From positions 1,798,001 to 1,862,000 of the forward strand of contig NZ_LN831302.1 of assembly GCF_001488575.1 (NCBI RefSeq): DNA of 64,000 nt, in the 5' to 3' direction. How positions within the stretch are numbered: position 1 is the stretch's first letter; every line of letters begins with the position of its first letter. This document shows, one piece after another, positions 1 through 64,000 of this stretch. Source of the stretch: Halobacterium hubeiense. GTDB lineage: Archaea > Halobacteriota > Halobacteria > Halobacteriales > Halobacteriaceae. Below the pieces are notes generated by a model, which saw only the letters and a list, made by a program, of their open reading frames with translations, ran no database searches and was not told the DNA's origin. The translations under genes were made by a program, and so were the position numbers.

Positions 1-291
1 CTCGTACTCGCCGTCCGCGGTCGTGACAGCGAAGCCGTCACCGTCCTGCTCAACGGCGGTGACTTCCTCGCCCTCGTGGAGGTCGGCACCGCGGGCCTTC
101 GCCTGCTTCTGGGCGATGTCGACGAACGTCATCCCGTCCATCGAGCGCACGCCCGGGTAGTTGAACAGGTGGGCCTTGTGCATCCACGTCTCGTCGGTGT
201 CGAAGACGACGGTGTCGAGGTCGTTCTTCGCGGCGAACTGTGCTGCGGACAGGCCGGCGGGACCGCCGCCGACGACTGCTACGTCTGCCAT
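1..291 (-). CDS. FAD/NAD(P)-dependent oxidoreductase, thioredoxin-reductase-like (partial)
   Basis: Only the first 97 codons are present; the gene runs off the left edge. The protein opens with a Rossmann dinucleotide-binding motif, GGGPAGLSAA at residues 8-17, followed by an acidic residue in VVFDTDE at the end of the second strand, as in small haloarchaeal thioredoxin-reductase-like flavoproteins. FAD binding is therefore well supported, but substrate and partner are not visible. A perfect dyad (TTACC-N4-GGTAA) lies 33 bases upstream of the start and recurs in front of the pirin and aldehyde dehydrogenase genes, so the three genes probably share a regulator. The start is ATG at 291. Confidence 0.8.
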   Translation of the reverse strand, partial: MADVAVVGGGPAGLSAAQFAAKNDLDTVVFDTDETWMHKAHLFNYPGVRSMDGMTFVDIAQKQAKARGADLHEGEEVTAVEQDGDGFAVTTADGEYE

Positions 292-323
292 GGGCGTGTA
301 TCCGTGCTCCCCGAGGAAGAAAC

Positions 324-337
324 TTACCATCAGGTAA
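324..337. promoter_or_regulatory. Candidate operator 1, TTACC-N4-GGTAA dyad
   Basis: A perfect inverted repeat, TTACCATCAGGTAA, lies in the promoter of the flavoprotein gene that starts at 291 on the minus strand. Near-identical dyads occur at 1157-1170 and 1268-1281. It overlaps a TTTTA promoter-like stretch, as a repressor site would. The regulator is not encoded in the visible sequence. Confidence 0.6.
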
Positions 338-396
338 AAGCCGGCAGTTCCTGCCGAGGCGGCGCGCCGAGGAGCCAGCGACGGCGGTGCGGCCGT

Positions 397-1143
397 TCAG
401 AGGACGAACGGGCCGCGCTGCTGAATCGGCTCGTCGTGTGGCCGGCCGGCGACCGCGACGACGCGGAGGTCGGCGTCGGTGCGGAGTTCGACCGCGGTCT
501 CGTCGGTGACCGGGAAGACGTCGCCCTCGCCGAACGCGTCTCCGGCAACGGTCCCCTCGCCGGCGACGCCGTAGACGAAGCCCGTCCAGTCCTCGGGGAC
601 CGTCCACTCGTACGCGTCCGACACGCGCACGTCCAGATACTCCATGGGCGTGTGCAGCGAGAGCGGCGAGTCGTCGCCGACGACGGTGGTCACCGTCGCG
701 CCGTCGTGTTCCTCGGTGGGCAGGTCGGCCTGCGTGGCGTCCACGTAGTCGGGGTCGACCTCCTTCTTCTCGCGCGGGAGGTTCACCCACAGCTGGAGGC
801 CGTTGCAGCCGCGGCCGCCCGCGGGGAACTCGGAGTGGCGGATGCCGCTGCCGGTCGTGATGCGCATCGCCTCGCCCTCCTCGGCGACGTTGCTGACGCC
901 CAGCGAGTCCTCGTGGTCCATCCCGCCGTCGATCATGTACGAGACGATTTCGAAGCCGCGGTGGGGGTGCATCGGGAACCCCTGGTCGGGGTCGATGTAG
1001 AACCGCTCGAAGAGGACGAACGGGTCGAGGTGCTCGGGGTGGTGGCTCGTCGGGAACGCGCGATTCGAGTTCACGCCCGTTCCGTGTCGCACTCGCTCGC
1101 CGGGGACGGGGCCGTCGGTCGTCGACGCGTCGTTGGCGGTCAT
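397..1143 (-). CDS. Pirin family protein
   Basis: The 248-residue protein is a two-domain cupin of the pirin family. The metal-binding signature HPHRGFE sits at residues 59-65 and a second ligand pair (HSE) follows about 40 residues later in the first cupin barrel; together these would hold one iron. Pirins are cytoplasmic, and some oxidise quercetin while others act as redox sensors; the sequence does not decide between these. The length is typical. The promoter is compact: the TATA-like GTTTTAC lies about 27 bases before the ATG at 1143, so the message is probably leaderless, and a TTACC-type dyad overlaps that box. The gene is read away from the aldehyde dehydrogenase gene. Confidence 0.88.
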   Translation of the reverse strand: MTANDASTTDGPVPGERVRHGTGVNSNRAFPTSHHPEHLDPFVLFERFYIDPDQGFPMHPHRGFEIVSYMIDGGMDHEDSLGVSNVAEEGEAMRITTGSGIRHSEFPAGGRGCNGLQLWVNLPREKKEVDPDYVDATQADLPTEEHDGATVTTVVGDDSPLSLHTPMEYLDVRVSDAYEWTVPEDWTGFVYGVAGEGTVAGDAFGEGDVFPVTDETAVELRTDADLRVVAVAGRPHDEPIQQRGPFVL

Positions 1144-1156
1144 GTCTCACCGTTGT

Positions 1157-1170
1157 TTACCAGACAGTAA
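1157..1170. promoter_or_regulatory. Candidate operator 2 in the pirin promoter
   Basis: TTACCAGACAGTAA is an imperfect copy of the dyad at 324-337. It overlaps the presumed TATA box of the pirin gene (minus strand, start 1143), the position expected for a repressor that blocks TBP or TFB. The basis is sequence similarity and position only. Confidence 0.55.
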
Positions 1171-1267
1171 AACACGTCGGATGGGAGCGGCGCTCTCCCA
1201 CTCCCGGAGTTGTTCGCTGGCTGTGAATCGGCGGATGTCACTCCATCCCGCCCGCTTTTACCTCGTT

Positions 1268-1281
1268 CTACCGTCTGGTAA
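1268..1281. promoter_or_regulatory. Candidate operator 3 in the aldehyde dehydrogenase promoter
   Basis: CTACCGTCTGGTAA lies between a TATA-like CTTTTACC (about 1255-1262) and the ATG at 1289, so it covers the expected transcription start of a leaderless gene. It matches the TTACC-N4-GGTAA pattern at 9 of 10 arm positions. Confidence 0.55.
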
Positions 1282-1288
1282 AACGCAG

Positions 1289-2779
1289 ATGACAACCGAC
1301 CTGTCCATCGACGCCGACTGGAGCGCGCAGTACATCGACGGCGAGTGGGTACCCGCCGAGAGCGGGGAGACCATCGCCGTCGAGGACCCCTCGACGCGCG
1401 AGGTCGTCGCCGACGTCCCCGCCGCGACCGAGAGCGACGTCGACGCCGCCTACGAGGCGGCCGCCGAAGCCCAGGAGGAGTGGGCGGAGGCCCCGCCCGC
1501 GCAGCGCTCGGCGGTAATCCAGCAGTTCCTGCAGGCCCTGCAGGAGCACTCCGAGGACGTCACCAGCCTGCTGGCCCACGAGGTCGGCGGCTCCCAGATC
1601 ATGGGCGAGACGTCCATCCAAATCGCCTCCGACCACGCCGGCGAGGCCGCCACGCTCCCCCGACGCATGAAGGGCGAGCACGCCGACTCGAACATCCCCG
1701 GCAAGGAGAACATCGTCGAGCGCGGGCCGAAGGGTGTTGTCACGGTCATCTCGCCGTGGAACTTCCCTCTGAACCTGAGCGCGCGAGCGGTCCTGCCCGC
1801 CATCGCCGCCGGGAACAGCGTCGTCCTCAAGCCCTCCACGAACTCCCCCATCACGGGCGGCCTGCTGTTCGCGAAGCTCTTCGAGCAGACCGACCTCCCC
1901 GAGGGCGTCGTGAACGTCGTCACCGGCCGCGGCTCCGACATCGGTGACCGCGTCGCCAGCCACCCCGAGAGCGACGTCGTCTCCTTCACCGGCTCCACGG
2001 AGGTCGGCCAGCACGTCGCCGGCCTCGCCGGCGAGAACCTCGCCGTCCCGGCGATGGAGCTCGGCGGCAACAACGCGTTCGTCGTCGCCAGCGACGCCGA
2101 CGTGGACCGCGCCGTCGACGCCGCGACATTCGGTTCGTTCGTCCACCAGGGGCAGGTCTGCATCTCCATCAACCGCCACATCGTCCACGAGGACGTCTAC
2201 GACGAGTACGTCCGGAAGCTCACCGAGCGCGCCGAGGAGCTGGCCGTCGGGAGCGCCCACGAGGGCGACACCGTGGTCGGCCCCATCATCGACGAGTCCC
2301 AGCGCGACGAGATGCTCGAATACGTCGAGCAGACCGTTGACGCCGGCGCGACGCTGGAGACCGGCGGTGAGACCGCCGACGTGGAGGGCGTCGAGGACTC
2401 GCTGGTCGTCAAGCCCACCGTGCTCTCCGGCGTGACCAACGACATGGCAGCCGCGTGCAACGAGCACTTCGGCCCCATCGCGCCCGTCATCCCGTTCAGC
2501 GACGTGGACGAAGCCGTCGAAATCGCCAACGACACGAAGTACGGCCTCTCCGGCGCCGTCCACGCGGGCGACCTCTCGGTCGCGAAGGACATCGCCGGCC
2601 GCATGGAGACCGGCAACGTCCACATCAACGACCAGCCCATCAACGACGAGGCCCACGTGCCGTTCAGCGGCATCGGCGCGTCCGGCGTCGGCGAGTACAA
2701 CAGCGACGCGTTCCTCCGCGAAATCACGGAGACGAAGTGGATTTCCATCCAGCACGAGCCCCGCGACTACCCGCTGTAA
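1289..2779 (+). CDS. NAD(P)-dependent aldehyde dehydrogenase
   Basis: The 496-residue protein belongs to the aldehyde dehydrogenase superfamily, which oxidises aldehydes to carboxylic acids in the cytoplasm. The general base is Glu257 in MELGGNN and the nucleophile is Cys291 in QGQVCIS. The cofactor-binding PWNFP motif is also present. The length is normal. I chose the ATG at 1289, right after the candidate operator, because the family domain starts there and the TATA box fits a leaderless message; a longer upstream frame has no support. The substrate cannot be deduced. The shared dyad with the flavoprotein and pirin genes suggests a common response to redox or aldehyde stress. Confidence 0.9.
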   Translation: MTTDLSIDADWSAQYIDGEWVPAESGETIAVEDPSTREVVADVPAATESDVDAAYEAAAEAQEEWAEAPPAQRSAVIQQFLQALQEHSEDVTSLLAHEVGGSQIMGETSIQIASDHAGEAATLPRRMKGEHADSNIPGKENIVERGPKGVVTVISPWNFPLNLSARAVLPAIAAGNSVVLKPSTNSPITGGLLFAKLFEQTDLPEGVVNVVTGRGSDIGDRVASHPESDVVSFTGSTEVGQHVAGLAGENLAVPAMELGGNNAFVVASDADVDRAVDAATFGSFVHQGQVCISINRHIVHEDVYDEYVRKLTERAEELAVGSAHEGDTVVGPIIDESQRDEMLEYVEQTVDAGATLETGGETADVEGVEDSLVVKPTVLSGVTNDMAAACNEHFGPIAPVIPFSDVDEAVEIANDTKYGLSGAVHAGDLSVAKDIAGRMETGNVHINDQPINDEAHVPFSGIGASGVGEYNSDAFLREITETKWISIQHEPRDYPL

Positions 2780-2812
2780 GCGGCCAGCCCGGAGTCGCCG
2801 GGTCTCATCGAA

Positions 2813-4246
2813 TCACTCCCACCAGCGGCCGTCGCGGTCGTCGTTCTGCCCGTCGAGCGGCTCGGGGAACTCCCCGTCCTGCGCGCCGAACGCGTACGCC
2901 AGCCAGTAACCGACGTGCCACGCGACGCTGTCCTCGTCGGCGTTCGCGGTCGTAATCTCGGCCTCGGTGTAGTATTCGAGCGCGTCGTCGGCGTCCGTGC
3001 TGTACCCGCGGACGCTCCCGCAGGACCCGCCGCCGTAGCCGTCGCCGCACGCGGACCCGTCGTCGGAGACCGTAATCACGATGTCCGCCGCCGACGCGTT
3101 CTGCGTGCGCGCGAACGACGGCGTCTCGGCCGCGAAGAACCCCTCCGCGCCGGACTCGAAGTACCCCAGCGCGGCGTCGACCTGTTCCTGCTCGAACTCC
3201 GTCGGCTCGCCCTCGACGGCCACGGAGACGTTCGTCGTCCGCCACGGGTACGCGACCGTCCGCGCGTCCGGAATCGGGAGCCGCGTCGCGTCCGACGTCG
3301 CGTTCATCAACGGCATCGGCGCCTGCCCGTGGAGGCGGCCGTGCAGGTGGCCGAACTCGTGTTTCAGCGTCTCCAGCGTGCTCTCGTCGGTGTACCCCGT
3401 CTCGATTTCGATGGTCTCCTGCTCGTAGGTCCGGTCGTGGACGCCGAAGACGGGCGCGCAGCCGAGAATCGAGGTTCCGGACTCGACGCCGCACGAGGTG
3501 ACGTTCGGCTCGAACCGGACGACGACGTCGGGGTTCGACGCGTTCGGCGCGACGCGGAAGTCCGCGGTGTAGTTCTTCGTCACGCCGTCTCGCTCCCAGT
3601 AGGCGACGGCCTGCTCGACGAGCGGCGTCACGTTCCGCGAAGCCGCCGTCTGGTCGACGCTGACGACGACGGGGCCGGGTTCGGGCCACGGGTCGCGGTT
3701 CGCGGGGTTGGACAACTCGGGGAAGTCCGCCGGCTCGTCGCCGTCCGAGACCGAGAGCAGTCTCGCGAACGCGCGCGTCGCTATGCGCTCGGTCGCGTTC
3801 GCCGTGTACCCACCGGCCAGTTCGACCGTCGACGTCCCCTGTTCCGTCTCGCCACTATCGTACGTGTCCGTACACGAGTAGAACGTCCCCGTGCTCGTCT
3901 CCCCGCCACAGACTTGGAGTCGCGAGGTGTACTCGACGACGACGTCGGGATTCGACGCGTTCCGCTCGAACGAGAGTTCGACGTCGTACGCGCTGGCTGC
4001 GGCGTGGTCGTTCCAGTACGCCGTCGCGCGCCGGACCGCGGCGACGTACCCCGGGTCAGTGTACGCCCCGGTCTGGACGGCGACGGTTAGCTGCTCGGAC
4101 TGCCACGGATTCGCGGGGCCGGTCGTCGTCTCGACGGTCGTCGCGTCACTCGTCTCCGCTGCGTCCGTCGTCGCGCCCGGATTCGCCTGTCCGCCACACC
4201 CCGCGACGAGTAGCAGGGCCGCGACGACGAGGACACGCGCTCGCAT
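2813..4246 (-). CDS. Secreted lipoprotein with three metzincin-like domains, the middle one with a zinc-protease motif
   Basis: The 477-residue protein begins with a short signal peptide and the lipobox LVAGC, so it is probably a lipid-anchored surface protein. The body consists of three similar units of roughly 130-150 residues (about 30-180, 180-335 and 335-477). Each has a strand such as NPDVVV or ADIVITV followed by a pair of cysteines, and each opens with a similar PW motif. Only the middle unit carries HEFGHLHGRLH (residues 296-306), the HExxHxxGxxH zinc motif of metzincins, followed by PLMN as a possible Met-turn. The equivalent helices in units 1 and 3 lack the histidines. I start at the ATG at 4246 because the signal peptide begins there; another ATG lies nine codons upstream. 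Confidence 0.72.
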   Translation of the reverse strand: MRARVLVVAALLLVAGCGGQANPGATTDAAETSDATTVETTTGPANPWQSEQLTVAVQTGAYTDPGYVAAVRRATAYWNDHAAASAYDVELSFERNASNPDVVVEYTSRLQVCGGETSTGTFYSCTDTYDSGETEQGTSTVELAGGYTANATERIATRAFARLLSVSDGDEPADFPELSNPANRDPWPEPGPVVVSVDQTAASRNVTPLVEQAVAYWERDGVTKNYTADFRVAPNASNPDVVVRFEPNVTSCGVESGTSILGCAPVFGVHDRTYEQETIEIETGYTDESTLETLKHEFGHLHGRLHGQAPMPLMNATSDATRLPIPDARTVAYPWRTTNVSVAVEGEPTEFEQEQVDAALGYFESGAEGFFAAETPSFARTQNASAADIVITVSDDGSACGDGYGGGSCGSVRGYSTDADDALEYYTEAEITTANADEDSVAWHVGYWLAYAFGAQDGEFPEPLDGQNDDRDGRWWE

Positions 4247-4294
4247 ACGGCACGCGTTCGCGCCCGGAAGCAAAGTCTCTCCGGTAACTCGCCC

Positions 4295-5662
4295 TCACGC
4301 GACGACCGCTGCTTCCAGCAGTTCCAGCGGGTGCCGGACGTCGTAGCCGGTGCCGTGCTCCATCTGCATCGCGCACGTCGGGCACTCGGTCATCCCGGTC
4401 TCGCCCTCGGCGGCCTCCATGTGGTCGAACATCTCGTCGCCGATTTTCATGGAGGTCTCGTACTTCTCGGCCTTCCAGCCGTACGTCCCGGAGATGCCCG
4501 AGCAGGAGTCCCCCACGTCTTCGACGCCGACGCCGTCGAGGTCGCCGAACAGTTCGACGGCCTGCCGGTCCAGCCCCTGATTGCGGGCGTGGCAGGGCGC
4601 GTGGTACGCGAACTCCGCGGCGAGGTCGTCGCCGACGTCGGCGTCCGCGAGCTCGCCTTCGAGGTCCTCGTGGATGCGGAGGTACTCCACGGACTCGAAC
4701 GTGTTCGCGGCGACGTCCTCGATGCCGTCGATGTCGAACAGTTCGGGGTACTCCTGGCGAATCGCCATCGAGCACGACGTGCAGGAGGCGATAGCGTCGT
4801 AGCCCTCCTCCACGAGGTCCGCGAACGACGAGACGTTCACTTCGGCGTCGCGGCGCGCGTCGTCGAGCATCCCGTTGGCGAACATCGGCGTGCCCGAACA
4901 GCCCTGCTCCGGGACGACGATTTCGTAGCCGAAGTGCTCGTAGACGCGCACCAGCGCCTTCGCCACCTCCGGGGTGTTGTACTCGGCGTAGCAGCCGTGG
5001 AAGTACGCGACCTTCTTGTCGGCGTCCCGGGGTTCGCCGCGGCGCTCGCGGGCCTCGCGGGCGCGCTCCTTCGAGCCGGCGGCGCCGCCCTGTGCGGCCC
5101 ACCACTCGGTGAACGTCTCCGTGGCGAAGTCGGGGAACTCGCGCTCCCCGGTGACGCCCAGCAGTTTCTCGCCGAGCCAGCGCGCCGGCCCGAAGTTCGC
5201 GGCGGCGTTCGCGAGCCGCGGCACCTTGCTCGCCAGCCACGCGGACTTCCGGTAGTTCGCGAGCAGGCGGTTGCGGACGTACTCCACCGAGAGCTTGTCC
5301 ATTTCCTCGCTGACGTACTCGCCGCGCGCGGTGTTGTGCATCTGGGAGAGCCCCACGCCCGACGGACACGCGTTGTCACAGCGCATGCAGTTCGAGCAGT
5401 CCATCACCGAGTCGTCGACGCTGTGGTCGTCGTCGCGGCGCTTGAGCCGCCACTGCTCGGGCCCCTGGAACTTCGGCCCGGGGAAGTCGTCGTCGACCTC
5501 CGCGACCGGGCAGTTGGTGTCGCACGTCGAGCACTTGTAACAGGAGTCCGCGCCCGGGCGTAGGTCGAAGTCGTCGCTGTCGTCGAAGACGTCCACGGGC
5601 TCGAAGTCCTCGCCGGCGTTCGGTGCCACTGGGTCGAAGTCGGTGGATTGGCTGTCGCTCAT
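4295..5662 (-). CDS. glpC: Anaerobic-type glycerol-3-phosphate dehydrogenase subunit C
   Basis: The 455-residue protein is the iron-sulfur, membrane-linking subunit of the GlpABC glycerol-3-phosphate dehydrogenase, passing electrons from the flavin subunits to the quinone pool. Two 4Fe-4S clusters are held by Cys41/44/47/51 and Cys89/92/95/99. The C-terminal half carries two CCG-type cysteine-rich regions, with HGCYAEYN and SCTSC in the first and APCHARN and ECPTC in the second. The ATG overlaps the glpB stop by four bases (ATGA), so translation is probably coupled. It is the last gene of the glpABC operon. Confidence 0.93.
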   Translation of the reverse strand: MSDSQSTDFDPVAPNAGEDFEPVDVFDDSDDFDLRPGADSCYKCSTCDTNCPVAEVDDDFPGPKFQGPEQWRLKRRDDDHSVDDSVMDCSNCMRCDNACPSGVGLSQMHNTARGEYVSEEMDKLSVEYVRNRLLANYRKSAWLASKVPRLANAAANFGPARWLGEKLLGVTGEREFPDFATETFTEWWAAQGGAAGSKERAREARERRGEPRDADKKVAYFHGCYAEYNTPEVAKALVRVYEHFGYEIVVPEQGCSGTPMFANGMLDDARRDAEVNVSSFADLVEEGYDAIASCTSCSMAIRQEYPELFDIDGIEDVAANTFESVEYLRIHEDLEGELADADVGDDLAAEFAYHAPCHARNQGLDRQAVELFGDLDGVGVEDVGDSCSGISGTYGWKAEKYETSMKIGDEMFDHMEAAEGETGMTECPTCAMQMEHGTGYDVRHPLELLEAAVVA

Positions 5663-6933
5663 CGTGTCTCCTCCGCTGCCGCGCGGCCGGCCGCGTACCC
5701 GGTCGCAATCGAGACCCCCGAGCCGGACTTCTCGGCGGCGAAGTCGTAGCCGCCGAGCACGCTCCCGGCGGCCCGCAGGTTCTCGAACTCGGTGCTGCCG
5801 TCCGCTGCCTCGGGTCGCAGTTCGTCGTCTGTCGCGACGCCGAACCGCGCGAACTGGTGGTCGCCGAACGCGTCGTCGGCGAACCAGTCATAGCGGTCGT
5901 CGGCGTGCGCGACGTGGCAGTCGAAAATCGGTTCGTAGACGCCTTCGCGGTCGGACTCCACGCCCTTCCCGACGAGCCCGCCGGTCGCGAGCACGTACTG
6001 GTCGGCGGCGTTCGGGATGCACGCGCTGTTCTTCTCGACGTACACCCGCTCGATGCGGTCGCCGCCGTCGTAGTCCACGACCGGGTTCCCGGTCTCGATG
6101 CTGACGCCCGCGTCGTCGAGCGCGTCGAACAGCGCGTCCTCCAGCCGCAACCCCGGCAGCGAGGGTGGCCCCATCGGCACCTCGAAGACGGCCACGCCGA
6201 GTTCGTCGGCCAGCGACTCGCGGACGCCCGCCGCGTCGTCGTCGCCGAGAATCGCCGGGAAGCCCACGCGCTCCTCGCCGTCGAGTTCGGCCGCCACGCG
6301 CTCCGCGAGCGCGGCTCGGACTGACTTGTCGCGACCGTCCACGGGCACCGCGCTGTTCGCGTCGAGGAGCTTCGCGTACCGCGTGACCTTCGCGTCCGCG
6401 CGCAGGTCGCCCGGGAACTGAATCGTCGCGCCGCGCACGTCGAAGGGGACGCCGGCGGCGTCGAGGTGCGCGGCGGCCTGCGGCGCGTCGAAGTCCGGCA
6501 TCGCCGCGAAGCCCACGAGGAGCGCGTCGCGATCGTCGCTGGCGACGCCGGCGCTCGCGCTGTCGGGATAGCGCGCGGTCGGCTTGACGGTGCCGCCGTG
6601 GGTCGGCACGAGCGCGTTCGCGTCCGTGTGGTCGCCGCGGTAGCGGGGCGCAGCGTCGTCGAACAGCGCCAGCGCCTCGCGGACCGTCTCCACGCCGACG
6701 GTCCGGTAGGGGTGTGACTCCGGCAGGTCGGGAATCGCGTCGAAGGGGTCGGCGAGCGGGCCGTCCCCGTCGGGCGTGTAGCCGAGCACGTCCACGAGTC
6801 CCGAGGCGTGCCGGAGCGTGCTCTGCTTGTAAGAGACCAATCGGGTGTCCGCGCCCGCCCGCGCCGCGGCGAGCGCACTCGTCAGCCCCGCGAGCCCGCC
6901 GCCGACGACGAGGACGTCCGACTCAATCGCCAC
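5659..6933 (-). CDS. glpB: Anaerobic-type glycerol-3-phosphate dehydrogenase subunit B
   Basis: The 424-residue flavoprotein has an N-terminal FAD motif, [10 protein letters not shown], near residue 11. In known GlpABC enzymes subunit B works with GlpA in the catalytic dimer that oxidises sn-glycerol 3-phosphate to dihydroxyacetone phosphate. The start codon is GTG at 6933, inside the 3' end of glpA (11-base overlap), and the stop overlaps the glpC start. The order A-B-C with overlapping ends is the standard operon. Length and motifs are normal. Confidence 0.92.
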
Positions 6934-8626
6934 GGTTCCCTCCGTCCGTTCGGGCCGCGTCGGGACCGCCGTCGAAGGCGGCGAAGTCCACGCCGTCGCC
7001 GTCGGCGGGGTCGCTGTCGCGGTTCTGCGTGGTCGCGTGCAGCGCGTAGTTCAGCATCGCCTGCGAGAGCTGTTCGCCCCAGAGCGCGTGGCGCTGGCCC
7101 TTCCAGCGCTCCTGCAGGAGGTCGTCCCACGCGCGCCGCGTGGTCTCCTCGTCGTACTCCCCGTGGAGTTCGCTGGCCATCCGGTGCGCGCAGAAGCCGC
7201 CCTGACAGTTCCCCATCGAGGCCCGCGTGCGGATGCGGACGGCGTTGAGGTCGGAGCCGGACTGCTCGATGGCGTCCTGCAGCTCCGCGCGCGTGACGCC
7301 CTCGCACTCGCAGACCACGGGGTTCGGCGCGTCGGTGTCGAGCACGTCGTCGGCGCGCGACCCGAGGCGTTCGACGCTGCGCCGGCCGATTGGCGAGCGC
7401 AGGCCGAACTCGTCCATGTAGTCGCGGAGCACGGAGAACTCCTCGCTCCCCGGGAGGGGGGCGTCGGCGGTCCGGCACTCCGCGTCGACGCCGAAGTGCT
7501 CGCAGACGTGGTCGGCGACCGACTCGGCCATCATCCGGTAGGTCGTGAGCTTCCCGCCGACGACCGTCGTCATGCCGGGGAGGGCGTCGCGGTCGGCGTG
7601 GTCCAGCAGGAAGAAGTCCCGCGTGATGTCCGTCGGGTCGTCGCTGCCGACGTCCGGCGGCTCGTACAGCGGGCGGACGCCCCAGAACGACCGCACCGTC
7701 CGCGCCTCCGCGAGCATCGGCACCAGCTCCGAGAGCGTGTCTATCAGCTCGTCGACCTCCCACTGCTCCTCGGGGTAGTCCTCGGGATCGTCGACTTCCA
7801 CGTCGGTCGTCCCGAGGATGGCCGTCGTCTCGTGGGGGACGACGATGTCGGCGTCGCCCTTCGGCCGACAGCGGTTGACCACGGTGTCCACCTGTCGGAC
7901 GTTCATCACGGTCATCACCCCCTTCGAGGGACGGACCGCCACGTCCACGCCCGCCATGTCGCCGATGCGGCCCGCCCACGCGCCCGTCGCGTTCACCACG
8001 TGGTCCGCGCGAATCTCCTCGGTGCCGCCCTCGGTCCCGTGGACGTGCTTGCCGGGGCCGGAGTCGTGTTCGACTTCGAGGCCGACGACCTCGCCGCCCT
8101 CCACGAGCAGGTCCGTGACCGTGGAGTGCGTCTCGACGCGCGCGCCGTGTTCCTGCGCGCTGGCGGCGTTCGCCACGACCAGCCGGAACGGGTCCACGGC
8201 GGCGTCCGGCACGGCGATTGCCTTCTCGACGTCCCGGGCGAGGTGGGGTTCCATCTCGCGGGCTTCCTCCCCGGAGACGACCTCCGCGGGGATGCCGCAG
8301 TCCTCACAGCCCTGAAGTTTCTCCTGGAAGTACTCCTCGGAGTCCTCGGGGCGCTTGACGAAGAGGCCGCCGGTCTCCTCGACGCAGTGGCTCGCGATGT
8401 CCCGGAGCACGCGGTTCTCCGCGATGCACTCGCGGGCGCTCGCCTGGTCGGCGACGGCGTACCGGCCGCCGCTGTGGAGCAGCCCGTGCATCCGGCCGGT
8501 GGTGCCGTGCGTGAGGTTGCCCTGTTCGACGAGCGTCACGTCGAACCCGCGCATCGCGAGGTCGCGGGCGATGCCGGTGCCCGTCGAACCGCCGCCGACG
8601 ACGGCGATGTGTGGTACCGATGCCAT
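6923..8626 (-). CDS. glpA: Anaerobic-type glycerol-3-phosphate dehydrogenase subunit A
   Basis: The 567-residue protein is the main FAD-binding catalytic subunit. It has an N-terminal dinucleotide motif ([10 protein letters not shown]), a DAO-type oxidase domain, and a C-terminal region with a BFD-like cysteine set (CECEGVTR, then MGNCQGGFC) that probably holds a 2Fe-2S cluster. I chose ATG at 8626, because the Rossmann strand starts right after it and an AT-rich TATA stretch (8652-8662) lies about 26-36 bases upstream, consistent with a leaderless message. It is divergent from glpK, sharing a 296-base promoter region. Haloarchaea commonly use this route to consume glycerol released by Dunaliella. 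Confidence 0.94.
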
Positions 8627-8922
8627 CTGTGTTCGGGTTCGACACCCACGCACTTTATTTTATCGTAGAATCCGATCCCACAGTAAATTTGAGTGCGTTC
8701 GGCCCGCGAACCGGGGGCGTAGCGCGTTCGACGCGGTAGAATCCCTCGGGCACTACCCCACACAGAACCCCCATCCGGCCGTCGTGACGGTGTCGCGGCA
8801 GAGAGACGGCTCTTTACCGCCGATTCCTTACCCACAGTAACATTTATTATAGTTCGTTCTTATTTACTGCCAGAGCGGCGAAGTCGGTAAACTAATCGGC
8901 CGCCACACGGAGCACCCAACCC
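8627..8922. promoter_or_regulatory. Divergent glpA/glpK promoter region with repeated half-sites
   Basis: No gene is visible here. A 10-base word, CCCACAGTAA, occurs at 8677-8686, just upstream of the glpA TATA box, and again at 8831-8840 within TTACCCACAGTAA, upstream of the glpK AT-rich box (about 8842-8852). Further TTTAC (8863-8867) and GGTAAA (8886-8891) half-sites lie before glpK. The repeated words suggest one regulator acting on both operons, but this is inference. They resemble the TTACC dyads at 324, 1157 and 1268 only loosely. Confidence 0.5.
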
Positions 8923-10455
8923 ATGTCAGACACCTACGTCGGCTCGATAGACCAGGGGACGACCGGGACCCGCTTCATGGTCTTCGACCACAGCGGGCAG
9001 GTCGTCGCGAACGCCTACGAACAGCACGAACAGATCTACCCCGAACCCGGCTGGGTCGAACACGACCCCGTCGAAATCTGGGAGAACACGAAGTCGGTCG
9101 TCACCGAGGGTCTCGACGCCGCCGGCCTCGACGCCACCCAACTGGAGGCGCTGGGCATCACGAACCAGCGCGAGACCACCGTCGTGTGGGACGCCGCCAG
9201 CGGCAAACCCGTCCACAACGCGCTCGTCTGGCAGGACCGCCGCACCACCGACCGCGTCGAGGAACTCGAAGCCAACGGCGACATCGAGGAGATCCGCGAG
9301 AAGACCGGCCTGGAGGCCGACGCGTACTTCTCCGCGACGAAGACCGAGTGGATTCTGGACAACGCCCAGCCGCTGAAGCTCCAGACCTCGCGCACGCAGG
9401 ACCTCCGCGACCGCGCACGCGAGGGCGAACTCCTGATGGGCACCATCGACGCGTGGCTCATCTACAACCTCACCGGGAACCACGTCACGGACGTCTCGAA
9501 CGCCTCCCGGACGATGCTGTACAACATCCGGGAGCTGGAGTGGGACGACGACCTGCTCGCGGAGTTCGACGTCCCCGCCGAGATGCTGCCGGAGGTCCGG
9601 CCGTCCTCCGACGAGGACCTCTACGGCCACACCGATCCGGACGGCTTCCTCGGCGCCGAGGTCCCTGTCGCGGGCGCGCTCGGCGACCAGCAGGCCGCGC
9701 TGTTCGGGCAGACGTGCTTCGACGAGGGCGACGCCAAGAACACCTACGGTACCGGCTCGTTCTACCTCATGAACACCGGCAACGAGGCCGTCGAGTCCGA
9801 CCACGGCCTCCTCACCACCATCGGCTTCCAGCGCTCGGGCGAACCCGTCCAGTACGCGCTGGAGGGGTCTATCTTCGTCACGGGCGCCGCCATCGAGTGG
9901 CTCGAAGACGTGGACCTCATCAACAACGCCGCCCAGACCGCGGAGCTCGCGCGCTCCGCCGAATCGACCGACGGCGTCTACATGGTCCCGGCGTTCACGG
10001 GGCTCGGCGCGCCCCACTGGGACGGCCGCGCCCGCGGCACCATCGTCGGGATGACCCGCGGCACGGAGAAGAAGCACATCGTCCGCGCGACGCTGGAATC
10101 CATCGCCTACCAGACGCGGGACATCGCGGAAGCGATGGAGGCCGACTCCGGCGTCGAGACCACGTCGCTGCGCGTGGACGGCGGCGCGGTGAAGAACAAC
10201 TTCCTCTGCCAGCTCCAGTCGGACATCATCCAGACGAACATCGTCCGCCCGGAAGTGGACGAGACCACCGCGCTCGGGTCGGCGTACGCCGCCGGCCTCG
10301 CGGTCGGCTACTGGGACGACGTGGACGAACTGCGCTCGAACTGGCAGGTCGACCGGCAGTTCGAACCCGACATGGACGAGTCGAAGGCCGACAAGATGTA
10401 CGGCCGGTGGGACGACGCCGTCGAGCGCTCGCTGGACTGGGCGCAGGAGGACTGA
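8923..10455 (+). CDS. glpK: Glycerol kinase
   Basis: The 510-residue FGGY-family kinase phosphorylates glycerol with ATP to sn-glycerol 3-phosphate, the substrate of the divergent GlpABC enzyme. The N-terminal phosphate-binding stretch SIDQGTTGTR and the C-terminal adenosine-binding stretch DGGAVKNN are intact, and the length matches the family. The ATG at 8923 follows an AT-rich promoter. A membrane-protein gene follows two bases after the stop, so the two are likely co-transcribed. Confidence 0.96.
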   Translation: MSDTYVGSIDQGTTGTRFMVFDHSGQVVANAYEQHEQIYPEPGWVEHDPVEIWENTKSVVTEGLDAAGLDATQLEALGITNQRETTVVWDAASGKPVHNALVWQDRRTTDRVEELEANGDIEEIREKTGLEADAYFSATKTEWILDNAQPLKLQTSRTQDLRDRAREGELLMGTIDAWLIYNLTGNHVTDVSNASRTMLYNIRELEWDDDLLAEFDVPAEMLPEVRPSSDEDLYGHTDPDGFLGAEVPVAGALGDQQAALFGQTCFDEGDAKNTYGTGSFYLMNTGNEAVESDHGLLTTIGFQRSGEPVQYALEGSIFVTGAAIEWLEDVDLINNAAQTAELARSAESTDGVYMVPAFTGLGAPHWDGRARGTIVGMTRGTEKKHIVRATLESIAYQTRDIAEAMEADSGVETTSLRVDGGAVKNNFLCQLQSDIIQTNIVRPEVDETTALGSAYAAGLAVGYWDDVDELRSNWQVDRQFEPDMDESKADKMYGRWDDAVERSLDWAQED

Positions 10456-10457
10456 CC

Positions 10458-11528
10458 ATGTACGGGATTGTCCAGATTCCGGTCGTCGGGATGGAAGCCG
10501 AGCCGTTCGCCGTCCTCTTGATTACGGCGCTGGCGGGCGGCGCGTTCGGCGCGGCGCTTGGCGCGCTCCCGTCGTTCATCTTCACGGGGTTCGTCGTCTT
10601 CCTCGGGGAGGGACTGGCGATTCTGGAACGCCAGATCGGCACCGTCGAGGCGGTGCCGAAGGGCGAAATCGCGACCGGGCTCACGGGCGTCATCGGGTTC
10701 GGCGCCATCACCGGCCCGCACATCGCGTTCGCGGGCGGCGTCGCGGCCTCCGCGTACGCCGGCAAGAAGTACCCCGAGATGGCGCCCGACGGCGACGAGT
10801 ACCACTTCGGGAAGGACATCTCCTACGCGTTCGGCACGAAACCCGACGTACTCGCGGTCGGCGCGGCGTTCGGCGCGCTCGGGCTGCTCGTCAGCCGCGT
10901 CTCCAGCGGCCTCGGCGTCCCCACGGACGGCATCGCGCTCTCCGTCGTCGTGACCGCGCTGGTCGCCCGGGTCGCCTTCGGCTACCCGCTGCTCGGTCGC
11001 CCCGCGGGGTCGGGCTTCCTCGACATGACGCCGTTCGAGCGCGGCGAGAAGCGCGCCGCGACCGACGGCGGCACCGCGAGCGCGCGGCTCGCGACCGAGC
11101 CGTGGCTCCCCCACCAGTACCAGTGGTCGGGCGTCACCGCCATCGGGCTCGTCGGCGGCGTGCTCGCGGGCTACATCTGGCTGGAGACCGGGAGCGTCTT
11201 CATGGGGTACGGCATCTCCGCGATGAGCCTGCTGTTCCTCCAGCTGGGCGTCGAGAAGATTCCCGTCACCCACCACATCACGCTGCTGGGCGCGGTCGGC
11301 GCGGCCGTCGGGCTCCCCGTGTTCGGCAGCGAAGCCGTCGCACTGCTCGCCGCCGGCGCGCTCGGCGGGGTCACCGGCCTCGTCGGCGAGGTCGCCCAGC
11401 GCGTGTTCTACTCGCACTCGGGCACGCACGTCGACCCGCCCGCGATGGCCATCGCCGTCGTGATGTTCGTCGTCGGCGTCCTCTACCTGCTGGGCGTCCT
11501 CCCGAACGCGGGGTATCTCGGGCTCTGA
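10458..11528 (+). CDS. Polytopic membrane protein downstream of glpK, candidate glycerol uptake protein
   Basis: This 356-residue protein has about eight to nine hydrophobic segments and many glycine- and alanine-rich helices. It starts two bases after glpK and has a GGAGG ribosome-binding site at 10446-10450 inside the end of glpK, so it is in the glycerol operon. No NPA box is present, so it is not a GlpF-type aquaglyceroporin. A membrane protein at this position next to glpK is, as I recall, found in other haloarchaea and has been suggested as a glycerol facilitator. Position, not motif, supports that role here. Confidence 0.7.
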   Translation: MYGIVQIPVVGMEAEPFAVLLITALAGGAFGAALGALPSFIFTGFVVFLGEGLAILERQIGTVEAVPKGEIATGLTGVIGFGAITGPHIAFAGGVAASAYAGKKYPEMAPDGDEYHFGKDISYAFGTKPDVLAVGAAFGALGLLVSRVSSGLGVPTDGIALSVVVTALVARVAFGYPLLGRPAGSGFLDMTPFERGEKRAATDGGTASARLATEPWLPHQYQWSGVTAIGLVGGVLAGYIWLETGSVFMGYGISAMSLLFLQLGVEKIPVTHHITLLGAVGAAVGLPVFGSEAVALLAAGALGGVTGLVGEVAQRVFYSHSGTHVDPPAMAIAVVMFVVGVLYLLGVLPNAGYLGL

Positions 11529-11595
11529 ACCACCCCAACCCCGGTCCTTTTTACTACGTGGTTGGTACCGTGGATAACGAACCCCACCCTACGCC

Positions 11596-12765
11596 ATGGA
11601 CATCGACGCGCGAATAAAGCGGCGACAGCGCCGGGACGACGGCCCGCGCCTCGTGCAGGACTACGAGGCGCTGGCGCCGGTCACGCACCTCGACGAGCCG
11701 TCGGGCCGCGGGCCGGTGCTCGAACGCCTGCTGGACCACCTCGACCCGGTGTTCGACGGCCGCCTCCCGCCGAACGCGTACGTCCACGGCCCCCGCGGCT
11801 CCGGGAAGACCGCGGTCGTGACCGCGCTGTTCGGCCACCTCGAACGACTGTCCACGCAGACGCAGTCGGTCATCTACACGAGCACGCGCGCCGGGTCGCC
11901 GAGCGCGCCGGGCTTCGTCTACGTGGACGCCCGCGAGACGCAAAGCGAGTTCGCGTTCTACCACCGCGTGCTGGACGCCCTCGTGGACGAGCGCGTCCCC
12001 GAGCACGGCATCGGCACCGACGAGATTCGCGACCGGCTCCACGAGCGCGTCAGCCAGTCGCGGGGCGGCGTCGTCGTCGGCGTCGACCACGTCGGCGCGC
12101 CCGACGACACGGACGCCGACCGCCTCGTGGAGCTGTTCGCGGGCCTGCCGAGCAACGCCAGCTGGCTCGCAATCGGCCGCACCCCGCCGGCGGAGACGGC
12201 GCTCGCGGAGTACACCGCGACGACGATTCGCGTCGAACCCTACCGCCGGCAGGTGCTCGTGGACGTGTTGATGACGCGCGCGTCCACGGGGCTCGCCCAG
12301 CAGGCGCTCACGCACGAGCTCGCGCGCCGCATCGCGGACTGGGCGGACGGCAACGCCCACGACGCGCTCGCGGCGCTGTTCGTCGCGACCGACCGCGCGA
12401 GCCGCGACGGCCGCGACCGGCTCACGCCCGCGGACGTCGAGGCGGCGATAGCCGAAATCCCCGACCCGTCGGTGTCGCTGGGGCGCGTGCTCGCGCTCCC
12501 GGAGAACAAGCAGCTCGTGCTCCGGGAGCTGGTGGACCTCGACGCCGACGAGCGGGCGTCCGTGACGGCGACGACGGACGCCATCAGCGCGGCCGTGGAC
12601 CTCTCGGCGGGGACGGTCAAGCGCTACCTCTACGAGCTCGCGGAGAGCGGCGTCGTCGAGCGCGTACAGGCCGAGCAGCGCGAGGGGAAGGGACGGCCGC
12701 CGAGCCGCGTGGAACTGCGGTTCCCGCCGACCGCGTTCCGCCGGCTGTACGACCTCCGGCAGTGA
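11596..12765 (+). CDS. Orc1/Cdc6-type AAA+ ATPase with weak Walker B
   Basis: The 389-residue protein has the Orc1/Cdc6 layout: a Walker A motif GPRGSGKT near residue 70, a AAA+ core, a lid, and a C-terminal winged helix (about 310-389, with TVKRYLYELAESG as the recognition region). The position of Walker B reads VVVGVDHV, so the usual DE acidic pair is DH. This suggests a divergent Orc paralogue, not the main initiator. I see no origin recognition box array in the flanks, so an origin here is not supported. FKBP follows two bases after the stop. Confidence 0.75.
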   Translation: MDIDARIKRRQRRDDGPRLVQDYEALAPVTHLDEPSGRGPVLERLLDHLDPVFDGRLPPNAYVHGPRGSGKTAVVTALFGHLERLSTQTQSVIYTSTRAGSPSAPGFVYVDARETQSEFAFYHRVLDALVDERVPEHGIGTDEIRDRLHERVSQSRGGVVVGVDHVGAPDDTDADRLVELFAGLPSNASWLAIGRTPPAETALAEYTATTIRVEPYRRQVLVDVLMTRASTGLAQQALTHELARRIADWADGNAHDALAALFVATDRASRDGRDRLTPADVEAAIAEIPDPSVSLGRVLALPENKQLVLRELVDLDADERASVTATTDAISAAVDLSAGTVKRYLYELAESGVVERVQAEQREGKGRPPSRVELRFPPTAFRRLYDLRQ

Positions 12766-12767
12766 CG

Positions 12768-13247
12768 ATGACAGGACCCATCGAACCCGGCGACCGCGTG
12801 CGCCTCGCGTACGTCGGCCGCTTCGAGAACGGGAGCGTGTTCGCGACCTCGGACCCCGAGGTCGCCGCCGAACACGGCCTCCCGGAGGCACAGGGCAAGG
12901 AACGAGCGGAGTTCGAGCCGCTGGCGTTCACCGTCGGCCGCGGCGACGTCATCGAGGGCCTCGACGACGCCGTCGTGGGGATGCGCGACGGTGAGGAGGC
13001 GACGGTGACGGTCCCGCCGGAAGCGGCGTACGGCGACCACGACCACGAGCGCGTGCGCGAGTACGACCCCGAGACGTTCGAGGGGATGGTCGGCCAGCCG
13101 CCGGAAGTCGGGCTCCACGTCGAAGCGGAGAACGGCCTCCACGGGGACGTGACGGCCGTCACCGACGACCACGTCGCCGTGGACTTCAACCACGAACTCG
13201 CGGGGAAGACGCTGATTTTCGACGTGCGCGTGCTCGCCGTCGACTGA
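12768..13247 (+). CDS. FKBP-type peptidyl-prolyl cis-trans isomerase, SlyD-like
   Basis: The 159-residue protein catalyses proline isomerisation and usually also has chaperone activity. It has the FKBP core (VRLAYVGRFENG at the start, then VIEGLDDAVVGM) and a following insert-in-flap region with VPPEAAYGDHD, as in archaeal two-domain FKBPs of the SlyD type. It begins two bases after the Orc1-like gene, so the two probably form a transcription unit. Its stop at 13247 directly abuts the capB stop on the other strand. Confidence 0.9.
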   Translation: MTGPIEPGDRVRLAYVGRFENGSVFATSDPEVAAEHGLPEAQGKERAEFEPLAFTVGRGDVIEGLDDAVVGMRDGEEATVTVPPEAAYGDHDHERVREYDPETFEGMVGQPPEVGLHVEAENGLHGDVTAVTDDHVAVDFNHELAGKTLIFDVRVLAVD

Positions 13248-14390
13248 CTACTCGACGGCGCGCCCCTCGATTTCGGCGTCCAGCGCGCGCATGAACGGGT
13301 GGACGGTGTTCCCCATCAGGTAGACGGGGTGGCCGTGGTCGAGGCACGCGTCCAGCACCGCTTCGGGCGCGTCGGCCTCGTGGTCGTGGTAGACGACGTC
13401 CGCGGTCGTCCGCCGCGAGAACATCTTCGCGTGCGAGCCGGCGACGTGGACACGGTCCACGAAGCCGTTGTTGGCGAGCCAGTTCGCGTAGTGGACGAAC
13501 GCCGCAGTGCGGCCGGCGCGGTCGCGGCGCAGGAACACGAACGGCGTAATCGTGGAGTCCCTGAGCCGCTCGACGAGGTGCTGGCGGAGCAGCTCCGTGG
13601 ACTCGACGTCGTTCATCATCGCGCCGTTGCAGACGAGCCCGCCGCCTTCCAGTCGCGTCCACGACCAGCCGCCGCGGAGGTCCTCGACGTACGACGCCAG
13701 TCGCCCGGGGTCCAGCGGGTCGAGGCCGAGCGCGCGCAGCGTCTCGTCGACGACGAACGCCGAGCGCGCGCCGAAGACGTCCCCGACGGGGTACTCGGGC
13801 CGCGGCTCCGCCACGCTGAACTCGATGTTCTGGTCGCGGAACTCGCGGCGGAGATAGTCGTTGATGGCGTCGTTTCGGTCGCCGCTGACGACGTGTGCGC
13901 CCTCCGGGACGGTGCGCGTGAACGCGCGAGCGATGTCCGGGAGCGTGGCGCCGAGCGTGGACTGGTGGTCACGGCGGACGTTCACCAGCACGACGACGTG
14001 GGGGTCAAACAGCTCGTTGGCGAGCCGCGTGGTGTACTCGCGGATGCCCTGATTCTCGGCGACCACGGCGTCCACGGGCCAGAACTCGCGGAGCTCGCGC
14101 TCGTTCTCGTAGAGCCGGACGACGCCGTCGCGCTCGAACTCCTGCGCGTCGAGGTCGTGGTAGGAGACGTGCTCGTTGCCCGTGACCTTCGCGTACGTTT
14201 CGAGGCCGCGGGCGACCAGCGCCTCGTTGAGCCACCGGACGACCGTCGACTTCCCGCGGACGCCCGAGACGGTCACCCGGCAGGGAACGTCCTCGACGCG
14301 CTCGAAGTGCGAGCGGCCACGGGTCGCGAAGTCGACGGCTCGTCGCGCGGTTCCGGCGAGTCGCTGGGCGAGGGTGGGGTCGTCGCTCAT
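13248..14390 (-). CDS. capB: Poly-gamma-glutamate synthase PgsB/CapB-like ligase
   Basis: The 380-residue protein is a Mur-ligase-like ATP-dependent amide ligase. The P-loop is GVRGKST (residues 43-49), and the central domain has the VAENQGIREY and VLVNVRRDHQSTLG stretches typical of CapB/PgsB, which forms gamma-linked polyglutamate. The ATG overlaps the stop of the upstream capC-like gene by four bases, so the pair is an operon. Length and motifs fit the family. Bacterial loci normally also have capA/pgsA, and none is seen next to this pair. Confidence 0.85.
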   Translation of the reverse strand: MSDDPTLAQRLAGTARRAVDFATRGRSHFERVEDVPCRVTVSGVRGKSTVVRWLNEALVARGLETYAKVTGNEHVSYHDLDAQEFERDGVVRLYENERELREFWPVDAVVAENQGIREYTTRLANELFDPHVVVLVNVRRDHQSTLGATLPDIARAFTRTVPEGAHVVSGDRNDAINDYLRREFRDQNIEFSVAEPRPEYPVGDVFGARSAFVVDETLRALGLDPLDPGRLASYVEDLRGGWSWTRLEGGGLVCNGAMMNDVESTELLRQHLVERLRDSTITPFVFLRRDRAGRTAAFVHYANWLANNGFVDRVHVAGSHAKMFSRRTTADVVYHDHEADAPEAVLDACLDHGHPVYLMGNTVHPFMRALDAEIEGRAVE

Positions 14391-15616
14391 CTGTCCTCGT
14401 CCTCCGTGGCGACCAGCGGGGAGTCGCCGACGTCCGCGTCCGCTTGCGCGTCCGCGAACACGGACTCGCGGGCGAACGTCTCGGCGTCCGGCGTCGCGCG
14501 TTCGAGGTCGAAGAGGTCCCGGACCGCGAGCACGACGAGGGCTGCGCCGACGGCGAGGTAGCCGACGCCGGGGCCGGCGCTGAACGGGTCGAGACCGCTC
14601 GCGGGCACGTCGACGAACGCCAACAGGACGACGTAGAAGACCACGAACAGCGCCGCGGAGACGCGGATGCTGGCGGCGCGGTTCTTCGGCGCGACGCGGT
14701 GGAGGTTGTACGCGCCGATGCCGGTGAACAGCCCGACGAAGAACAGCGTGATGCCGGGCGCGGGGACGGGCCGTGTCAGGCCGACCGCCGCCGAGTACAC
14801 GAGGCCGGTCACGAGGCCGACCGCAAGGAGGTTCCGCCCGTACAGCAGTGACGCCCAGTGGACGAGCGAGACGACGAAGAAGACGGCCGTCGCGCCGAGG
14901 GCGTACACGACGACGGTGTCGGCGTACCGGACGGTGAACACGGCCAGCAGCGGCACGAGGATAACGCCCGCGAGCCGGAGGTCGTAGCGCTCGCGGACGG
15001 CCTCGTAGACGGAGACGTCCGCGAGCAGAATCGCGACGGTCAGCCACTGCGGGACGACGTGCGGCGTGGGCTCGCCGACGGGCGCGAGGCCGAGACACGA
15101 GACGACTTCGCTGGTCGGCAACAGCAACACCGGAGGGACGCACGGGTGAGCGGCGGCGAGCGCGTAGACGGCGGCGAGCCCGAACCCGACGAGGCCGACG
15201 TACGCGGCGACCATGCCGAGCAGGTCCGCGCGGCGGTCGCGGGGGTCGAGGCGCATCAGGTTGTACGCGGCGATGCCGGGGAAGATGCTCCCGACGATTT
15301 CGGCGTCGTAGTAGACGACACCGGGGACGAGTTCGGACGCGGCGACGACGGTGACGACGGAGACGAGCGCGCCGACGACGACGCCGACGAGGAACACGCG
15401 CCGGCCGTGGTTGAGCGTGTACTCGCGGAGCGCCCAGAGCGCGCCCCACGCGGCCGCGGTCGCGACGGCGAACACGACCGGCGTCACCGGTTCGCGGAAG
15501 GTGTAGACCACCAGCAGCGGGAGGACCATGACGCCGCCGAGCCGGTAGCCGCTGGACTGGGAGACGGCGGCGGTCACGCAGATGCCGAGGACCATGATGG
15601 CGGTTGCGGCGAGCAT
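14387..15616 (-). CDS. capC: PgsC/CapC-like membrane protein, tandem duplicated
   Basis: The 409-residue membrane protein resembles CapC/PgsC, the membrane partner of CapB, but is more than twice the usual bacterial length of about 150 residues. It contains two similar halves. Both have a YxLxGVxxxPLLxVxT opening and a GIxAYNLxRxxPxxRxAx ending (around residues 25-150 and 215-325), so it looks like a fused tandem duplication with about ten membrane helices. The acidic C-terminal tail is cytoplasmic in style. It lies directly upstream of capB with an ATGA overlap. The start is ATG at 15616. Confidence 0.8.
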   Translation of the reverse strand: MLAATAIMVLGICVTAAVSQSSGYRLGGVMVLPLLVVYTFREPVTPVVFAVATAAAWGALWALREYTLNHGRRVFLVGVVVGALVSVVTVVAASELVPGVVYYDAEIVGSIFPGIAAYNLMRLDPRDRRADLLGMVAAYVGLVGFGLAAVYALAAAHPCVPPVLLLPTSEVVSCLGLAPVGEPTPHVVPQWLTVAILLADVSVYEAVRERYDLRLAGVILVPLLAVFTVRYADTVVVYALGATAVFFVVSLVHWASLLYGRNLLAVGLVTGLVYSAAVGLTRPVPAPGITLFFVGLFTGIGAYNLHRVAPKNRAASIRVSAALFVVFYVVLLAFVDVPASGLDPFSAGPGVGYLAVGAALVVLAVRDLFDLERATPDAETFARESVFADAQADADVGDSPLVATEDEDR

Positions 15617-15690
15617 CGGGAGACTGGAGCGTGGCGACTCTCACTACGCGGGATGCGAGTTCCACACGTCAATCTACCGGCTGACGACCG

Positions 15691-15713
15691 CCCGTGGGAA
15701 CGCCGCCCACGGG
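15691..15713. promoter_or_regulatory. Perfect 8-base inverted repeat upstream of the gene at 15751
   Basis: CCCGTGGG (15691-15698) and CCCACGGG (15706-15713) form a perfect inverted repeat with a 7-base spacer. It lies just upstream of a TATA-like GCTTATC (about 15720) in the 134-base region between the divergent capC-like gene and the small gene at 15751. It could be an operator or a simple hairpin. Confidence 0.45.
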
Positions 15714-15750
15714 ACGCATCGCTTATCGTGCTCGCGAGCCCCGTTCCGGT

Positions 15751-16092
15751 ATGGGCATCGAGGCGCCGGGGACGGTCCTGACGGTCAGCCACGACGACGG
15801 CACGGACACGACGAGCGAGTTCGACGTCGAGCGGCTGCCGACCCGGGAGGCGGCTTACGGCGCGGTCTACGAGTCCCGGAGTCTCGACCTCGACGCGCCG
15901 CCCGCGGACGCTGACGCGACGCTGACGGTGCGCGGCGACGCGGGGTCGTACTCGGTACCGTGCCGCGTCGTCCGCGAGCTGCGCCGCGTCAACCCCTGGG
16001 ACAGCGAGGTCTACGTGCGCGTCCCGCGGGACGCCTCGACGCCGTTCGACGAGGCGCGCTTCCGGGCCGTCCTCGGCGCGGACGAAGACTGA
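15751..16092 (+). CDS. Conserved hypothetical protein, 113 residues
   Basis: I do not recognise this protein. It is acidic and soluble, with no signal peptide or membrane segment. It contains alternating beta-strand-like stretches (TVLTVSHD, SYSVPCRVVREL, EVYVRVPRD), as in a small beta domain. The ATG at 15751 lies about 25 bases after a TATA-like box, so it is probably leaderless. The base composition matches the neighbours, which supports real coding. Confidence 0.6.
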   Translation: MGIEAPGTVLTVSHDDGTDTTSEFDVERLPTREAAYGAVYESRSLDLDAPPADADATLTVRGDAGSYSVPCRVVRELRRVNPWDSEVYVRVPRDASTPFDEARFRAVLGADED

Positions 16093-16093
16093 G

Positions 16094-16198
16094 TCAGTCT
16101 TCCAGTGGTGCGCCGCAGTCCGGGCACTCCTCGTCGACGACGGTCACCTGCGCGTCGCAGTCCGGACAGAACGCCAGCCAGCACGCGCGGTCTCCCAT
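16094..16198 (-). CDS. Tiny zinc-ribbon protein, 34 residues
   Basis: A 34-codon frame starts with ATG at 16198 and encodes two CPDC knuckles (FCPDCDAQ and ECPDCGAP) spaced 13 residues apart, a complete four-cysteine zinc ribbon, and then a short acidic tail. The stop lies two bases from the stop of the convergent gene at 15751. Such micro zinc fingers are common in haloarchaea and often missed by gene finders. The function is unknown; protein or nucleic acid binding is likely. Confidence 0.7.
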   Translation of the reverse strand: MGDRACWLAFCPDCDAQVTVVDEECPDCGAPLED

Positions 16199-16224
16199 GG
16201 TGAGTGATAGCACGGCCACCGACT

Positions 16225-16575
16225 TCAGTCCTGTCCGTGGATGGTCTCGTGGAACGCGACGACGAGCGCGGGCACGACCACCATGAAGATGTGCTCCTCG
16301 ACGGGGATGCCGAGGAAGTCCACGCCCGTGCGGAGTTGGATGGCGAACACGCCGATGGTGAGGGTGTACCAGTCCCAGACGTACGCGACTGGGTACAGCG
16401 CGGCGACGGTGACGCCGGCGCGGCGGAGCGCGCCCGCCCGATAGAGGAGGGCGAACGCGAGCGCGCCGAACGCGACCTCGGAGGCGAGGTACGTGTACGG
16501 GCCGAAGACGGCGCCGACGTCAGGAACGCCAAGCGGTAGCACGACGCACGCTACGTGCTCGACCACCAAAACCAT
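16225..16575 (-). CDS. Single-domain lycopene cyclase-like membrane protein
   Basis: The 116-residue protein has three hydrophobic segments and the signature of the CrtYc/CrtYd lycopene cyclase domain: VWDWYTLTIGVFA, then GIPVEEHIFMVVVPAL with the conserved PVEEH. The canonical haloarchaeal lycopene beta-cyclase carries two such domains, so this is half-size. It may act as a heteromeric subunit, be a diverged paralogue, or function in another isoprenoid reaction. The start at 16575 is the first ATG; the exact N-terminus is uncertain because the domain starts around residue 25. Confidence 0.7.
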   Translation of the reverse strand: MVLVVEHVACVVLPLGVPDVGAVFGPYTYLASEVAFGALAFALLYRAGALRRAGVTVAALYPVAYVWDWYTLTIGVFAIQLRTGVDFLGIPVEEHIFMVVVPALVVAFHETIHGQD

Positions 16576-16649
16576 GGGAGGGAATCCGGGATTCTGAGGG
16601 CCGCAACAAGGTTGAAGGCGCTGGTCCGAGACGTTCCACTTGAAGGCCC

Positions 16650-17792
16650 ATGGATATCTCTGACATCGCGACCAACGACTACATCGAGGTCGAAGCCGAA
16701 CAACGACTGGGGAAGGCCCGCTCTATCTTCGAGGAGGAGAACCCGAAAGGCATCATCGTCACCGAAGCCGGCCAGTACGAGGGCGTCATCACGGAGCGCC
16801 AACTGCTGGGGTCGCACATCGAGGACGACACGCGCATCGCCGCGCTCACCGTGCCCGCGCCGAAGGTCGACCGCACCGAGGACGTCCGCGACACCGCGCG
16901 GATGCTCGTCGAGGGCGGCACGAAGATCGCGCCCGTCTTCGAGGCCGGCGAGCTCTGGGGCATCGTCACCGAGGACGCCATCCTCGAAGCCGTCATCGAC
17001 AGCCTCGACGCGCTCACGGTCGGCCAAATCTTCAGCGAGAACGTCATCACCGTCGAGGAGGACGACAACATGGGCACCGTCATCAACCGGCTCCGCGAGC
17101 ACGGCATCTCGCGGCTGCCGGTCGTCGACGAGGACGGCTTCCTCACCGGCGTCGTCACCGTCCACGACGTCGTGGACTTCGTGGTCCGCGACATGTCCAA
17201 GACCACCCGCGGCGACCGCAGCGGCGAAGTCGAACGCATGCTCGACCTCCCGGTCTACGACGTGATGTCCAGCCCCGTCGAGACCGTCACAATCGACGAC
17301 TCCGTGCAGGACGCCGTCGAGACGATGCTCGAAGACGACTACTCGGGGCTGGTCGTCACGCCCGCGGACGACGACCGCGTCGTCGGCGGCGTGCTGACGA
17401 AGACGGACGTGCTGCGCGCGCTCTCCTACACCGAGGAGGAGCGCATGGACGTCCAGATCACGAACATCGAACTGCTGGACGCGCTCACCCGCGAGGAAGT
17501 CCAAGAGCGCATCGAGGACGTCGCGAACAAGTACAGCGACATGAACGTCCACCACGCGCACGTGCGACTCCACAAGCACAAGGAGAAGCTCCGCGGGACG
17601 CCGCTCATCCAGACCCAGATTCGGCTCCGCACCAACAAGGGTCAGATGGCGGGCACCGGCGAGGGCTACGGCGCTGACAACGCCTTCTACATGGCGCTTG
17701 ACACCCTCGAACGCAACGTCCTCGAACACAAGGGCGTCGAGCGCGACGAGGAGTACAAGGGCCAGCTCCTCCGGAAGCTGAACCAGCTCTAA
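16650..17792 (+). CDS. Four-CBS-domain protein fused to an HPF/RaiA-like C-terminal domain
   Basis: The 380-residue cytoplasmic protein has four CBS motifs (about residues 1-60, 65-125, 127-190 and 203-265), which bind adenine nucleotides in pairs. These are followed by a roughly 110-residue domain that resembles bacterial ribosome hibernation factor HPF: an opening strand (VQITNIELLDA), a central HHAHVRLHKH strand and a final ALDTLERNVLEHKG helix. I infer that it may tie cell energy state to ribosome activity; this has not been shown by the sequence alone. Base composition is typical. The gene ends in front of a hairpin-rich convergent intergenic element. Confidence 0.75.
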   Translation: MDISDIATNDYIEVEAEQRLGKARSIFEEENPKGIIVTEAGQYEGVITERQLLGSHIEDDTRIAALTVPAPKVDRTEDVRDTARMLVEGGTKIAPVFEAGELWGIVTEDAILEAVIDSLDALTVGQIFSENVITVEEDDNMGTVINRLREHGISRLPVVDEDGFLTGVVTVHDVVDFVVRDMSKTTRGDRSGEVERMLDLPVYDVMSSPVETVTIDDSVQDAVETMLEDDYSGLVVTPADDDRVVGGVLTKTDVLRALSYTEEERMDVQITNIELLDALTREEVQERIEDVANKYSDMNVHHAHVRLHKHKEKLRGTPLIQTQIRLRTNKGQMAGTGEGYGADNAFYMALDTLERNVLEHKGVERDEEYKGQLLRKLNQL

Positions 17793-17796
17793 AACG

Positions 17797-17969
17797 CACT
17801 TTTTGCTGTGGGAGGGCGGCTTCGCCGCCCTCCCGGGCAAAAACTTGCGGAAAAAGCACTCCTCCTTCGCTCCACTCCGTTCCGCTCAGTCGTCGGCCCG
17901 CGCTCCCTTCGGTCGCGCGGTGAACCGCTCGCCTCGGGTCTGTCAGACCACTCGGCTCGCGGATGCTTG
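17797..17969. repeat. Convergent intergenic element, copy A
   Basis: This element lies between the stops of the CBS gene and radB. Ordered parts are CACTTTTTGC (17797-17806), a perfect 11-base stem with a TTC loop (17810-17834), GGCAAAAACTTG and GGAAAAAGC words (to about 17857), a 6-base stem with an 11-base loop (17898-17920, read on the minus strand), GCGCGGTGAACCGCTCGC (17915-17932) and GGATGCTTG (17961-17969). The same words in the same order occur at 55424-55572, reversed, and in reduced form at 21877-21990. A role as a two-way transcription terminator is likely but unproven. Confidence 0.65.
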
Positions 17970-18000
17970 TGCGATAATCTAAATGGGCAGAGTCGGGCAG

Positions 18001-18705
18001 TCAGTACTGGTCGCTCTCGACGCCCTCGATGCCCGTGTCCGTGATTTTGAAGCGGGCATGTTCGCCCTCGGGCTTCGAGCGGTGCTTTTCGAGGGTGGCG
18101 CGGCGGTTGCCGCCGCGGAAGCGGTCCACGCGCATCACGACGCCCGTCCAGTGGTTGAGCGTGTGGCCGCCGAGCGGGCGGACGCGGTCGCTGTCGCTGT
18201 CCACGTCCGTGAACACCTGATTGGTGACGACGACCGCGAGGTCGTGCTTGCGCGCCAGCGACAGCAGGTGCGTAATCTGGTCGGCGACCCGGCGGAGCGC
18301 GTCGCCGCCGTCGTCGGCGTCGCGTTCGAGGCGGTAGAAGCCGGTTGCGGAGTCCAACACGACGAGGTCCGCGCGCTCGGCGAAGTCCGCGGCGTCGCGG
18401 ACGGCTTCGGCCTGCTCCTCGAAGTCGTGGGCGTCCGAGAGGACGATGCGGCTGGAGGCGTCCTCGGGGTCGTCGGCGCGCGCCTGCAGGAGCTGGTCGA
18501 AGCGCTCGACGGAGAGCCCCTCGGTGTCGATGTAGACGGCCGTGCCGCCGCTGGCGGCGACCTCGACGGCCGTCGAGAGCGCGACGTTCGTCTTGCCGGC
18601 GGCCGGCGGGCCGTAGACCTGCGTGACGGTGCCGCGCTCGACGCCCCCGCCGAGCAGGTCGTCGAGGGCGGCACAGCCCGTCGAGATGTGGGTGTCGTCG
18701 CTCAC
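18001..18705 (-). CDS. radB: RecA-family recombination mediator RadB
   Basis: The 234-residue protein is RadB, an archaeal RecA paralogue that assists RadA in homologous recombination. The Walker A motif is GPPAAGKT (residues 32-39), Walker B is ADLVVLDSATG, and the late VVVTNQVF motif is present. As is typical of RadB, there is no N-terminal helix-hairpin-helix domain. I chose GTG at 18705 because the family domain (THISTGCAALDDLLGGG) starts right there. It is divergent from a RuvC-fold protein gene, with 73 bases between the starts. Confidence 0.9.
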   Translation of the reverse strand: MSDDTHISTGCAALDDLLGGGVERGTVTQVYGPPAAGKTNVALSTAVEVAASGGTAVYIDTEGLSVERFDQLLQARADDPEDASSRIVLSDAHDFEEQAEAVRDAADFAERADLVVLDSATGFYRLERDADDGGDALRRVADQITHLLSLARKHDLAVVVTNQVFTDVDSDSDRVRPLGGHTLNHWTGVVMRVDRFRGGNRRATLEKHRSKPEGEHARFKITDTGIEGVESDQY

Positions 18706-18778
18706 TACTCGCGGGTTGGTCGCTCTCGGGCAAAAGACCCCCGGTGTGTTTTTGGCGCGCGGACGCGCACCTCCAGCC

Positions 18779-19501
18779 GTGATAGTCGTGGCGACGACGG
18801 ACTTCGAAGTGTACCACGAGGTCGTCGAGGAGCTACGCGACAGGGACGTGGCGTTCACGACGGCCGAGCCGGGCGAGGCGCTGCCGGAGACGACGGACGT
18901 CGTCATCACCGCGGGTGAAGACATCGAGGCGGAGGTGCCGGTCGTGGTGGCGGACGCCGAGCACGCGCGGCAGACCGTCGAGGAGGCGCTCGTCTACCTG
19001 CGGGGCGGCGAGGGGCGGACCGTCGTCGGCGTGGACCCGGGGACGCGTCCCGGCATCGCGGTGCTGCGCGGCGGGATGGTCGTTTCGGCGTTTCAGGTGC
19101 CGATCGAGCGGGCCGCGGAGGTGGTGCGCGAGGAGGTCGCCGGGGAGGACGACGCCGTGGTGCGCGTGGGGGACGGCGCGCGACTGGAGGGCGCGCGCAT
19201 CATCGACGCCCTCGACGACGTGCGCGTGGAACTCGTCGACGAAACGGGGACGACGCCGTACCTCGGGTCGGGGGCGCGCGGCATGGGCGACGTGCTCGCG
19301 GCGGCGAACATCGCGCTGATGGCGGGCGAGGAGATCGAGGGCCGGACCATCGAGCCGACGGAGGGCGAGATTCAGGTCATCAAGAGCCGCTCGCGGGAGG
19401 AGAGCGAGGAGAACCGAACCATCACGGAAAAGCTGGCGCGGCGGGTCGCGCGCGGCGAACTCACGCTGGAGGAAGCGCTGGAGAAACACCGCGAGGCGTG
19501 A
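18779..19501 (+). CDS. RuvC/RNase H-fold protein divergent from radB
   Basis: The 240-residue protein (GTG start at 18779) carries an RNase H-fold core: VVGVDPGTRPGIAVL with Asp86, and a late GMGDVLAAANIAL with Asp171 in the position of the third RuvC acidic residue. The spacing and the motif pair resemble RuvC or YqgF resolvases. The first 80 residues form a small alpha/beta domain, and a charged C-terminal helix follows the core. The family name is unknown to me. Sharing a promoter region with radB suggests a recombination role, as a nuclease or a structure-recognising protein. This is inference. Confidence 0.7.
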   Translation: MIVVATTDFEVYHEVVEELRDRDVAFTTAEPGEALPETTDVVITAGEDIEAEVPVVVADAEHARQTVEEALVYLRGGEGRTVVGVDPGTRPGIAVLRGGMVVSAFQVPIERAAEVVREEVAGEDDAVVRVGDGARLEGARIIDALDDVRVELVDETGTTPYLGSGARGMGDVLAAANIALMAGEEIEGRTIEPTEGEIQVIKSRSREESEENRTITEKLARRVARGELTLEEALEKHREA

Positions 19502-19645
19502 CCGGCTCCGGTTCCGGCAGAACGAACGGGAGACGGCACGCCTTTCTGCCTTCGTGTGTTAGTCGTTGACAGCCACGGTGAGGTGTGGCGGAAAGTACTT
19601 CCGTTACGACGCCGGATTCGCACACATCCGCCGTAGCCTCCAATC

Positions 19646-21871
19646 ATGAACGAAGTCCAACTTGAGGTGGCGAAAGCCTACCCGAACGACTCGGGCAGGG
19701 GTATCGCTCGCCTCGACCCCGACACGCTCCTGCACCTGAAGCTCAGCCCGGGAGACATCATCGAAATCGAGGGTGCCGAGACGACCGCCGCGAAGGTCTG
19801 GCGCGCCGACCGGCAGGACTGGAACACCGACACCATCCGCATCGACGGGTTCACGCGACAGAACGCCGACGTCGGCATCGGCGAGCGCGTCAAGATCCGG
19901 AAGGCCGACGCCGAGAAGGCCGACCGGCTCGTGCTCGCACCGCCGGAGGACGCAAGCGTCCAGTTCGGCAGCGACGCCGCCGGTATGGTCAAACGTCAGA
20001 TTCTCAAGCGCCCGGTCGTCTCGCGGGACATCGTGCCCGTGATGAGTAGCACGAACCACCCGTTCATGCGCTCGCCCGGGCAGGCCATCCCGCTCATCGC
20101 CGTCGAGACCGAGCCGGAGGGCGTCTGTCTCATCACGGAGGACACGGACGTCGAACTCCGCGAGGAGCCCATCAGCGGCTTCGAGCGCACCGGCGGGGGC
20201 ATCACCTACGAGGACATCGGGGGCTTAGAGAACGAGATTCAGCGCGTCCGGGAGATGGTGGAACTCCCGATGAAACACCCCCAGATTTTCCAGAAGCTCG
20301 GCATCGAGCCGCCGCAGGGGGTGTTGCTGCACGGCCCGCCGGGCACCGGGAAGACGCTGCTGGCGAAAGCCGTCGCCAACGAGACGTCGGCGAGCTTCTT
20401 CTCCATCGCTGGCCCCGAGATTATCTCCAAGTACTACGGGGAGAGCGAACAGCAACTCAGAGAAATCTTCGAGGACGCCAAGGAGGACTCGCCCTCCATC
20501 ATCTTCATCGACGAACTGGACTCCATCGCGCCCAAGCGCGAGGACGTCACCGGCGAAGTCGAGCGCCGCGTCGTCGCCCAACTGCTGACGATGATGGACG
20601 GCCTCGAAGGCCGCGGGCAGGTCATCGTCATCGCGGCGACCAACCGCGTGGACGCCGTCGACCCCGCGCTCCGACGCCCGGGCCGCTTCGACCGCGAAAT
20701 CGAAATCGGCGTCCCCGACGAGGTCGGCCGCGAGGAGATTCTGAAGATTCACACCCGCGGCATGCCGCTGTCCGACGACGTGAACCTCTCGTCGCTCGCC
20801 GACGACACCCACGGCTTCGTCGGCGCCGACATCGAGAGCCTCACGAAGGAGGCGGCGATGCGCGCGCTCCGGCGCTACCTCCCCGAAATCGACCTCGACG
20901 AGGAGGACATCCCGCCGAGCCTCATCGACCGCATGATCGTCAAGCGCGACGACTTCAAGGGCGCGCTCAACGAGGTCGAACCCTCCGCGATGCGGGAAGT
21001 CCTCGTCGAACTCCCCAAGCTGTCGTGGGACGACGTCGGCGGCCTCGACGAGGCCAAAGAGGACATCAAGGAGGCCGTCGAGTGGCCGCTCAATCAGCCC
21101 GAGAAGTTCACCCGCATGGGCATCGACCCGCCCGCCGGCGTGCTGCTGTACGGCCCGCCCGGGACGGGGAAGACGCTGATGGCGAAAGCCGTCGCCAACG
21201 AGACCAACGCCAACTTCATCAGCGTCCGCGGCCCCCAGCTGCTCTCGAAGTGGGTCGGCGAGTCCGAGAAGGCAATCCGGCAGACGTTCCGGAAGGCCCG
21301 CCAGGTCTCCCCGACGGTCATCTTCTTCGACGAGCTCGACAGCCTCGCGCCAGGCCGCGGGCAGGAAGTCGGGAACAACGTCTCCGAGCGCGTCGTTAAC
21401 CAACTGCTGACGGAGTTGGACGGCCTCGAAGAGATGGAGGAAGTGATGGTCATCGCCGCGACCAACCGCCCCGACATCATCGACCCCGCGCTCATCCGCT
21501 CGGGGCGCTTCGACCGCCTCGTTCAGGTCGGCCAGCCCGACGTCGAGGGCCGCGAGCAGATTCTGAAGATTCACACCCAGGACATCCCGCTCGCGCCCGA
21601 CGTCAGCCTCCGCGAACTCGCCGAGGTGACGGACGGCTACGTCGGCAGCGACCTCGCGAACATCACCCGCGAAGCCGCCATCGAAGCGCTCCGCGAGGAC
21701 GAAGACGCCGAAGAAGTCGAGATGCGGCACTTCCGCCGCGGCATGGAGGACGTCCGCCCCACCGTCACGGAAGACCTCATGGACTACTACGACCGCGTCG
21801 AAGAACAGTTCAAGGGCAGTCAGAACCCCGAGACCAGCCGCGAGAAGGGCGGCCACATCGGGTTCCAATAG
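19646..21871 (+). CDS. cdc48: Cdc48/VCP-type AAA+ ATPase
   Basis: The 741-residue protein has the full Cdc48 layout: an N-terminal double-psi barrel (residues 1-180), then two AAA+ modules. Each has a Walker A GPPGTGKT (230-237 and 503-510) and a Walker B with DELDS. It unfolds ubiquitin-like-tagged or misfolded proteins and feeds the proteasome. The start is ATG at 19646, with no competing upstream start. The last residues lack the HbYX tail of some relatives. A hairpin element follows the stop. Confidence 0.95.
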
Positions 21872-21876
21872 TACCT

Positions 21877-21990
21877 TTTTACTTCGGAGGGGCGCCTGCG
21901 GCGACCCTCCTCGCAAAAAGCTACGCTAAAAACTTCCCGCGAGCCGGAGGCTCGCGGTGAAACGCGCGGCTCCGCCGCGCGTATGCTTTT
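21877..21990. repeat. Convergent intergenic element, copy B (reduced)
   Basis: This lies between the stops of cdc48 and the EamA exporter. It contains CTTTTTAC, an imperfect GGAGGG/CCCTCC stem (from 21886), GCAAAAAGC and TAAAAACTT words, a perfect GCGAGCC-GGA-GGCTCGC hairpin, the CGCGGTGAAACGCG word, a perfect GCGCGGC-TCC-GCCGCGC hairpin and TATGCTT. The order of parts matches copies A and C, but the sequence is more diverged. Confidence 0.55.
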
Positions 21991-22008
21991 CGTTACCCTA
22001 CAGCACAG

Positions 22009-22938
22009 CTACGCCGCCGCGCTCACTCGCTGGTAGACGCGGCCGAGTTCCTCCCGAACGACCTGTCGTTCGAGGACGGCGACGCCGGTGACGACGACGA
22101 GGAAGCCGACGGCGGTGGAGGGAGTGACGCCGGTGCCGAACAGAATCCACGACGTGATGGCGGCGAAGATGGGGACGGCGTACGCGACGAGGTTCGTGCG
22201 GACCGGGCCGATTCGCCGGATGAGAACGAAGAAGATGGGGTAGGCGACGGCCGTCGAGAGCACGCCCAAGACGAGCACCGCGTAGACGACGGGGGTCGTG
22301 ACGACGGTGCCGGCAGTGGACTCGCCGAGGCCGACGCTCACGGCGTGGAGAATCGCGGCGCCGAGCGCCATCGCCCACGCGGTCAGCGGGATGCTGTCGA
22401 GGGTGGCATCGACGCGGCGCAAGAGGACACTCCCGAGCGCGACCGACGCCGCCGCGGCGAGTACGAGCAGTTGGCCGACGGTCGACCCCGAGGTGAGCGT
22501 CTCCGGCGAGGGCTGGACGATGATGGCGACGCCGACCAGCCCGACGGCGATGCCGCCGAGGCTGACGGCGTCGAGGCGCTGGTCGAGGAGGACGAACGCG
22601 AACGCGGGCGCGAGTAGGGGATTCAGGCCGTACATCACGGACGCGGCGGCCGGTGTTATCGTCTGCTGGCCGAGGAACAGGAAGCCGTTGTTCCCGGCGA
22701 TGAGCGCGAGCGCGCCGACCGCGATACCGGCGTAGTCCGCGCGACTCTGGGGCACCCACGTGTCGTAGCGCCACGCGATGAACACCAACAGTAGCGGGAC
22801 GGCGACGTCGAACCGGAGCGCGGCGAAGAACACGGGCGGGAGCGCGCCCAGTCCGGTCTTGATGGCGACGAACGAGAACCCCCACAGCACGGCGAGCAGG
22901 ACGAACAGCCCCGCGTGCAGGTAGCGACCGGCGTTCAT
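22009..22938 (-). CDS. EamA/DMT-family membrane transporter
   Basis: The 309-residue protein has about ten membrane helices arranged as two EamA repeats (residues 1-140 and 150-290), as in the drug/metabolite transporter superfamily. Such proteins export small metabolites or amino acids, and the substrate is not predictable. I chose ATG at 22938 because the first helix (LFVLLAVLWGFSFVAIK) starts ten residues later. It is convergent with cdc48. The upstream 154 bases hold a TATA-like stretch and no other visible feature. Confidence 0.85.
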   Translation of the reverse strand: MNAGRYLHAGLFVLLAVLWGFSFVAIKTGLGALPPVFFAALRFDVAVPLLLVFIAWRYDTWVPQSRADYAGIAVGALALIAGNNGFLFLGQQTITPAAASVMYGLNPLLAPAFAFVLLDQRLDAVSLGGIAVGLVGVAIIVQPSPETLTSGSTVGQLLVLAAAASVALGSVLLRRVDATLDSIPLTAWAMALGAAILHAVSVGLGESTAGTVVTTPVVYAVLVLGVLSTAVAYPIFFVLIRRIGPVRTNLVAYAVPIFAAITSWILFGTGVTPSTAVGFLVVVTGVAVLERQVVREELGRVYQRVSAAA

Positions 22939-23092
22939 GGCGACGGAGAGCGTGCGGCAGACATTCGAGTGTGGTCGTGGTACGACGCGGGCGAGGATAA
23001 GTTCGGCTGAACCGGCACGACGGCACACTCGCCGGCCCGGCCGCGTTCACCAGCGGCTGGGCGGCGCGAGAAGACGGAGAGAGAAGACGGGA

Positions 23093-23464
23093 TTACTCGA
23101 CGAGGACCGCGTTGACCTGGCCGTCCTGACCGGGACGGGAGGTGACGCGGGCGCGGCCGGCGTCCGTCTCGATGACGGCGCCCTTCGTGATAATGTTCCG
23201 GCGGGCGTAGTTCGGGTTCGCGCCGTTCTCGGCGACGTCCTCGATGGTGGCGCGGACGGCGCCGTCGTCGGTGGCGACGTTGGCGACGTTCGTGGAGAGC
23301 GCGCGGACCTTCTCGTTGTCGCCGCGCGCGTCGACGGTGCGGAAGCGCTGGTCGCCGACGGTCGTCTCCGTGGGCGAGCGGCCCGTCTTGGACTTCTTCT
23401 TCTTGCTCTGGGGGCGGAGTCGCGCGCCGGTCTTCGAGCGCTTGGAGCGGCCTTGGTATTGCAT
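23093..23464 (-). CDS. rps8e: Ribosomal protein S8e
   Basis: The 123-residue basic protein matches archaeal small-subunit protein S8e, with the N-terminal RSKRSKTGARLRPQSKKKK stretch, the YARRNIITKGAVIET motif and a C-terminal TSRPGQDGQVNAVLVE. The length is normal. It is one of the few basic proteins in this window, as expected for rRNA binding. It is monocistronic and divergent from the gene at 23552. Confidence 0.95.
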   Translation of the reverse strand: MQYQGRSKRSKTGARLRPQSKKKKSKTGRSPTETTVGDQRFRTVDARGDNEKVRALSTNVANVATDDGAVRATIEDVAENGANPNYARRNIITKGAVIETDAGRARVTSRPGQDGQVNAVLVE

Positions 23465-23551
23465 ACCCGGGAAGTGGCGCAGGACGTACTTGAAAGGCTC
23501 GGTTGGACGGGAATAGCGGGTTTTACCGGCGTCGCCGCCGTCGCCGTTTCC

Positions 23552-23998
23552 ATGAGCCTCCGGGTCGCGGTCGCCGCGCCGTTCAAGCAGAAGGGCAAGC
23601 GCAGGATACCAGAGCAGGCGTTCGTGGTGGCGCTGTCGCTGGACCGCGACTGGATGAGCCCGGACCAGGCCAAGCGCCTGCTGGACGTCGCGACCGGCGA
23701 GGGCCTCGTCGAGCGCGAGGACGGCGAGCTGGTCGCGGACTTCGACCCGGAGGACGTCGAGATTCCCGAGGACTTCACGCCCGACGCGTCGCTGTTCCAG
23801 GAGCGGTCGGCGTTCGAGCGCGCGCTCGACGCCGTGGTGGAGGCGGGCCACGACCGACAGGAGACGGTCGCGGCCGTGAACCAGCTCCAGCAGGAGCTCG
23901 GCGTGACGGCGGACGCGGCGGCGGTCGTGTACGCGCGCCGCCACGGCGTCAACGTGGACGGCGCCGCGGCGAAAGCACGGGAGGAACTCGAAGGATAA
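23552..23998 (+). CDS. DUF2240 family archaeal protein
   Basis: The 148-residue protein matches my recollection of the archaeal DUF2240 family: an opening VAAPFKQKGKRRIPEQAFVVALSLDRDWMSPDQAKRLL-like region (residues 5-43) that looks like a small winged-helix segment, an acidic linker, and two C-terminal helices. The function is unknown. Its stop overlaps the next gene's ATG by one base, so the two are co-transcribed. Confidence 0.75.
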   Translation: MSLRVAVAAPFKQKGKRRIPEQAFVVALSLDRDWMSPDQAKRLLDVATGEGLVEREDGELVADFDPEDVEIPEDFTPDASLFQERSAFERALDAVVEAGHDRQETVAAVNQLQQELGVTADAAAVVYARRHGVNVDGAAAKAREELEG

Positions 23999-24375
23999 TG
24001 GTCGAGAACACCGAGACGGACGGCAAGCGGCTGGCGGAACTGTTGTCGAGCGAAGTCACCGGCCACGAGAACGCGCCCTACGGCGCGCTCGCGGTGACGA
24101 ACGCGGACCCGGACGTGGAGCCGACGACGGACGGCGCGCACGCCTACGACGTCGAGCGCGACGGCGAGCGGCTGGCGAGCGTCTACGTCCAGCCCGACCG
24201 CGCGCGAGTGGAACTGTACGACGGGCTGGAAGCCGGCGAGCGGCAGGCCGAGGACGGCGGCCTGCGCGCGCGGCCGGTGGGCGGCCAGCCGCCGCGGCTA
24301 CTCGTGTTCGTGAACACGGGCGCGGAGGTCAAGCGTGCGCTGGACGTGCTGGGGGCGGCGACGGCGGCTCAGTAG
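23998..24375 (+). CDS. Conserved hypothetical protein, 125 residues
   Basis: I do not recognise this acidic soluble protein. It has no signal peptide and shows strand-rich stretches (LASVYVQPDRARVELYD, PRLLVFVNTG). It begins in the stop codon of the DUF2240 gene (TAATG), which implies translational coupling. Its 3' end overlaps the convergent membrane-protein gene by seven bases. Confidence 0.65.
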   Translation: MVENTETDGKRLAELLSSEVTGHENAPYGALAVTNADPDVEPTTDGAHAYDVERDGERLASVYVQPDRARVELYDGLEAGERQAEDGGLRARPVGGQPPRLLVFVNTGAEVKRALDVLGAATAAQ

Positions 24376-24806
24376 GCGATTTCGTCGTACGCGAGTTCGG
24401 CGGCGCGCCAGAGCGCGACGAGCACGCCGACCGCGAGCGCGCCCAGCGAGAGGTACAGCCACCCGAGGATTGCGGCGGCGGGCGCGGCGGTGCCGAACTG
24501 GTCGTACAGCAGGTCGGGCGCGACGAAGACGCCGGCGGCGGGCAGGACGAACGCGAGCACGGCGAGCACGCCCGCGAGCTTGAGACCGGCGCGCTGTGCG
24601 GGCCGGAGGCCGCGCCCCGAGAGGAGCGCGGCGGCGCCGAGCGCGGCGCCGCCGGCGGCCATCGAGAGCGCCGCGAGGCCGAGCGCGAGCCCGACGGGGA
24701 AGCCTTCCTGACCGAGCGCCGGCACGCCGACGGCGAGGCCGAACACGACGAGCGCGACGCCCAGCACTGCGAGGAGGACGCGGGCGACCGAGCGGAGGGA
24801 GGGCAC
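24369..24806 (-). CDS. Small membrane protein with four helices
   Basis: The 145-residue protein has four hydrophobic segments rich in Ala, Gly, Leu and Val, and no recognisable motif. I chose GTG at 24806 over an upstream GTG because a TATA-like AAGATATTTG lies about 26 bases before it, the usual spacing for leaderless haloarchaeal genes. The function is unknown. It is convergent with the 23998 gene. Confidence 0.6.
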   Translation of the reverse strand: MPSLRSVARVLLAVLGVALVVFGLAVGVPALGQEGFPVGLALGLAALSMAAGGAALGAAALLSGRGLRPAQRAGLKLAGVLAVLAFVLPAAGVFVAPDLLYDQFGTAAPAAAILGWLYLSLGALAVGVLVALWRAAELAYDEIAY

Positions 24807-24913
24807 GAGTGAACTGTGCGAGCGGTCCGGCAAATATCTTGTCACCGGCTCGTCAGGTACGGCCGGCGGCGCGGTGGGAAACGCCTAAGCGGCCGGGACG
24901 CCGCCGTCCGTCC

Positions 24914-25816
24914 ATGCTGGACAGACTCCTCGGGCGCGCGTCACTGAAAGAGCGCATCGAGGAACTGGAAGACGAGAGGGAGTCCCTGCAGGCGCAACTG
25001 GACGCCGAGAGCGAGCGCCGCAGCGAGGCCGTCCGCGACAGGCAGGAGGCCGAGCAGCGCGTCAACGAACTCGAAGACAAGGTCACGGAGCTTGAGGACC
25101 GCGTCCAGCGGCAGGGCGGCGAGGACGGCGGCCCCGAGTTCCGGGGGCGACGCGACCTCCGTGGGGAGCGCCGCGAGCGCGTCGTCGAACTCCTCGACAG
25201 CGTCGAGAGCACCGAGGAGGGCGTGCTCACGGCGTACGTGCCGAACGACCCGCCCGAGGACGTGCGGGAGGCGTTCGGCGACCGCGCGCCGCTCGTCGAG
25301 CGCGCCGCGCCCTGTCTCGTCGTCCGCGACCGCGAAGGCCTGCTCTCCGCGGCGCTGCGCCCACCGAATCCGCCCGAGGCGTTCGCGACGTGGGACTCCA
25401 CGGTGCAGGTCGAACGCGAGTGGCTCGCGCCGACCGGACGGTACGCGCTCGCCGTCGTTCGCGCGGACCTGTTCGCGCTGGGTGTCTACGACGCCAATTC
25501 CGGTGATGGTCCGCAGCCCGAGCGCGTCCACTTCGAGGGGTTCGAGAGCGACGTGAAGGGCAAGCACTCGAAGGGCGGCTTCTCGCAGGACCGCTTCGAG
25601 CGCCGCCGCGAGAGTCAGATTAGCGAACACCTCCAGAAGTGCCAGCGGGCGCTGGAAGGTGTCGAGGCCGAGCGCGTGTTCGTCGTCGGCGAGGGGACGC
25701 TGCTGGACGAGTTCGACGCGGACGCCACCGCCGCCGTGGACGCCACCGGGAAGCCCGAGGCCGCGCTCGACGACGCCCACGACACGTTCTGGACGGTGCC
25801 GCTGTCGCTGCTGTGA
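24914..25816 (+). CDS. Vms1/VLRF1-type peptidyl-tRNA hydrolase-like protein
   Basis: The 300-residue protein has an N-terminal coiled coil (residues 1-70) followed by a domain related to archaeal release factor eRF1. The loop KGKHSKGGFSQDRFERRR carries GGFSQ at residues 221-225, which matches the GxxQ catalytic motif of Vms1/ANKZF1, the factors that release nascent chains from stalled 60S subunits. In archaea such proteins are thought to act in ribosome quality control. The start is ATG at 24914, on the domain boundary. There is no obvious operon partner. Confidence 0.78.
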   Translation: MLDRLLGRASLKERIEELEDERESLQAQLDAESERRSEAVRDRQEAEQRVNELEDKVTELEDRVQRQGGEDGGPEFRGRRDLRGERRERVVELLDSVESTEEGVLTAYVPNDPPEDVREAFGDRAPLVERAAPCLVVRDREGLLSAALRPPNPPEAFATWDSTVQVEREWLAPTGRYALAVVRADLFALGVYDANSGDGPQPERVHFEGFESDVKGKHSKGGFSQDRFERRRESQISEHLQKCQRALEGVEAERVFVVGEGTLLDEFDADATAAVDATGKPEAALDDAHDTFWTVPLSLL

Positions 25817-25879
25817 CTCGACGGTGCCCGGGTTGCCCGCGACTGCACGCTTAAGGCGGCGGCGGGCCTCCGTCGTCGT

Positions 25880-26893
25880 ATGAAAGTCGCACTCCTCGCG
25901 CACGAGAAGTTCCCCGACCGCGCGAAGACCGCAGTGGGCGTCCTCCGGTACGCCGACTACGACGTGGTCGCGGTGCTGGACCGGAACAACGACGGCACCC
26001 GCGTCAGCGACCACGTGCCGGACGTGCAGGACGCGCCCGTGGTGGCGTCGATGAGCGACGTGCCCGACGACGTTGACGCCCTGATTGTCGGCATCTCGCC
26101 CATCGGCGGCGCGTTCGACGAGTCGTGGCGGCCGGACGTGCGGAACGCGCTCGAACGCGGCTGCGACGTCTTCTCGGGGTTGCACTACTTCCTCGGGGAG
26201 GACGAGGAGTTCGCCGAGCTCGCCGCGGAGCACGGCGCCGAACTCTGGGACGTGCGGAAGCCGCCCGAGGACCTCGGCGTCGCCGATGGCGTCGTGGACA
26301 GCGTGGACGCGACGGTCGTCGCGACCGTGGGCACGGACTGCTCGGTCGGGAAGATGACCGCCACTCGGGAGCTGTACGAGGCCGCCCGCGAGGAGGGGCT
26401 GGACGCGGCGTTCGTCGCGACCGGCCAGACCGGCATCCTCATCGAGGGCGAGGGCATCCCCATCGACCGCGTGGTCTCGGACTTCGCCGCGGGCGCGGTC
26501 GAGCGGATGGTCTTGGAGGCGGGCGCGGACCACGACTACGTCTTCGTGGAGGGGCAGGCGAGCATCGTCCACCCCGCGTACTCGGGCGTCACCGCGAGCA
26601 TCGTCCACGGCGCCCAGCCCGACCACCTCGTGCTCTGCCACGAGGCCGGCCGCGACTCCGTGCACGGCTACGACCAGCAGCTCCCGCCCGTGGAGTCGTT
26701 CGTGGACCGCTACGAATCGTTCGCCGGCCCGGTCGCCGACGCGGACGTAATCGGCGGGATGTTGAACACGCGCGGCGTCGCCGACGACGAGGCCGCCCGC
26801 GAGGCCGTCGCGGACTTCGCGGACGCCATCGGGGCGCCAGCCGACGACCCCGTGCGGTTCGGCCCCGATACCGTCTTGGAGGTGATTCGATGA
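25880..26893 (+). CDS. dgcN: DUF1611 protein, DgcN-like D-glutamate N-acetyltransferase
   Basis: The 337-residue protein has an N-terminal Rossmann-like domain and a P-loop region GTDCSVGKMTAT (about residues 151-162), the DUF1611 signature. In marine bacteria DUF1611 enzymes of the DgcN type N-acetylate D-glutamate, and the partner DgcA racemises the product so that L-glutamate can be recovered. Here the next gene is an enolase-superfamily epimerase that overlaps by four bases, the same pairing. The exact substrate in haloarchaea is inferred from this pairing. Confidence 0.8.
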   Translation: MKVALLAHEKFPDRAKTAVGVLRYADYDVVAVLDRNNDGTRVSDHVPDVQDAPVVASMSDVPDDVDALIVGISPIGGAFDESWRPDVRNALERGCDVFSGLHYFLGEDEEFAELAAEHGAELWDVRKPPEDLGVADGVVDSVDATVVATVGTDCSVGKMTATRELYEAAREEGLDAAFVATGQTGILIEGEGIPIDRVVSDFAAGAVERMVLEAGADHDYVFVEGQASIVHPAYSGVTASIVHGAQPDHLVLCHEAGRDSVHGYDQQLPPVESFVDRYESFAGPVADADVIGGMLNTRGVADDEAAREAVADFADAIGAPADDPVRFGPDTVLEVIR

Positions 26894-27924
26894 AGGCGAG
26901 CTTCGAACGCCGCGAGTTCCCGCTGGAACACCCGTTCACTATCGCGCGCGGCACGCAGGAGACCGCCGCGAACGTCGTCGTGCGCGTCGAGGACGACGAG
27001 GGCAACGTCGGCGTCGGCGGCGCCGCGCCCTCGGCCCACTACGGGGAGACCGCCGGGACCGTCGAGGCCGTCATGCCGGAACTGCTGGCCGTCGTCGAGC
27101 GCGCCGACGACCCCCACGACCTCGCGCGCATCGAGACCGGGATGCGGGAGGTCGTCGCGGACAACCCCGCGGCGCGCGCCGCGGTCAGCATCGCGTGCCA
27201 CGACCTCGCCGCGAAGCGCGCCGACCTCCCGCTGTACCGCTACTGGGGGCTGGACGCCGCGAACACGCTGGACACCTCGTTCACTATCGGCATCGACGAC
27301 GAGGAGACGATGCGCCGGAAGACCGCGGAGGCCGTCGAAGCGGGCTACGGCACGCTGAAGGTCAAGCTCGGCACGAGCCGCGACGAACAGCTGCTGGCGG
27401 CGGTCCGGGAGACCGCGCCCGACGCCACCATCCGCGTGGACGCCAACGAGGCGTGGACGCCGAAAGAAGCGGTCCGCAACATCGAGTGGCTCGCGGACTA
27501 CGGCGTGGAGTTCGTCGAGCAGCCCGTGCCCGCCGAGAACCGCGAGGGGCTGAAGTACGTCTACGAGCGCTCGCCGCTCCCCATCGCAGCCGACGAGTCC
27601 TGCGTCGTCGCCAGCGACGTGCCGGAGGTCGCGGACCGCTGCGACATCGCGAACCTCAAGCTGATGAAGACCGGCGGGCTCCGGGAGGCCAAGCGCCTGA
27701 TTCACGCGGCTCGCGCGCACGGCCTCGAAGTCATGTGCGGGTGTATGATAGAGTCCAACGCCTCCATCGCGGCCGCCGCACACCTCGCGCCGCTGCTGGA
27801 CTACGCGGACCTCGACGGCTCGCTCCTGCTCGCCGAGGACGACTTCGACGGCGTCCCGATGCCCGCTGGCCACGTGGACCTGCAGGCCGTCGAGCGAGCG
27901 GGGACGGGCGCGCGAGAGGCCTGA
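26890..27924 (+). CDS. dgcA: Enolase-superfamily epimerase, DgcA-like
   Basis: The 344-residue protein belongs to the muconate-lactonising subgroup of the enolase superfamily. The catalytic K-x-K is Lys157/Lys159, the metal ligands are Asp184, Glu210 and Asp235, and the second base is Lys260. Members include dipeptide epimerases and N-acetyl-D-glutamate racemase (DgcA). The ATGA overlap with the DUF1611 gene favours the DgcA role. If so, the pair converts D-glutamate to L-glutamate through N-acetyl intermediates. Confidence 0.82.
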
Positions 27925-28012
27925 CGCGCGGTTTGAATCTTCCGGGCGTGCGGCACGCGCTCGCACCGTCTCAACAGGCTTATGGGTGCCTCCGGGCGAA
28001 CTAACGGACAGC

Positions 28013-29938
28013 ATGAGCACCGTTACTGTGACGCTCCCGGACGGCGCGACGCTCGACGTCGAGTCCGGGGCGACGGTCGAGGACGTAGCGTACGAAATTG
28101 GGCCCGGCCTCGGCCGTGACACAGTCGCCGGGAAACTCGACGGCGAACTCGTCGCGAAGGAGGAACCCATCACGGAGGACCGCGAGATCGAAATCGTCAC
28201 CGAGGACTCCGACGACTACCTCGACGTCCTCCGGCACACGGCCGCGCACGTGCTCGCGCAGGCCGTGCTCCGCCACCACCCCGACGCGAAACTCACCATC
28301 GGGCCGTACACCGACGAGGGGTTCTACTACGACATCGCGGACGTCGAACTCGACGCCGACGACCTCGAAGAGATTCAAGCGGAGGCCGAGGACATCATCG
28401 AGGCCGACTACGACGTCGAGCGCGTCGAGTACGACCGCGAGGAGGCCGTCGAGAAGTACGAGGACAACCCGTTCAAGCGCGAGATTCTCGACACCGAGGC
28501 GGCCGGCGAGGACCCCGTGAGCTTCTACCGGCAGGACGGCTTCGAGGACCTCTGTCAGGGGCCGCACGTCGATTCCACGGGCGAAATCGGCGGCTTCGAA
28601 GTGCTGGAGACCTCGGCGGCGTACTGGCGTGGCGACGAGGACCGCGAGACGCTCACGCGCGTCTACGGCACGGCGTTCCCCACCGAGGACGGTCTGGAGG
28701 AGTACCTCCAGCGACGCGAGGAGGCCAAGGAGCGCGACCACCGGAAGCTCGGCTCCGAGATGGACCTGTTCTCCATCCCGGACGTCACCGGCCCCGGTCT
28801 GCCCCTCTACCACCCCAACGGGAAGACCGTGCTGCGGGAGCTCTCGGACTACGTCCACGAGCTGAACCGCGACATGGGCTACGACGAGGTCGAGACGCCG
28901 CACCTCTTCCGGACGGAGCTGTGGAAGCAGTCCGGGCACTACGACAACTACGTCGACGACATGTTCCTGATGGACGTCGACGACGAGGAGTACGGCCTGA
29001 AGCCGATGAACTGCCCGGGCCACGCCACCATCTTCGACCAGTCCTCGTGGAGCTACCGCGACCTCCCCGTGCGGTACTTCGAGGACGGGAAGGTGTACCG
29101 CCGCGAGCAGCGCGGCGAACTCTCCGGACTCAGCCGGGTGTGGGCGTTCACCATCGACGACGGCCACGTGTTCGCGCGCGCCGACCAGATCGAGGAGGAG
29201 GTCCGGCGCATCATGGACCTCATCTTCGAGGTGCTGGACACGTTCGACCTCGACTACGAGGTCGCGCTCGCCACCCGTCCCGAGAAGTCCGTCGGCAGCG
29301 ACGAAATCTGGGAGCAGTCCGAGAGCCAGCTCCGGGACGTGCTCGACCAGCAGAACGTCGACTACGACCTCGAACCCGGCGACGGCGCGTTCTACGGGCC
29401 GAAGGTGGACTTCGCGTTCGAGGACGCGCTCGGGCGCACGTGGGACGGCCCGACCGTCCAGCTGGACTTCAACATGCCGGACCGCTTCGACCTCGAGTAC
29501 ACGGGGTCGGACAACGAGGCCCACCAGCCGGTGATGATTCACCGCGCGCTCTACGGGAGCTACGAGCGGTTCTTCATGGTGCTCATCGAGCACTACAACG
29601 GCCGCTTCCCGACGTGGCTGGCACCCGAGCAGGTCCGCATCCTCCCCGTGACCGACGACAACCTCGGGTACGCCCACCGCGTGAAGAACGAACTGGAGGG
29701 CTACCGCGTGGAGGTCGAGGACCGCGACTGGACTGTCGGCCGGAAAATCCAGCAGGCCCACGACGACAACGTCCCCTACATGCTCGTCCTCGGCGACGAC
29801 GAGGAGGAAGCCGGGACGGTCTCCGTGCGCGACCGTCAGGAGCGCGAGCGCAACGACGTCGACCTCGACGCGTTCCTCGACCACCTCGACAGCGAAGTCG
29901 AACAGAAGCGCACGGAACCGGACTTCGTCGACGAGTAA
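28013..29938 (+). CDS. thrS: Threonyl-tRNA synthetase, bacterial-type
   Basis: The 641-residue class II synthetase attaches threonine to its tRNA. It has an N-terminal TGS domain (residues 1-62), an editing domain with [10 protein letters not shown], a catalytic core with MNCPGH and the class II motifs, and a C-terminal anticodon-binding domain. The presence of a TGS and bacterial N2 editing domain, not the archaeal editing domain, shows the bacterial-type enzyme found in haloarchaea. The ATG at 28013 follows a TATA-like GGCTTATGG by about 30 bases. Confidence 0.95.
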
Positions 29939-29944
29939 TCCCTT

Positions 29945-31174
29945 TTAGTCGCCGACGTGGAAGTTCGGCGGTTCGCGGCGCGGCGCCGCCGTCTGGAGGA
30001 AGCCGACGAGGGGACTGCCGACGAACCCGACCAGCGCCGCGAGGAAGACGGGCGTGATGCTGGCGCCGTCGGTCAGCGCGATGGCGATGAGCGCCGACGA
30101 CAGCGGCGTCCCGGTGACGACGGCGTTGAACGCGGCCATCCCCGCGAGCATCGAGAGTATCGGCGGGAGCGCGGGGACGACCGTCGACGCCGCCAGCCCG
30201 AGCACCGCGCCCATGAACATGTGCGGGACGATGAGCCCGCCGATCCAGTTGCCGTTGATGGTGAACGCCGCCGCGACCATCGTGCCAAGCAGCGTCGCAA
30301 CGAGCACCCCGAGCCCGAGGTCGGTGCCGACGAGCTGGTTCATCTTGCTGCCGCCGTAGAAGTACGTCAGGGGGAGCGCGTAGCCGAGCAGGCCGATGGC
30401 GAGGCCGGCGACGGTCGTGCGGACGTAGATGGCGGGCGACCAGCGGTTGAACAGCCGCCCCACGGCGTCGAAGATGGTCGTGTAGAGTGCGCCGAACGGG
30501 ATGGCGACGACAGCGACTGCGGCCGCGGCGACCAACTGGCTGCCCGAGATTGGCGCGACGGCGGAGACGTGCCACGTCGGGAACAGGTGGAAGCCGCCGA
30601 TTGCCGCCTCCGTGAGGTAGCCCGCGAAGCTCGCGACGAACGTCGGGATGATGGCCTCGTAGTACTCCAGCCCGCGCTCGTGGGGGAGTTCCAGCCACAG
30701 CAGCGCGCCGCCGATGGGCGCGCCGAGGATGGCGCCGAACCCCGCGCCCATCCCCGCGAGCGTGAGGAGCTTCTCGGCGTTCGGCACGCCGAACGTCTCC
30801 GCGGCCTGCGTGCCGAAGCTCCCGCCGACGACGCTCATCACGCCTTCCGGGCCGGCGTTCTGCCCCGCGATGAGTCCGATAAAGCCGACCGGGACTGTGG
30901 GGACGTTCTCCGCGAGCGGGACGCTGCCCTCGTCGTGGAACTGGCGGACGAGCGCGGCGAGCGCGCCCGGGTAGTACGTCTTGTAGAGGATGGCGCCGAT
31001 GAGGACGCCGGCCGCCACGCTGACCGGGATGCGCCAGTAGGTTGCCTCGAAGGTGTGCCAGAGCGCGTGCTTGGCGGCCAGCCACGCCACCCGAAACCCC
31101 GTGGCGACGAGGCCGACCGCGACGCCGAGCACGGCCGCGCACGCGAGCAGTTTCGAGAACCGACGCTGGTCCAT
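29945..31174 (-). CDS. ClC-family chloride channel or transporter
   Basis: The 409-residue protein has about ten or more membrane helices and the ClC pore motif, seen as AGQNAGPEGVMS with the gating glutamate. Other signature loops include GAGFGAILGAPIGG. It lacks C-terminal CBS domains. ClC proteins move chloride passively or exchange it for protons; in a chloride-rich halophile either is plausible. The start at 31174 (MDQRRF) is chosen because the first helix begins soon after. It is convergent with thrS, six bases apart. Confidence 0.88.
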   Translation of the reverse strand: MDQRRFSKLLACAAVLGVAVGLVATGFRVAWLAAKHALWHTFEATYWRIPVSVAAGVLIGAILYKTYYPGALAALVRQFHDEGSVPLAENVPTVPVGFIGLIAGQNAGPEGVMSVVGGSFGTQAAETFGVPNAEKLLTLAGMGAGFGAILGAPIGGALLWLELPHERGLEYYEAIIPTFVASFAGYLTEAAIGGFHLFPTWHVSAVAPISGSQLVAAAAVAVVAIPFGALYTTIFDAVGRLFNRWSPAIYVRTTVAGLAIGLLGYALPLTYFYGGSKMNQLVGTDLGLGVLVATLLGTMVAAAFTINGNWIGGLIVPHMFMGAVLGLAASTVVPALPPILSMLAGMAAFNAVVTGTPLSSALIAIALTDGASITPVFLAALVGFVGSPLVGFLQTAAPRREPPNFHVGD

Positions 31175-31223
31175 CACGCCGGTCCGACGCCCGGAGCGGG
31201 GACGTAGCTTACGATTCGGGGCG

Positions 31224-31652
31224 TCAGCGCGTCCGGCGCGCGACAAGCACGGGGCGGTTGGCGTTCCGGACGACGCGCTCGGTGACGCTCCCCGAGAGCA
31301 GCCTGCTGACGCCCGTGCGGCCGTGGGTCGCCATCACGACGAGGTCGACGCCCGCCTCGTCGGCGTAGTCGAGAATCTCGCGGTGTGGCGTCCCGCTCCG
31401 AATCTCCGTTTCGGCGTCGAGGCCACGGTCGTCGGCGGCCGCGGCGACGGTCTCGACGGCGCGCTCGGCGGCCGCGACGACGCTCGACTCGCCGACGTCG
31501 CCGCTGCCGACGATGCTCGCGCGCTCGGACTCGGGGACGACGTAGAGCGCGTGGACGACCGCGTCGAACTCCGCCGCGAGGTCGAGGCCGTGCGTGACGC
31601 CGGCGGAGGCGGCGTCGCTGCCGTCCGTCGGCACGAGGACCGCGTCGTACAT
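31224..31652 (-). CDS. Universal stress protein, UspA family
   Basis: The 142-residue protein starts with VLVPTDGSDAA and ends with MATHGRTGVSRLLSGS, the Gx2Gx9G(S/T) ATP-binding signature of the UspA fold. It is cytoplasmic and probably dimeric. It lies just upstream of the chloride channel gene in the same direction (49-base gap), so the pair may be co-expressed under osmotic or ionic stress. Confidence 0.92.
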   Translation of the reverse strand: MYDAVLVPTDGSDAASAGVTHGLDLAAEFDAVVHALYVVPESERASIVGSGDVGESSVVAAAERAVETVAAAADDRGLDAETEIRSGTPHREILDYADEAGVDLVVMATHGRTGVSRLLSGSVTERVVRNANRPVLVARRTR

Positions 31653-31704
31653 GCGACGGGGTAGAACAGACGGCCACGTAAGTGTCGGGTGCGGCGACGC
31701 GCGC

Positions 31705-32733
31705 TCAGTTGTCGACGTCCCCGCTGCGCTCGGTCTCCCGGAGCACGAACGGGCCGATGGAGAGCGTGCGCTTCGTGATGATGACGATGCGGAGGATGTA
31801 CGACAGCAGCAGCGCGAACGGCAGCACGGTGACGGTGACGGCCGCGCTCACGAGGAACAGCGCGTGGTTGACTCCGAATGTGCTCCGTGGGTACGCCGCC
31901 GGGTCGAGGAACAGCAGCGACACGATGGCGACCACGAGCGCGGGCACGGCGGCGTACAGCAGCGTCCGCGAGAGGTCCGACAGCTCCCACTGGAAGTACA
32001 GCGTCTTGAAGTGCTCGCGCGCCGGCCCGAACAGCGCCAGCGTGTCCAAGAGGTCGTCGAGGGCCGCGTGGGCGTCTTCGCCGAGCGCGTCGCCGTGTTC
32101 GGCGCGGAGGCGTTCGCCCGCGTACAGCTTCCACGAGTAGTTGTAGTTCAGCGCCGCCCACACCACGTCGAACTCCCCGAACTGGGCGCCGTCGAGCTGG
32201 CTCGCGACTTCGCTGGCGTTCTCCGCGACGCTCTCCGTGTATCCGGCGACCGCCTCGCCCGCTTCGCCGTCGGGCGCGGCGTCGGCGAGCGCGTTCGCCT
32301 GCTCGCGGGTCGCCTCCACGAGCCCGCGGAGGAACGCCGACGGCTCCGCCGGTGCGACGTTCATCCCGGCGGCGTCGGCGGCGTCCTCGCGGAACGACAG
32401 CGCGCCCTCCATGCGCTCGCGCTGGTCGCCCGCCGCGCCGAGCTCCTGGGAGAGCACGAGCTGGCTCAGCGTGAGCACGAGCGTCACGCCCGTAATCGTC
32501 GCCGCGACGAGCGCGTCGAACAGCGTCTCGTGGGGGTCGCCGTCGGTCAACAGCTCGTAGGCGGACGTCGGCAACAGCGTGCCGGCGGCGACCATCGAAC
32601 AGAACAGCACCGCGAGCACGCCGGCCGCGACGGCGCGCCGGTCGGCGTCCAACACGACCCAGACCCACCGGCTGCTGCGCGGGACGCGCTCGCGCAACTG
32701 GTCGCTCGGCGTGCCCTCGTCGCTGTCGGCCAT
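31705..32733 (-). CDS. Four-helix membrane protein, paralogue of the 34430 gene
   Basis: The 342-residue protein has two helices near the N-terminus (about 28-50 and 70-95), a long soluble middle rich in charged helices, and two helices near the C-terminus (about 255-320). The stretch AREHFKTLYFQWELSDLS matches [18 protein letters not shown] in the protein at 34430-35386. The two paralogues flank pspA, which suggests an envelope-stress role, but the family function is unknown to me. It starts with ATG at 32733. Confidence 0.7.
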   Translation of the reverse strand: MADSDEGTPSDQLRERVPRSSRWVWVVLDADRRAVAAGVLAVLFCSMVAAGTLLPTSAYELLTDGDPHETLFDALVAATITGVTLVLTLSQLVLSQELGAAGDQRERMEGALSFREDAADAAGMNVAPAEPSAFLRGLVEATREQANALADAAPDGEAGEAVAGYTESVAENASEVASQLDGAQFGEFDVVWAALNYNYSWKLYAGERLRAEHGDALGEDAHAALDDLLDTLALFGPAREHFKTLYFQWELSDLSRTLLYAAVPALVVAIVSLLFLDPAAYPRSTFGVNHALFLVSAAVTVTVLPFALLLSYILRIVIITKRTLSIGPFVLRETERSGDVDN

Positions 32734-32794
32734 ACCCGGCCTTCGACGCACGCACGGAAAACAGTAGTCGCCACGACGCGCTCGCCGCAGCCGG

Positions 32795-33580
32795 CTACGC
32801 CTGCTCTTCTTCCTCGCGGATGGTCTCCAGCTCCGCTTCCACGGCCTCGTCGCCGTCCGCGCCGCGCTCGACGGCGTCCTCGCCGCGGACGTCCGCGCGC
32901 AGCTCGTCCAGCTCTGCTTCGACTTCGCGGTCCCCGCGTTCGGCGTCGAGCTCGCGGTCGATGCGGTCGCGGTCGTCGCCCAGCGGGCCGTCGAGGACCC
33001 CGCGCTCGTCGAGTTCGTCCATCGCAGCGGCGCGGGCCTCCAGCTCCTCGGTCTGGTCTTCCGCGCGCTCGATGGCACGCGTCACCTCGCTGGCCTCGTC
33101 GCCGACCCCAGTGACCGCCTCCGAGACGCGCGTCTGGGCCTGCGCGGCCTCGTGGCGCGCCTTCATCGTCTCCTTCTTCGTGCGGAACTCCTCGACGCGC
33201 GCCTCCAGTTCCTCCTTCTCGTCTTCGAGGTCGCGCTGAGTAGATTCGAGGTCCGCAATCTGGTCGTCTATCTCCTCGACCTGGTCGCGCTTCTGTCGCT
33301 TCTTCTCCAGCGCGCGCCGCGCGAGGTCGTCGCGGTCCTGCCGGACCGCCTCGCGGGCCTGCTCGGCGTGCTTCTCGGCGTTGCGCTGGAGGCGCTCGCG
33401 CTGGACCTCGAGGCGCTTCTTCTGCGCGGTGAGGTCCGCCAGCCCCTTCTCGACGTCCCGCAGTTCGTCGCGCAGGCGCTGGTAGGAGTAGTCCAGCGTC
33501 TCCGTCGGGTCTTCGGCGGAACTGACGACGGCGTTCAGTTTCGACCGGACCGCGTACGAGAGGCGTGACACGATACCCAT
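32795..33580 (-). CDS. pspA: PspA/IM30-family protein
   Basis: The 261-residue protein is almost entirely coiled coil. It begins with the membrane-contacting helix of the PspA/IM30/Vipp1 family (MGIVSRLSYAVRSKLN). PspA proteins assemble on damaged membranes and keep the proton gradient. The charged tail is longer than in bacterial PspA. The TATA-like GTTTTACG lies about 30 bases before the ATG at 33580. Downstream, in the same direction, is a four-helix membrane protein. Confidence 0.85.
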   Translation of the reverse strand: MGIVSRLSYAVRSKLNAVVSSAEDPTETLDYSYQRLRDELRDVEKGLADLTAQKKRLEVQRERLQRNAEKHAEQAREAVRQDRDDLARRALEKKRQKRDQVEEIDDQIADLESTQRDLEDEKEELEARVEEFRTKKETMKARHEAAQAQTRVSEAVTGVGDEASEVTRAIERAEDQTEELEARAAAMDELDERGVLDGPLGDDRDRIDRELDAERGDREVEAELDELRADVRGEDAVERGADGDEAVEAELETIREEEEQA

Positions 33581-33619
33581 ACACACGACTTTGGGCTCTG
33601 GACGTAAAACGTTCACCGG

Positions 33620-33735
33620 CGTGCTCGAACGCAGTGAGAGCACGTTACCACGAACGGCGAGCGGAGCGAGCCGTGAGTCGCGTGCCCGACCGAAGGGAGG
33701 GCACGTTCGGGCGAGCGGCGACCAACGGGAGCCGC
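33620..33735 (+). repeat. Array of four stem-loops with a shared 11-base loop
   Basis: Four perfect hairpins stand in tandem between the divergent pspA and hydrolase genes. Stems are CGTGCTC (33620-33644), ACGGC (33654-33674), CGTGCCC (33681-33705) and GCGGC (33715-33735). The stems differ, but each loop is exactly 11 bases: GAACGCAGTGA, GAGCGGAGCGA, GACCGAAGGGA and GACCAACGGGA. All begin and end with GA, and loop positions 3/9 and 4/8 always pair. The same loop occurs at five further places in the window. Confidence 0.7.
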
Positions 33736-33783
33736 GAACTCGTGACCGCAGCCTACACCACGGTCGGCCGCCAACGGCGCCGT

Positions 33784-34386
33784 ATGCAACAGGAGACCGT
33801 GCTGGTGCCGGGCGCGCGAGACGTGGAAGCGACGCTCGATTCGCCCGACGGGAACGCGTCGGCGTGCGTCGTGCTGTGTCCGCCGCATCCACAGCACCGC
33901 GGGCACCGCGGCGACGACCGCCTCGTCGCCGTCGCGGAGTACCTGACCGAGCGCGGCGTCGCGGCGCTGCGCTTCGACTACGGCGACTGGGACGAGGGAC
34001 TCGGGGAGCGCGAGGACGCACGGAACGCACTCCGGTGGGCGAGCGAGCGCTACGACACCGTGGGCCTGTTCGGGTTCAGTTTCGGCGGGTCGATAGCCGC
34101 GCTCGCCGCCGCGAGCGTGGACGTCACCCTCTGTGCGGTGTCGCTGCTCGCGCCGACCGCCGAACTCGAAGCCGGGCTGAACGCCGCGGACGCGCTCGCG
34201 GACGTGGCGGCGCCGCTACAGGTCGTCTACGCGACCCGCGACACGACCGCGGACTGGGAGCCGGTCGTGGAAGCCGCCCGCGAACTGGACTGCGAGGTCG
34301 TGGAACTGGACGCCGACCACTTCTTCGTCGGGAAGACCGACCGCGTCGCGGAGGCCGTCGGCCCCTTCCTCGCGCAGTCCTGCTAG
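33784..34386 (+). CDS. Alpha/beta hydrolase
   Basis: The 200-residue protein has the alpha/beta-hydrolase fold: a CVVLCPPHPQHRG oxyanion-region strand, the nucleophile elbow GFSFGGS (Ser in GxSxG), and a late DADHFF histidine. It is cytoplasmic. It resembles the short dienelactone hydrolase-like or acyl-peptidase-like hydrolases seen in many archaea; the substrate is unknown. ATG at 33784 follows the stem-loop array. Confidence 0.85.
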   Translation: MQQETVLVPGARDVEATLDSPDGNASACVVLCPPHPQHRGHRGDDRLVAVAEYLTERGVAALRFDYGDWDEGLGEREDARNALRWASERYDTVGLFGFSFGGSIAALAAASVDVTLCAVSLLAPTAELEAGLNAADALADVAAPLQVVYATRDTTADWEPVVEAARELDCEVVELDADHFFVGKTDRVAEAVGPFLAQSC

Positions 34387-34429
34387 GACCGCCGCAACCG
34401 CTATCAGGCGCCGCGTTCACGGTCCGGCC

Positions 34430-35386
34430 ATGACGAGTCGCTGGACGTCGCTCTCGCGGTGGGTGTTGCTGACCGGCGACCGCCGCGCCGTCGCCGCCGC
34501 GCTGCTGGCCGCGTTCGCGGTGCTGTTCGGACCCGTCGGCCACCTCGTCACGCTCGGCGGCGGCGGCCGCGAGACGACGGTGCCGCTGGTGACGACGCTG
34601 CTGTCGGGGAACTTCGTGCTAGTCTCCATCGTCGTCTCGGTCAACTCCGTGTTCGTCTCCGGCGAGCAGAGCCCGCTCGGCCAGCAGTTCGGCCGCATCC
34701 GGGACACCGCGGAGTTCCGCCGGCAACTCGAATCGGTCGTGGAGGCCGACCACGTGCCCGCCGACCCCGAAGGGTTCCTGCAGGTGCTCACCGGGGACAT
34801 CGTCGAGCGCGGGCAGCGCCTGCAGGACGACGTGCCGCCCGCGGACGTCGACGTTCGCGCGGACCTCGACGCCTACCTCGACCGGCTCGGCGCGGCATCC
34901 GGGGAGATGAACGCCCGGCTCCGGGACGTCGAGCGCCCGCTGGAAGCGGTGCTGGCGACGATGCGCTTCGACTACGCGCGGCAGGTCGAGGACCTCCAGC
35001 GGCTCCGGGCCGAGCACGGCGACGACCTCCCCGAGCAAGCGGCCACCACGCTCGAGGAGACGCTGGACCTGCTGGAGTACTTCGCGGTCGCCCGCGCGTA
35101 CTTCAAGTCGCTGTACCTCCGCCGGGAGTTCGCGGGGCTCTCCACGAACCTCGTCTACGTCGCCGTCCCCTCCATCGCGGCGGTCTCCTTTTTCCTGCTG
35201 CACTTCTCTCAGTTGCCGAGTACGCACGCGCTGGTCGTCGCCGTCCACGTGCTCGCGCTCGCGCCGTTCGCGCTGCTGTCGGCGTACGTCGTCCGCGTCG
35301 CCGCCATCTCGCGGCGCACCGAGTCCCCCGGCCACTTCGTGTTCGGGGACGGCGAACCCGGCGTCCCCGGCGTCTCCTCGCCGTAG
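34430..35386 (+). CDS. Four-helix membrane protein, paralogue of the 31705 gene
   Basis: The 318-residue protein has two N-terminal helices, a long soluble helical middle and two C-terminal helices. The stretch around [15 protein letters not shown] and the following VYVAVPS helix match the 31705-32733 protein. It begins 43 bases after the hydrolase gene and may share its transcript. The function is unknown. The two paralogues on either side of pspA suggest a common membrane-stress role. Confidence 0.7.
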
Positions 35387-35460
35387 GGGATGACGTGCCA
35401 GCAGCTGGCGAACGACGCCCGTCCCGAAACCGTTTTTGCCGCGCCCGCCGCACGGTCAGT

Positions 35461-37101
35461 ATGCCGACGGAGACCGGGTACGACCCGACACTGGGAAGCA
35501 AGTTCGTGTTCGTTACTGGCGGGGTGATGTCCGGGCTGGGGAAAGGTATCACCGCCGCCAGCCTCGGCCGCCTCCTCTCGAACGCCGGATTCGACGTCAC
35601 GGCCGTCAAGATCGACCCCTACCTGAACGTGGACGCGGGGACGATGAACCCCTACCAGCACGGCGAGGTGTACGTGCTGAAGGACGGCGGGGAGGTCGAC
35701 CTCGATTTGGGGAACTACGAGCGGTTCCTCGACGTGGACATGACCTCCGACCACAACGTCACCACGGGGAAGGTCTACCAGCACGTCATCGAGCGCGAGC
35801 GCGCCGGCGACTACCTCGGGAAGACCGTCCAGATTATCCCCCACGTCACCGACGACATCAAGCGGCGCGTCCGCGAGGCCGCCGAGGGCTCCGACGTCTG
35901 CATCGTCGAAGTCGGCGGCACCGTCGGGGACATCGAGGGGATGCCGTTCCTCGAAGCGCTCCGGCAGTTCAGCCACGAGGAGGACGACGAGGACATCCTG
36001 TTCACGCACGTCACGCTCGTCCCGTACTCCCAGACGGGCGAGCAGAAGACGAAGCCGACCCAGCACTCCGTGAAGGAACTCCGGTCGATTGGTCTCCAGC
36101 CGGACGTCCTCGTGGGGCGCTGTGAGGACAAACTCGACCCCGACGTCAAGGAGAAAATCGCGCTGTTCTGCGACGTTCCGACCGACGCCGTCTTCTCGAA
36201 CCCGGACGTCGAGGACGTCTACCACGTCCCGCTCGTCGTCGAGGAGGAGGGGCTCGACGAGTACGTGATGGAGCAGTTCGACATCGCCGACGACGCGCTC
36301 CCGAAGGCCGAGCGCTCGACGGAGTGGCGCGACCTCGTCACCCGCGAGCGCACGGGCGAGGTGGACATCGCGCTCGTCGGGAAGTACGCCTTGGAGGACG
36401 CCTACATGAGCATCCACGAGGCGCTCAAGCACGCCGGCCTGGAGAAGGGCGTGGACGTGAACGTCCTCTGGGTGGACTCCGAGAAGATGAACGACGACCA
36501 CGAACAGCGCCTCCAGGAGGCCGACGGCGTCGTCGTCCCCGGCGGCTTCGGCTCCCGGGGCACCGAGGGGAAGATTCGCGCGATTCAGCACGCCCGCGAG
36601 CACGACGTTCCCTTCCTCGGGCTCTGTCTGGGCTTCCAGCTGGCGGTCGTGGAGTACGCGCGCAACGTCCTCGGGATGGCCGAGGCCCACTCCTCCGAGA
36701 TTAACGAGGACACGCCGTACCCCGTCATCGACCTGCTCCCCGAGCAGTACGACTTAGAGGACCTCGGTGGGACGATGCGGCTGGGCGCCCACGAGACCCA
36801 GATTCAGCCGGGGACGCTCGCCCACGAGCTGTACGGCGACACCTCCTGCACGGAGCGGCACCGCCACCGCTACGAGGTCAACCCCGACTACATCGACGAC
36901 CTCACCGAGAACGGCCTGACGTTCTCCGGGGAGGCGGGCAACCGCATGGAGATTCTGGAGTACGACGACCATCCGTTCTTCTTCGGGACGCAGTTCCACC
37001 CCGAGTTCCGGTCGCGCCCCACTCGCGCGAGCCCGCCGTTCGTCGGGCTGCTCGACGCCGTCCTCGACGAAACCGAGACGGAAGCGGAGGTGGTGAACTG
37101 A
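35461..37101 (+). CDS. pyrG: CTP synthase
   Basis: The 546-residue enzyme makes CTP from UTP, ATP and glutamine. The N-terminal synthetase has [10 protein letters not shown] (P-loop) and the [11 protein letters not shown] stretch. The C-terminal glutamine amidotransferase has the nucleophile in LGLCLGFQ and a late HPEF. The length is normal. Its stop overlaps the guaAb start by one base, so the two nucleotide-biosynthesis genes are co-transcribed. Confidence 0.97.
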
Positions 37102-38018
37102 TGGTCGACGTCAAGGAGTTCGTCGCCGACGCCAAGGCCGAGATTCGGGAGAAACTCGGCGACGAGACCGCCATCATCGCGCTGTCGGGCGGCGTGGACT
37201 CGTCTACCGCCGCCGCGCTGGCGTACGAGGCGGTCGGCGACCAGCTCGTCCCCGTCTACGTGGACACCGGCCTGATGCGGAAGGGCGAGACCGAGGAGAT
37301 TCGGGAGGTCTTCGACTACATGGACAGCCTCCGCGTCGTGGAGGCCCAAGACCGCTTCTTCGACGAACTGGCGGGCGTCACGGACCCCGAGGAGAAGCGC
37401 CACGTCATCGGCGAGCAGTTCATCCGGGAGTTCGAGACGGTCGCCGAGGAGGTCGACGCAGAGTACCTCGTGCAGGGGACCATCTACCCGGACCGCATCG
37501 AGAGCGAGGGCACAATCAAGAGCCACCACAACGTCGGCGGACTGCCCGAGCGCGTCGGCTTTGAGGGCATCGTGGAGCCGATGCGCGACCTCTACAAGGA
37601 CGAGGTGCGGGAGGTCGCCCGCCACCTCGACCTCGAAGAGATCATCAGCGAGCGGATGCCGTTCCCCGGACCCGGCCTCGCCGTGCGCGTCATCGGCGAA
37701 GCCACGCCGGAGAAGGTCGAGGTCGCCCGCGAGGCGACCGCCGTCGTCGAGGAGGAACTGGAGGAGTACGACCCGTGGCAGGCGTTCGCCGCCGTCCTCG
37801 GGAAGGCCACCGGCGTGAAGGGCGACAACCGCGTCCACGGCTACGTGATCGCCGTCCGCTCCGTCGAATCGCGCGACGGGATGACCGCGCGCGCCCAGGA
37901 ACTGGAGTGGGAGACCCTCCAGCGCCTCCAGTCGCGCATCGCGGGGACCATCGACAACGTCTCCCGCGTCGTCTACGACGTCACCCACAAACCACCCGCG
38001 ACAATCGAGTACGAATGA
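37101..38018 (+). CDS. guaAb: GMP synthase subunit B
   Basis: The 305-residue ATP-pyrophosphatase subunit converts XMP to GMP. The P-loop [11 protein letters not shown] is near residue 28, and the C-terminal dimerisation domain ends with KPPATIEYE. In archaea the glutaminase is a separate subunit (GuaAa), which is not in this window. The ATG overlaps the pyrG stop, and its own stop overlaps the next start, forming a tight operon. Confidence 0.96.
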
Positions 38019-38341
38019 AGGCTATCGTCGTCGGTCCAGACCGCGGCATCGTCGACGCCCTCGAGAGCGAGGGCGTGGAAGTCATCAGCATCGAGGGCGT
38101 CGCCTCGGGGGAGCGCCTCGAAGACGCCGGCGTCGCGGACGCCGACCTGCTGGTCATCACGGACGCCGCCGAGGCGACCGCCATCCCGGTCGCCCGCGAG
38201 CAGAACGCGGACCTGAAAACGGTCGCGTACACGCCGGACTCGATGCCGGAGTTCGTGAAAGGCGTCCTCGACCTCGCGGTCGATCCCGCGCTGCTCGGCC
38301 CGGAGACGGTTGCCGAGGAGCTCGTCGAACCCGACAGCTAA
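38015..38341 (+). CDS. Small NAD-binding-like protein, 108 residues
   Basis: The protein looks like half of a TrkA-N Rossmann unit ([20 protein letters not shown], then [16 protein letters not shown]), with no second domain. It is possibly the haloarchaeal DUF7126 family (recall, low certainty). The ATG overlaps the guaAb stop (ATGA), so it is co-translated with the nucleotide operon. The function is unknown; a regulatory or ligand-sensing role is possible. Confidence 0.65.
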
Positions 38342-38366
38342 GGGCGTTCGGCCGCTCGCTTCTGCC

Positions 38367-38681
38367 GTGTCACTCGATTGCTACCCCGACCTCGCGCCCG
38401 AGACCGGCGAGGTCGTCACGGAGGAGCTGTACTACTCGCCGGACGAGCTCGTGAAGGCGTTCGCGCTCGGCCCCGGCGCCGAAGTCGAACCCCACGAGCA
38501 CGGCGACCAGACGAACACCTTCCACGTGCTGGAAGGTGAACTCGTCGTCGTGCAGGGCGACAGCGAGGAGGTCGTCGAGGCGCCGGGCGTGGTCGTCCAC
38601 GAGCGCGGCGTCGCCCACGGCGCGCGCAACGAGAGCGACGACGTGGCGGTGTTCACGGCGACGATGGCGCCGATGGGCTGA
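38367..38681 (+). CDS. Small cupin-domain protein
   Basis: The 104-residue protein has a single cupin barrel with metal-ligand motif PHEHGDQTNTFHVLEGE (residues 41-57) and a second motif near GVAHGARNES. It starts with GTG at 38367. It may bind a divalent metal, but no reaction can be assigned. It follows the nucleotide operon after a short gap. Confidence 0.8.
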   Translation: MSLDCYPDLAPETGEVVTEELYYSPDELVKAFALGPGAEVEPHEHGDQTNTFHVLEGELVVVQGDSEEVVEAPGVVVHERGVAHGARNESDDVAVFTATMAPMG

Positions 38682-38912
38682 CTACCGGCCCACTTCGACG
38701 CTCGTGTAGAGCATCCAGACTCCGAGCGCGCCGAGCAGGGGGACGACGGCGGCCGCGATGGCCATGGCGGCGGTCCACGCGAGCGGCCGCGGGCTGTGCG
38801 CGCTGGCGTCTCGGTAGATGCCGGCGGTCGGAATCCCGACGAGCAGGACGCCAGCGGCGACGAACACCGAGAGCATCTCGGCCTGCGGGCTCGCGAGGAG
38901 GGCAAACGACAT
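38682..38912 (-). CDS. Small membrane protein, 76 residues
   Basis: The protein has two hydrophobic helices (about 14-32 and 47-70) and no known motif. Its stop touches the cupin stop. It starts with ATG at 38912. The family is unknown. Confidence 0.55.
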   Translation of the reverse strand: MSFALLASPQAEMLSVFVAAGVLLVGIPTAGIYRDASAHSPRPLAWTAAMAIAAAVVPLLGALGVWMLYTSVEVGR

Positions 38913-38950
38913 ACTCGCCGGCTCGCTGGGGTTGGCGAAAGCCTTTGTGG

Positions 38951-39187
38951 TCAAATCGACAGCGCGACCGGGCGGCCCGGCCGCTGGCCCTCGCCGTCGA
39001 CGGCCGCGGAGTGGGGGCTGACGTGCTCCCAGCAGACGAACTTCTGGACGCTGCCGGGCTCGTAGAGGAAGTAGTCGGCGGGCTTCGAACAGAGCGCGCA
39101 CTCCGGGTCGCCGTCCGCGGCGTCGATGGCCGCCGACAGCGCCGCCTCCGCGCTCGCGTCCGTGTCGTCGCCGCTCGAAGCCGGCAT
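38951..39187 (-). CDS. Small cysteine-rich protein, 78 residues
   Basis: The protein has a CALC pair and a later CWEH, which could bind one zinc ion in a treble-clef-like fold. It is acidic and has no membrane segment. ATG at 39187. The function is unknown. Confidence 0.6.
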   Translation of the reverse strand: MPASSGDDTDASAEAALSAAIDAADGDPECALCSKPADYFLYEPGSVQKFVCWEHVSPHSAAVDGEGQRPGRPVALSI

Positions 39188-39230
39188 ACGCGTCGAGTAC
39201 GCCGCTCTCGTGTTTAAAATCTCGGGCAGT

Positions 39231-39935
39231 TCAGGGGGCGAGCCGGGCGAGGACGGGTATCTCCTCGCGGCGCTCCTCGGTGACTGCGTCCCACTCGATG
39301 CCCTCGGGTTTCTCGTCGGGCGCGTCGGTGTCGAGGACGCGCTCGGGCGTGACCACGTAGTCCATCGGCACGTCGTGGTCGCCGGTCGGAATCGCCTCGT
39401 CGACGACCTGTCGCTCGTGGACGGTCGTCACCGTGGTCGTGTCGTCGTCCACGCGGTCGAACTCCCGCAGCAGCGCGAATTCGAGGTCGCTGTATCCCTC
39501 GCCCTTGCCGACGCGCTCGCCGCGCTCCGTGACCGCGACGCTCCCCGAGACGATGAGGTCCACGGGTTCGACGTCCGCCGGCCCGACCGGCTCGCCGTGC
39601 TCGCTGATGCCGCTGACCGTCGTGGCGTCGTCGATGTCCGAGACTTCTGCGGGGTCCAGCCGAAGGAAGCACTCCTCGTCGCGGAGGCGCGGTACGGCGA
39701 CGTACACCGTCTTCCCCGCGCGCAGCGCCGCGCGGCGCACCGGCAACTGCGGCGCGTCGGGGTTCGCCTTCACCACGTCCGCGCTCGCCCACGCGTCCGT
39801 GTCGGCGAGCCGGTCTGCGGCGTCGCCGGCGTCCGCGAAGTTCGGGATGCGGCCGTGGGGCGGAAACGGGAAGCGGGCCTCGCCGCTCTCTTCGAGGTCG
39901 TCCCAGACGCGCTCGCGGAGGTCCTGCTTGTCCAT
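39231..39935 (-). CDS. 5-formyltetrahydrofolate cyclo-ligase family protein
   Basis: The 234-residue protein matches the 5-formyltetrahydrofolate cyclo-ligase family, which converts 5-formyl- to 5,10-methenyltetrahydrofolate. Family markers seen are a Lys-rich start (MDKQDLRERVWDDLEE), the NPDAPQLPVR region and GKGEGYSDLEFALL. The length is normal. Some archaeal relatives may act on other pterin or thiamine-like substrates. It is not in an evident operon. Confidence 0.8.
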   Translation of the reverse strand: MDKQDLRERVWDDLEESGEARFPFPPHGRIPNFADAGDAADRLADTDAWASADVVKANPDAPQLPVRRAALRAGKTVYVAVPRLRDEECFLRLDPAEVSDIDDATTVSGISEHGEPVGPADVEPVDLIVSGSVAVTERGERVGKGEGYSDLEFALLREFDRVDDDTTTVTTVHERQVVDEAIPTGDHDVPMDYVVTPERVLDTDAPDEKPEGIEWDAVTEERREEIPVLARLAP

Positions 39936-40053
39936 GCGTGGACGTGGGTGCCGGCGCGACGTGAACCCACGGCTTCACGAGGCGGAACTGCGCGCCGGCG
40001 CCGCCGTCCCTTTCCCCGAGCCGCCCGTGGTTGCGGACGTGACTGACTCGCAG

Positions 40054-41040
40054 ATGACCGCGTACGTGATCGAGGAGTACGGCGACCCGGACGCCTTCAC
40101 CGAGACGACCGTCGAGACGCCCGAGCCCGGCCCCGAGGAGGTCCGCGTGGAGGTCGCCGCGACCAGCCTCAACCCCGTCGACTACAAGATTCGCCGCGGC
40201 GACATCCCGGACTTCGCGCCGCCGTTCCCCGCGACCCTGCACTGCGACGTGGCGGGCGTCGTGGACGCCGTCGGCGACGACGTCGAGGCCTTCGACGTGG
40301 GCGACGAGGTGTACGGGATGCCGGGCGGCGCGGGCCGGCAGGGCGCGCTCGCGGACTACGTCGTCGGGCACGCCGGCACGTTCGCGCCCGCTCCCGACGC
40401 CATCTCGCTGGAGGACGCCGCCGCGCTCCCCGTCGTCTCCACCACCGCCTTGGAGATGCTCACCGACAAGGCCGACGTCGGCGAGGGCGACGAGGTAATC
40501 GTCTACGGCGCCAGCGGCGGCGTCGGCCACATCGGCGTCCAGCTCGCGGCGGACCTCGACGCGGAGGTCACCGCGACCGGCTCGACCGCCGAGAAGCGCG
40601 ACCTCGCCACCGAACTCGGCGCGGACGCGACCGTGGACTACACGACCACCGACGTCGCCGACTACACCGCCGAGTACGCTTCCGGCGGCGGCTTCGACGT
40701 GGTGTTCGACCCGGTCGGCGACGACCACATCCAGACGGCCTTCGACGCCGTACGGCCGTTCGGGACGGTCGTCACCACCGAGTCCAGTTCCACGCAGGAC
40801 CTCTCGGCGATGCACGCCAACTCCCTCGAACTCGGCGTCGTCTTGGTCATCCTCCCCGTGTTGCTGGGCGACCGACAGGAGCGCATCGGCGAGGAACTCC
40901 GCGAGATAGCGTCGCTCGTCGACGACGGCGCCGTCGAACCGGTTGTCTCGGAGTACTTCACGTTCGACGAGGTCGCCGACGCCCACCGCCGCGGCGAGGC
41001 CGGCGACTTCCACGGCAAGCTCGTGCTCACTCGCGAGTAG
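40054..41040 (+). CDS. Zinc-independent quinone oxidoreductase-like MDR protein
   Basis: The 328-residue medium-chain dehydrogenase has the NADPH motif GASGGVGHIGVQLA and lacks the zinc-binding cysteines, as do zeta-crystallin-like quinone reductases. It is cytoplasmic. A GTG start 15 bases upstream (40039) is also possible; I prefer the ATG at 40054 at the domain edge. The substrate is unknown. Confidence 0.87.
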   Translation: MTAYVIEEYGDPDAFTETTVETPEPGPEEVRVEVAATSLNPVDYKIRRGDIPDFAPPFPATLHCDVAGVVDAVGDDVEAFDVGDEVYGMPGGAGRQGALADYVVGHAGTFAPAPDAISLEDAAALPVVSTTALEMLTDKADVGEGDEVIVYGASGGVGHIGVQLAADLDAEVTATGSTAEKRDLATELGADATVDYTTTDVADYTAEYASGGGFDVVFDPVGDDHIQTAFDAVRPFGTVVTTESSSTQDLSAMHANSLELGVVLVILPVLLGDRQERIGEELREIASLVDDGAVEPVVSEYFTFDEVADAHRRGEAGDFHGKLVLTRE

Positions 41041-41216
41041 GCTGCGCGGACTGCGCGCCGCCCCCGCGGCCCCGCGTGACCCCGGTGTGGCCCGGGCAGT
41101 CGGGGGCGACTGCGATTAAATTCGGATTAATTGGGCTTTAGGCGCGCTTTCGGAGCGGAAATCCGGCTTCACGGCTGTCCCCGTTGAAGTGGGTCGGAGT
41201 CCGAGGGCCAGTCGCA

Positions 41217-41957
41217 ATGAACGCATCAAAGCTGCTCACGCTGGTCGTCGCGGCGACCGTCCTCGTCGGCGGCGTCGCGGCGGTCGGCGCCGCGACCCCC
41301 GGCAACGCACCGACAGACGCACCCGGCGAAGCGAACGGGAACTCCCCGGACGACGCCGGCGACGACGAATCGGGCGGCGAGGAATCGGACGCTGACGACG
41401 GCGACGCCAGCGATTCCGACGCCGACGAGGCCGAGGCCGACGACGCCGACGAAGCGGGCGACTCGGACGAAGCGGCTGACGACGAATCCGACGAGGAGAA
41501 CGAGTCCGACGACGACCGCGACGCCGGTCCCGCCGCGAACGCCCCCGCACACGCCGGCCCGAACGGCACGAACGCCTCGGTGAACGCGACGAACGCCACG
41601 AGCGCCGACGCGAACGCGTCCGCGCCCGCGCCCGAAGCCGGCGAGCGCGGCCCGCCGACGGACCTCCCCGAACAGGTCCCCGACCAGGTCACGACCATCC
41701 ACGAGCAGATTCAGTCGTTCCTCGGCGGTGAGGTTGAGGACCTCGGGAGCTCGCTGAGCGGCCTGCTGGCCGACGACGCCGACGAGTCGGACGACGAGGA
41801 GACCGAGACCAACGAGACCGAAACCAACGAGACGGTGACCGACGAGACCGTCGACGTCGAGACCACCGACAACGAGACGACGGACGACGACACTGCCGAC
41901 AACGAGACCGTCGTCAACGAGACGACCACGTCCGCGAGCGTCGCGTCGCTCGCGTAA
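41217..41957 (+). CDS. Secreted acidic low-complexity protein
   Basis: The 246-residue protein has a Sec-type signal peptide (LLTLVVAATVLVGGVAAVGA, then a likely AxA cleavage near residue 26). The mature part is mostly Asp, Glu, Ser, Thr and Asn. It contains repeated NET, NAT and NGT sequons, so it is probably N-glycosylated by the archaeal Agl system. There is no catalytic motif. It may be an extracellular cation-binding protein. The 176-base upstream region holds an AT-rich stretch (41115-41140). Confidence 0.7.
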   Translation: MNASKLLTLVVAATVLVGGVAAVGAATPGNAPTDAPGEANGNSPDDAGDDESGGEESDADDGDASDSDADEAEADDADEAGDSDEAADDESDEENESDDDRDAGPAANAPAHAGPNGTNASVNATNATSADANASAPAPEAGERGPPTDLPEQVPDQVTTIHEQIQSFLGGEVEDLGSSLSGLLADDADESDDEETETNETETNETVTDETVDVETTDNETTDDDTADNETVVNETTTSASVASLA

Positions 41958-42013
41958 CGTTTCTGACGCCGCCGTGCCGTTCTTTTCCGACCGATTCGCC
42001 GCGGAGCCGCCGA

Positions 42014-42649
42014 CTACGCGTCCCCGCGGCTCGCGAGCCCGACGAGGTGCCCGATTTCGGGCACGACGACGTCCGCGCTGCCGAGTGCAGCGGCGTGCTC
42101 GCTGCCCGGCAGGCAGAACACGGGCACGCCGTCGGCGACGCCCGCGGTGGCGCGCGTGGCGACGACCTTCTCGCCGATTTCCTCGTAGGAGCGCCGGCGG
42201 AACAGCTCGCCGAACCCCGGCAGTTCCTTCTCGAACAGCGGCTCGGCGGCCTCCACGGTGACGTCGTCCGGGGTGACGCCTGTGCCGCCGGTGGTGACGA
42301 CGACGTCGACGTCGCCGCGGCCGGCGAGGTTGTCGATGCCGCCCTGCACGCGGTCGTAGCTGTCCCGGACGAGTTCGCGCGTGACGACCTCGTGGCCGTC
42401 AGCCTCGAAGGCCGCGGCGATGGCGTCGCCGGCGGGGTCGTCGTCCAGCGAGCGCGAGGAGGACACGGTGAGAATCGCGACGCCGACGCGCTCGACGTCG
42501 TGGTGGTGGTGGTCGTGGTCCGCCTCGTCGTCGTGTTCGTGGGGCTCGCTCTCCTCGGTCAGCGGGTCGTCGTCCGGTTCGTCGCTGGCGTCGTCTGCCG
42601 GCGTCTCGTCGTCGTCCACGCGCGTGTCCCGGGATTGGAAGTCGACCAT
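42014..42649 (-). CDS. moaB: Molybdenum cofactor biosynthesis protein MoaB-like
   Basis: The 211-residue protein has the MoaB/MogA fold: VGVAILTVSSSRSL, TTGGTGVTPDDVT and PVFCLPGSEHAA. MoaB adenylylates molybdopterin before metal insertion. It carries a roughly 52-residue N-terminal extension absent from bacterial MoaB, rich in Asp and Glu and containing HEHDDEADHDHHHHD, which could bind metal ions. I start at ATG 42649; a GTG lies just upstream. Confidence 0.88.
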   Translation of the reverse strand: MVDFQSRDTRVDDDETPADDASDEPDDDPLTEESEPHEHDDEADHDHHHHDVERVGVAILTVSSSRSLDDDPAGDAIAAAFEADGHEVVTRELVRDSYDRVQGGIDNLAGRGDVDVVVTTGGTGVTPDDVTVEAAEPLFEKELPGFGELFRRRSYEEIGEKVVATRATAGVADGVPVFCLPGSEHAAALGSADVVVPEIGHLVGLASRGDA

Positions 42650-42722
42650 GGCCACGGGTTCGCGCTCCGAGGGGAAAAGCGTGGACCCCACAGTTTTGGT
42701 CGGGGGCCGCGACGCCCCGCGC

Positions 42723-43769
42723 ATGCAGGCAGTCGAGTTCGCGGGCCACGGCGGAACCGAGGTCGTCGAGTACGGCGAAGTCCCCGACCCGGAGGTCGGC
42801 CGCGGCGAGGTGCTCGTGGACGTGAAGGCGGGCGCGCTCAACCACCTCGACGTGTGGACGCGCCGCGGGATGCCGCAACTCGACCTCGACATGCCCCACG
42901 TCCCGGGAAGCGACGCCGCGGGCGTCGTCACGGAGACGGGCGCGGACGTCACGCGCTTCGAGGCCGGCGACCGCGTGGCGGTGTCTGCGGGCGTCTTCTG
43001 CGGGGACTGCGAGTTCTGCCGGGACGGCGACTACCCGCTGTGCGCGTCGTTCCACGTACTCGGTGAGCACGTCCCGGGCGTCCACAGCGAGTACGCCGCG
43101 GTCCCCGAGGACAACCTCGTCGCGGTGCCCGAGGGCGTCGCGTGGGAGACGGCGGCGGCCGCACCCCTCGTGTTCCAGACGGCGTGGCGGATGCTGCACA
43201 CGCGCGCCGACGTCGAGGCCGGCGAGAAGGTCCTCGTCTTGGGGGCCAGCGGCGGCGTCGGCCACGCCGCCGTCCAGATTGCGGCCCACGCCGGCGCGGA
43301 AGTGTACGCGACCGCGAGCAGTCCGGAGAAGCTCCGGTACGCCGAGGAAATCGGCGCCGACCACGCCATCGACTACACGGAGACGGACTTCGCCGACGAG
43401 ATTCGCGCACGGACGGGCAAGCGCGGCGTGGACGTGGTCGTCGACCACGTCGGCGAGGCGACGTGGAGCGACTCCCTGCGCTCGCTGGCGAAGGGCGGCC
43501 GGCTCGTGACCTGCGGCGCGACCTCCGGCGGCCGCCCCGAGACGCACGTCCAGCGGCTGTTCTGGAACCAGCTCTCGGTGCTGGGGTCTACGATGGCGAC
43601 GCCCGGCGAGGCCGACGACGCGCTCTCGCTGGTCTGGGACGGCACCTTCGACGTGCGGATTCGGGACGTGCTCCCGATGAGCGAGACCGCACGCGCCCAC
43701 GAGCGACTGGAGAACCGGGAGGGCTTTGGGAAGGTAGTCGTAATCCCCGACAGCGAACGCCAATGGTGA
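42723..43769 (+). CDS. Alcohol dehydrogenase-like MDR protein with structural but not catalytic zinc site
   Basis: The 348-residue protein has the NAD(P) motif GASGGVGHAAVQIA and a structural zinc loop, Cys93/96/99/107. The usual catalytic zinc ligands are replaced: the usual Cys position reads GALNHLDV and the GHE position reads PGSDAAG. Thus it likely acts without catalytic zinc. The substrate is unknown. ATG at 42723. Confidence 0.85.
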   Translation: MQAVEFAGHGGTEVVEYGEVPDPEVGRGEVLVDVKAGALNHLDVWTRRGMPQLDLDMPHVPGSDAAGVVTETGADVTRFEAGDRVAVSAGVFCGDCEFCRDGDYPLCASFHVLGEHVPGVHSEYAAVPEDNLVAVPEGVAWETAAAAPLVFQTAWRMLHTRADVEAGEKVLVLGASGGVGHAAVQIAAHAGAEVYATASSPEKLRYAEEIGADHAIDYTETDFADEIRARTGKRGVDVVVDHVGEATWSDSLRSLAKGGRLVTCGATSGGRPETHVQRLFWNQLSVLGSTMATPGEADDALSLVWDGTFDVRIRDVLPMSETARAHERLENREGFGKVVVIPDSERQW

Positions 43770-43999
43770 CCCACGACCCCCGCGAGGACCACGACGACGC
43801 CGGCGGCATGAGCGAGCGCGCGCAGTGGTTCGTCGTCGCCGCGCTCGTCGTCTCCGGAATTGTCGCGCCGCTGTACCTCTACGTCGTCGGCCCGGGGAGT
43901 TTCGGGCTCGGGTTCCGGGACACGTACCTCGCGGTGCCGATGGTGCCCGCGATACTGCTCGGCGCAATCGGCGTCTGGACGGCGGTCCGCGGCCAGTAG
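43763..43999 (+). CDS. Small membrane protein, 78 residues
   Basis: The protein has two helices (about 22-44 and 56-75) and an acidic N-terminus. The ATG overlaps the 3' end of the dehydrogenase gene by seven bases, so it is likely co-expressed. The family is unknown. Confidence 0.6.
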   Translation: MVTHDPREDHDDAGGMSERAQWFVVAALVVSGIVAPLYLYVVGPGSFGLGFRDTYLAVPMVPAILLGAIGVWTAVRGQ

Positions 44000-44001
44000 C
44001 C

Positions 44002-44418
44002 TCAGTCCTCGCGCAGCACGACGGCCTCCCGTTCGAAGCGCTCGCCGGTCCACGTCCACGCGTCCAGCAGCGCGGGGCGCGCGGCCAGCGACGCGAGCAC
44101 GTAGACGTACCCCGGCCACGACGCCTCCTCGCGGTCGGTGTCGCTCATCTGCGCCGGGCCGGCGGGGTGGGAGTGGTAGAAGCCGACGACCTCGCGGCCC
44201 GTCGCCTCGGCCTCGTCGAAGACAGAAAGCGTCGTCTCCGGGTCGAGTTCGTACGTGAGCCGGGGCGCGTCCGCCACGTTCGGGACGCGCCGAACCGCCT
44301 CCACGAGGACGCGGTCGTCCTCGCAGTAGCCGAGAAGCGCGCCGCAGGCCTCCCGCGGCGCGTCCGCTCGCGCGTGATCGAGCACCGCGTCGTAGGCCGC
44401 GCGACCGAGTTCGAGCAC
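44002..44418 (-). CDS. JAMM/MPN-domain metalloprotease, desampylase-like
   Basis: The 138-residue protein has a complete JAMM motif: Glu23, His82-x-His84, Ser92 and Asp95, in GFYHSHPAGPAQMSDTD. Its size matches the haloarchaeal JAMM1 protease that removes SAMP ubiquitin-like modifiers and may free sulfur carriers. I use GTG at 44418 as start because a TATA-like ATTTTT lies about 28 bases upstream. It is convergent with the small membrane gene. Confidence 0.87.
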   Translation of the reverse strand: MLELGRAAYDAVLDHARADAPREACGALLGYCEDDRVLVEAVRRVPNVADAPRLTYELDPETTLSVFDEAEATGREVVGFYHSHPAGPAQMSDTDREEASWPGYVYVLASLAARPALLDAWTWTGERFEREAVVLRED

Positions 44419-44465
44419 ACCCGTACTTCGTGGTGGAGCCGGAAAAATCCGCCCGACGGCTCGCG

Positions 44466-45089
44466 TTACTCGCGGGTGCCGTCCGGCACCGGGTCGGCGT
44501 CGCCCTCGAAGTCCCGGCGCATCGCGATTTCGAACCACGGGCACAGCCGGAGCTGGCGGTAGTAGCGGGGGTTCTCGTAGAGGTCCTCGTAGTCCGCCCA
44601 GAGGACGCCGCCGACCTCGTCAGGGTCGGGGTCGAGGCTCGTGTCCGAGAGCGTCGCCACCAGCACCGCGCAGACCTCCCACTCGAGGCCCTCGTCGAGG
44701 TAGTGGCGCTTGTACTCGAAGCGGTCCGTGACTTCGAGGTCGTCGTACTGGTCGGGCGTGATGCCCAGCTCCTCTTCGAGGCGCTCGCGGGTGGCCTCCT
44801 TCTGGGTCTGTCCCTCGACGGGGTGGCTGGCGACGGTGCCGTCCCAGTGGGTGTCCCAGAGGCGCTTGCGGGCGGCGCGCTGGGCGAGCAGCACGCGGCC
44901 GTCCTCGTCGAACAGCAGGCACGTGAACGCGCGGTGGCGGATGCCGTCGCCCGTGTGGGCGTCCAGGCGGTTCACGAGGCCTTCCTTCTCGTCGTAGGCG
45001 TCGACGGCCACGACGTCCTGTTCGGCGTTCTCCGCGGTCTCGTCGGTGCGCGCGGACTGGACGGGCGCGTCGGCCCCTGAATCGCTCAT
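44466..45089 (-). CDS. idi: Isopentenyl-diphosphate delta-isomerase, type I (Nudix)
   Basis: The 207-residue protein is the Nudix-type IPP isomerase that makes dimethylallyl diphosphate for ether lipids and carotenoids. The metal ligands His45, His52 and His89 and the glutamates in EGLEWEVC are in place. In VASHP, residue 87 is Ala where bacterial and eukaryotic enzymes have the catalytic Cys (VCGHP in E. coli). The acidic N-terminal extension of about 25 residues is halophile-like. A type II enzyme is not in the window. Confidence 0.87.
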   Translation of the reverse strand: MSDSGADAPVQSARTDETAENAEQDVVAVDAYDEKEGLVNRLDAHTGDGIRHRAFTCLLFDEDGRVLLAQRAARKRLWDTHWDGTVASHPVEGQTQKEATRERLEEELGITPDQYDDLEVTDRFEYKRHYLDEGLEWEVCAVLVATLSDTSLDPDPDEVGGVLWADYEDLYENPRYYRQLRLCPWFEIAMRRDFEGDADPVPDGTRE

Positions 45090-45224
45090 GCCCGCAACGA
45101 CGGGAACGTGGGTAAATAGCGCTTCGACTCGGGGCGGTCGGCCGCCTGACCGGAGCTTCCACTCCGTCGAGGATATACTTTTTACCCGAGGGCGTCAGAG
45201 TCGAGAGCAGAAGCGATAGCGAAG

Positions 45225-46214
45225 ATGATACGTCGAGTTTATCGGTGGTACGTCCGTCGGCACCGCGACTACAAGTTCCGGGGGTATCTCGCATGGTACG
45301 AACAGAAGCAGCGGGAGTCGGGTGGCGGAACGGTCGTCTGGGGCCACCCACTCGCCATCTTCGGGTACTTCGCCGGGCGGGGTATGCGCCGCGACCTCAG
45401 GCGGGAATCCCCGCATTCGGGCGTGGTGGGCCGCCTCGTGGCGCGGTTCCACGGCCCGGTCGGGTTCCTCGTGATGCTCGCCGTCGGTGCGCTCGGGTAC
45501 ACCGCGCTGGCGCGACTCGTCGGGCAGAGCGGCACGAAACTCCCGCTCGCGCCGGTGCTGTTCGCCTCGATTCCCATCGTTCACAGCCACTACCTCGCAC
45601 GGCAGGACCTCAAGGAGGTCAAGGAACTCCGAAAGACCAGCGACGCGAACGCTCTCGCGTCGATTGACCGGGCGTACGACCGGCTCTCACACCGCCAGCC
45701 GGCGGTCCGAGCGGCCGCGATTCGAGTCCTTCGGAAGTGCTTCGAGCAGTCGCCCGGGAAGGCAGTGAAGTACCTCGACGGTGACCCGCCGGAGGTCCGG
45801 GACGCACTCCTGGCAGCACTCGACGCCGAGGACGCGGCCGGCACGGAGCACGCGCTCGTTTGCTTAAAGTGGTTCTCCCGGGACTACGGACAGCTCCTCA
45901 TCGAGGACGGCGGCGCAATCGCCGCGTACCTCGACAGTGGAAACTCCGCGCTGCAGGCGCACGCGGCAGTCGCGGTCGGGAACATCGGGAGGCGAGACCC
46001 CGAACGGACGGCCGAGTACGCGGGTGTGCTGACCGGCGCGGTCAAAGACCCGGACGCGGAGGTTCGTCACGCTGCGGCGGTCGCCCTCGGGTCGCTCCCG
46101 TGCGAGCGAGCGGGCAAGATGCTCAAGTATCTCACCGAGGACTCCGACCCCGACGTCCGGCGACAGGCCGAGGAAGGACTGAAACAGGTCGTGGCAGCAC
46201 TCAACGACCAGTAA
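45225..46214 (+). CDS. HEAT-repeat protein with an N-terminal membrane region
   Basis: The 329-residue protein begins with a basic stretch (IRRVYRWYVRRHRDYK), then two hydrophobic segments (about 75-115), then about five HEAT-like helix pairs (about 150-325), such as DAEVRHAAAVALGSL and DPDVRRQAEEGLKQV. HEAT repeats bind proteins, so this may be a membrane-tethered scaffold. It is less acidic than its neighbours. The upstream region has a TATA stretch (about 45171-45185). The function is unknown. Confidence 0.7.
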   Translation: MIRRVYRWYVRRHRDYKFRGYLAWYEQKQRESGGGTVVWGHPLAIFGYFAGRGMRRDLRRESPHSGVVGRLVARFHGPVGFLVMLAVGALGYTALARLVGQSGTKLPLAPVLFASIPIVHSHYLARQDLKEVKELRKTSDANALASIDRAYDRLSHRQPAVRAAAIRVLRKCFEQSPGKAVKYLDGDPPEVRDALLAALDAEDAAGTEHALVCLKWFSRDYGQLLIEDGGAIAAYLDSGNSALQAHAAVAVGNIGRRDPERTAEYAGVLTGAVKDPDAEVRHAAAVALGSLPCERAGKMLKYLTEDSDPDVRRQAEEGLKQVVAALNDQ

Positions 46215-46243
46215 CGGCGCTCACGCCGTTCGCAGAGATTCCG

Positions 46244-46657
46244 CTACCCCAGCTTCTCGTCGAGGATGAGCCGGGTCTTCGTGGAGACGACTTCCTCCTG
46301 CTCGCGTGCCTTCGAGACGAGTTCGTTGACGCCGCCGGTGTCCGTGGCGTCGACGACGAGCACGATGTCGTCCTCACCGGAGACCTGCCAGACGAAGTCC
46401 ACCGGGTCCCACTCGACCATGCGGTCGCCGACCTCGTGGGTGTCGACGTCCATCGCGACGCCGATCTCGATCATCGCCTTCACGTTGCCCGTGGAGGTGG
46501 CGACGGTGAACCGCTCGATGACGCCGTCTTCGAGGAGGCTGTCGACGCGGTTGCGGACGGTACCCTCGCTGACGCCGACGTCGTCGGCGATTTCCGTGTA
46601 GGGGGTTCGGGCGTCCCGTCGCAGCGCGTCGAGGATGCGCCGGTCGATGTCGTCCAT
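46244..46657 (-). CDS. Lrp/AsnC-family transcription regulator
   Basis: The 137-residue protein has an N-terminal winged helix-turn-helix (TEIADDVGVSEGTVRNRV) and a C-terminal RAM ligand-binding domain, with a DATDTGGVNEL loop. It is divergent from carA, and a 27-base dyad-like operator lies between them (46689-46715); it overlaps this gene's own promoter. A near-identical site lies before carB. I infer that it controls carbamoyl phosphate synthase genes and itself, perhaps in response to arginine, glutamine or pyrimidines. Confidence 0.88.
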   Translation of the reverse strand: MDDIDRRILDALRRDARTPYTEIADDVGVSEGTVRNRVDSLLEDGVIERFTVATSTGNVKAMIEIGVAMDVDTHEVGDRMVEWDPVDFVWQVSGEDDIVLVVDATDTGGVNELVSKAREQEEVVSTKTRLILDEKLG

Positions 46658-46688
46658 GCCCCAGTGTTGGTCCCCCGGACGAAAAGGA

Positions 46689-46715
46689 TTGCGAAATTCG
46701 TAACTTCGCTACGAA
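46689..46715. promoter_or_regulatory. Candidate Lrp operator between the lrp gene and carA
   Basis: The site contains the perfect dyad TTCGTA-N7-TACGAA preceded by TTGCGAAA. It sits six bases upstream of the carA TATA box (GATTTATACTCC, 46721-46732) and over the lrp promoter. A site matching in about 19 of 27 positions lies upstream of carB at 52680-52706 on the other strand. Confidence 0.7.
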
Positions 46716-46754
46716 AGCAAGATTTATACTCCGGTGGTGCGTTTGAATCTCGTA

Positions 46755-47813
46755 ATGTCGGACGCCTACCTCGCGTTAGAGACCGGCGACGTGGTCGAAG
46801 CCAACGCCCGCTCCCCCGGGCAGGCGCGAGGCGAACTCGTGTTCACGACCGCCTACACCGGATACGAGGAGAGCCTCACAGACCCGTCCTACGAGGCGCA
46901 AGTGCTCACCTTCGCGTACCCCCTCATCGGGAACTACGGCGTCCGAGAGGAACGCTTCGAATCCGACCGCGTCCACCCCAGCGCCGTCGTCGCCCGCGAA
47001 CTCACCGACGACGTCGCCGAGTGGCTCCAGTCAGAGGGCGTCCCCGCCGTCGATGGCCTCGACACCCGCGACCTCGTCCTCGACATCCGCGAGGGCGGCG
47101 CGATGAAGGTCGGCATCGCCGCCGGCCCCGACGCCACCCCCGAGGCCGCGAAGGCCCAGCTCGAGGACTGCCCGCACATGAGCGACCTCACGGACATCGG
47201 CAGTCGCGTCAGCGTCGCCGAACCCGAGGTCCACGGCGACGGCGATGTCGACGTCGCGCTCGTGGACTGCGGCGCCAAGGGCTCCATCGTCTCCTCGCTG
47301 GTCGAGCGGGGCGCCACCGTCCACGTCCTCCCCTACGACACGACGCCCGCCGAACTGGCGGCCGTCGAGCCGGACGTGCTGTTCATCTCGAACGGCCCCG
47401 GCGACCCCGCGAACTTCGAGGCCGCCGAAACCCTCGTCTCGGAGTTCGTCGGCGACCTCCCGGTCGCGGGCATCTGCCTCGGCCAGCAGGTCGTCGCCCG
47501 CGCGCTCGGCGGCACCACCGAGAAGATGGACTTCGGCCACCGCGGCGTCAACCAGCCCGTGCTTGACTACGACTCCGGGCGCGTCGTGATGACCACGCAG
47601 AACCACGGCTACACGGTCGCCGAGCCCGGCGACCTCGAAGTCACCCAGATAAACGTCAACGACGACACCCCGGAGGGGCTGGATTCGGAGGAGCTGGACG
47701 TCATCACGCGCCAGTACCACCCGGAAGCCAACCCCGGCCCCCACGACAGCCTCGACTTCTTCGACGACGTGCTCGCGCTGGCCTCAAGCCGCACGACGGT
47801 TACGGCCGACTAA
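46755..47813 (+). CDS. carA: Carbamoyl-phosphate synthase small subunit
   Basis: The 352-residue glutaminase subunit supplies ammonia to CarB for carbamoyl phosphate, used in arginine and pyrimidine synthesis. The class I glutamine amidotransferase nucleophile is in AGICLGQQ, and a late HPE-type motif is present (YHPEANPGP). The start is ATG at 46755, about 25 bases after the TATA box. Unusually, carB is not adjacent but faces it from 52625. Confidence 0.95.
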   Translation: MSDAYLALETGDVVEANARSPGQARGELVFTTAYTGYEESLTDPSYEAQVLTFAYPLIGNYGVREERFESDRVHPSAVVARELTDDVAEWLQSEGVPAVDGLDTRDLVLDIREGGAMKVGIAAGPDATPEAAKAQLEDCPHMSDLTDIGSRVSVAEPEVHGDGDVDVALVDCGAKGSIVSSLVERGATVHVLPYDTTPAELAAVEPDVLFISNGPGDPANFEAAETLVSEFVGDLPVAGICLGQQVVARALGGTTEKMDFGHRGVNQPVLDYDSGRVVMTTQNHGYTVAEPGDLEVTQINVNDDTPEGLDSEELDVITRQYHPEANPGPHDSLDFFDDVLALASSRTTVTAD

Positions 47814-48343
47814 CGGAGCTGTACTTCTTCGTCCGCGAGCCCGCGGAGCTGCGTCGTCGCCTGCTCGCCGAGCACGCCCTCGGCGGTCACCAGCACGCCG
47901 CGGGCGTTCCGCGCGCGCACCGCGCCGACGAGCGTGTCCAGCAGCCGGAACAGTCGCTCGCCGGCGACGTACATCGAGAGCACGCCGACGCCGTCGACGA
48001 CCACCCAGCCCGTCTCGGGCTCGACGTGCTCGAACGCCTTCGAGAACTGAATGCTGACGCCCGTGAGGTCGCTGGGCGCGACGCGCTCGGTCACCCACAG
48101 CGGGCCGTCGTAGTCGACTTCCGCGCCCGTGACGGGAATGACGCCGACGCGTCGCGGGTCGCCGCCGCGCCGCTCGATGCGCTTCTCCAGTTGCCCGAGG
48201 TTCCCGTCGGTGGTCACGAGCAGGAGGTTCTCGAACGCCGACTCGGGGAGCGCGTCGACGACGCGGCGGCCGCTGGAGTGCGTGCAGAGCGCGATCTCGC
48301 CGGCCGCCAGGTCGCCGAGTCGCGCGTCGAGTTCAGGACTCAC
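47810..48343 (-). CDS. RecA/KaiC-like protein with a degenerate P-loop
   Basis: The 177-residue protein resembles the RecA/KaiC fold, with alternating strands and a GWVVVDGVGVLSM Walker-B-like strand, but the position of Walker A reads CTHSSGRRVVD, without the GKT. Related haloarchaeal proteins (DUF7504-like, from memory) are common and unstudied. The start is GTG at 48343. It overlaps the carA stop and is in a three-gene minus-strand unit with two membrane proteins. Confidence 0.65.
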   Translation of the reverse strand: MSPELDARLGDLAAGEIALCTHSSGRRVVDALPESAFENLLLVTTDGNLGQLEKRIERRGGDPRRVGVIPVTGAEVDYDGPLWVTERVAPSDLTGVSIQFSKAFEHVEPETGWVVVDGVGVLSMYVAGERLFRLLDTLVGAVRARNARGVLVTAEGVLGEQATTQLRGLADEEVQLR

Positions 48344-48701
48344 GCTCGAACCCTCCGGTGAACCCGGCGGTCTCGATTTCGACGCCCTCGCGGCCGAACG
48401 TCACGAACTCGCGGGCGAACCGCCACGTCGCCGCCACGCTCACGACCCCGCTGGCCGCGTACGCGACGTACGCCGCCACCTCGACGAGCGCGCCGGCGCC
48501 GGTGACGTCCACGACGAGTTCCAGCACCGACCCCGCCATCAGACAGCCCAGCGCAGCGACCAACAGCAGGACGCCGCCGCGGTAGAGGACGTTCCGCGAG
48601 TACGCCACCACGGGGTACGCGAACCCCGCGCACAACACGACGAGGACGACGACCTCGACAGTCCAGACCAGCCACGCGGAGGCGTCGCTGAGCCACGTCA
48701 T
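48333..48701 (-). CDS. Membrane protein, 122 residues
   Basis: The protein has three membrane helices (about 10-30, 40-60 and 70-90) followed by a polar tail ending in GFTGGFERES. Its end overlaps the KaiC-like gene start by 11 bases, and its start overlaps the preceding membrane gene by four. The three genes therefore form one operon. The function is unknown. Confidence 0.65.
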   Translation of the reverse strand: MTWLSDASAWLVWTVEVVVLVVLCAGFAYPVVAYSRNVLYRGGVLLLVAALGCLMAGSVLELVVDVTGAGALVEVAAYVAYAASGVVSVAATWRFAREFVTFGREGVEIETAGFTGGFERES

Positions 48702-49015
48702 CGGCCGACCACCCGCCGCTCGGTGACCAGCGTCACGAACCGCCAACACGAGAGCGCGATGGCGACGACGGCGACGCCCCACAGCACCACTGCGGGCTGG
48801 CCGCCGTCCGCCGGCGTCGCGGGGTGCAGGGTCGCGCCCGTCGAAACCGTCATCGCGGCGAACACCACGGGCAGCGGCGCGAGCGCGCGCCCCCACTCGG
48901 TCCCGCGGAAGCCGACGGCGGCGATGCTGGCGAACGTACACGCGACGGTGGTCGCGACGAGCGTCACGATGTTGAGTGCGACGGTGAGGTGCGTCGCCCA
49001 CGTCGGCAGCGCCAT
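48698..49015 (-). CDS. Membrane protein, 105 residues
   Basis: The protein has three helices (about 10-32, 42-62 and 75-95) with no motif I know. Its stop overlaps the next start (ATGA), so it is the first gene of the operon with the 122-residue membrane protein and the KaiC-like protein. Confidence 0.65.
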   Translation of the reverse strand: MALPTWATHLTVALNIVTLVATTVACTFASIAAVGFRGTEWGRALAPLPVVFAAMTVSTGATLHPATPADGGQPAVVLWGVAVVAIALSCWRFVTLVTERRVVGR

Positions 49016-49123
49016 GCTGGCCGTCGCTTTTCGACGCGGTCACTAAGCCGTTTGGGCGACGAGTTGACACGAGCGGTCGCGCGCACCGAAGCTATAAATT
49101 CCTCTCCGGCGAACCGGGAACTA

Positions 49124-49390
49124 ATGTCGGAGTCGGTCCTCTCCGAGAACACGTTCACGTTCCGCGAGTGGCACGCCGGCGTGCTCGGCGCGGCCGTCGG
49201 CGCGTTCGCCAGCTACCTCCACGCGATAAACTACACCGACCTCGGCGTCGGACTCGCGGTCGTGTTCGTCGCGGCCGCGCTGGGGCTCCGGCGCTACGGC
49301 AGCGTCGCCAGCCGCACCGTCCGCCGGGAGCCGTGGTACGCGCTGGCCGCGTTCGTCGCAGTCGGCGCCGTCGTCCTCGCGGCCGCCTGA
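49124..49390 (+). CDS. Small membrane protein, 88 residues
   Basis: The protein has two to three short hydrophobic segments (about 19-55 and 70-88). The start ATG at 49124 follows a clear TATA box (GCTATAAATTCC, 49091-49102) by about 25 bases. It is convergent with carB, with only one base between the stops. The function is unknown. Confidence 0.65.
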   Translation: MSESVLSENTFTFREWHAGVLGAAVGAFASYLHAINYTDLGVGLAVVFVAAALGLRRYGSVASRTVRREPWYALAAFVAVGAVVLAAA

Positions 49391-49391
49391 G

Positions 49392-52300
49392 TCAGCCCCA
49401 CTGCTCGTCGCGAATCGGGCGGTCGCCGACCGGCAGCACGTCGAGGTCGTCGTCGTGGTGAGCGACGCCCTCGACCATCGCTTCCGCGCTCTCCACGGTC
49501 GAGAGGTACGGCACTTCCTCCTCGACGGCGGTTTCGAGGGCGTCGCGGTCGTCGGAAACCACGAAATCGACGTCGCCGCGGCGAATCGCTTCCGAGAGGT
49601 CGTCGAAGTTCTGCACGTCGAAGTACTCCTCGAAGCCGTCCACCGGGAGGTCCACGACCGCGGTGCCGCCGATTTCGGGGTCGTTGCCGGCGGCGCGCTG
49701 GGCCTTCCAGTACGCCAGCCCGGGCTCGCCGGCGGTGCCCATCACTTCGCCCGTGGACTTCATCTCCGGGCCGAGGCGGGGGTCCGAGCCCGGCAGGCGG
49801 TCGAACGGCAATACGACCTCCTTGACGCTGTACTGCTCGGGGACGCCCTCGCTGACGTCGAGGTCCGCGAGCGAGAAGTCGGCCATCACTTTCGCCGCGA
49901 GCTTCGCGATGGGGACGCCGGTCGCCTTCGAGACGAACGGCACCGTCCGGGAGGAGCGCGGGTTCGCTTCAAGGACGTACACCTCGCCGTCCTGCACGGC
50001 GAGCTGGACGTTCAGCAGGCCCACGGTGTCCAGCGCGGTGGCGATGTCCTCGGTGACCTCGCGCACGCGGCTCATCGTCGCCTCGTCCAGCGAGCGCGGC
50101 GGAATCGTACACGCCGAGTCGCCGGAGTGGACGCCCGCGGTCTCGACGTGCTCCATCACGCCGCCGATGAGGACGTCCTCGCCGTCCGCGACGGCGTCCA
50201 CGTCGAGTTCGACGGCGTCCGCGAGGAACTCGTCGACGAGGATGGGCTTGTCCGGGCTGACCCGGACGGCCTCCTCCATGTAGTGCTTGAGGTCCTCGTC
50301 GCTGTGGACGACGTCCATCGCGCGCCCGCCGAGCACGTAGCTCGGGCGGACGAGCACCGGGTAGCCGATGTCGTGGGCGAGGTCGAGCGCCTCGTCCTCG
50401 CTGGTCGCGGAGCCGCCCGCGGGCTGGCTAATGTTGAGTTCGTCCATCAGGACGTTGAAGCGGTCGCGGTCCTCCGCGAGGTCCATCGCCTCGACGCTCG
50501 TGCCGAGAATCTCGGCGTCCACGCCGTCGCGGCGCTGTAACTCGGCCTCTAGCGGGTCCGCGATGTTCACCGAGGTCTGCCCGCCGAACTGCACCATCAC
50601 GCCGTCGGCGTCCGTGGCTTCGACCACGTCGGCGACCTCCTCGGCCGTAATCGGCTCGAAGAACAGGCCGTCGCTGGTGTCGTAGTCCGTGGAGACGGTC
50701 TCGGGGTTGTTGTTCACGACGTGGGCCTCGATGCCGGCCTCGCGGAGCGCGCGCACCGCGTGCACCGAACAGTAGTCGAACTCCACGCCCTGCCCGATGC
50801 GGATGGGGCCGCCGCCGACGACGACCACGGAGTCGACGTCCGTGTCCACGCGGAGTTCGCCCGCCGCGGCGTCGCCCTTGAGCGGGCCGCTGAACCACTC
50901 GGGGCGCCGCGACGAGTAGTAGTACGGCGTCTGCGCGGCGAACTCGCCGGCGCACGTGTCCACCTGCTTGTACGAGCGGCCGGGGACGGCCTCCTCGACG
51001 TCGGTGACGCTCGCGCCCGCGCCGTCCGCTTCCAGTTCGTCGTCGGTGTCGTCCACGGCCGCGGGCAGCCACGACGCGTTCGCGTCGTCGAACTCCTCGC
51101 CAGCGATGGCGCTAATCTCGTGGTTCGTGAAGCCGGTGGTGGCGGCCGCGGTGAAGTCGCCCTCGCTGGCGGCTTCCGCGGCCTCCGCGACGTTCTGGAA
51201 CCGCTCCAAGTACCACTCGCGGAAGTTCGTGAAGTCGTTGACCTCGGAGACGGTGTACCCGCGGTCGAACGCCTCGAACACCGCGTACGGGCGGTCCGGC
51301 GACGGCGTCTCCAGGTAGTCGGCTTCCAGCTCGTCGTCGCTGACGTCCGCCCAGTCCACGTCGGGGTCGTACTCGCTGGAGCGCAGCGCCTTCAGCAGGC
51401 TCTCCTCGAACGTCCGCCCGATGGCCATCGCCTCCCCCGTGGACTTCATCGCCGTGCCGAGCGTGAAGTCCACGTCCGGGAACTTGTCCTTGGGCCAGCG
51501 AGGCACCTTCGTCACCACGTAGTCGATCGCGGGCTCGAAGGCAGCCGTGGTCTCGCCCGTGATCTCGTTGTCGATCTCGTGGAGGCGCTTGCCGAGCGCG
51601 ACCTTCGCCGTCACGCGAGCGATGGGGTAGCCGGTCGCCTTCGACGCCAGCGCCGACGAACGCGACACGCGGGGGTTGACCTCGACGACGCGGTACTCGC
51701 CGCCGGGCGTGCCGTCGTCCCGCCACGCGAACTGGATGTTACAGCCGCCCTGGATGCCGAGGTCGCGGATGACTTCGAGCGCGACGTCGCGCATCTCCTG
51801 GTGGCCGTCGTCGGGGATGACCTGACTGGGCGTGACCACCGTGGACTCGCCGGTGTGGATGCCCATCGGGTCGATGTTCTCCATGTTGCAGATGATGATG
51901 CAGGAGTCGTCGGCGTCCCGCATCACCTCGTACTCCAGTTCCACCCAGCCCTCGATGGACTCGGTGACCAGCACCTCGTCGTTCCGCGAGAGGCGCAGGC
52001 CCTTCCGAACGCGAGCGACGAGTTCGTCCATGTCGTTGACGACGCCGGAGCCGCTCCCGCCGAGCGTGTACGTCGTGCGCGCGATGACCGGCAGCCCGCC
52101 GACCTCCTCGGCGGCGGCCTCGACGCGCTCGCGCAGCGCGTCCTCGTCGAACTCCTCGACGGACTCGCCCTCGTCGAGCGTGATGGTCGTGGAGGCGGGG
52201 ACCGGCTCGCCGAGGTCCTCCATGCGCTGGCGGAACAGGTCGCGGTCCTCGGTCGCGTAGATGGTGTCCAGCGGCGTCCCCATGATGTCGACGTCGTACT

Positions 52301-52625
52301 CGTCGAGAACGCCCTCCTCGGCGAGCTCGGCGGTGACGTTCAGCCCGGTCTGCCCGCCCAGCCCCGCGATGACGCCGTCGGGGTTCTCCTTCACGATGAC
52401 CTCCGCGATGGCGTCGGTCGTGATGGGCTCGATGTACACCGCGTCGGCCATCTCGGGGTCGGTCATGATGGTCGCCGGGTTCGAGTTGACGAGCACGACT
52501 CGCACGCCCTCCTCCTGCAGCGCCCGGCACGCCTGCGCGCCGGAGTAGTCGAACTCAGCCGCTTGTCCGATCTGGATGGGGCCGCTCCCGATGAGCAGTA
52601 CCGTGCGGTCGTCGTGCTCGCTCAT
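49392..52625 (-). CDS. carB: Carbamoyl-phosphate synthase large subunit
   Basis: The 1077-residue enzyme has two homologous ATP-grasp halves (residues 1-540 and 560-930), starting with LLIGSGPIQIGQAAEFDYSG and a second VVVGGGPIRIGQGVEFDYC, and a C-terminal MGS-like regulatory domain. It forms carbamoyl phosphate from bicarbonate, ammonia and two ATP. The ATG at 52625 is preceded by a TATA-like CTTATTACG and the candidate Lrp operator. It is convergent with and separated from carA by four small genes. Confidence 0.96.
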   Translation of the reverse strand: MSEHDDRTVLLIGSGPIQIGQAAEFDYSGAQACRALQEEGVRVVLVNSNPATIMTDPEMADAVYIEPITTDAIAEVIVKENPDGVIAGLGGQTGLNVTAELAEEGVLDEYDVDIMGTPLDTIYATEDRDLFRQRMEDLGEPVPASTTITLDEGESVEEFDEDALRERVEAAAEEVGGLPVIARTTYTLGGSGSGVVNDMDELVARVRKGLRLSRNDEVLVTESIEGWVELEYEVMRDADDSCIIICNMENIDPMGIHTGESTVVTPSQVIPDDGHQEMRDVALEVIRDLGIQGGCNIQFAWRDDGTPGGEYRVVEVNPRVSRSSALASKATGYPIARVTAKVALGKRLHEIDNEITGETTAAFEPAIDYVVTKVPRWPKDKFPDVDFTLGTAMKSTGEAMAIGRTFEESLLKALRSSEYDPDVDWADVSDDELEADYLETPSPDRPYAVFEAFDRGYTVSEVNDFTNFREWYLERFQNVAEAAEAASEGDFTAAATTGFTNHEISAIAGEEFDDANASWLPAAVDDTDDELEADGAGASVTDVEEAVPGRSYKQVDTCAGEFAAQTPYYYSSRRPEWFSGPLKGDAAAGELRVDTDVDSVVVVGGGPIRIGQGVEFDYCSVHAVRALREAGIEAHVVNNNPETVSTDYDTSDGLFFEPITAEEVADVVEATDADGVMVQFGGQTSVNIADPLEAELQRRDGVDAEILGTSVEAMDLAEDRDRFNVLMDELNISQPAGGSATSEDEALDLAHDIGYPVLVRPSYVLGGRAMDVVHSDEDLKHYMEEAVRVSPDKPILVDEFLADAVELDVDAVADGEDVLIGGVMEHVETAGVHSGDSACTIPPRSLDEATMSRVREVTEDIATALDTVGLLNVQLAVQDGEVYVLEANPRSSRTVPFVSKATGVPIAKLAAKVMADFSLADLDVSEGVPEQYSVKEVVLPFDRLPGSDPRLGPEMKSTGEVMGTAGEPGLAYWKAQRAAGNDPEIGGTAVVDLPVDGFEEYFDVQNFDDLSEAIRRGDVDFVVSDDRDALETAVEEEVPYLSTVESAEAMVEGVAHHDDDLDVLPVGDRPIRDEQWG

Positions 52626-52679
52626 TGCTACTCGTTCGGAGTTCGCCCATCGTAATAAGCCCCGCGGAATGGACAGAAG

Positions 52680-52706
52680 TTCGAAGTCGAATTACGAAAA
52701 TCGCAA
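52680..52706. promoter_or_regulatory. Candidate Lrp operator upstream of carB
   Basis: Read on the minus strand, the site begins TTGCGATTTTCGTAA and ends TTCGAA, closely matching the carA/lrp site at 46689-46715. It lies 55-81 bases before the carB ATG and about 20 bases upstream of its TATA box. This matches the placing of the carA site just upstream of the TATA box. Confidence 0.65.
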
Positions 52707-52772
52707 CGTGCGCGACCGACAAGTAACCCACGACGGTGTTACTCAGTCGAGACGGTAGAATCTACGGCAACG

Positions 52773-52811
52773 ACCCCGCTACGCCGGCGTGTCGTACTCG
52801 TCGTCGAAGCA
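52773..52811 (-). repeat. Displaced copy of the 3' end of the 52886 gene
   Basis: The last ten codons and stop of the gene at 52886-53431, plus a few bases beyond, are repeated here 107 bases downstream. On the minus strand it reads FDDEYDTPA-stop, against FEDEYDTPA-stop in the gene. The first 24 bases (52773-52796) are identical, and later differences are one synonymous and one Glu/Asp change. The copy is out of frame with the gene by spacing (107 is not a multiple of three), so it is not a read-through tail. Confidence 0.75.
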
Positions 52812-52878
52812 CCGATGGACGCCGTCCATCGGGGTCCCGCTCGTTCCACTCGCGGGACTCCCGCTGGGACTTCGACGA
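52801..52878 (-). repeat. Compact four-way-junction-forming sequence
   Basis: A closing stem of nine bases (52801-52809 with 52870-52878) encloses three perfect hairpins: an 8-base stem with a 3-base loop (52813-52831), a 7-base stem with an 11-base loop (52834-52858, loop GAGTGGAACGA on the minus strand) and a 4-base stem with a 3-base loop (52859-52869). Only five bases are unpaired at the junction. The outer stem overlaps the displaced copy of the neighbouring gene's 3' end. This could be a cruciform, a recombination site or a structured RNA. Confidence 0.6.
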
Positions 52879-52885
52879 TACCCCG

Positions 52886-53431
52886 CTACGCCGGCGTGTC
52901 GTATTCGTCCTCGAAGTCCCGTTGCGCGCGATACGCCTCGACGAACTCCCCGACGTCGAACTCCTGCATCTGCTGTTCGAACTCGCTCTCTGTGTCGCCG
53001 TCGTCGGCGTGGCTCACCGCGTGGTCCATCAGCTCCACGACCAGCTCCACGACGACCTCGTGGAGTTCCCGGGCGTCGAGGTCCGTCACCCACAGCAGCG
53101 CGTAGCCGACGCTCCCGTTCTCGCTCTCGTCCACGGCGACGATGTCCTCCGGGAGTTGCTCCATCACCGCGCCCATCAGGTGCGGCGTCCCGAACTCCTC
53201 GAACTCGTCGTCGGGCGCGGGCGTCACCGCCTCCTTCAGCACCGCGACGATGTCCTCCGGCACGAACCGCGACGGCGGATGCATGTCCATAACCACGGCG
53301 TGGGTCTCCCCGCACGAACACTCGTACTCCCGCATCCCCAAGTCGAAGTCCTTCACGTGAGCCTCCTCCCCGCACGGGAGGTCCACCCACGCGTCGTCGT
53401 CCTCGGCGCCCGGTACGCGCGGCTCGGTCAT
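52886..53431 (-). CDS. Haloarchaeal conserved protein (DUF5815-like)
   Basis: The 181-residue acidic protein has a cysteine pair in ECSCGETHAVVMD and another in LPCGEE near the start, so it may hold a metal, followed by helical segments. It matches from memory the haloarchaeal DUF5815 family; the function is unknown. ATG at 53431. Its last ten codons are duplicated 107 bases downstream with a four-way-junction sequence between the copies. Confidence 0.75.
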   Translation of the reverse strand: MTEPRVPGAEDDDAWVDLPCGEEAHVKDFDLGMREYECSCGETHAVVMDMHPPSRFVPEDIVAVLKEAVTPAPDDEFEEFGTPHLMGAVMEQLPEDIVAVDESENGSVGYALLWVTDLDARELHEVVVELVVELMDHAVSHADDGDTESEFEQQMQEFDVGEFVEAYRAQRDFEDEYDTPA

Positions 53432-53540
53432 TACCACGCGGTTGGCCCGCCGAGCGGTTAAGCCCCGCGAACGACACCGCCTGCAGTTCGGGTCGATATT
53501 AGTGCTGCGGCGGAGCCCGTCGTACACGTCCAGAAAGCCC

Positions 53541-53650
53541 GGGTCGCTCGGTACTCCGGGACTCGCTGCGCGCGCTCGCTTCGCTCGCGTGCTTGCTTCG
53601 TCCGGGAGCAGCCGAGCGACCCGCCCCTTTCAGTCCACCCGTTACCGGCC
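53541..53650. repeat. Long hairpin with a shared tail word
   Basis: The arms GGGTCGCTCGG (53541-53551) and CCGAGCGACCC (53612-53622) are perfect 11-base complements. On the minus strand the loop contains the GAGCGAAGCGA 11-base loop word (53576-53586) in a smaller GC-rich stem. The hairpin is followed by TCCACCCGTTACCGGCC (53634-53650), and almost the same word ends the element at 59594-59611. It lies in the 283-base region between two divergent genes; no gene is visible there. Confidence 0.55.
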
Positions 53651-53714
53651 GGTCGGGTCGCTGTTGGCTGTTCTCGGGCCGAATCTTCTTGGCGAGCGTG
53701 TGCGTCTGTCCGCT

Positions 53715-54614
53715 ATGGCCGCCATCGAACTCCGCGACCTCACCAAGCGCTACGGGGACCTCGTCGCCGTCGACGACGTCTCCTTCGAGGTCGAAGCCGG
53801 CGAAGTGTTCGGGTTCCTCGGGCCGAACGGCGCCGGCAAGACGACGACCCTCCGCACGCTCCTCGGGATGCAGGCGCCCAGTTCGGGCACCGTCTCGATT
53901 CTCGGGCACGACACGACCGTCGAGAGCCAGCGCCTCGACGCGCTCGCGGACACGGGCTTCCTCCCGAGCAACCCCCAGTTCGACGAGCAAGCGACCGGGC
54001 GTGAGGTGCTTGACCTCCACGAGTCGCTGAAGGGCGGGAGCCGCCGCGCCGACCTCCTCAGCCGATTCGAACCGCCGCTGGACCGTCCCGTGCGCGAGTA
54101 CTCCACGGGGAACGTCCAGAAACTCGGCATCGTACAGGCGTTCATGCACGACCCCGACGTCGTCGTGCTCGACGAGCCGACGTCCGGGCTGGACCCGCTA
54201 CTGCAGGACCGCTTCAACGAGTTCGTGCGCGACGAGCGCGAACGTGGCGTCACGGTCCTGTTCTCCAGTCACGTCCTCAGCGAGGTGCGGCGCATCTGCG
54301 ACCGCGTCGCCGTCCTCCGGGACGGAGAGCTCGTCGCCGTCGAGGACGTCGAGACCTTGCTGGACCGCAGCGGCAAAGTCGTCCGCGCTCGCGTCGCTGG
54401 CGACGTCCCCGAGGACGCCTTCGACATCTCGGGCGTCTCGGACCTCGCGCGCCGCCCCATCGACGGCGCGACGCGCATCTCGTTCACGTTCACGGGCGAC
54501 GTGGACGCGCTCGTTGACGAACTCGACCGCTACCCGCTGCAGGAACTCGACGTCGAGGAAGCGCCACTCGAGGACGTCTTCCTCGACTTCTACGGAGGTG
54601 GCGACGATGCTTGA
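53715..54614 (+). CDS. ABC transporter ATP-binding protein
   Basis: The 299-residue ATPase has Walker A GPNGAGKTTT near residue 39, a signature EYSTGNVQKLG (variant of LSGGQ), Walker B VVVLDEPTSGLD and the switch His in SSHVLSE. A C-terminal region of about 80 residues is typical of ABC-2 exporters. It pairs with the permease gene that overlaps it by eight bases. The substrate is unknown; exporters of this kind move drugs, lipids or peptides. Confidence 0.92.
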   Translation: MAAIELRDLTKRYGDLVAVDDVSFEVEAGEVFGFLGPNGAGKTTTLRTLLGMQAPSSGTVSILGHDTTVESQRLDALADTGFLPSNPQFDEQATGREVLDLHESLKGGSRRADLLSRFEPPLDRPVREYSTGNVQKLGIVQAFMHDPDVVVLDEPTSGLDPLLQDRFNEFVRDERERGVTVLFSSHVLSEVRRICDRVAVLRDGELVAVEDVETLLDRSGKVVRARVAGDVPEDAFDISGVSDLARRPIDGATRISFTFTGDVDALVDELDRYPLQELDVEEAPLEDVFLDFYGGGDDA

Positions 54615-55395
54615 AATCGCCGCGTACGGCGCCCGCAAGCGCGTGAAGGGCGCGCTCGCGCTCTCGGTCGGCCTGTCGGCGTTCAGCGCGATGTACGCCG
54701 GCTTCTTCCCGTCGCTCACGGGGAACCTCGACCTCGAGGAGTACATCGAGGCGCTCCCGCCGGTGTTCGTGGAGGCGTTCGGCCTGCGCGCGTTCAGCAC
54801 CATCGAGGGGTTCCTCGCGACCGAACTCTACCAGTTCGCGTGGGTCATCCTCCTCGGCCTCTACCTCGCGTACAGCGCCGCCTCCCTGATTTCGGGTGAC
54901 GTCGAGAGCGGGCGCATGGACGTGCTCCTCTCGCTGCCCATCTCTCGTGCACGTCTTGTCGCCGAGCGATTCCTCTCCCTCGTGCCCGGCGTCCTCCTCG
55001 TCAACGTCATGGTCGCCGCGGTGACGTGGGTGGCGACGCGCGTCATCGGCTACCCAATCGGCACCGTGGACCTCGTCGTCGTCCACCTCCTCTCGCTCCC
55101 GTACCTGTTCGCGTGCGCCGCAATCGGGCTGGCGTTCAGCGTCTTCGTGGATCGCGAGAGCGTCGCCCAGCGCGCGGCGATGGCGACGGTGTTCGGGCTG
55201 TTCCTGCTGGAATCGCTGCTCATGAGCACGGACTACGCGTGGGCCGGCGCAGTCGCGCCGATGCGGTACTTCGACCCGACTGCGATTCTCGTCGACGGCA
55301 CCTACGACGTCGCCGGTGCCGCCATCCTCGTGGCCGCGACACTACTGCTCGTCGCCGGCAGTCAACTGTACTTCCGGCAGAAGGACGTGAACTAG
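54607..55395 (+). CDS. ABC-2 type permease
   Basis: The 262-residue protein has six membrane helices and the large extracellular loop of ABC-2 permeases after helix 1. It is translated from an ATG inside the end of the ATPase gene. Together they probably form a homodimeric-type exporter. The substrate is unknown. A convergent intergenic hairpin element follows the stop. Confidence 0.88.
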   Translation: MLEIAAYGARKRVKGALALSVGLSAFSAMYAGFFPSLTGNLDLEEYIEALPPVFVEAFGLRAFSTIEGFLATELYQFAWVILLGLYLAYSAASLISGDVESGRMDVLLSLPISRARLVAERFLSLVPGVLLVNVMVAAVTWVATRVIGYPIGTVDLVVVHLLSLPYLFACAAIGLAFSVFVDRESVAQRAAMATVFGLFLLESLLMSTDYAWAGAVAPMRYFDPTAILVDGTYDVAGAAILVAATLLLVAGSQLYFRQKDVN

Positions 55396-55423
55396 GCGGC
55401 GAGGGGAATCTAATCAACTGACG

Positions 55424-55572
55424 CAAGCATCCGCGAGCGCCGCAGGCGCGAGCGGTTCACCGCGCCGGAGGCGCGGGCGCCGAGGACCCCCGGAGGGGGT
55501 CCGACGGCGCTTTTTCCCCAAGTTTTTGCCGAGCGGGGTGCGCCGAAGGCGCACCACCGCAGCGCAAAAAGT
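55424..55572. repeat. Convergent intergenic element, copy C (reversed)
   Basis: Reading from 55572 to 55424 on the minus strand, the order is CACTTTTTGC, a perfect 8-base hairpin (55537-55555), GGCAAAAACTTG and GGAAAAAGC (within 55509-55530), a perfect 8-base hairpin (55484-55502), GCGCGGTGAACCGCTCGC (55448-55465) and GGATGCTTG (55424-55432). The words and their order match copy A at 17797-17969. It lies between two convergent gene stops. Confidence 0.65.
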
Positions 55573-55575
55573 GGG

Positions 55576-55995
55576 TTAGGGCCAGTCGTCCCGGACTTCG
55601 GGTTCGTCTTCGGGTTCGTCGTCGGCCTCGCTGGCGAGTTCCCAGTCGGCTTTCTCGGCGGCGTCTTCGAGGGGGAGGTACTCCCAGCCGACTTCGTCGG
55701 CGAGCGCGCGGTCGTCGTCGTCGACGCCGATGAAGACGTGGCGTTCGGTGTCGAACTGGCCCTTGACGGATTCGAGGCTCTCCTTGCGGCCCTTGGGGCC
55801 GGAGAAGAAGTCCTGGCGGATGCGGCGCTTGCGCGTGAAGTTGGTGACGACGTACGTGGGTTCGTCGGAGACGACGCCGACGTACTCGGTCCACTGGCGC
55901 GCGCCCGCGAACGCGGTCCCGGGTTTCGCGAGTTCCTGAAGCGCGGACAGCTCGAACGCGAGGGTCATGTCCGTGCTCCCGCCGGATTGGCTCAT
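55576..55995 (-). CDS. Haloarchaeal conserved hypothetical protein, 139 residues
   Basis: The protein is very acidic at the C-terminus (DDEPEDEPEVRDDW) and has a central basic strand TNFTRKRRIRQDFF. It is probably a haloarchaeal DUF family (DUF7124 from memory, low certainty). There is no signal or membrane segment. ATG at 55995. The function is unknown. Confidence 0.65.
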   Translation of the reverse strand: MSQSGGSTDMTLAFELSALQELAKPGTAFAGARQWTEYVGVVSDEPTYVVTNFTRKRRIRQDFFSGPKGRKESLESVKGQFDTERHVFIGVDDDDRALADEVGWEYLPLEDAAEKADWELASEADDEPEDEPEVRDDWP

Positions 55996-56045
55996 GGCGG
56001 AACGTCGGACGCGAACGGGAAAAACGGCTTCGGTCGCGGGCCGCG

Positions 56046-56258
56046 CTACTGGGCGAGGTCGAGGCGGTAGTAGCCGGTGAAGCGGACGACTTCGCCGTCC
56101 GCGAGGTCGTCGGCGACCTCCTCGGGGATTGTGACGCCGTCGCCGTCGACGGCGTCCGGGAGGGCTGCCTGTGCTCGGTCGTGGAGTTCGTCGTAGTCGC
56201 GGACCGCCTCTTCGACGGTCGTGGGCGCGGTCTCGGTTGCTTCGAGGATGGGGTTCAT
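56046..56258 (-). CDS. Small acidic protein, 70 residues
   Basis: The protein is short and acidic (EEAVRDYDELHDRAQAALPD) and ends with a strand VVRFTGYYRLDL. I prefer the ATG at 56258 to an upstream one in a longer frame because the acidic helix starts there. The function is unknown. The 141-base gap upstream of it (56259-56399) holds no other visible feature. Confidence 0.55.
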   Translation of the reverse strand: MNPILEATETAPTTVEEAVRDYDELHDRAQAALPDAVDGDGVTIPEEVADDLADGEVVRFTGYYRLDLAQ

Positions 56259-56399
56259 GTGCTCACCGGCAGTACCGTGTGCCGTGTCAACGTATGTCAC
56301 GAAAGAACATAAGCATATCGGAAGGTGGCTGTCGAATTGGTGGACACGAAGCGAGTACTTGGCGACGCGAGAAGCGAGGCTGAAACCCGAGCGACGGCG

Positions 56400-57653
56400 C
56401 TACTGCTCCTGAGCGAGCGCGAGTTCGTCGATTTCGAAGTTCTCCTGGAGGAGAACGTCCTGCTGGTCGGCGACGACGGCCTCGTCCTTGATGAGCTGCT
56501 TGTACTTCGACTGCGGCGCGAGGTTCCCGATGAGCACGCCGCCGATGAGCTTGCCGTCCTTGAACGTCAGGCGGCGCCACTCCGTGTCGCTGTACTTGCG
56601 CTCGCAGGACTCGTCGCCCATCGTCGGGAAGCCAAACGAGAGGAACGGGAAGTCGAAGTGCGTAATCGAGTACGAGGACACCCAGCGGAACGGCTCAATG
56701 TCGACGTCGTGGCCCTCGTCGGCGAGCATCGTCCGGCCGGCGAGCGCGCCCTGCTGTTTCGCGGAGCCCCACGAGCCGTTCTGCGCGCGCTCGTCCATGA
56801 TGGTGTCCCAGTACTGGGTGATGTCGCCGGCCGCGTAGACGTCCTCGACGTCGGTGCGCATGTACTCGTCCACGTGGACGCCGTTGTCGATGGTGGCGTC
56901 GGTGTCCTGGAGGATTTCGACGTTGAAGTCGAGGCCGATGGCGACGCCGACGAACTCCGACTCGTGGCGGTCGCCGTTCCCGTCGACGGTGGCGACGACT
57001 TCGCCGTCGTCGTTCGTCTCGAAGTGGTCCGCGCCGGACTCGAAGACCGGCTCGATGCCCATCTCGCGGAGGCCGTCGTGGATAATCTCGGCGCCGTCCG
57101 AGCTGAGCGCGTACCGCCACCAGCGGTCGCCGCGCATCAGGTACTTCGCGTCGACGTCCTGCCCGCCGCAGATGGCCGCGAGGTCGATGCCGAGCAGGCC
57201 CGCGCCGACGACGACGCCGGTGTCGGCGTCCTCGGCGTGCTCGCGAATCTGCCGCGCGTCCTGGAACGTCCAGAAGTGGTGGACGCCCTCAGCGTCGGAG
57301 TTCTCGACGGGGAGCTGGTTGGGCGTGCCGCCCGCCGCGACCAGCAGCTTGTCGTAGCTAATCTCGTCGCCCTCGTGGGTCTCGACGGTGTGGGCGTCGG
57401 GGTTGACGTCCGTGACGAGCGTGTTCAGCCGGAGGTCGATGTCGCGCTCGTCGTACCAGTCGGTCTCGTGGATGCTGATGGGAGCCTCGGGGAGCTTCCC
57501 CTTCGCGAACTCCTTGATAAGAATCCGGTTGTAGAGGGCCTCGCCCTCGTCTGTGACGACGGTGACGTCGGCGTCGGGAGCCTCCTCGCGGATGGCTTCG
57601 GCGGCGGAACTGCCCGCGATACCGTCGCCGATTATCACGTAGGACTCGCTCAT
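56400..57653 (-). CDS. NAD(P)H-dependent flavin oxidoreductase, nitrite-reductase-like
   Basis: The 417-residue protein has FAD (GDGIAGSSAAEAIRE) and NAD (VVVGAGLLGIDLAA) motifs and an AAGDITQ late FAD motif, as in the NirB/rubredoxin-reductase/Nox family of pyridine nucleotide-disulfide oxidoreductases. Electrons pass from NAD(P)H to an unknown partner, such as a ferredoxin-like protein. ATG at 57653; the downstream extended frame is not coding. Confidence 0.85.
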   Translation of the reverse strand: MSESYVIIGDGIAGSSAAEAIREEAPDADVTVVTDEGEALYNRILIKEFAKGKLPEAPISIHETDWYDERDIDLRLNTLVTDVNPDAHTVETHEGDEISYDKLLVAAGGTPNQLPVENSDAEGVHHFWTFQDARQIREHAEDADTGVVVGAGLLGIDLAAICGGQDVDAKYLMRGDRWWRYALSSDGAEIIHDGLREMGIEPVFESGADHFETNDDGEVVATVDGNGDRHESEFVGVAIGLDFNVEILQDTDATIDNGVHVDEYMRTDVEDVYAAGDITQYWDTIMDERAQNGSWGSAKQQGALAGRTMLADEGHDVDIEPFRWVSSYSITHFDFPFLSFGFPTMGDESCERKYSDTEWRRLTFKDGKLIGGVLIGNLAPQSKYKQLIKDEAVVADQQDVLLQENFEIDELALAQEQ

Positions 57654-57812
57654 GGTCGGTCTGTGGCATTCCGGGTTAAAGTGGATTGCTATCTCTCCGG
57701 CGCGGCGAGAATATTGCGGGAACGCCGCGCTCGCAGGTGATTTCGCGCTGGCGGCCGGCGAGGGCGGCGCCGCGTCGGGACGTTCTTTACGCTCGCGTCC
57801 GTACCCGCGGAC

Positions 57813-58385
57813 GTGAAACTCCACCAGAACGCCAAGCACTTCGCGTCCCGGAAGGCGCTGGAACTGCCCGGCGTGCGCTCGGTCGCGAAGAAGGGGCTGG
57901 TCGACCTCCACGTCCGCATCTTCTCGGGGAAGGCCGACGAGGCCCACCGCGAACAGCGCCGCGCCCACCTCGAGGACTTCTTCGACGCGACGATGGACAT
58001 GTACCTCGCCGCGCTCCAGGCCGGCTACACGGAGGCCGAGGCCCGCGAGACGACGCACATCGTCGCGAACTTCGACTTCTACAACCACGGCTGGGCGGAG
58101 ATGCTGGAGTTCCCGCCCGAGGAGCTGACCGACCACTACGAGCGCTACGAGGCGTTCTTCGACGCCCACGGCATCAGCGTGGACGACCCGCTCGGAGAGT
58201 TCCGGCCCGCCGGCGGCATCGCGGACGCCCCGGCGACGCCCGAGCGCCTCGACGAGGCGGACTTCGAGCACGCCGAGGGCGGCTACGCCGACGACGTCTA
58301 CGTCGAGACCGACGACGGCGAGGTCCAGCGCGGCGACATCGAGGAACCGGAGGACGTGGACCCGTCGAAGAGTCCCGGGACGTAG
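57813..58385 (+). CDS. Haloarchaeal conserved protein (DUF6149-like)
   Basis: The 190-residue protein is helical and acidic. It starts with GTG at 57813 and KLHQNAKHFASRKALE, and has the motif NFDFYNHGWAEMLEF in its middle. I recall similar haloarchaeal proteins (DUF6149), of unknown function. The long acidic tail is probably disordered. Confidence 0.65.
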   Translation: MKLHQNAKHFASRKALELPGVRSVAKKGLVDLHVRIFSGKADEAHREQRRAHLEDFFDATMDMYLAALQAGYTEAEARETTHIVANFDFYNHGWAEMLEFPPEELTDHYERYEAFFDAHGISVDDPLGEFRPAGGIADAPATPERLDEADFEHAEGGYADDVYVETDDGEVQRGDIEEPEDVDPSKSPGT

Positions 58386-58428
58386 CGCCGGTACAGCTAC
58401 GGGCGTGGGCGCCGAATATTCGCCCGAC

Positions 58429-59514
58429 ATGTCGGACTCGTCAGTCGGTCGCCGTCGCTTCCTCGAACTCTGTGGCGCCAGCACACTCGCAGCGCTCGCC
58501 GGCTGCTCGTCGTCCGCGCCGCAGGACGGGAGTACGGCAATCGACGACGCACCACAGTCGACGGCCGAACAGGCCGAATCCGGGCTGGACAGCCCGTACG
58601 CGAAGCTCTACCGAGAGGTCATCGACTCCGTCGTCCTCGTTCGCGCCGGCAACAGTCAGGGCACCGGGTTCGTGTACGACGACAGCCACGTCGTCACGAA
58701 CGCCCACGTCGTCGGCCGGGCGAGCGAGGCCTCGGTCCGGTTCAGCGAGGGCGACTGGAGCACGGGCCCGGTCGCGGGCACCGACCCGCACAGCGACCTC
58801 GCGGTCGTCGAACTGGAGTCGCTGCCGGACGCCGCGACGTCGCTTCCGTTCGCGGACAGCGAGCCCGTCGTCGGGCAGGAAGTCGTCGCCATCGGCAACC
58901 CCTACAACTTGAACGGCTCGGCGACCACGGGCGTCGTCTCCGGCACGGACCGCCTCATCCCGTCGCCGACCGGCTACCGGATTCCCGACGCCATCCAGAC
59001 CGACGCCGCCGTCAACCCCGGGAACAGCGGCGGCCCGCTGATGTCGCTGGACGGGTCGGTGGTCGCGGTCATCAACTCGGGCGGCGGGGAGAACATCGCG
59101 TTCGGCATCTCAGCGGCGCTCACTCGGCGCGTCGTCCCCGAGCTCGTCCAGTCCGGCGACTACGACCACGCGTACGTGGGCGCGTCGTTCACGAACGTCA
59201 CGCCCCAGATTGCCGCCGCGAACGACCTCGACGAGCCGCAGGGCTTGCTCGTCGTGGACGTCGCCTCGGACGGCCCCGCCACCGGCGTCCTCCAGCCCTC
59301 GGAGCCGGCGTACGTGGACGGCCGGTCGCTCCCGGTCGGCGGCGACGTCCTCCTCGAAATCGACGGCACGACCGTGCCGACGCCCGAGGACCTCTGGAGC
59401 TACCTCGCGCTCGAAACCCGGCCCGGCGACGTCGTCGAACTCGCGCTGCTGCGCGAGGGCGGCCGAGAGACGGTCGAACTCGAACTCGGGACGCGGCCGG
59501 CGACCCGGTACTGA
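58429..59514 (+). CDS. HtrA-type serine protease lipoprotein
   Basis: The 361-residue protein has a twin-arginine signal (RRRFLE) with a lipobox (ALAGC), so it is folded before export through Tat and anchored outside. The catalytic triad is His93 (TNAHVV), Asp123 and Ser200 (GNSGGP). A C-terminal PDZ-like domain (about 240-350) binds substrates. HtrA proteases remove misfolded envelope proteins. ATG at 58429. Confidence 0.9.
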   Translation: MSDSSVGRRRFLELCGASTLAALAGCSSSAPQDGSTAIDDAPQSTAEQAESGLDSPYAKLYREVIDSVVLVRAGNSQGTGFVYDDSHVVTNAHVVGRASEASVRFSEGDWSTGPVAGTDPHSDLAVVELESLPDAATSLPFADSEPVVGQEVVAIGNPYNLNGSATTGVVSGTDRLIPSPTGYRIPDAIQTDAAVNPGNSGGPLMSLDGSVVAVINSGGGENIAFGISAALTRRVVPELVQSGDYDHAYVGASFTNVTPQIAAANDLDEPQGLLVVDVASDGPATGVLQPSEPAYVDGRSLPVGGDVLLEIDGTTVPTPEDLWSYLALETRPGDVVELALLREGGRETVELELGTRPATRY

Positions 59515-59544
59515 CTACTGCTCGCCGGCGATCCTATCCGCGCA
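59515..59544 (-). repeat. Displaced copy of the 3' end of the 59624 gene
   Basis: On the minus strand this reads CADRIAGEQ-stop, matching CADRIAGEK-stop at the end of the gene at 59624. The copy lies 109 bases downstream of the real stop. Several substitutions are synonymous, and the stop differs (TAG against TGA). The copies are out of frame. The 80 bases between them form hairpins. The htrA stop ends just one base away. Confidence 0.72.
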
Positions 59545-59623
59545 ACTCCCAAGCCCTCCTCGCTCGCTTCACTCGCTCGTCGCCCTTGGAGATTCCACCA
59601 GGTTACCGGCCGATTCAATCGGC
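59545..59623 (-). repeat. Hairpin element between the two 3'-end copies
   Basis: On the minus strand it contains a perfect GCCGATT-AATCGGC hairpin (59609-59623), the word GGCCGGTAACC-TGGTGGA (59594-59611, shared with 53634-53650), and a CTCCAAG/CTTGGGAG stem enclosing purine-rich GA-rich repeats, including GAGTGAAGCGA (59564-59574). Confidence 0.55.
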
Positions 59624-60955
59624 TCACTTCTCGCCGGCGATGCGGTCCGCGCATTCGTACCCTGCGACGATACCGCCGTTCAGCGAGCGCTCGGGGTACT
59701 GCGCCCGGGAGGCCATCCCCGCGTAGTAGACGCCGTCGGCGACCTCGCCGTCGAGGTGGTACGGAATCACCATGTCGAGGTAGCCACGCTCGTAGACGGG
59801 CGCCGTCCGGGGGTTGCGCGCGGTGGAGACCCAGTTGACGTGCGAGCGGTCGAACTCGGGGAAGAGGTCCTCGATGCCGTCGAGCCAGTGCTGGGCGACC
59901 TCCTCGTCGCTCATCTGCCAGACCGGGTCCTCGGGGCTCTGGATGTACTTGGGGACGTACAGCAGGTGTTCGCCACCGTAGCGCTCGGGCGGCACGAAGT
60001 TCGTGTGCTCGATGAGCGCGCCGAAGGGGGCGTCGTCGGCAATGTTCAGCCAGTACGTGTCGGTCAGCGAGCGGTCCATGCTGATAATGGAGCAGACCGT
60101 CCCCTGGAACGTAATCTCGCACTCGTAGCCGGTGAGTTCCTCGAGGACGTTCGGCATCGCGGCGACGACGACGGCGTCCGCCTCGACGGTCTCGACGTTC
60201 GTGAAGCCGTCCTCGTCGGGCGCGTGTTCGACGGTCACCGTCTGGAGTTCGCCGTCGGCGGTGCCGACGTTCGTCACGCGCGCGTTCGTGTCGATGTTCT
60301 CGCGGCCGACGTCCTCGACGAGCGCGTCGTTCAAGCGCCCGAAACCGCCGTCGAGGTAGCCCAGCGGCTCGCCGCGCAGGAGGTCGCGCTCCCCGCGGAA
60401 CTTGATGCGGCCGAGCAGCCACGCCGCGGAGACGTCCTCCATGCGCTCGCCGAACTTCGCTTCGAGGAGCGGTTCGAAGAACGTCTCGTAGACGTTGCGC
60501 GTGGTGTGCTCGATGCAGAACTCCTTGACCGGCACGTCCTCGAAGTCTTCGAGGTCGTCGTACGTGTCGAAGGAGGGGACGCCGCCGCGCACGTCCACGT
60601 CGAGCGTGAGCATCCCGAGCCGGAACTTGTCGTAGAGGCTCCAGTGCGGAAACGCGAGAATCTCCCACGGCTTGTCCATCGGGTGGACCGTGCCGTCCAC
60701 GTAGTAGGCGTTCTTCCCGATGGGCCACTGGAGGTCGTCGCCGAGCCCCAACTCGTCGAGCAACTCGACGATGGTCTCCTCGCTGGCGGAGAGGTGGTGG
60801 TAGAACGTCTCGATGGGGTCGCCGGCCGTCTCGGTGGTCGCCGCGAGACCCCCCACCTGCTCGGAGGCCTCGAAGACGCGCACGTCGTGGCCGTGGCCCT
60901 GCAGCCGGCGCGCGGCGGCCAGTCCCGCGATGCCGCCGCCGACGATGGCAATCAT
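59624..60955 (-). CDS. FAD-dependent amine oxidase-like oxidoreductase
   Basis: The 443-residue protein has an N-terminal FAD motif (IAIVGGGIAGLAAA) and the GG motif typical of amine oxidase, protoporphyrinogen oxidase and phytoene desaturase relatives. The late FAD-binding stretch YYAGMASRAQYPERS is present. Substrate unknown; carotenoid-type and polysaccharide-linked roles are possible. ATG at 60955. The last ten codons are duplicated downstream. Confidence 0.8.
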   Translation of the reverse strand: MIAIVGGGIAGLAAARRLQGHGHDVRVFEASEQVGGLAATTETAGDPIETFYHHLSASEETIVELLDELGLGDDLQWPIGKNAYYVDGTVHPMDKPWEILAFPHWSLYDKFRLGMLTLDVDVRGGVPSFDTYDDLEDFEDVPVKEFCIEHTTRNVYETFFEPLLEAKFGERMEDVSAAWLLGRIKFRGERDLLRGEPLGYLDGGFGRLNDALVEDVGRENIDTNARVTNVGTADGELQTVTVEHAPDEDGFTNVETVEADAVVVAAMPNVLEELTGYECEITFQGTVCSIISMDRSLTDTYWLNIADDAPFGALIEHTNFVPPERYGGEHLLYVPKYIQSPEDPVWQMSDEEVAQHWLDGIEDLFPEFDRSHVNWVSTARNPRTAPVYERGYLDMVIPYHLDGEVADGVYYAGMASRAQYPERSLNGGIVAGYECADRIAGEK

Positions 60956-61051
60956 GCTCGCAGGTCGGGCGCGGCTCCGGGTTAACGTTGTGGTCGCCGC
61001 CGGGTTGCGGAGTCCGCTACGCTTTTGCGAGGGCCCACGCAACGGTGGGGC

Positions 61052-61933
61052 ATGGTTACCGTCCGCGCGCCGGCGACGAGTGCGAACCTCGGCAGCGGCT
61101 TCGACGTGTTCGGGGTGGCGCTCGACCGACCTGCGGACGTCGTCCACGTCGAGCGCGCCGCCGAGACGACCATCGACGTGACCGGGATGGGGGCTGACTT
61201 CATCCCGGAGGAGCCGATGGACAACACGGCGGGCGTGGTCGCCGAGGAGCTCGGCGCGCCCGCCCACATCAGCATCGACAAGGGCGTGCGGCCCTCCTCC
61301 GGGCTGGGGTCGTCGGCCGCCAGCGCCGCCGGCGCCGCGGTCGCGCTCGCGGAGCTGTACGACCGCGACCTCAGCAAGCGCGAACTCGTCCGGGTCGCCG
61401 CGGAGGGCGAGGCCGCAGTCTCCGGGGACGCGCACGCGGACAACGTCGCGCCCGCCATCCTCGGCGGGTTCACGGTCGTCCGCGACGACGGCATCGAGCG
61501 CGTCGCCGCGGACCTCTCGCTGGTCGTCTGCCTCCCGGACATCGTCGTCTCCACGCGGGACGCCCGCGAGGTCGTCCCCGAGTCCGCGTCCATCGAGGAC
61601 GTCGTCGACACCGTCGGGTCGGCGGCGACGCTCTCCATCGGGATGTGCCGCAACGACCCCGAGCGCGTCGGCCGCGGGCTCGAGGAGCACCTCGTGACGC
61701 CCGCTCGCGCGGCGCTCATCGACGGCTACGACGCCGCGTGCGAGGCCGCCCGCGAGGCCGGCGCAACGGGCGTGACGGTCAGCGGCGCTGGCCCCGCGAT
61801 TCTCGCGGTCTGCCGGGACGACGACCAGCGACGGGTCGCCAGCGCGCTCGTGGACGGCTTCGAGCGCGACGGCGTGGACGCGACCGCCTACCGGTCGCGA
61901 GTCGGGGACGGCGCTCGCGTCCTCCGGGACTGA
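61052..61933 (+). CDS. thrB: Homoserine kinase
   Basis: The 293-residue GHMP kinase phosphorylates homoserine for threonine synthesis. The N-terminal MVTVRAPATSANLGSGFD and the ATP-binding RPSSGLGSSAASAAGAA identify homoserine kinase; VSGAGPAILAV is the third GHMP motif. ATG at 61052. It is divergent from the FAD oxidoreductase gene. Confidence 0.93.
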   Translation: MVTVRAPATSANLGSGFDVFGVALDRPADVVHVERAAETTIDVTGMGADFIPEEPMDNTAGVVAEELGAPAHISIDKGVRPSSGLGSSAASAAGAAVALAELYDRDLSKRELVRVAAEGEAAVSGDAHADNVAPAILGGFTVVRDDGIERVAADLSLVVCLPDIVVSTRDAREVVPESASIEDVVDTVGSAATLSIGMCRNDPERVGRGLEEHLVTPARAALIDGYDAACEAAREAGATGVTVSGAGPAILAVCRDDDQRRVASALVDGFERDGVDATAYRSRVGDGARVLRD

Positions 61934-62148
61934 GCCGGCGCACCGTCGCCTCCGGATCGCTATATTGTACTCGGTACGAGTCCTGATTCAAGTTCTCCCT
62001 GAAGAGGAAAAACGACCGCGTAAGCCCGTGAAGCGTCACTGGGGTTTTTGTTGGTATCCGGCCACGTGAGCGTATCCGGGTCGGCGCGGCCGTCGCCGGG
62101 CGTGTGCCGCCGGATGGCTGCTCTCTGCCGACGAGAGACATCTCAACC
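61934..62148. promoter_or_regulatory. Upstream region of the secreted nuclease gene
   Basis: No gene is visible. An AT-rich stretch (about 61972-62000) with TATATTGTAC and another GGTTTTTG region (about 62040) could be promoters. The leader to the ATG at 62149 is long for a haloarchaeon. Confidence 0.35.
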
Positions 62149-64000
62149 ATGAAACGACGAAACGTCTTGTTCGGAATCGGTGCGACGATTAGCGCGGGTG
62201 CCGCGGTCGGCACCGGCGCGTTCTCGAACGTCTCCAGCCAGCGCCAGCTCACCGTCACCGTCGCCGGGGACGCCGCCGGCCTGCTCTCGCTGCGGCCGTA
62301 CAGCGGGCCGAACGGCGAGTACGCCGACGATTCGGGCGACAAGCTCGCGCTGTCGCTGGGCGACGACTCGGCGGGGCTGACCCGCGGCTCCCAGTACGAG
62401 TTCGACGCGACGCTGCGCGTCGGCAATCAGGGCACCCAGCCGGTGTACGTCTGGACGGAGGTCGACTCCGAGACGTTCGCCGACGACGCGCTCTACCTCT
62501 ACCAGTCGGACGCCGCGACGCAGTTCGACGCGTCGAACCCCGCCGAGGTCGGTGTCGGCGGCGACCGCGTCCTCGGCGTGTACGTGGACACGACGGGCGT
62601 CGAGACGGACAGCTACGAGGCGTCGATTACGGTCCACGCCAGCGACGAACCGCCCGAGGGAACGGCGCCCGGCGACGAACCCGCGGAGCCCAGCGAGTAC
62701 GTCGACTCGCTGGTCTTCGACTCGACGGCGAGCCTGCTCGCCGAGGACGGGTTCCTCGACGAGAGCAGCGTCGTCGTCACCGCGATGGACACCGCGACGT
62801 CCACGGACGCAGACGGGAACGGCGACGCCACCGCGTACCCGGACGGCGAGGACCTCCCGCTGGTTGCCGCCGACGGCCCCGTGGTCGCGTTCGGGTTCCC
62901 GTTCGCGCAGAACGACGTGTCGTTCGGCCAGTACGGCAACGAGGAAGTCCTCCTGAACGTCCTCGACGAGTACGCCGGCTCCGGCACCGTGCTGTGGGAC
63001 GAGAGCCACGGCCAGTTCTACGACCTCGCGAGCCACTCCTCGTTCGCGGGGTACGCCGAGGAGAACGGCTACGAGGTGACCGCCGCGTCGTCGCTGCCCG
63101 GCAACCTCGCGGACGCCAGCGCCGTCGTCGTCACGACGCCCGCCGACGCGTTCACCGAGAACGAACTGAGCGTCCTGTCGATGTTCGCCAGCGACGGCGG
63201 CCTCGTCGTCCTGATGGACCAGTCCGACTTCAGCGACTACGACCAGACTGCGAACCTCAACGAAGTCGCGGACGCCCTCGACACCTCGATTCGGTTCAAC
63301 GACAACCAGGTCGTGGACGCGCAGAACAACGCGGGCAGCGACTTCGTTCCGGTGACGTCGTCGTTCAACACCGACGACTACGGCTCGCTGCTCGCCGCCC
63401 GGGAGGACCTCGGCCCCGAACTGGACGCTAGCGAGGAATACGAGGTCGACGTCGTGAACGTGACCGACGGCGACACCGTCGAGGTGCAGTTCGACGACGG
63501 GACCCAGAAGACGGTGCGGACGGTCGGCCACGACACCCCGGAGACGAGCGCCGAGAACGAACGCCCGCAGGAGTGGGAGGGCATCGACGACCCGGAGACG
63601 CTCCTGAAGTGGGGCGACGAGGCGACCAGCTACGCGGAGGACGCGCTCGACGGGAAGACCGTGACGCTGTCCTTTGACGAGGGCGAGGGCCTGCGCGGGA
63701 ACTACGGTCGGCTGCTGGGCTTGCTCGAAGTGGACGGCAGCCTCTACAACGAGCAGGTCGTCGCGGACGGCTACGCCCGCGTCTACGACTCCGGGCTCGG
63801 GCGCCACGACGAGTTCTGGAGCGCGGAGGCGGACGCGCGCGCCGCGGGCCGCGGGCTCTGGGCGGACAGCGATGTCGAGGCGACGCCGGTGGTCGGTGAC
63901 GACCCCGTATCGGAGCTGTTCGTGCCGTACGCGACGAGCGTCACCGCCACCGGCGGGCTCGCCGACGAGCGCGTTCCGGTCGCGTCAGAGGGCGGGGAGC
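62149..64000 (+). CDS. Secreted multidomain protein with a thermonuclease domain (partial)
   Basis: The 617 visible codons run off the right edge. The N-terminus has a twin-arginine-like signal (MKRRNVLFGIGATISAGAA) and a DUF1102-like beta domain (about 30-165). A glycine- and Asp-rich second domain (about 185-400) resembles DUF4350-type glutamine amidotransferase-like folds. A staphylococcal nuclease-like domain follows (about 434-570), with NVTDGDTV, an R then DTPET, and RGNYGRLLGLL: the catalytic Arg, Glu and Arg are all present. This would make a secreted DNase. The C-terminus continues beyond 64000. Confidence 0.75.
   Translation, partial: MKRRNVLFGIGATISAGAAVGTGAFSNVSSQRQLTVTVAGDAAGLLSLRPYSGPNGEYADDSGDKLALSLGDDSAGLTRGSQYEFDATLRVGNQGTQPVYVWTEVDSETFADDALYLYQSDAATQFDASNPAEVGVGGDRVLGVYVDTTGVETDSYEASITVHASDEPPEGTAPGDEPAEPSEYVDSLVFDSTASLLAEDGFLDESSVVVTAMDTATSTDADGNGDATAYPDGEDLPLVAADGPVVAFGFPFAQNDVSFGQYGNEEVLLNVLDEYAGSGTVLWDESHGQFYDLASHSSFAGYAEENGYEVTAASSLPGNLADASAVVVTTPADAFTENELSVLSMFASDGGLVVLMDQSDFSDYDQTANLNEVADALDTSIRFNDNQVVDAQNNAGSDFVPVTSSFNTDDYGSLLAAREDLGPELDASEEYEVDVVNVTDGDTVEVQFDDGTQKTVRTVGHDTPETSAENERPQEWEGIDDPETLLKWGDEATSYAEDALDGKTVTLSFDEGEGLRGNYGRLLGLLEVDGSLYNEQVVADGYARVYDSGLGRHDEFWSAEADARAAGRGLWADSDVEATPVVGDDPVSELFVPYATSVTATGGLADERVPVASEGGE

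Follow-up and report, generated by a model that had tools for sequence, protein, structure and literature searches.

Tandem arrays of GA-loop hairpins beside Halobacterium promoters: a candidate family of extrudable DNA repeats

The window, which is the whole 64,000-nucleotide stretch of Halobacterium hubeiense DNA analysed here, contains a divergent gap of 203 bp between a pspA-like gene and an alpha/beta-hydrolase-like gene, and much of this gap is occupied by an array of four hairpins. Gene boundaries, here as elsewhere in this work, are those of our own codon-usage caller and not of an annotation. The genes and elements of the locus are the following:

32795 to 33580, minus strand: pspA-like gene, PspA/IM30 family by similarity (without a domain scan), with its start 39 nt from the array
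33604 to 33609, minus strand: TATA-like TTTTAC of the pspA promoter, recognized from the sequence and from aligned promoters; the array starts 10 nt further upstream
33620 to 33644, plus strand: A hairpin 1, CGTGCTC - GAACGCAGTGA - GAGCACG, 7-bp stem
33654 to 33674, plus strand: B hairpin 1, ACGGC - GAGCGGAGCGA - GCCGT, 5-bp stem
33681 to 33705, plus strand: A hairpin 2, CGTGCCC - GACCGAAGGGA - GGGCACG, 7-bp stem
33715 to 33735, plus strand: B hairpin 2, GCGGC - GACCAACGGGA - GCCGC, 5-bp stem, ANC tip variant
33784 to 34386, plus strand: alpha/beta-hydrolase-like gene, named from reading its sequence, on the far side of the gap

All four hairpins that a sequence-only reading had described at 33620-33735 of the plus strand were found there. 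Their stems, of 7, 5, 7 and 5 bp, are perfect, their loops are those that it gave, and loop positions 3/9 and 4/8 pair in every one of them. The loops are 11 nt long and follow the formula GAxyNNNy'x'GA; three carry the tip C(GNA)G and the remaining one C(AAC)G. B hairpin 1 has an extra GA/GA immediately outside its stem (33652-33653 and 33675-33676). Each unit is a palindrome of which one strand is predicted to fold into an outer stem, a tandem sheared G.A, two base pairs and a GNA triloop closed by C-G. The array has no T-run at its end, such as an archaeal U-tract terminator would show, and the search against Rfam at gathering thresholds returned no match in the window and tRNAs only in ten related loci.

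Similar hairpins occur elsewhere on the minus strand of the window:

17898 to 17920, minus strand: GA-loop hairpin with a 6-bp stem (CCGCGC...GCGCGG), within a longer repeat (R1) that ends in TTTTT and lies in a convergent gap
52834 to 52858, minus strand: GA-loop hairpin GTCCCGC - GAGTGGAACGA - GCGGGAC, with T-A at loop positions 4/8
53573 to 53589, minus strand: GA-loop hairpin with 3 perfect pairs, imperfect beyond, within an element (R2) of the form GGACTGAAAGGGGC...GGGCTTTC

The earlier reading had listed four minus-strand copies. Two of them, with loops at 17904-17914 (6-bp stem) and 52841-52851 (7-bp stem, T-A at 4/8), hold up, while the other two are weaker: the copy at 53576 has the 3 perfect stem pairs mentioned, and that at 59564 has T.G at 4/8 and lacks a perfect stem of at least 4 bp.

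R1 was observed to be a modular element of about 120 nt, AGCATCCGCGAGC-[hairpin]-GGTTCAC-[hairpin]-GGCCGACGA-[hairpin]-GGAGTGCTTTTTCCGCAAGTTTTTGC, in which the hairpin slots carry modules of differing length. It is found at 17840-17980 (minus strand) of the window and, for example, at 9014, 446915, 571697 and 585740 of C1 of the same genome; its T-run mostly falls 53-66 nt, and in some copies further, from where a gene on the opposite strand ends, and no R1 was seen in divergent gaps. R1 is possibly a multicopy noncoding RNA. R2 has the form GGACTGAAAGGGGC-[variable long perfect stem]-GAAGYAAGCAC-[GA-loop hairpin]-GCGCAGCGAG-[stem']-GGGGCTTTC; besides the window (about 53490-53640, minus strand) it is found at 285823, 1692225 and 2127667 of the same C1 and, in a second genome (G053), near 240520-240740 and 335210-335430 of C1. 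Both Halobacterium and another haloarchaeal family have it in repeated copies whose stems differ, and it has no Rfam match.

Three genomes were sampled in depth, with about 1.9 Mb of the genome of the window and 0.4 Mb each of G123 and G053. The GA loop stands out from chance in two unbiased counts. Among hairpins with stems of at least 7 bp and loop lengths of 3-16 in 1.66 Mb of the same genome, sorted by loop-end dinucleotides, GA..GA at loop length 11 reached 47 cases, and no other class with loops of 4 nt or more exceeded 26. For 2x2 internal loops that enclose a 2-bp inner stem and a 3-nt tip, there were 87 cases of GA/GA against 13 for the next type apart from the complement TC/TC, and other inner lengths gave no comparable GA/GA excess. 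The hairpins are also strongly intergenic, with 65 of the 70 full-loop hairpins (stem of at least 4) and 116 of the 135 loops that combine C-G at 4/8, a Watson-Crick pair at 3/9 and a GNA tip lying between genes, in sampled DNA that is about 87% coding. A loop consensus that is just a by-product of a GC-rich simple repeat, the condition that would have refuted the earlier reading, is excluded.

The mismatches clearly over-represented beside such loops are tandem G.A again, at pairs 3/4 and 6/7. Nested GA/GA layers are spaced by 2 bp (14 cases) or 5 bp (25 cases), by 4 bp once, and never by 3, 6 or 7 bp; two such layers were observed on the minus strand at C1:766111 of the same genome, beside tRNA-gene-like sequence, in the form ACGCCCGC-GA-AC-GA-AC-GAA-GT-GA-GT-GA-GCGGGCGT. 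The lack of T at loop position 3 had been considered as a sign of sheared G.A stacking. It was rejected as structural evidence, since GATC is avoided genome-wide (1485 seen against 6345 expected in the sample of this genome, a ratio of 0.23); CTAG is likewise strongly avoided (0.31).

The hairpins belong to a family of dispersed tandem arrays in which a 7-bp "A" hairpin (CGTGnnC-loop-GnnCACG) alternates with a 5-bp "B" hairpin (GA[A/G]CGnn-loop-nnCG[T/C]GA) at a spacing of 32/29 nt, and 71 of 75 neighbouring hairpins lie on one strand, in head-to-tail order. The pattern CGTGNNNGANCGNAGNGANNNCACG, which leaves four pairs free, was matched by 102 listed copies, which come from 17 of the 146 haloarchaeal genomes searched and mainly from Halobacterium; its reversed form had no copies there. 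A simpler pattern, GAGCGNAGCGA, applied across the phylum was abandoned as too noisy, with a high reversed control.

We were able to show both the fold potential of the A set and its covariation. The free pairs of the 102 copies are Watson-Crick in 391 of 408 cases, against about 228 expected by independence; at three of the pairs, which vary strongly, no permutation came up to this, and at the fourth, which barely varies, 1 of 2000 did. An independent count on 56 distinct sequences put the covariation score at 0.377 (0.087 in comparison; 0 of 500 shuffles), and structures slid along the sequence scored at most 0.09. Such permutation tests overstate independence, because the copies share descent as paralogues and have probably recombined. 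Several loop types are seen with one and the same stem sequence, and this holds for several stem sequences. The proposed hairpin family, with a tandem G.A beside a two-pair inner stem and a GNA tip, is supported; the covariation of the earlier reading is borne out at both loop pairs in the larger set and reaches into the stems. Support is also found for the conservation of a folded strand, for which that reading had left RNA and single-stranded DNA side by side. What is kept across copies is self-complementarity together with an ultra-stable tip, not the letters.

In 17 of the 55 intergenic A copies examined, the copy lies upstream of a start codon and begins 33-50 nt from it, with a mode at 40; the GA strand is antisense to that gene, and in many of these 17 a TATA-like sequence lies between array and start codon. 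By gap type, A arrays are found in 16 divergent gaps, in 7 tandem ones and in none of the convergent ones, of which there were only 89. In 40 of the 55 copies the gene on the 5' side points away, so that its transcript would not include the GA strand. Since the GA strand is antisense and the array lies upstream of the promoter, a transcript in the GA orientation is mostly not expected. From reading their sequences, neighbouring genes encode L37Ae, SRP54, SRP19, RfcL, UvrB, acyl-CoA dehydrogenase, methylmalonyl-CoA mutase and CtaA, and the idea of a regulon was rejected, as array-adjacent genes look like unrelated housekeeping genes.

The constant CGTG/CACG ends, the fixed position near -40, the shared orientation and the regular spacing might all be expected if a protein bound CGTG...CACG and GAACGG...CCGTGA as duplex sites beside the promoter, that is, if the arrays were double-stranded operators. 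Such an operator would leave the self-complementarity of the variable interior without explanation, and it is at odds with the missing regulon and with the many orthologues that have an intact promoter and no array; we regard it as quite improbable.

Whether the strand folds as RNA or as DNA was approached through the tips. An unbiased scan of 332 kb of intergenic DNA from Halobacterium for perfect hairpins with stems of at least 8 gave 154 triloops and 37 tetraloops. C(GNA)G accounted for 105 of the 154 triloops, whereas coding DNA had it in 14 of 180; among the 154, G(GNA)C occurred once, and GNRA and UUCG tetraloops were nearly absent. The same scan of 300 kb of E. coli, as a control, gave 30 tetraloops (8 GNRA, 3 UUCG) and 5 triloops, none of them C(GNA)G, and in 57 other haloarchaeal loci the tendency was weaker, with C(GNA)G in 9 of 23 triloops. 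The tip rule established in this way corresponds to properties described for DNA: a DNA loop of the GNA or GNNA type is extraordinarily stable and resists nucleases when joined to at least two G-C pairs (PMC4686876), and extrusion of the phage N4 promoter hairpins at physiological supercoiling needs a C:G closing pair and a loop with 5' G and 3' A (PMC4496689).

The C(GNA)G hairpins in tandem gaps show no sense bias (28 sense, 36 antisense). Moreover, the repeat slot TTTTGCCGA-[hairpin]-GCAGCGCAAAA (near 107884 and 446701 of C1 of the same genome, and at block-B 355370 and 774922, to which 1400001 is added for C1) was seen to hold varied C(GNA)G palindromes. Counted by eye from the list, their GNA lies on one strand of the slot in about 7 cases and on the other in about 5, a freedom that a strand-specific RNA would hardly tolerate. 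Wobble pairs are not in excess, with G.T 6 against A.C 4 among mismatches of the A set and G.T 18 against A.C 23 among the five pairs nearest to intergenic loops, small counts with too few cells to decide alone that serve as support.

These observations bear on an RNA-level alternative, in which the hairpins would do their work in transcripts, by forming 3' ends, by marking sites of processing or by serving an RNA-binding protein, for instance L7Ae, as ligand. RNA often contains tandem G.A pairs, and R1, whose elements share the loop, has TTTTT at its end and could be transcribed. Hairpins have also been reported near some 3' ends in Haloferax (PMC7237163). The antisense A arrays that start upstream of promoters, the C(GNA)G hairpins without sense bias, the lack of a G.U excess, the scarcity of GNRA and UUCG, the absence of an Rfam match to the arrays at gathering thresholds and a loop inverted in one species (see below) all speak against this alternative, which we hold to be unlikely. 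The proposed link to kink-turn or K-loop ligands of L7Ae is not supported: a tandem sheared G.A adjoining a helix is shared, but the internal loop is a symmetric 2x2 GA/GA, no 3-nt bulge was found between the C-stem and the tandem G.A, and the GA orientation, often antisense, is probably not transcribed; the lack of a G.T excess and the DNA-type tips point the same way. Orientation, the missing G.T excess and, most strongly, the choice of tip favour a DNA structure, and judged by these sequence features the hairpins probably act as DNA rather than as RNA.

The hypervariability of the arrays is documented by orthologous loci. Among 13 Halobacterium genomes, the pspA gene was found in 9 and the pspA array in 6 of those 9; in five species other than that of the window this array lies at the same place and differs by compensated changes only. 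Seven of the 13 genomes have an array before srp54 and eight before rfcL, and orthologues without an array retain a similar promoter up to the identical boundary. Counted over species pairs, the pair differences at the pspA, rfcL and srp54 sites comprise 57 compensated against 2 uncompensated changes. Between the genome of the window and G128, only 1 of 34 promoter-flank positions at pspA differs, yet three whole base pairs of the first hairpin do. The loop of this first hairpin is inverted in one species, and other species keep the CGTG...CACG ends around a different loop or a plain palindrome (a perfect palindrome at srp54 in G128). In G123, the pspA array (upstream at C1:2361068) was observed to consist of three near-identical 80-bp units, apparently a recent tandem expansion. 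Presence and absence, together with the change of whole modules, agree better with a family of repeats than with one conserved regulatory site, and units may be exchanged between copies.

Fast and nearly always compensated change between near-identical flanks is also what a mutational by-product would look like, in which intrastrand template switching or palindrome correction keeps the arms complementary and stable tips nucleate or survive the process, with no selected function. The perfect palindrome in G128 and the few wobble pairs would agree with this, and nuclease-resistant GNA tips (PMC4686876) might outlast hairpin nucleases. However, copying of arms should convert GA/GA into GA/TC, and GA/GA persists around covarying pairs; neither the fixed promoter position nor the A/B order is predicted. 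We consider a by-product rather unlikely.

The dispersed copies, present or absent at the same sites, raise in addition the question of a mobile REP-like element spread by a Y1/HUH transposase (IS200/IS605 or RAYT type) acting on single-stranded DNA hairpins, which would be compatible with the hairpins being DNA structures. The genome has four Y1_Tnp genes (one chromosomal, three on plasmids), but GA hairpins are absent beside the chromosomal one, the copy that was examined. REP/BIME elements of the GTAG and CGTC super-families (PMC3733652) share with the arrays that they are dispersed, extragenic, short palindromes that are often clustered, and differ from these head-to-tail, promoter-side arrays with hypervariable stems in an archaeal host, for which no linked transposase was found. 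Inspection of the copy list revealed no GTAG or CGTC tag that the copies share at the base of the palindrome, the A flanks being mostly (n)AG|CGTG...CACG|TTA, and head-to-head or tail-to-tail dimers do not predominate. By sequence, the arrays appear REP-like in habit and fall outside REP membership in tag and dimers; spread by such a transposase seems unlikely to account for them.

Among known systems, the closest parallel is offered by the early (vRNAP) promoter hairpins of phage N4, which share with the arrays the short hairpin, a 3-nt tip of the C-GNA-G type, a sheared G.A in the loop, the template strand and the place near the transcription start (PMC4496689). Extrusion of the N4 hairpins depends on supercoiling and on the tip bases, and they are phage-borne and themselves the recognition site of the RNA polymerase (PMC4496689). 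The Halobacterium arrays likewise have a C-G-closed triloop of the GNA type, but they are tandem and chromosomal, lie upstream of archaeal TATA promoters and add the tandem GA layer, and their extrusion is inferred only. The DNA minihairpins d(GCGNAGC) (Hirao, Yoshizawa), as far as they are described in the work that cites them (PMC4686876), share a GNA loop closed by at least two G-C pairs; these are oligonucleotides, whereas in Halobacterium we see a genome-wide intergenic tendency with stacked tandem GA and with A-T allowed as the second pair.

Each of the four alternatives has evidence against it, and we consider it fairly probable, from sequence comparison, that the hairpins of the window are one array of a dispersed, REP-like family of extrudable DNA hairpin repeats of Halobacterium that act as promoter-edge structures. 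The arrays lie at the upstream edge of the core promoter, where transcription of the neighbouring gene would generate negative supercoiling, and a stable GNA tip together with stacked G.A pairs would make extrusion cheap, either as a cruciform or as a single-strand hairpin. Extruded hairpins may be recognized or tolerated as structure, as are the template-strand promoter hairpins of phage N4. Extrusion might absorb torsion, insulate the promoter or mark its edge, so that absorption of supercoils or insulation of promoters would be the cellular role of the arrays. The nuclease-resistant tips may also shield the arrays from hairpin nucleases, and over evolution units would be replaced by exchange with other copies.

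More tentatively, haloarchaea, and Halobacterium foremost, may possess a general intergenic DNA-structure code, in which C(GNA)G modules, often on tandem G.A, stand at set distances from the edges of transcription units (for A/B arrays, some 40 nt ahead of start codons; for many R1 elements, about 57 nt past gene ends). These modules would be swapped, inverted and rewritten while their folding is kept, and would work as extruded DNA.

No earlier description of the hairpin family was found in REP surveys, papers on haloarchaeal termination and processing, a survey of hairpins in 118,019 genomes and searches with sequence strings, as far as these sources were accessible; subscription journals lay outside this scope, so that an earlier description is possible. 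The kept folding and the DNA-type tips suggest that the arrays are a class of DNA-level structural elements new to the searched literature. To our knowledge, the DNA minihairpin rule is otherwise known only from oligonucleotides and a phage promoter. If our interpretation is true, the arrays would represent a cellular, genome-wide use of this rule and a natural example in which covariation points to DNA and not to RNA structure. It would also be a warning that covarying haloarchaeal hairpins obtained from covariance-model searches may not be RNAs. The question of cruciforms in vivo would then become testable on dozens of defined, naturally variable promoters, with empty alleles in sister species.
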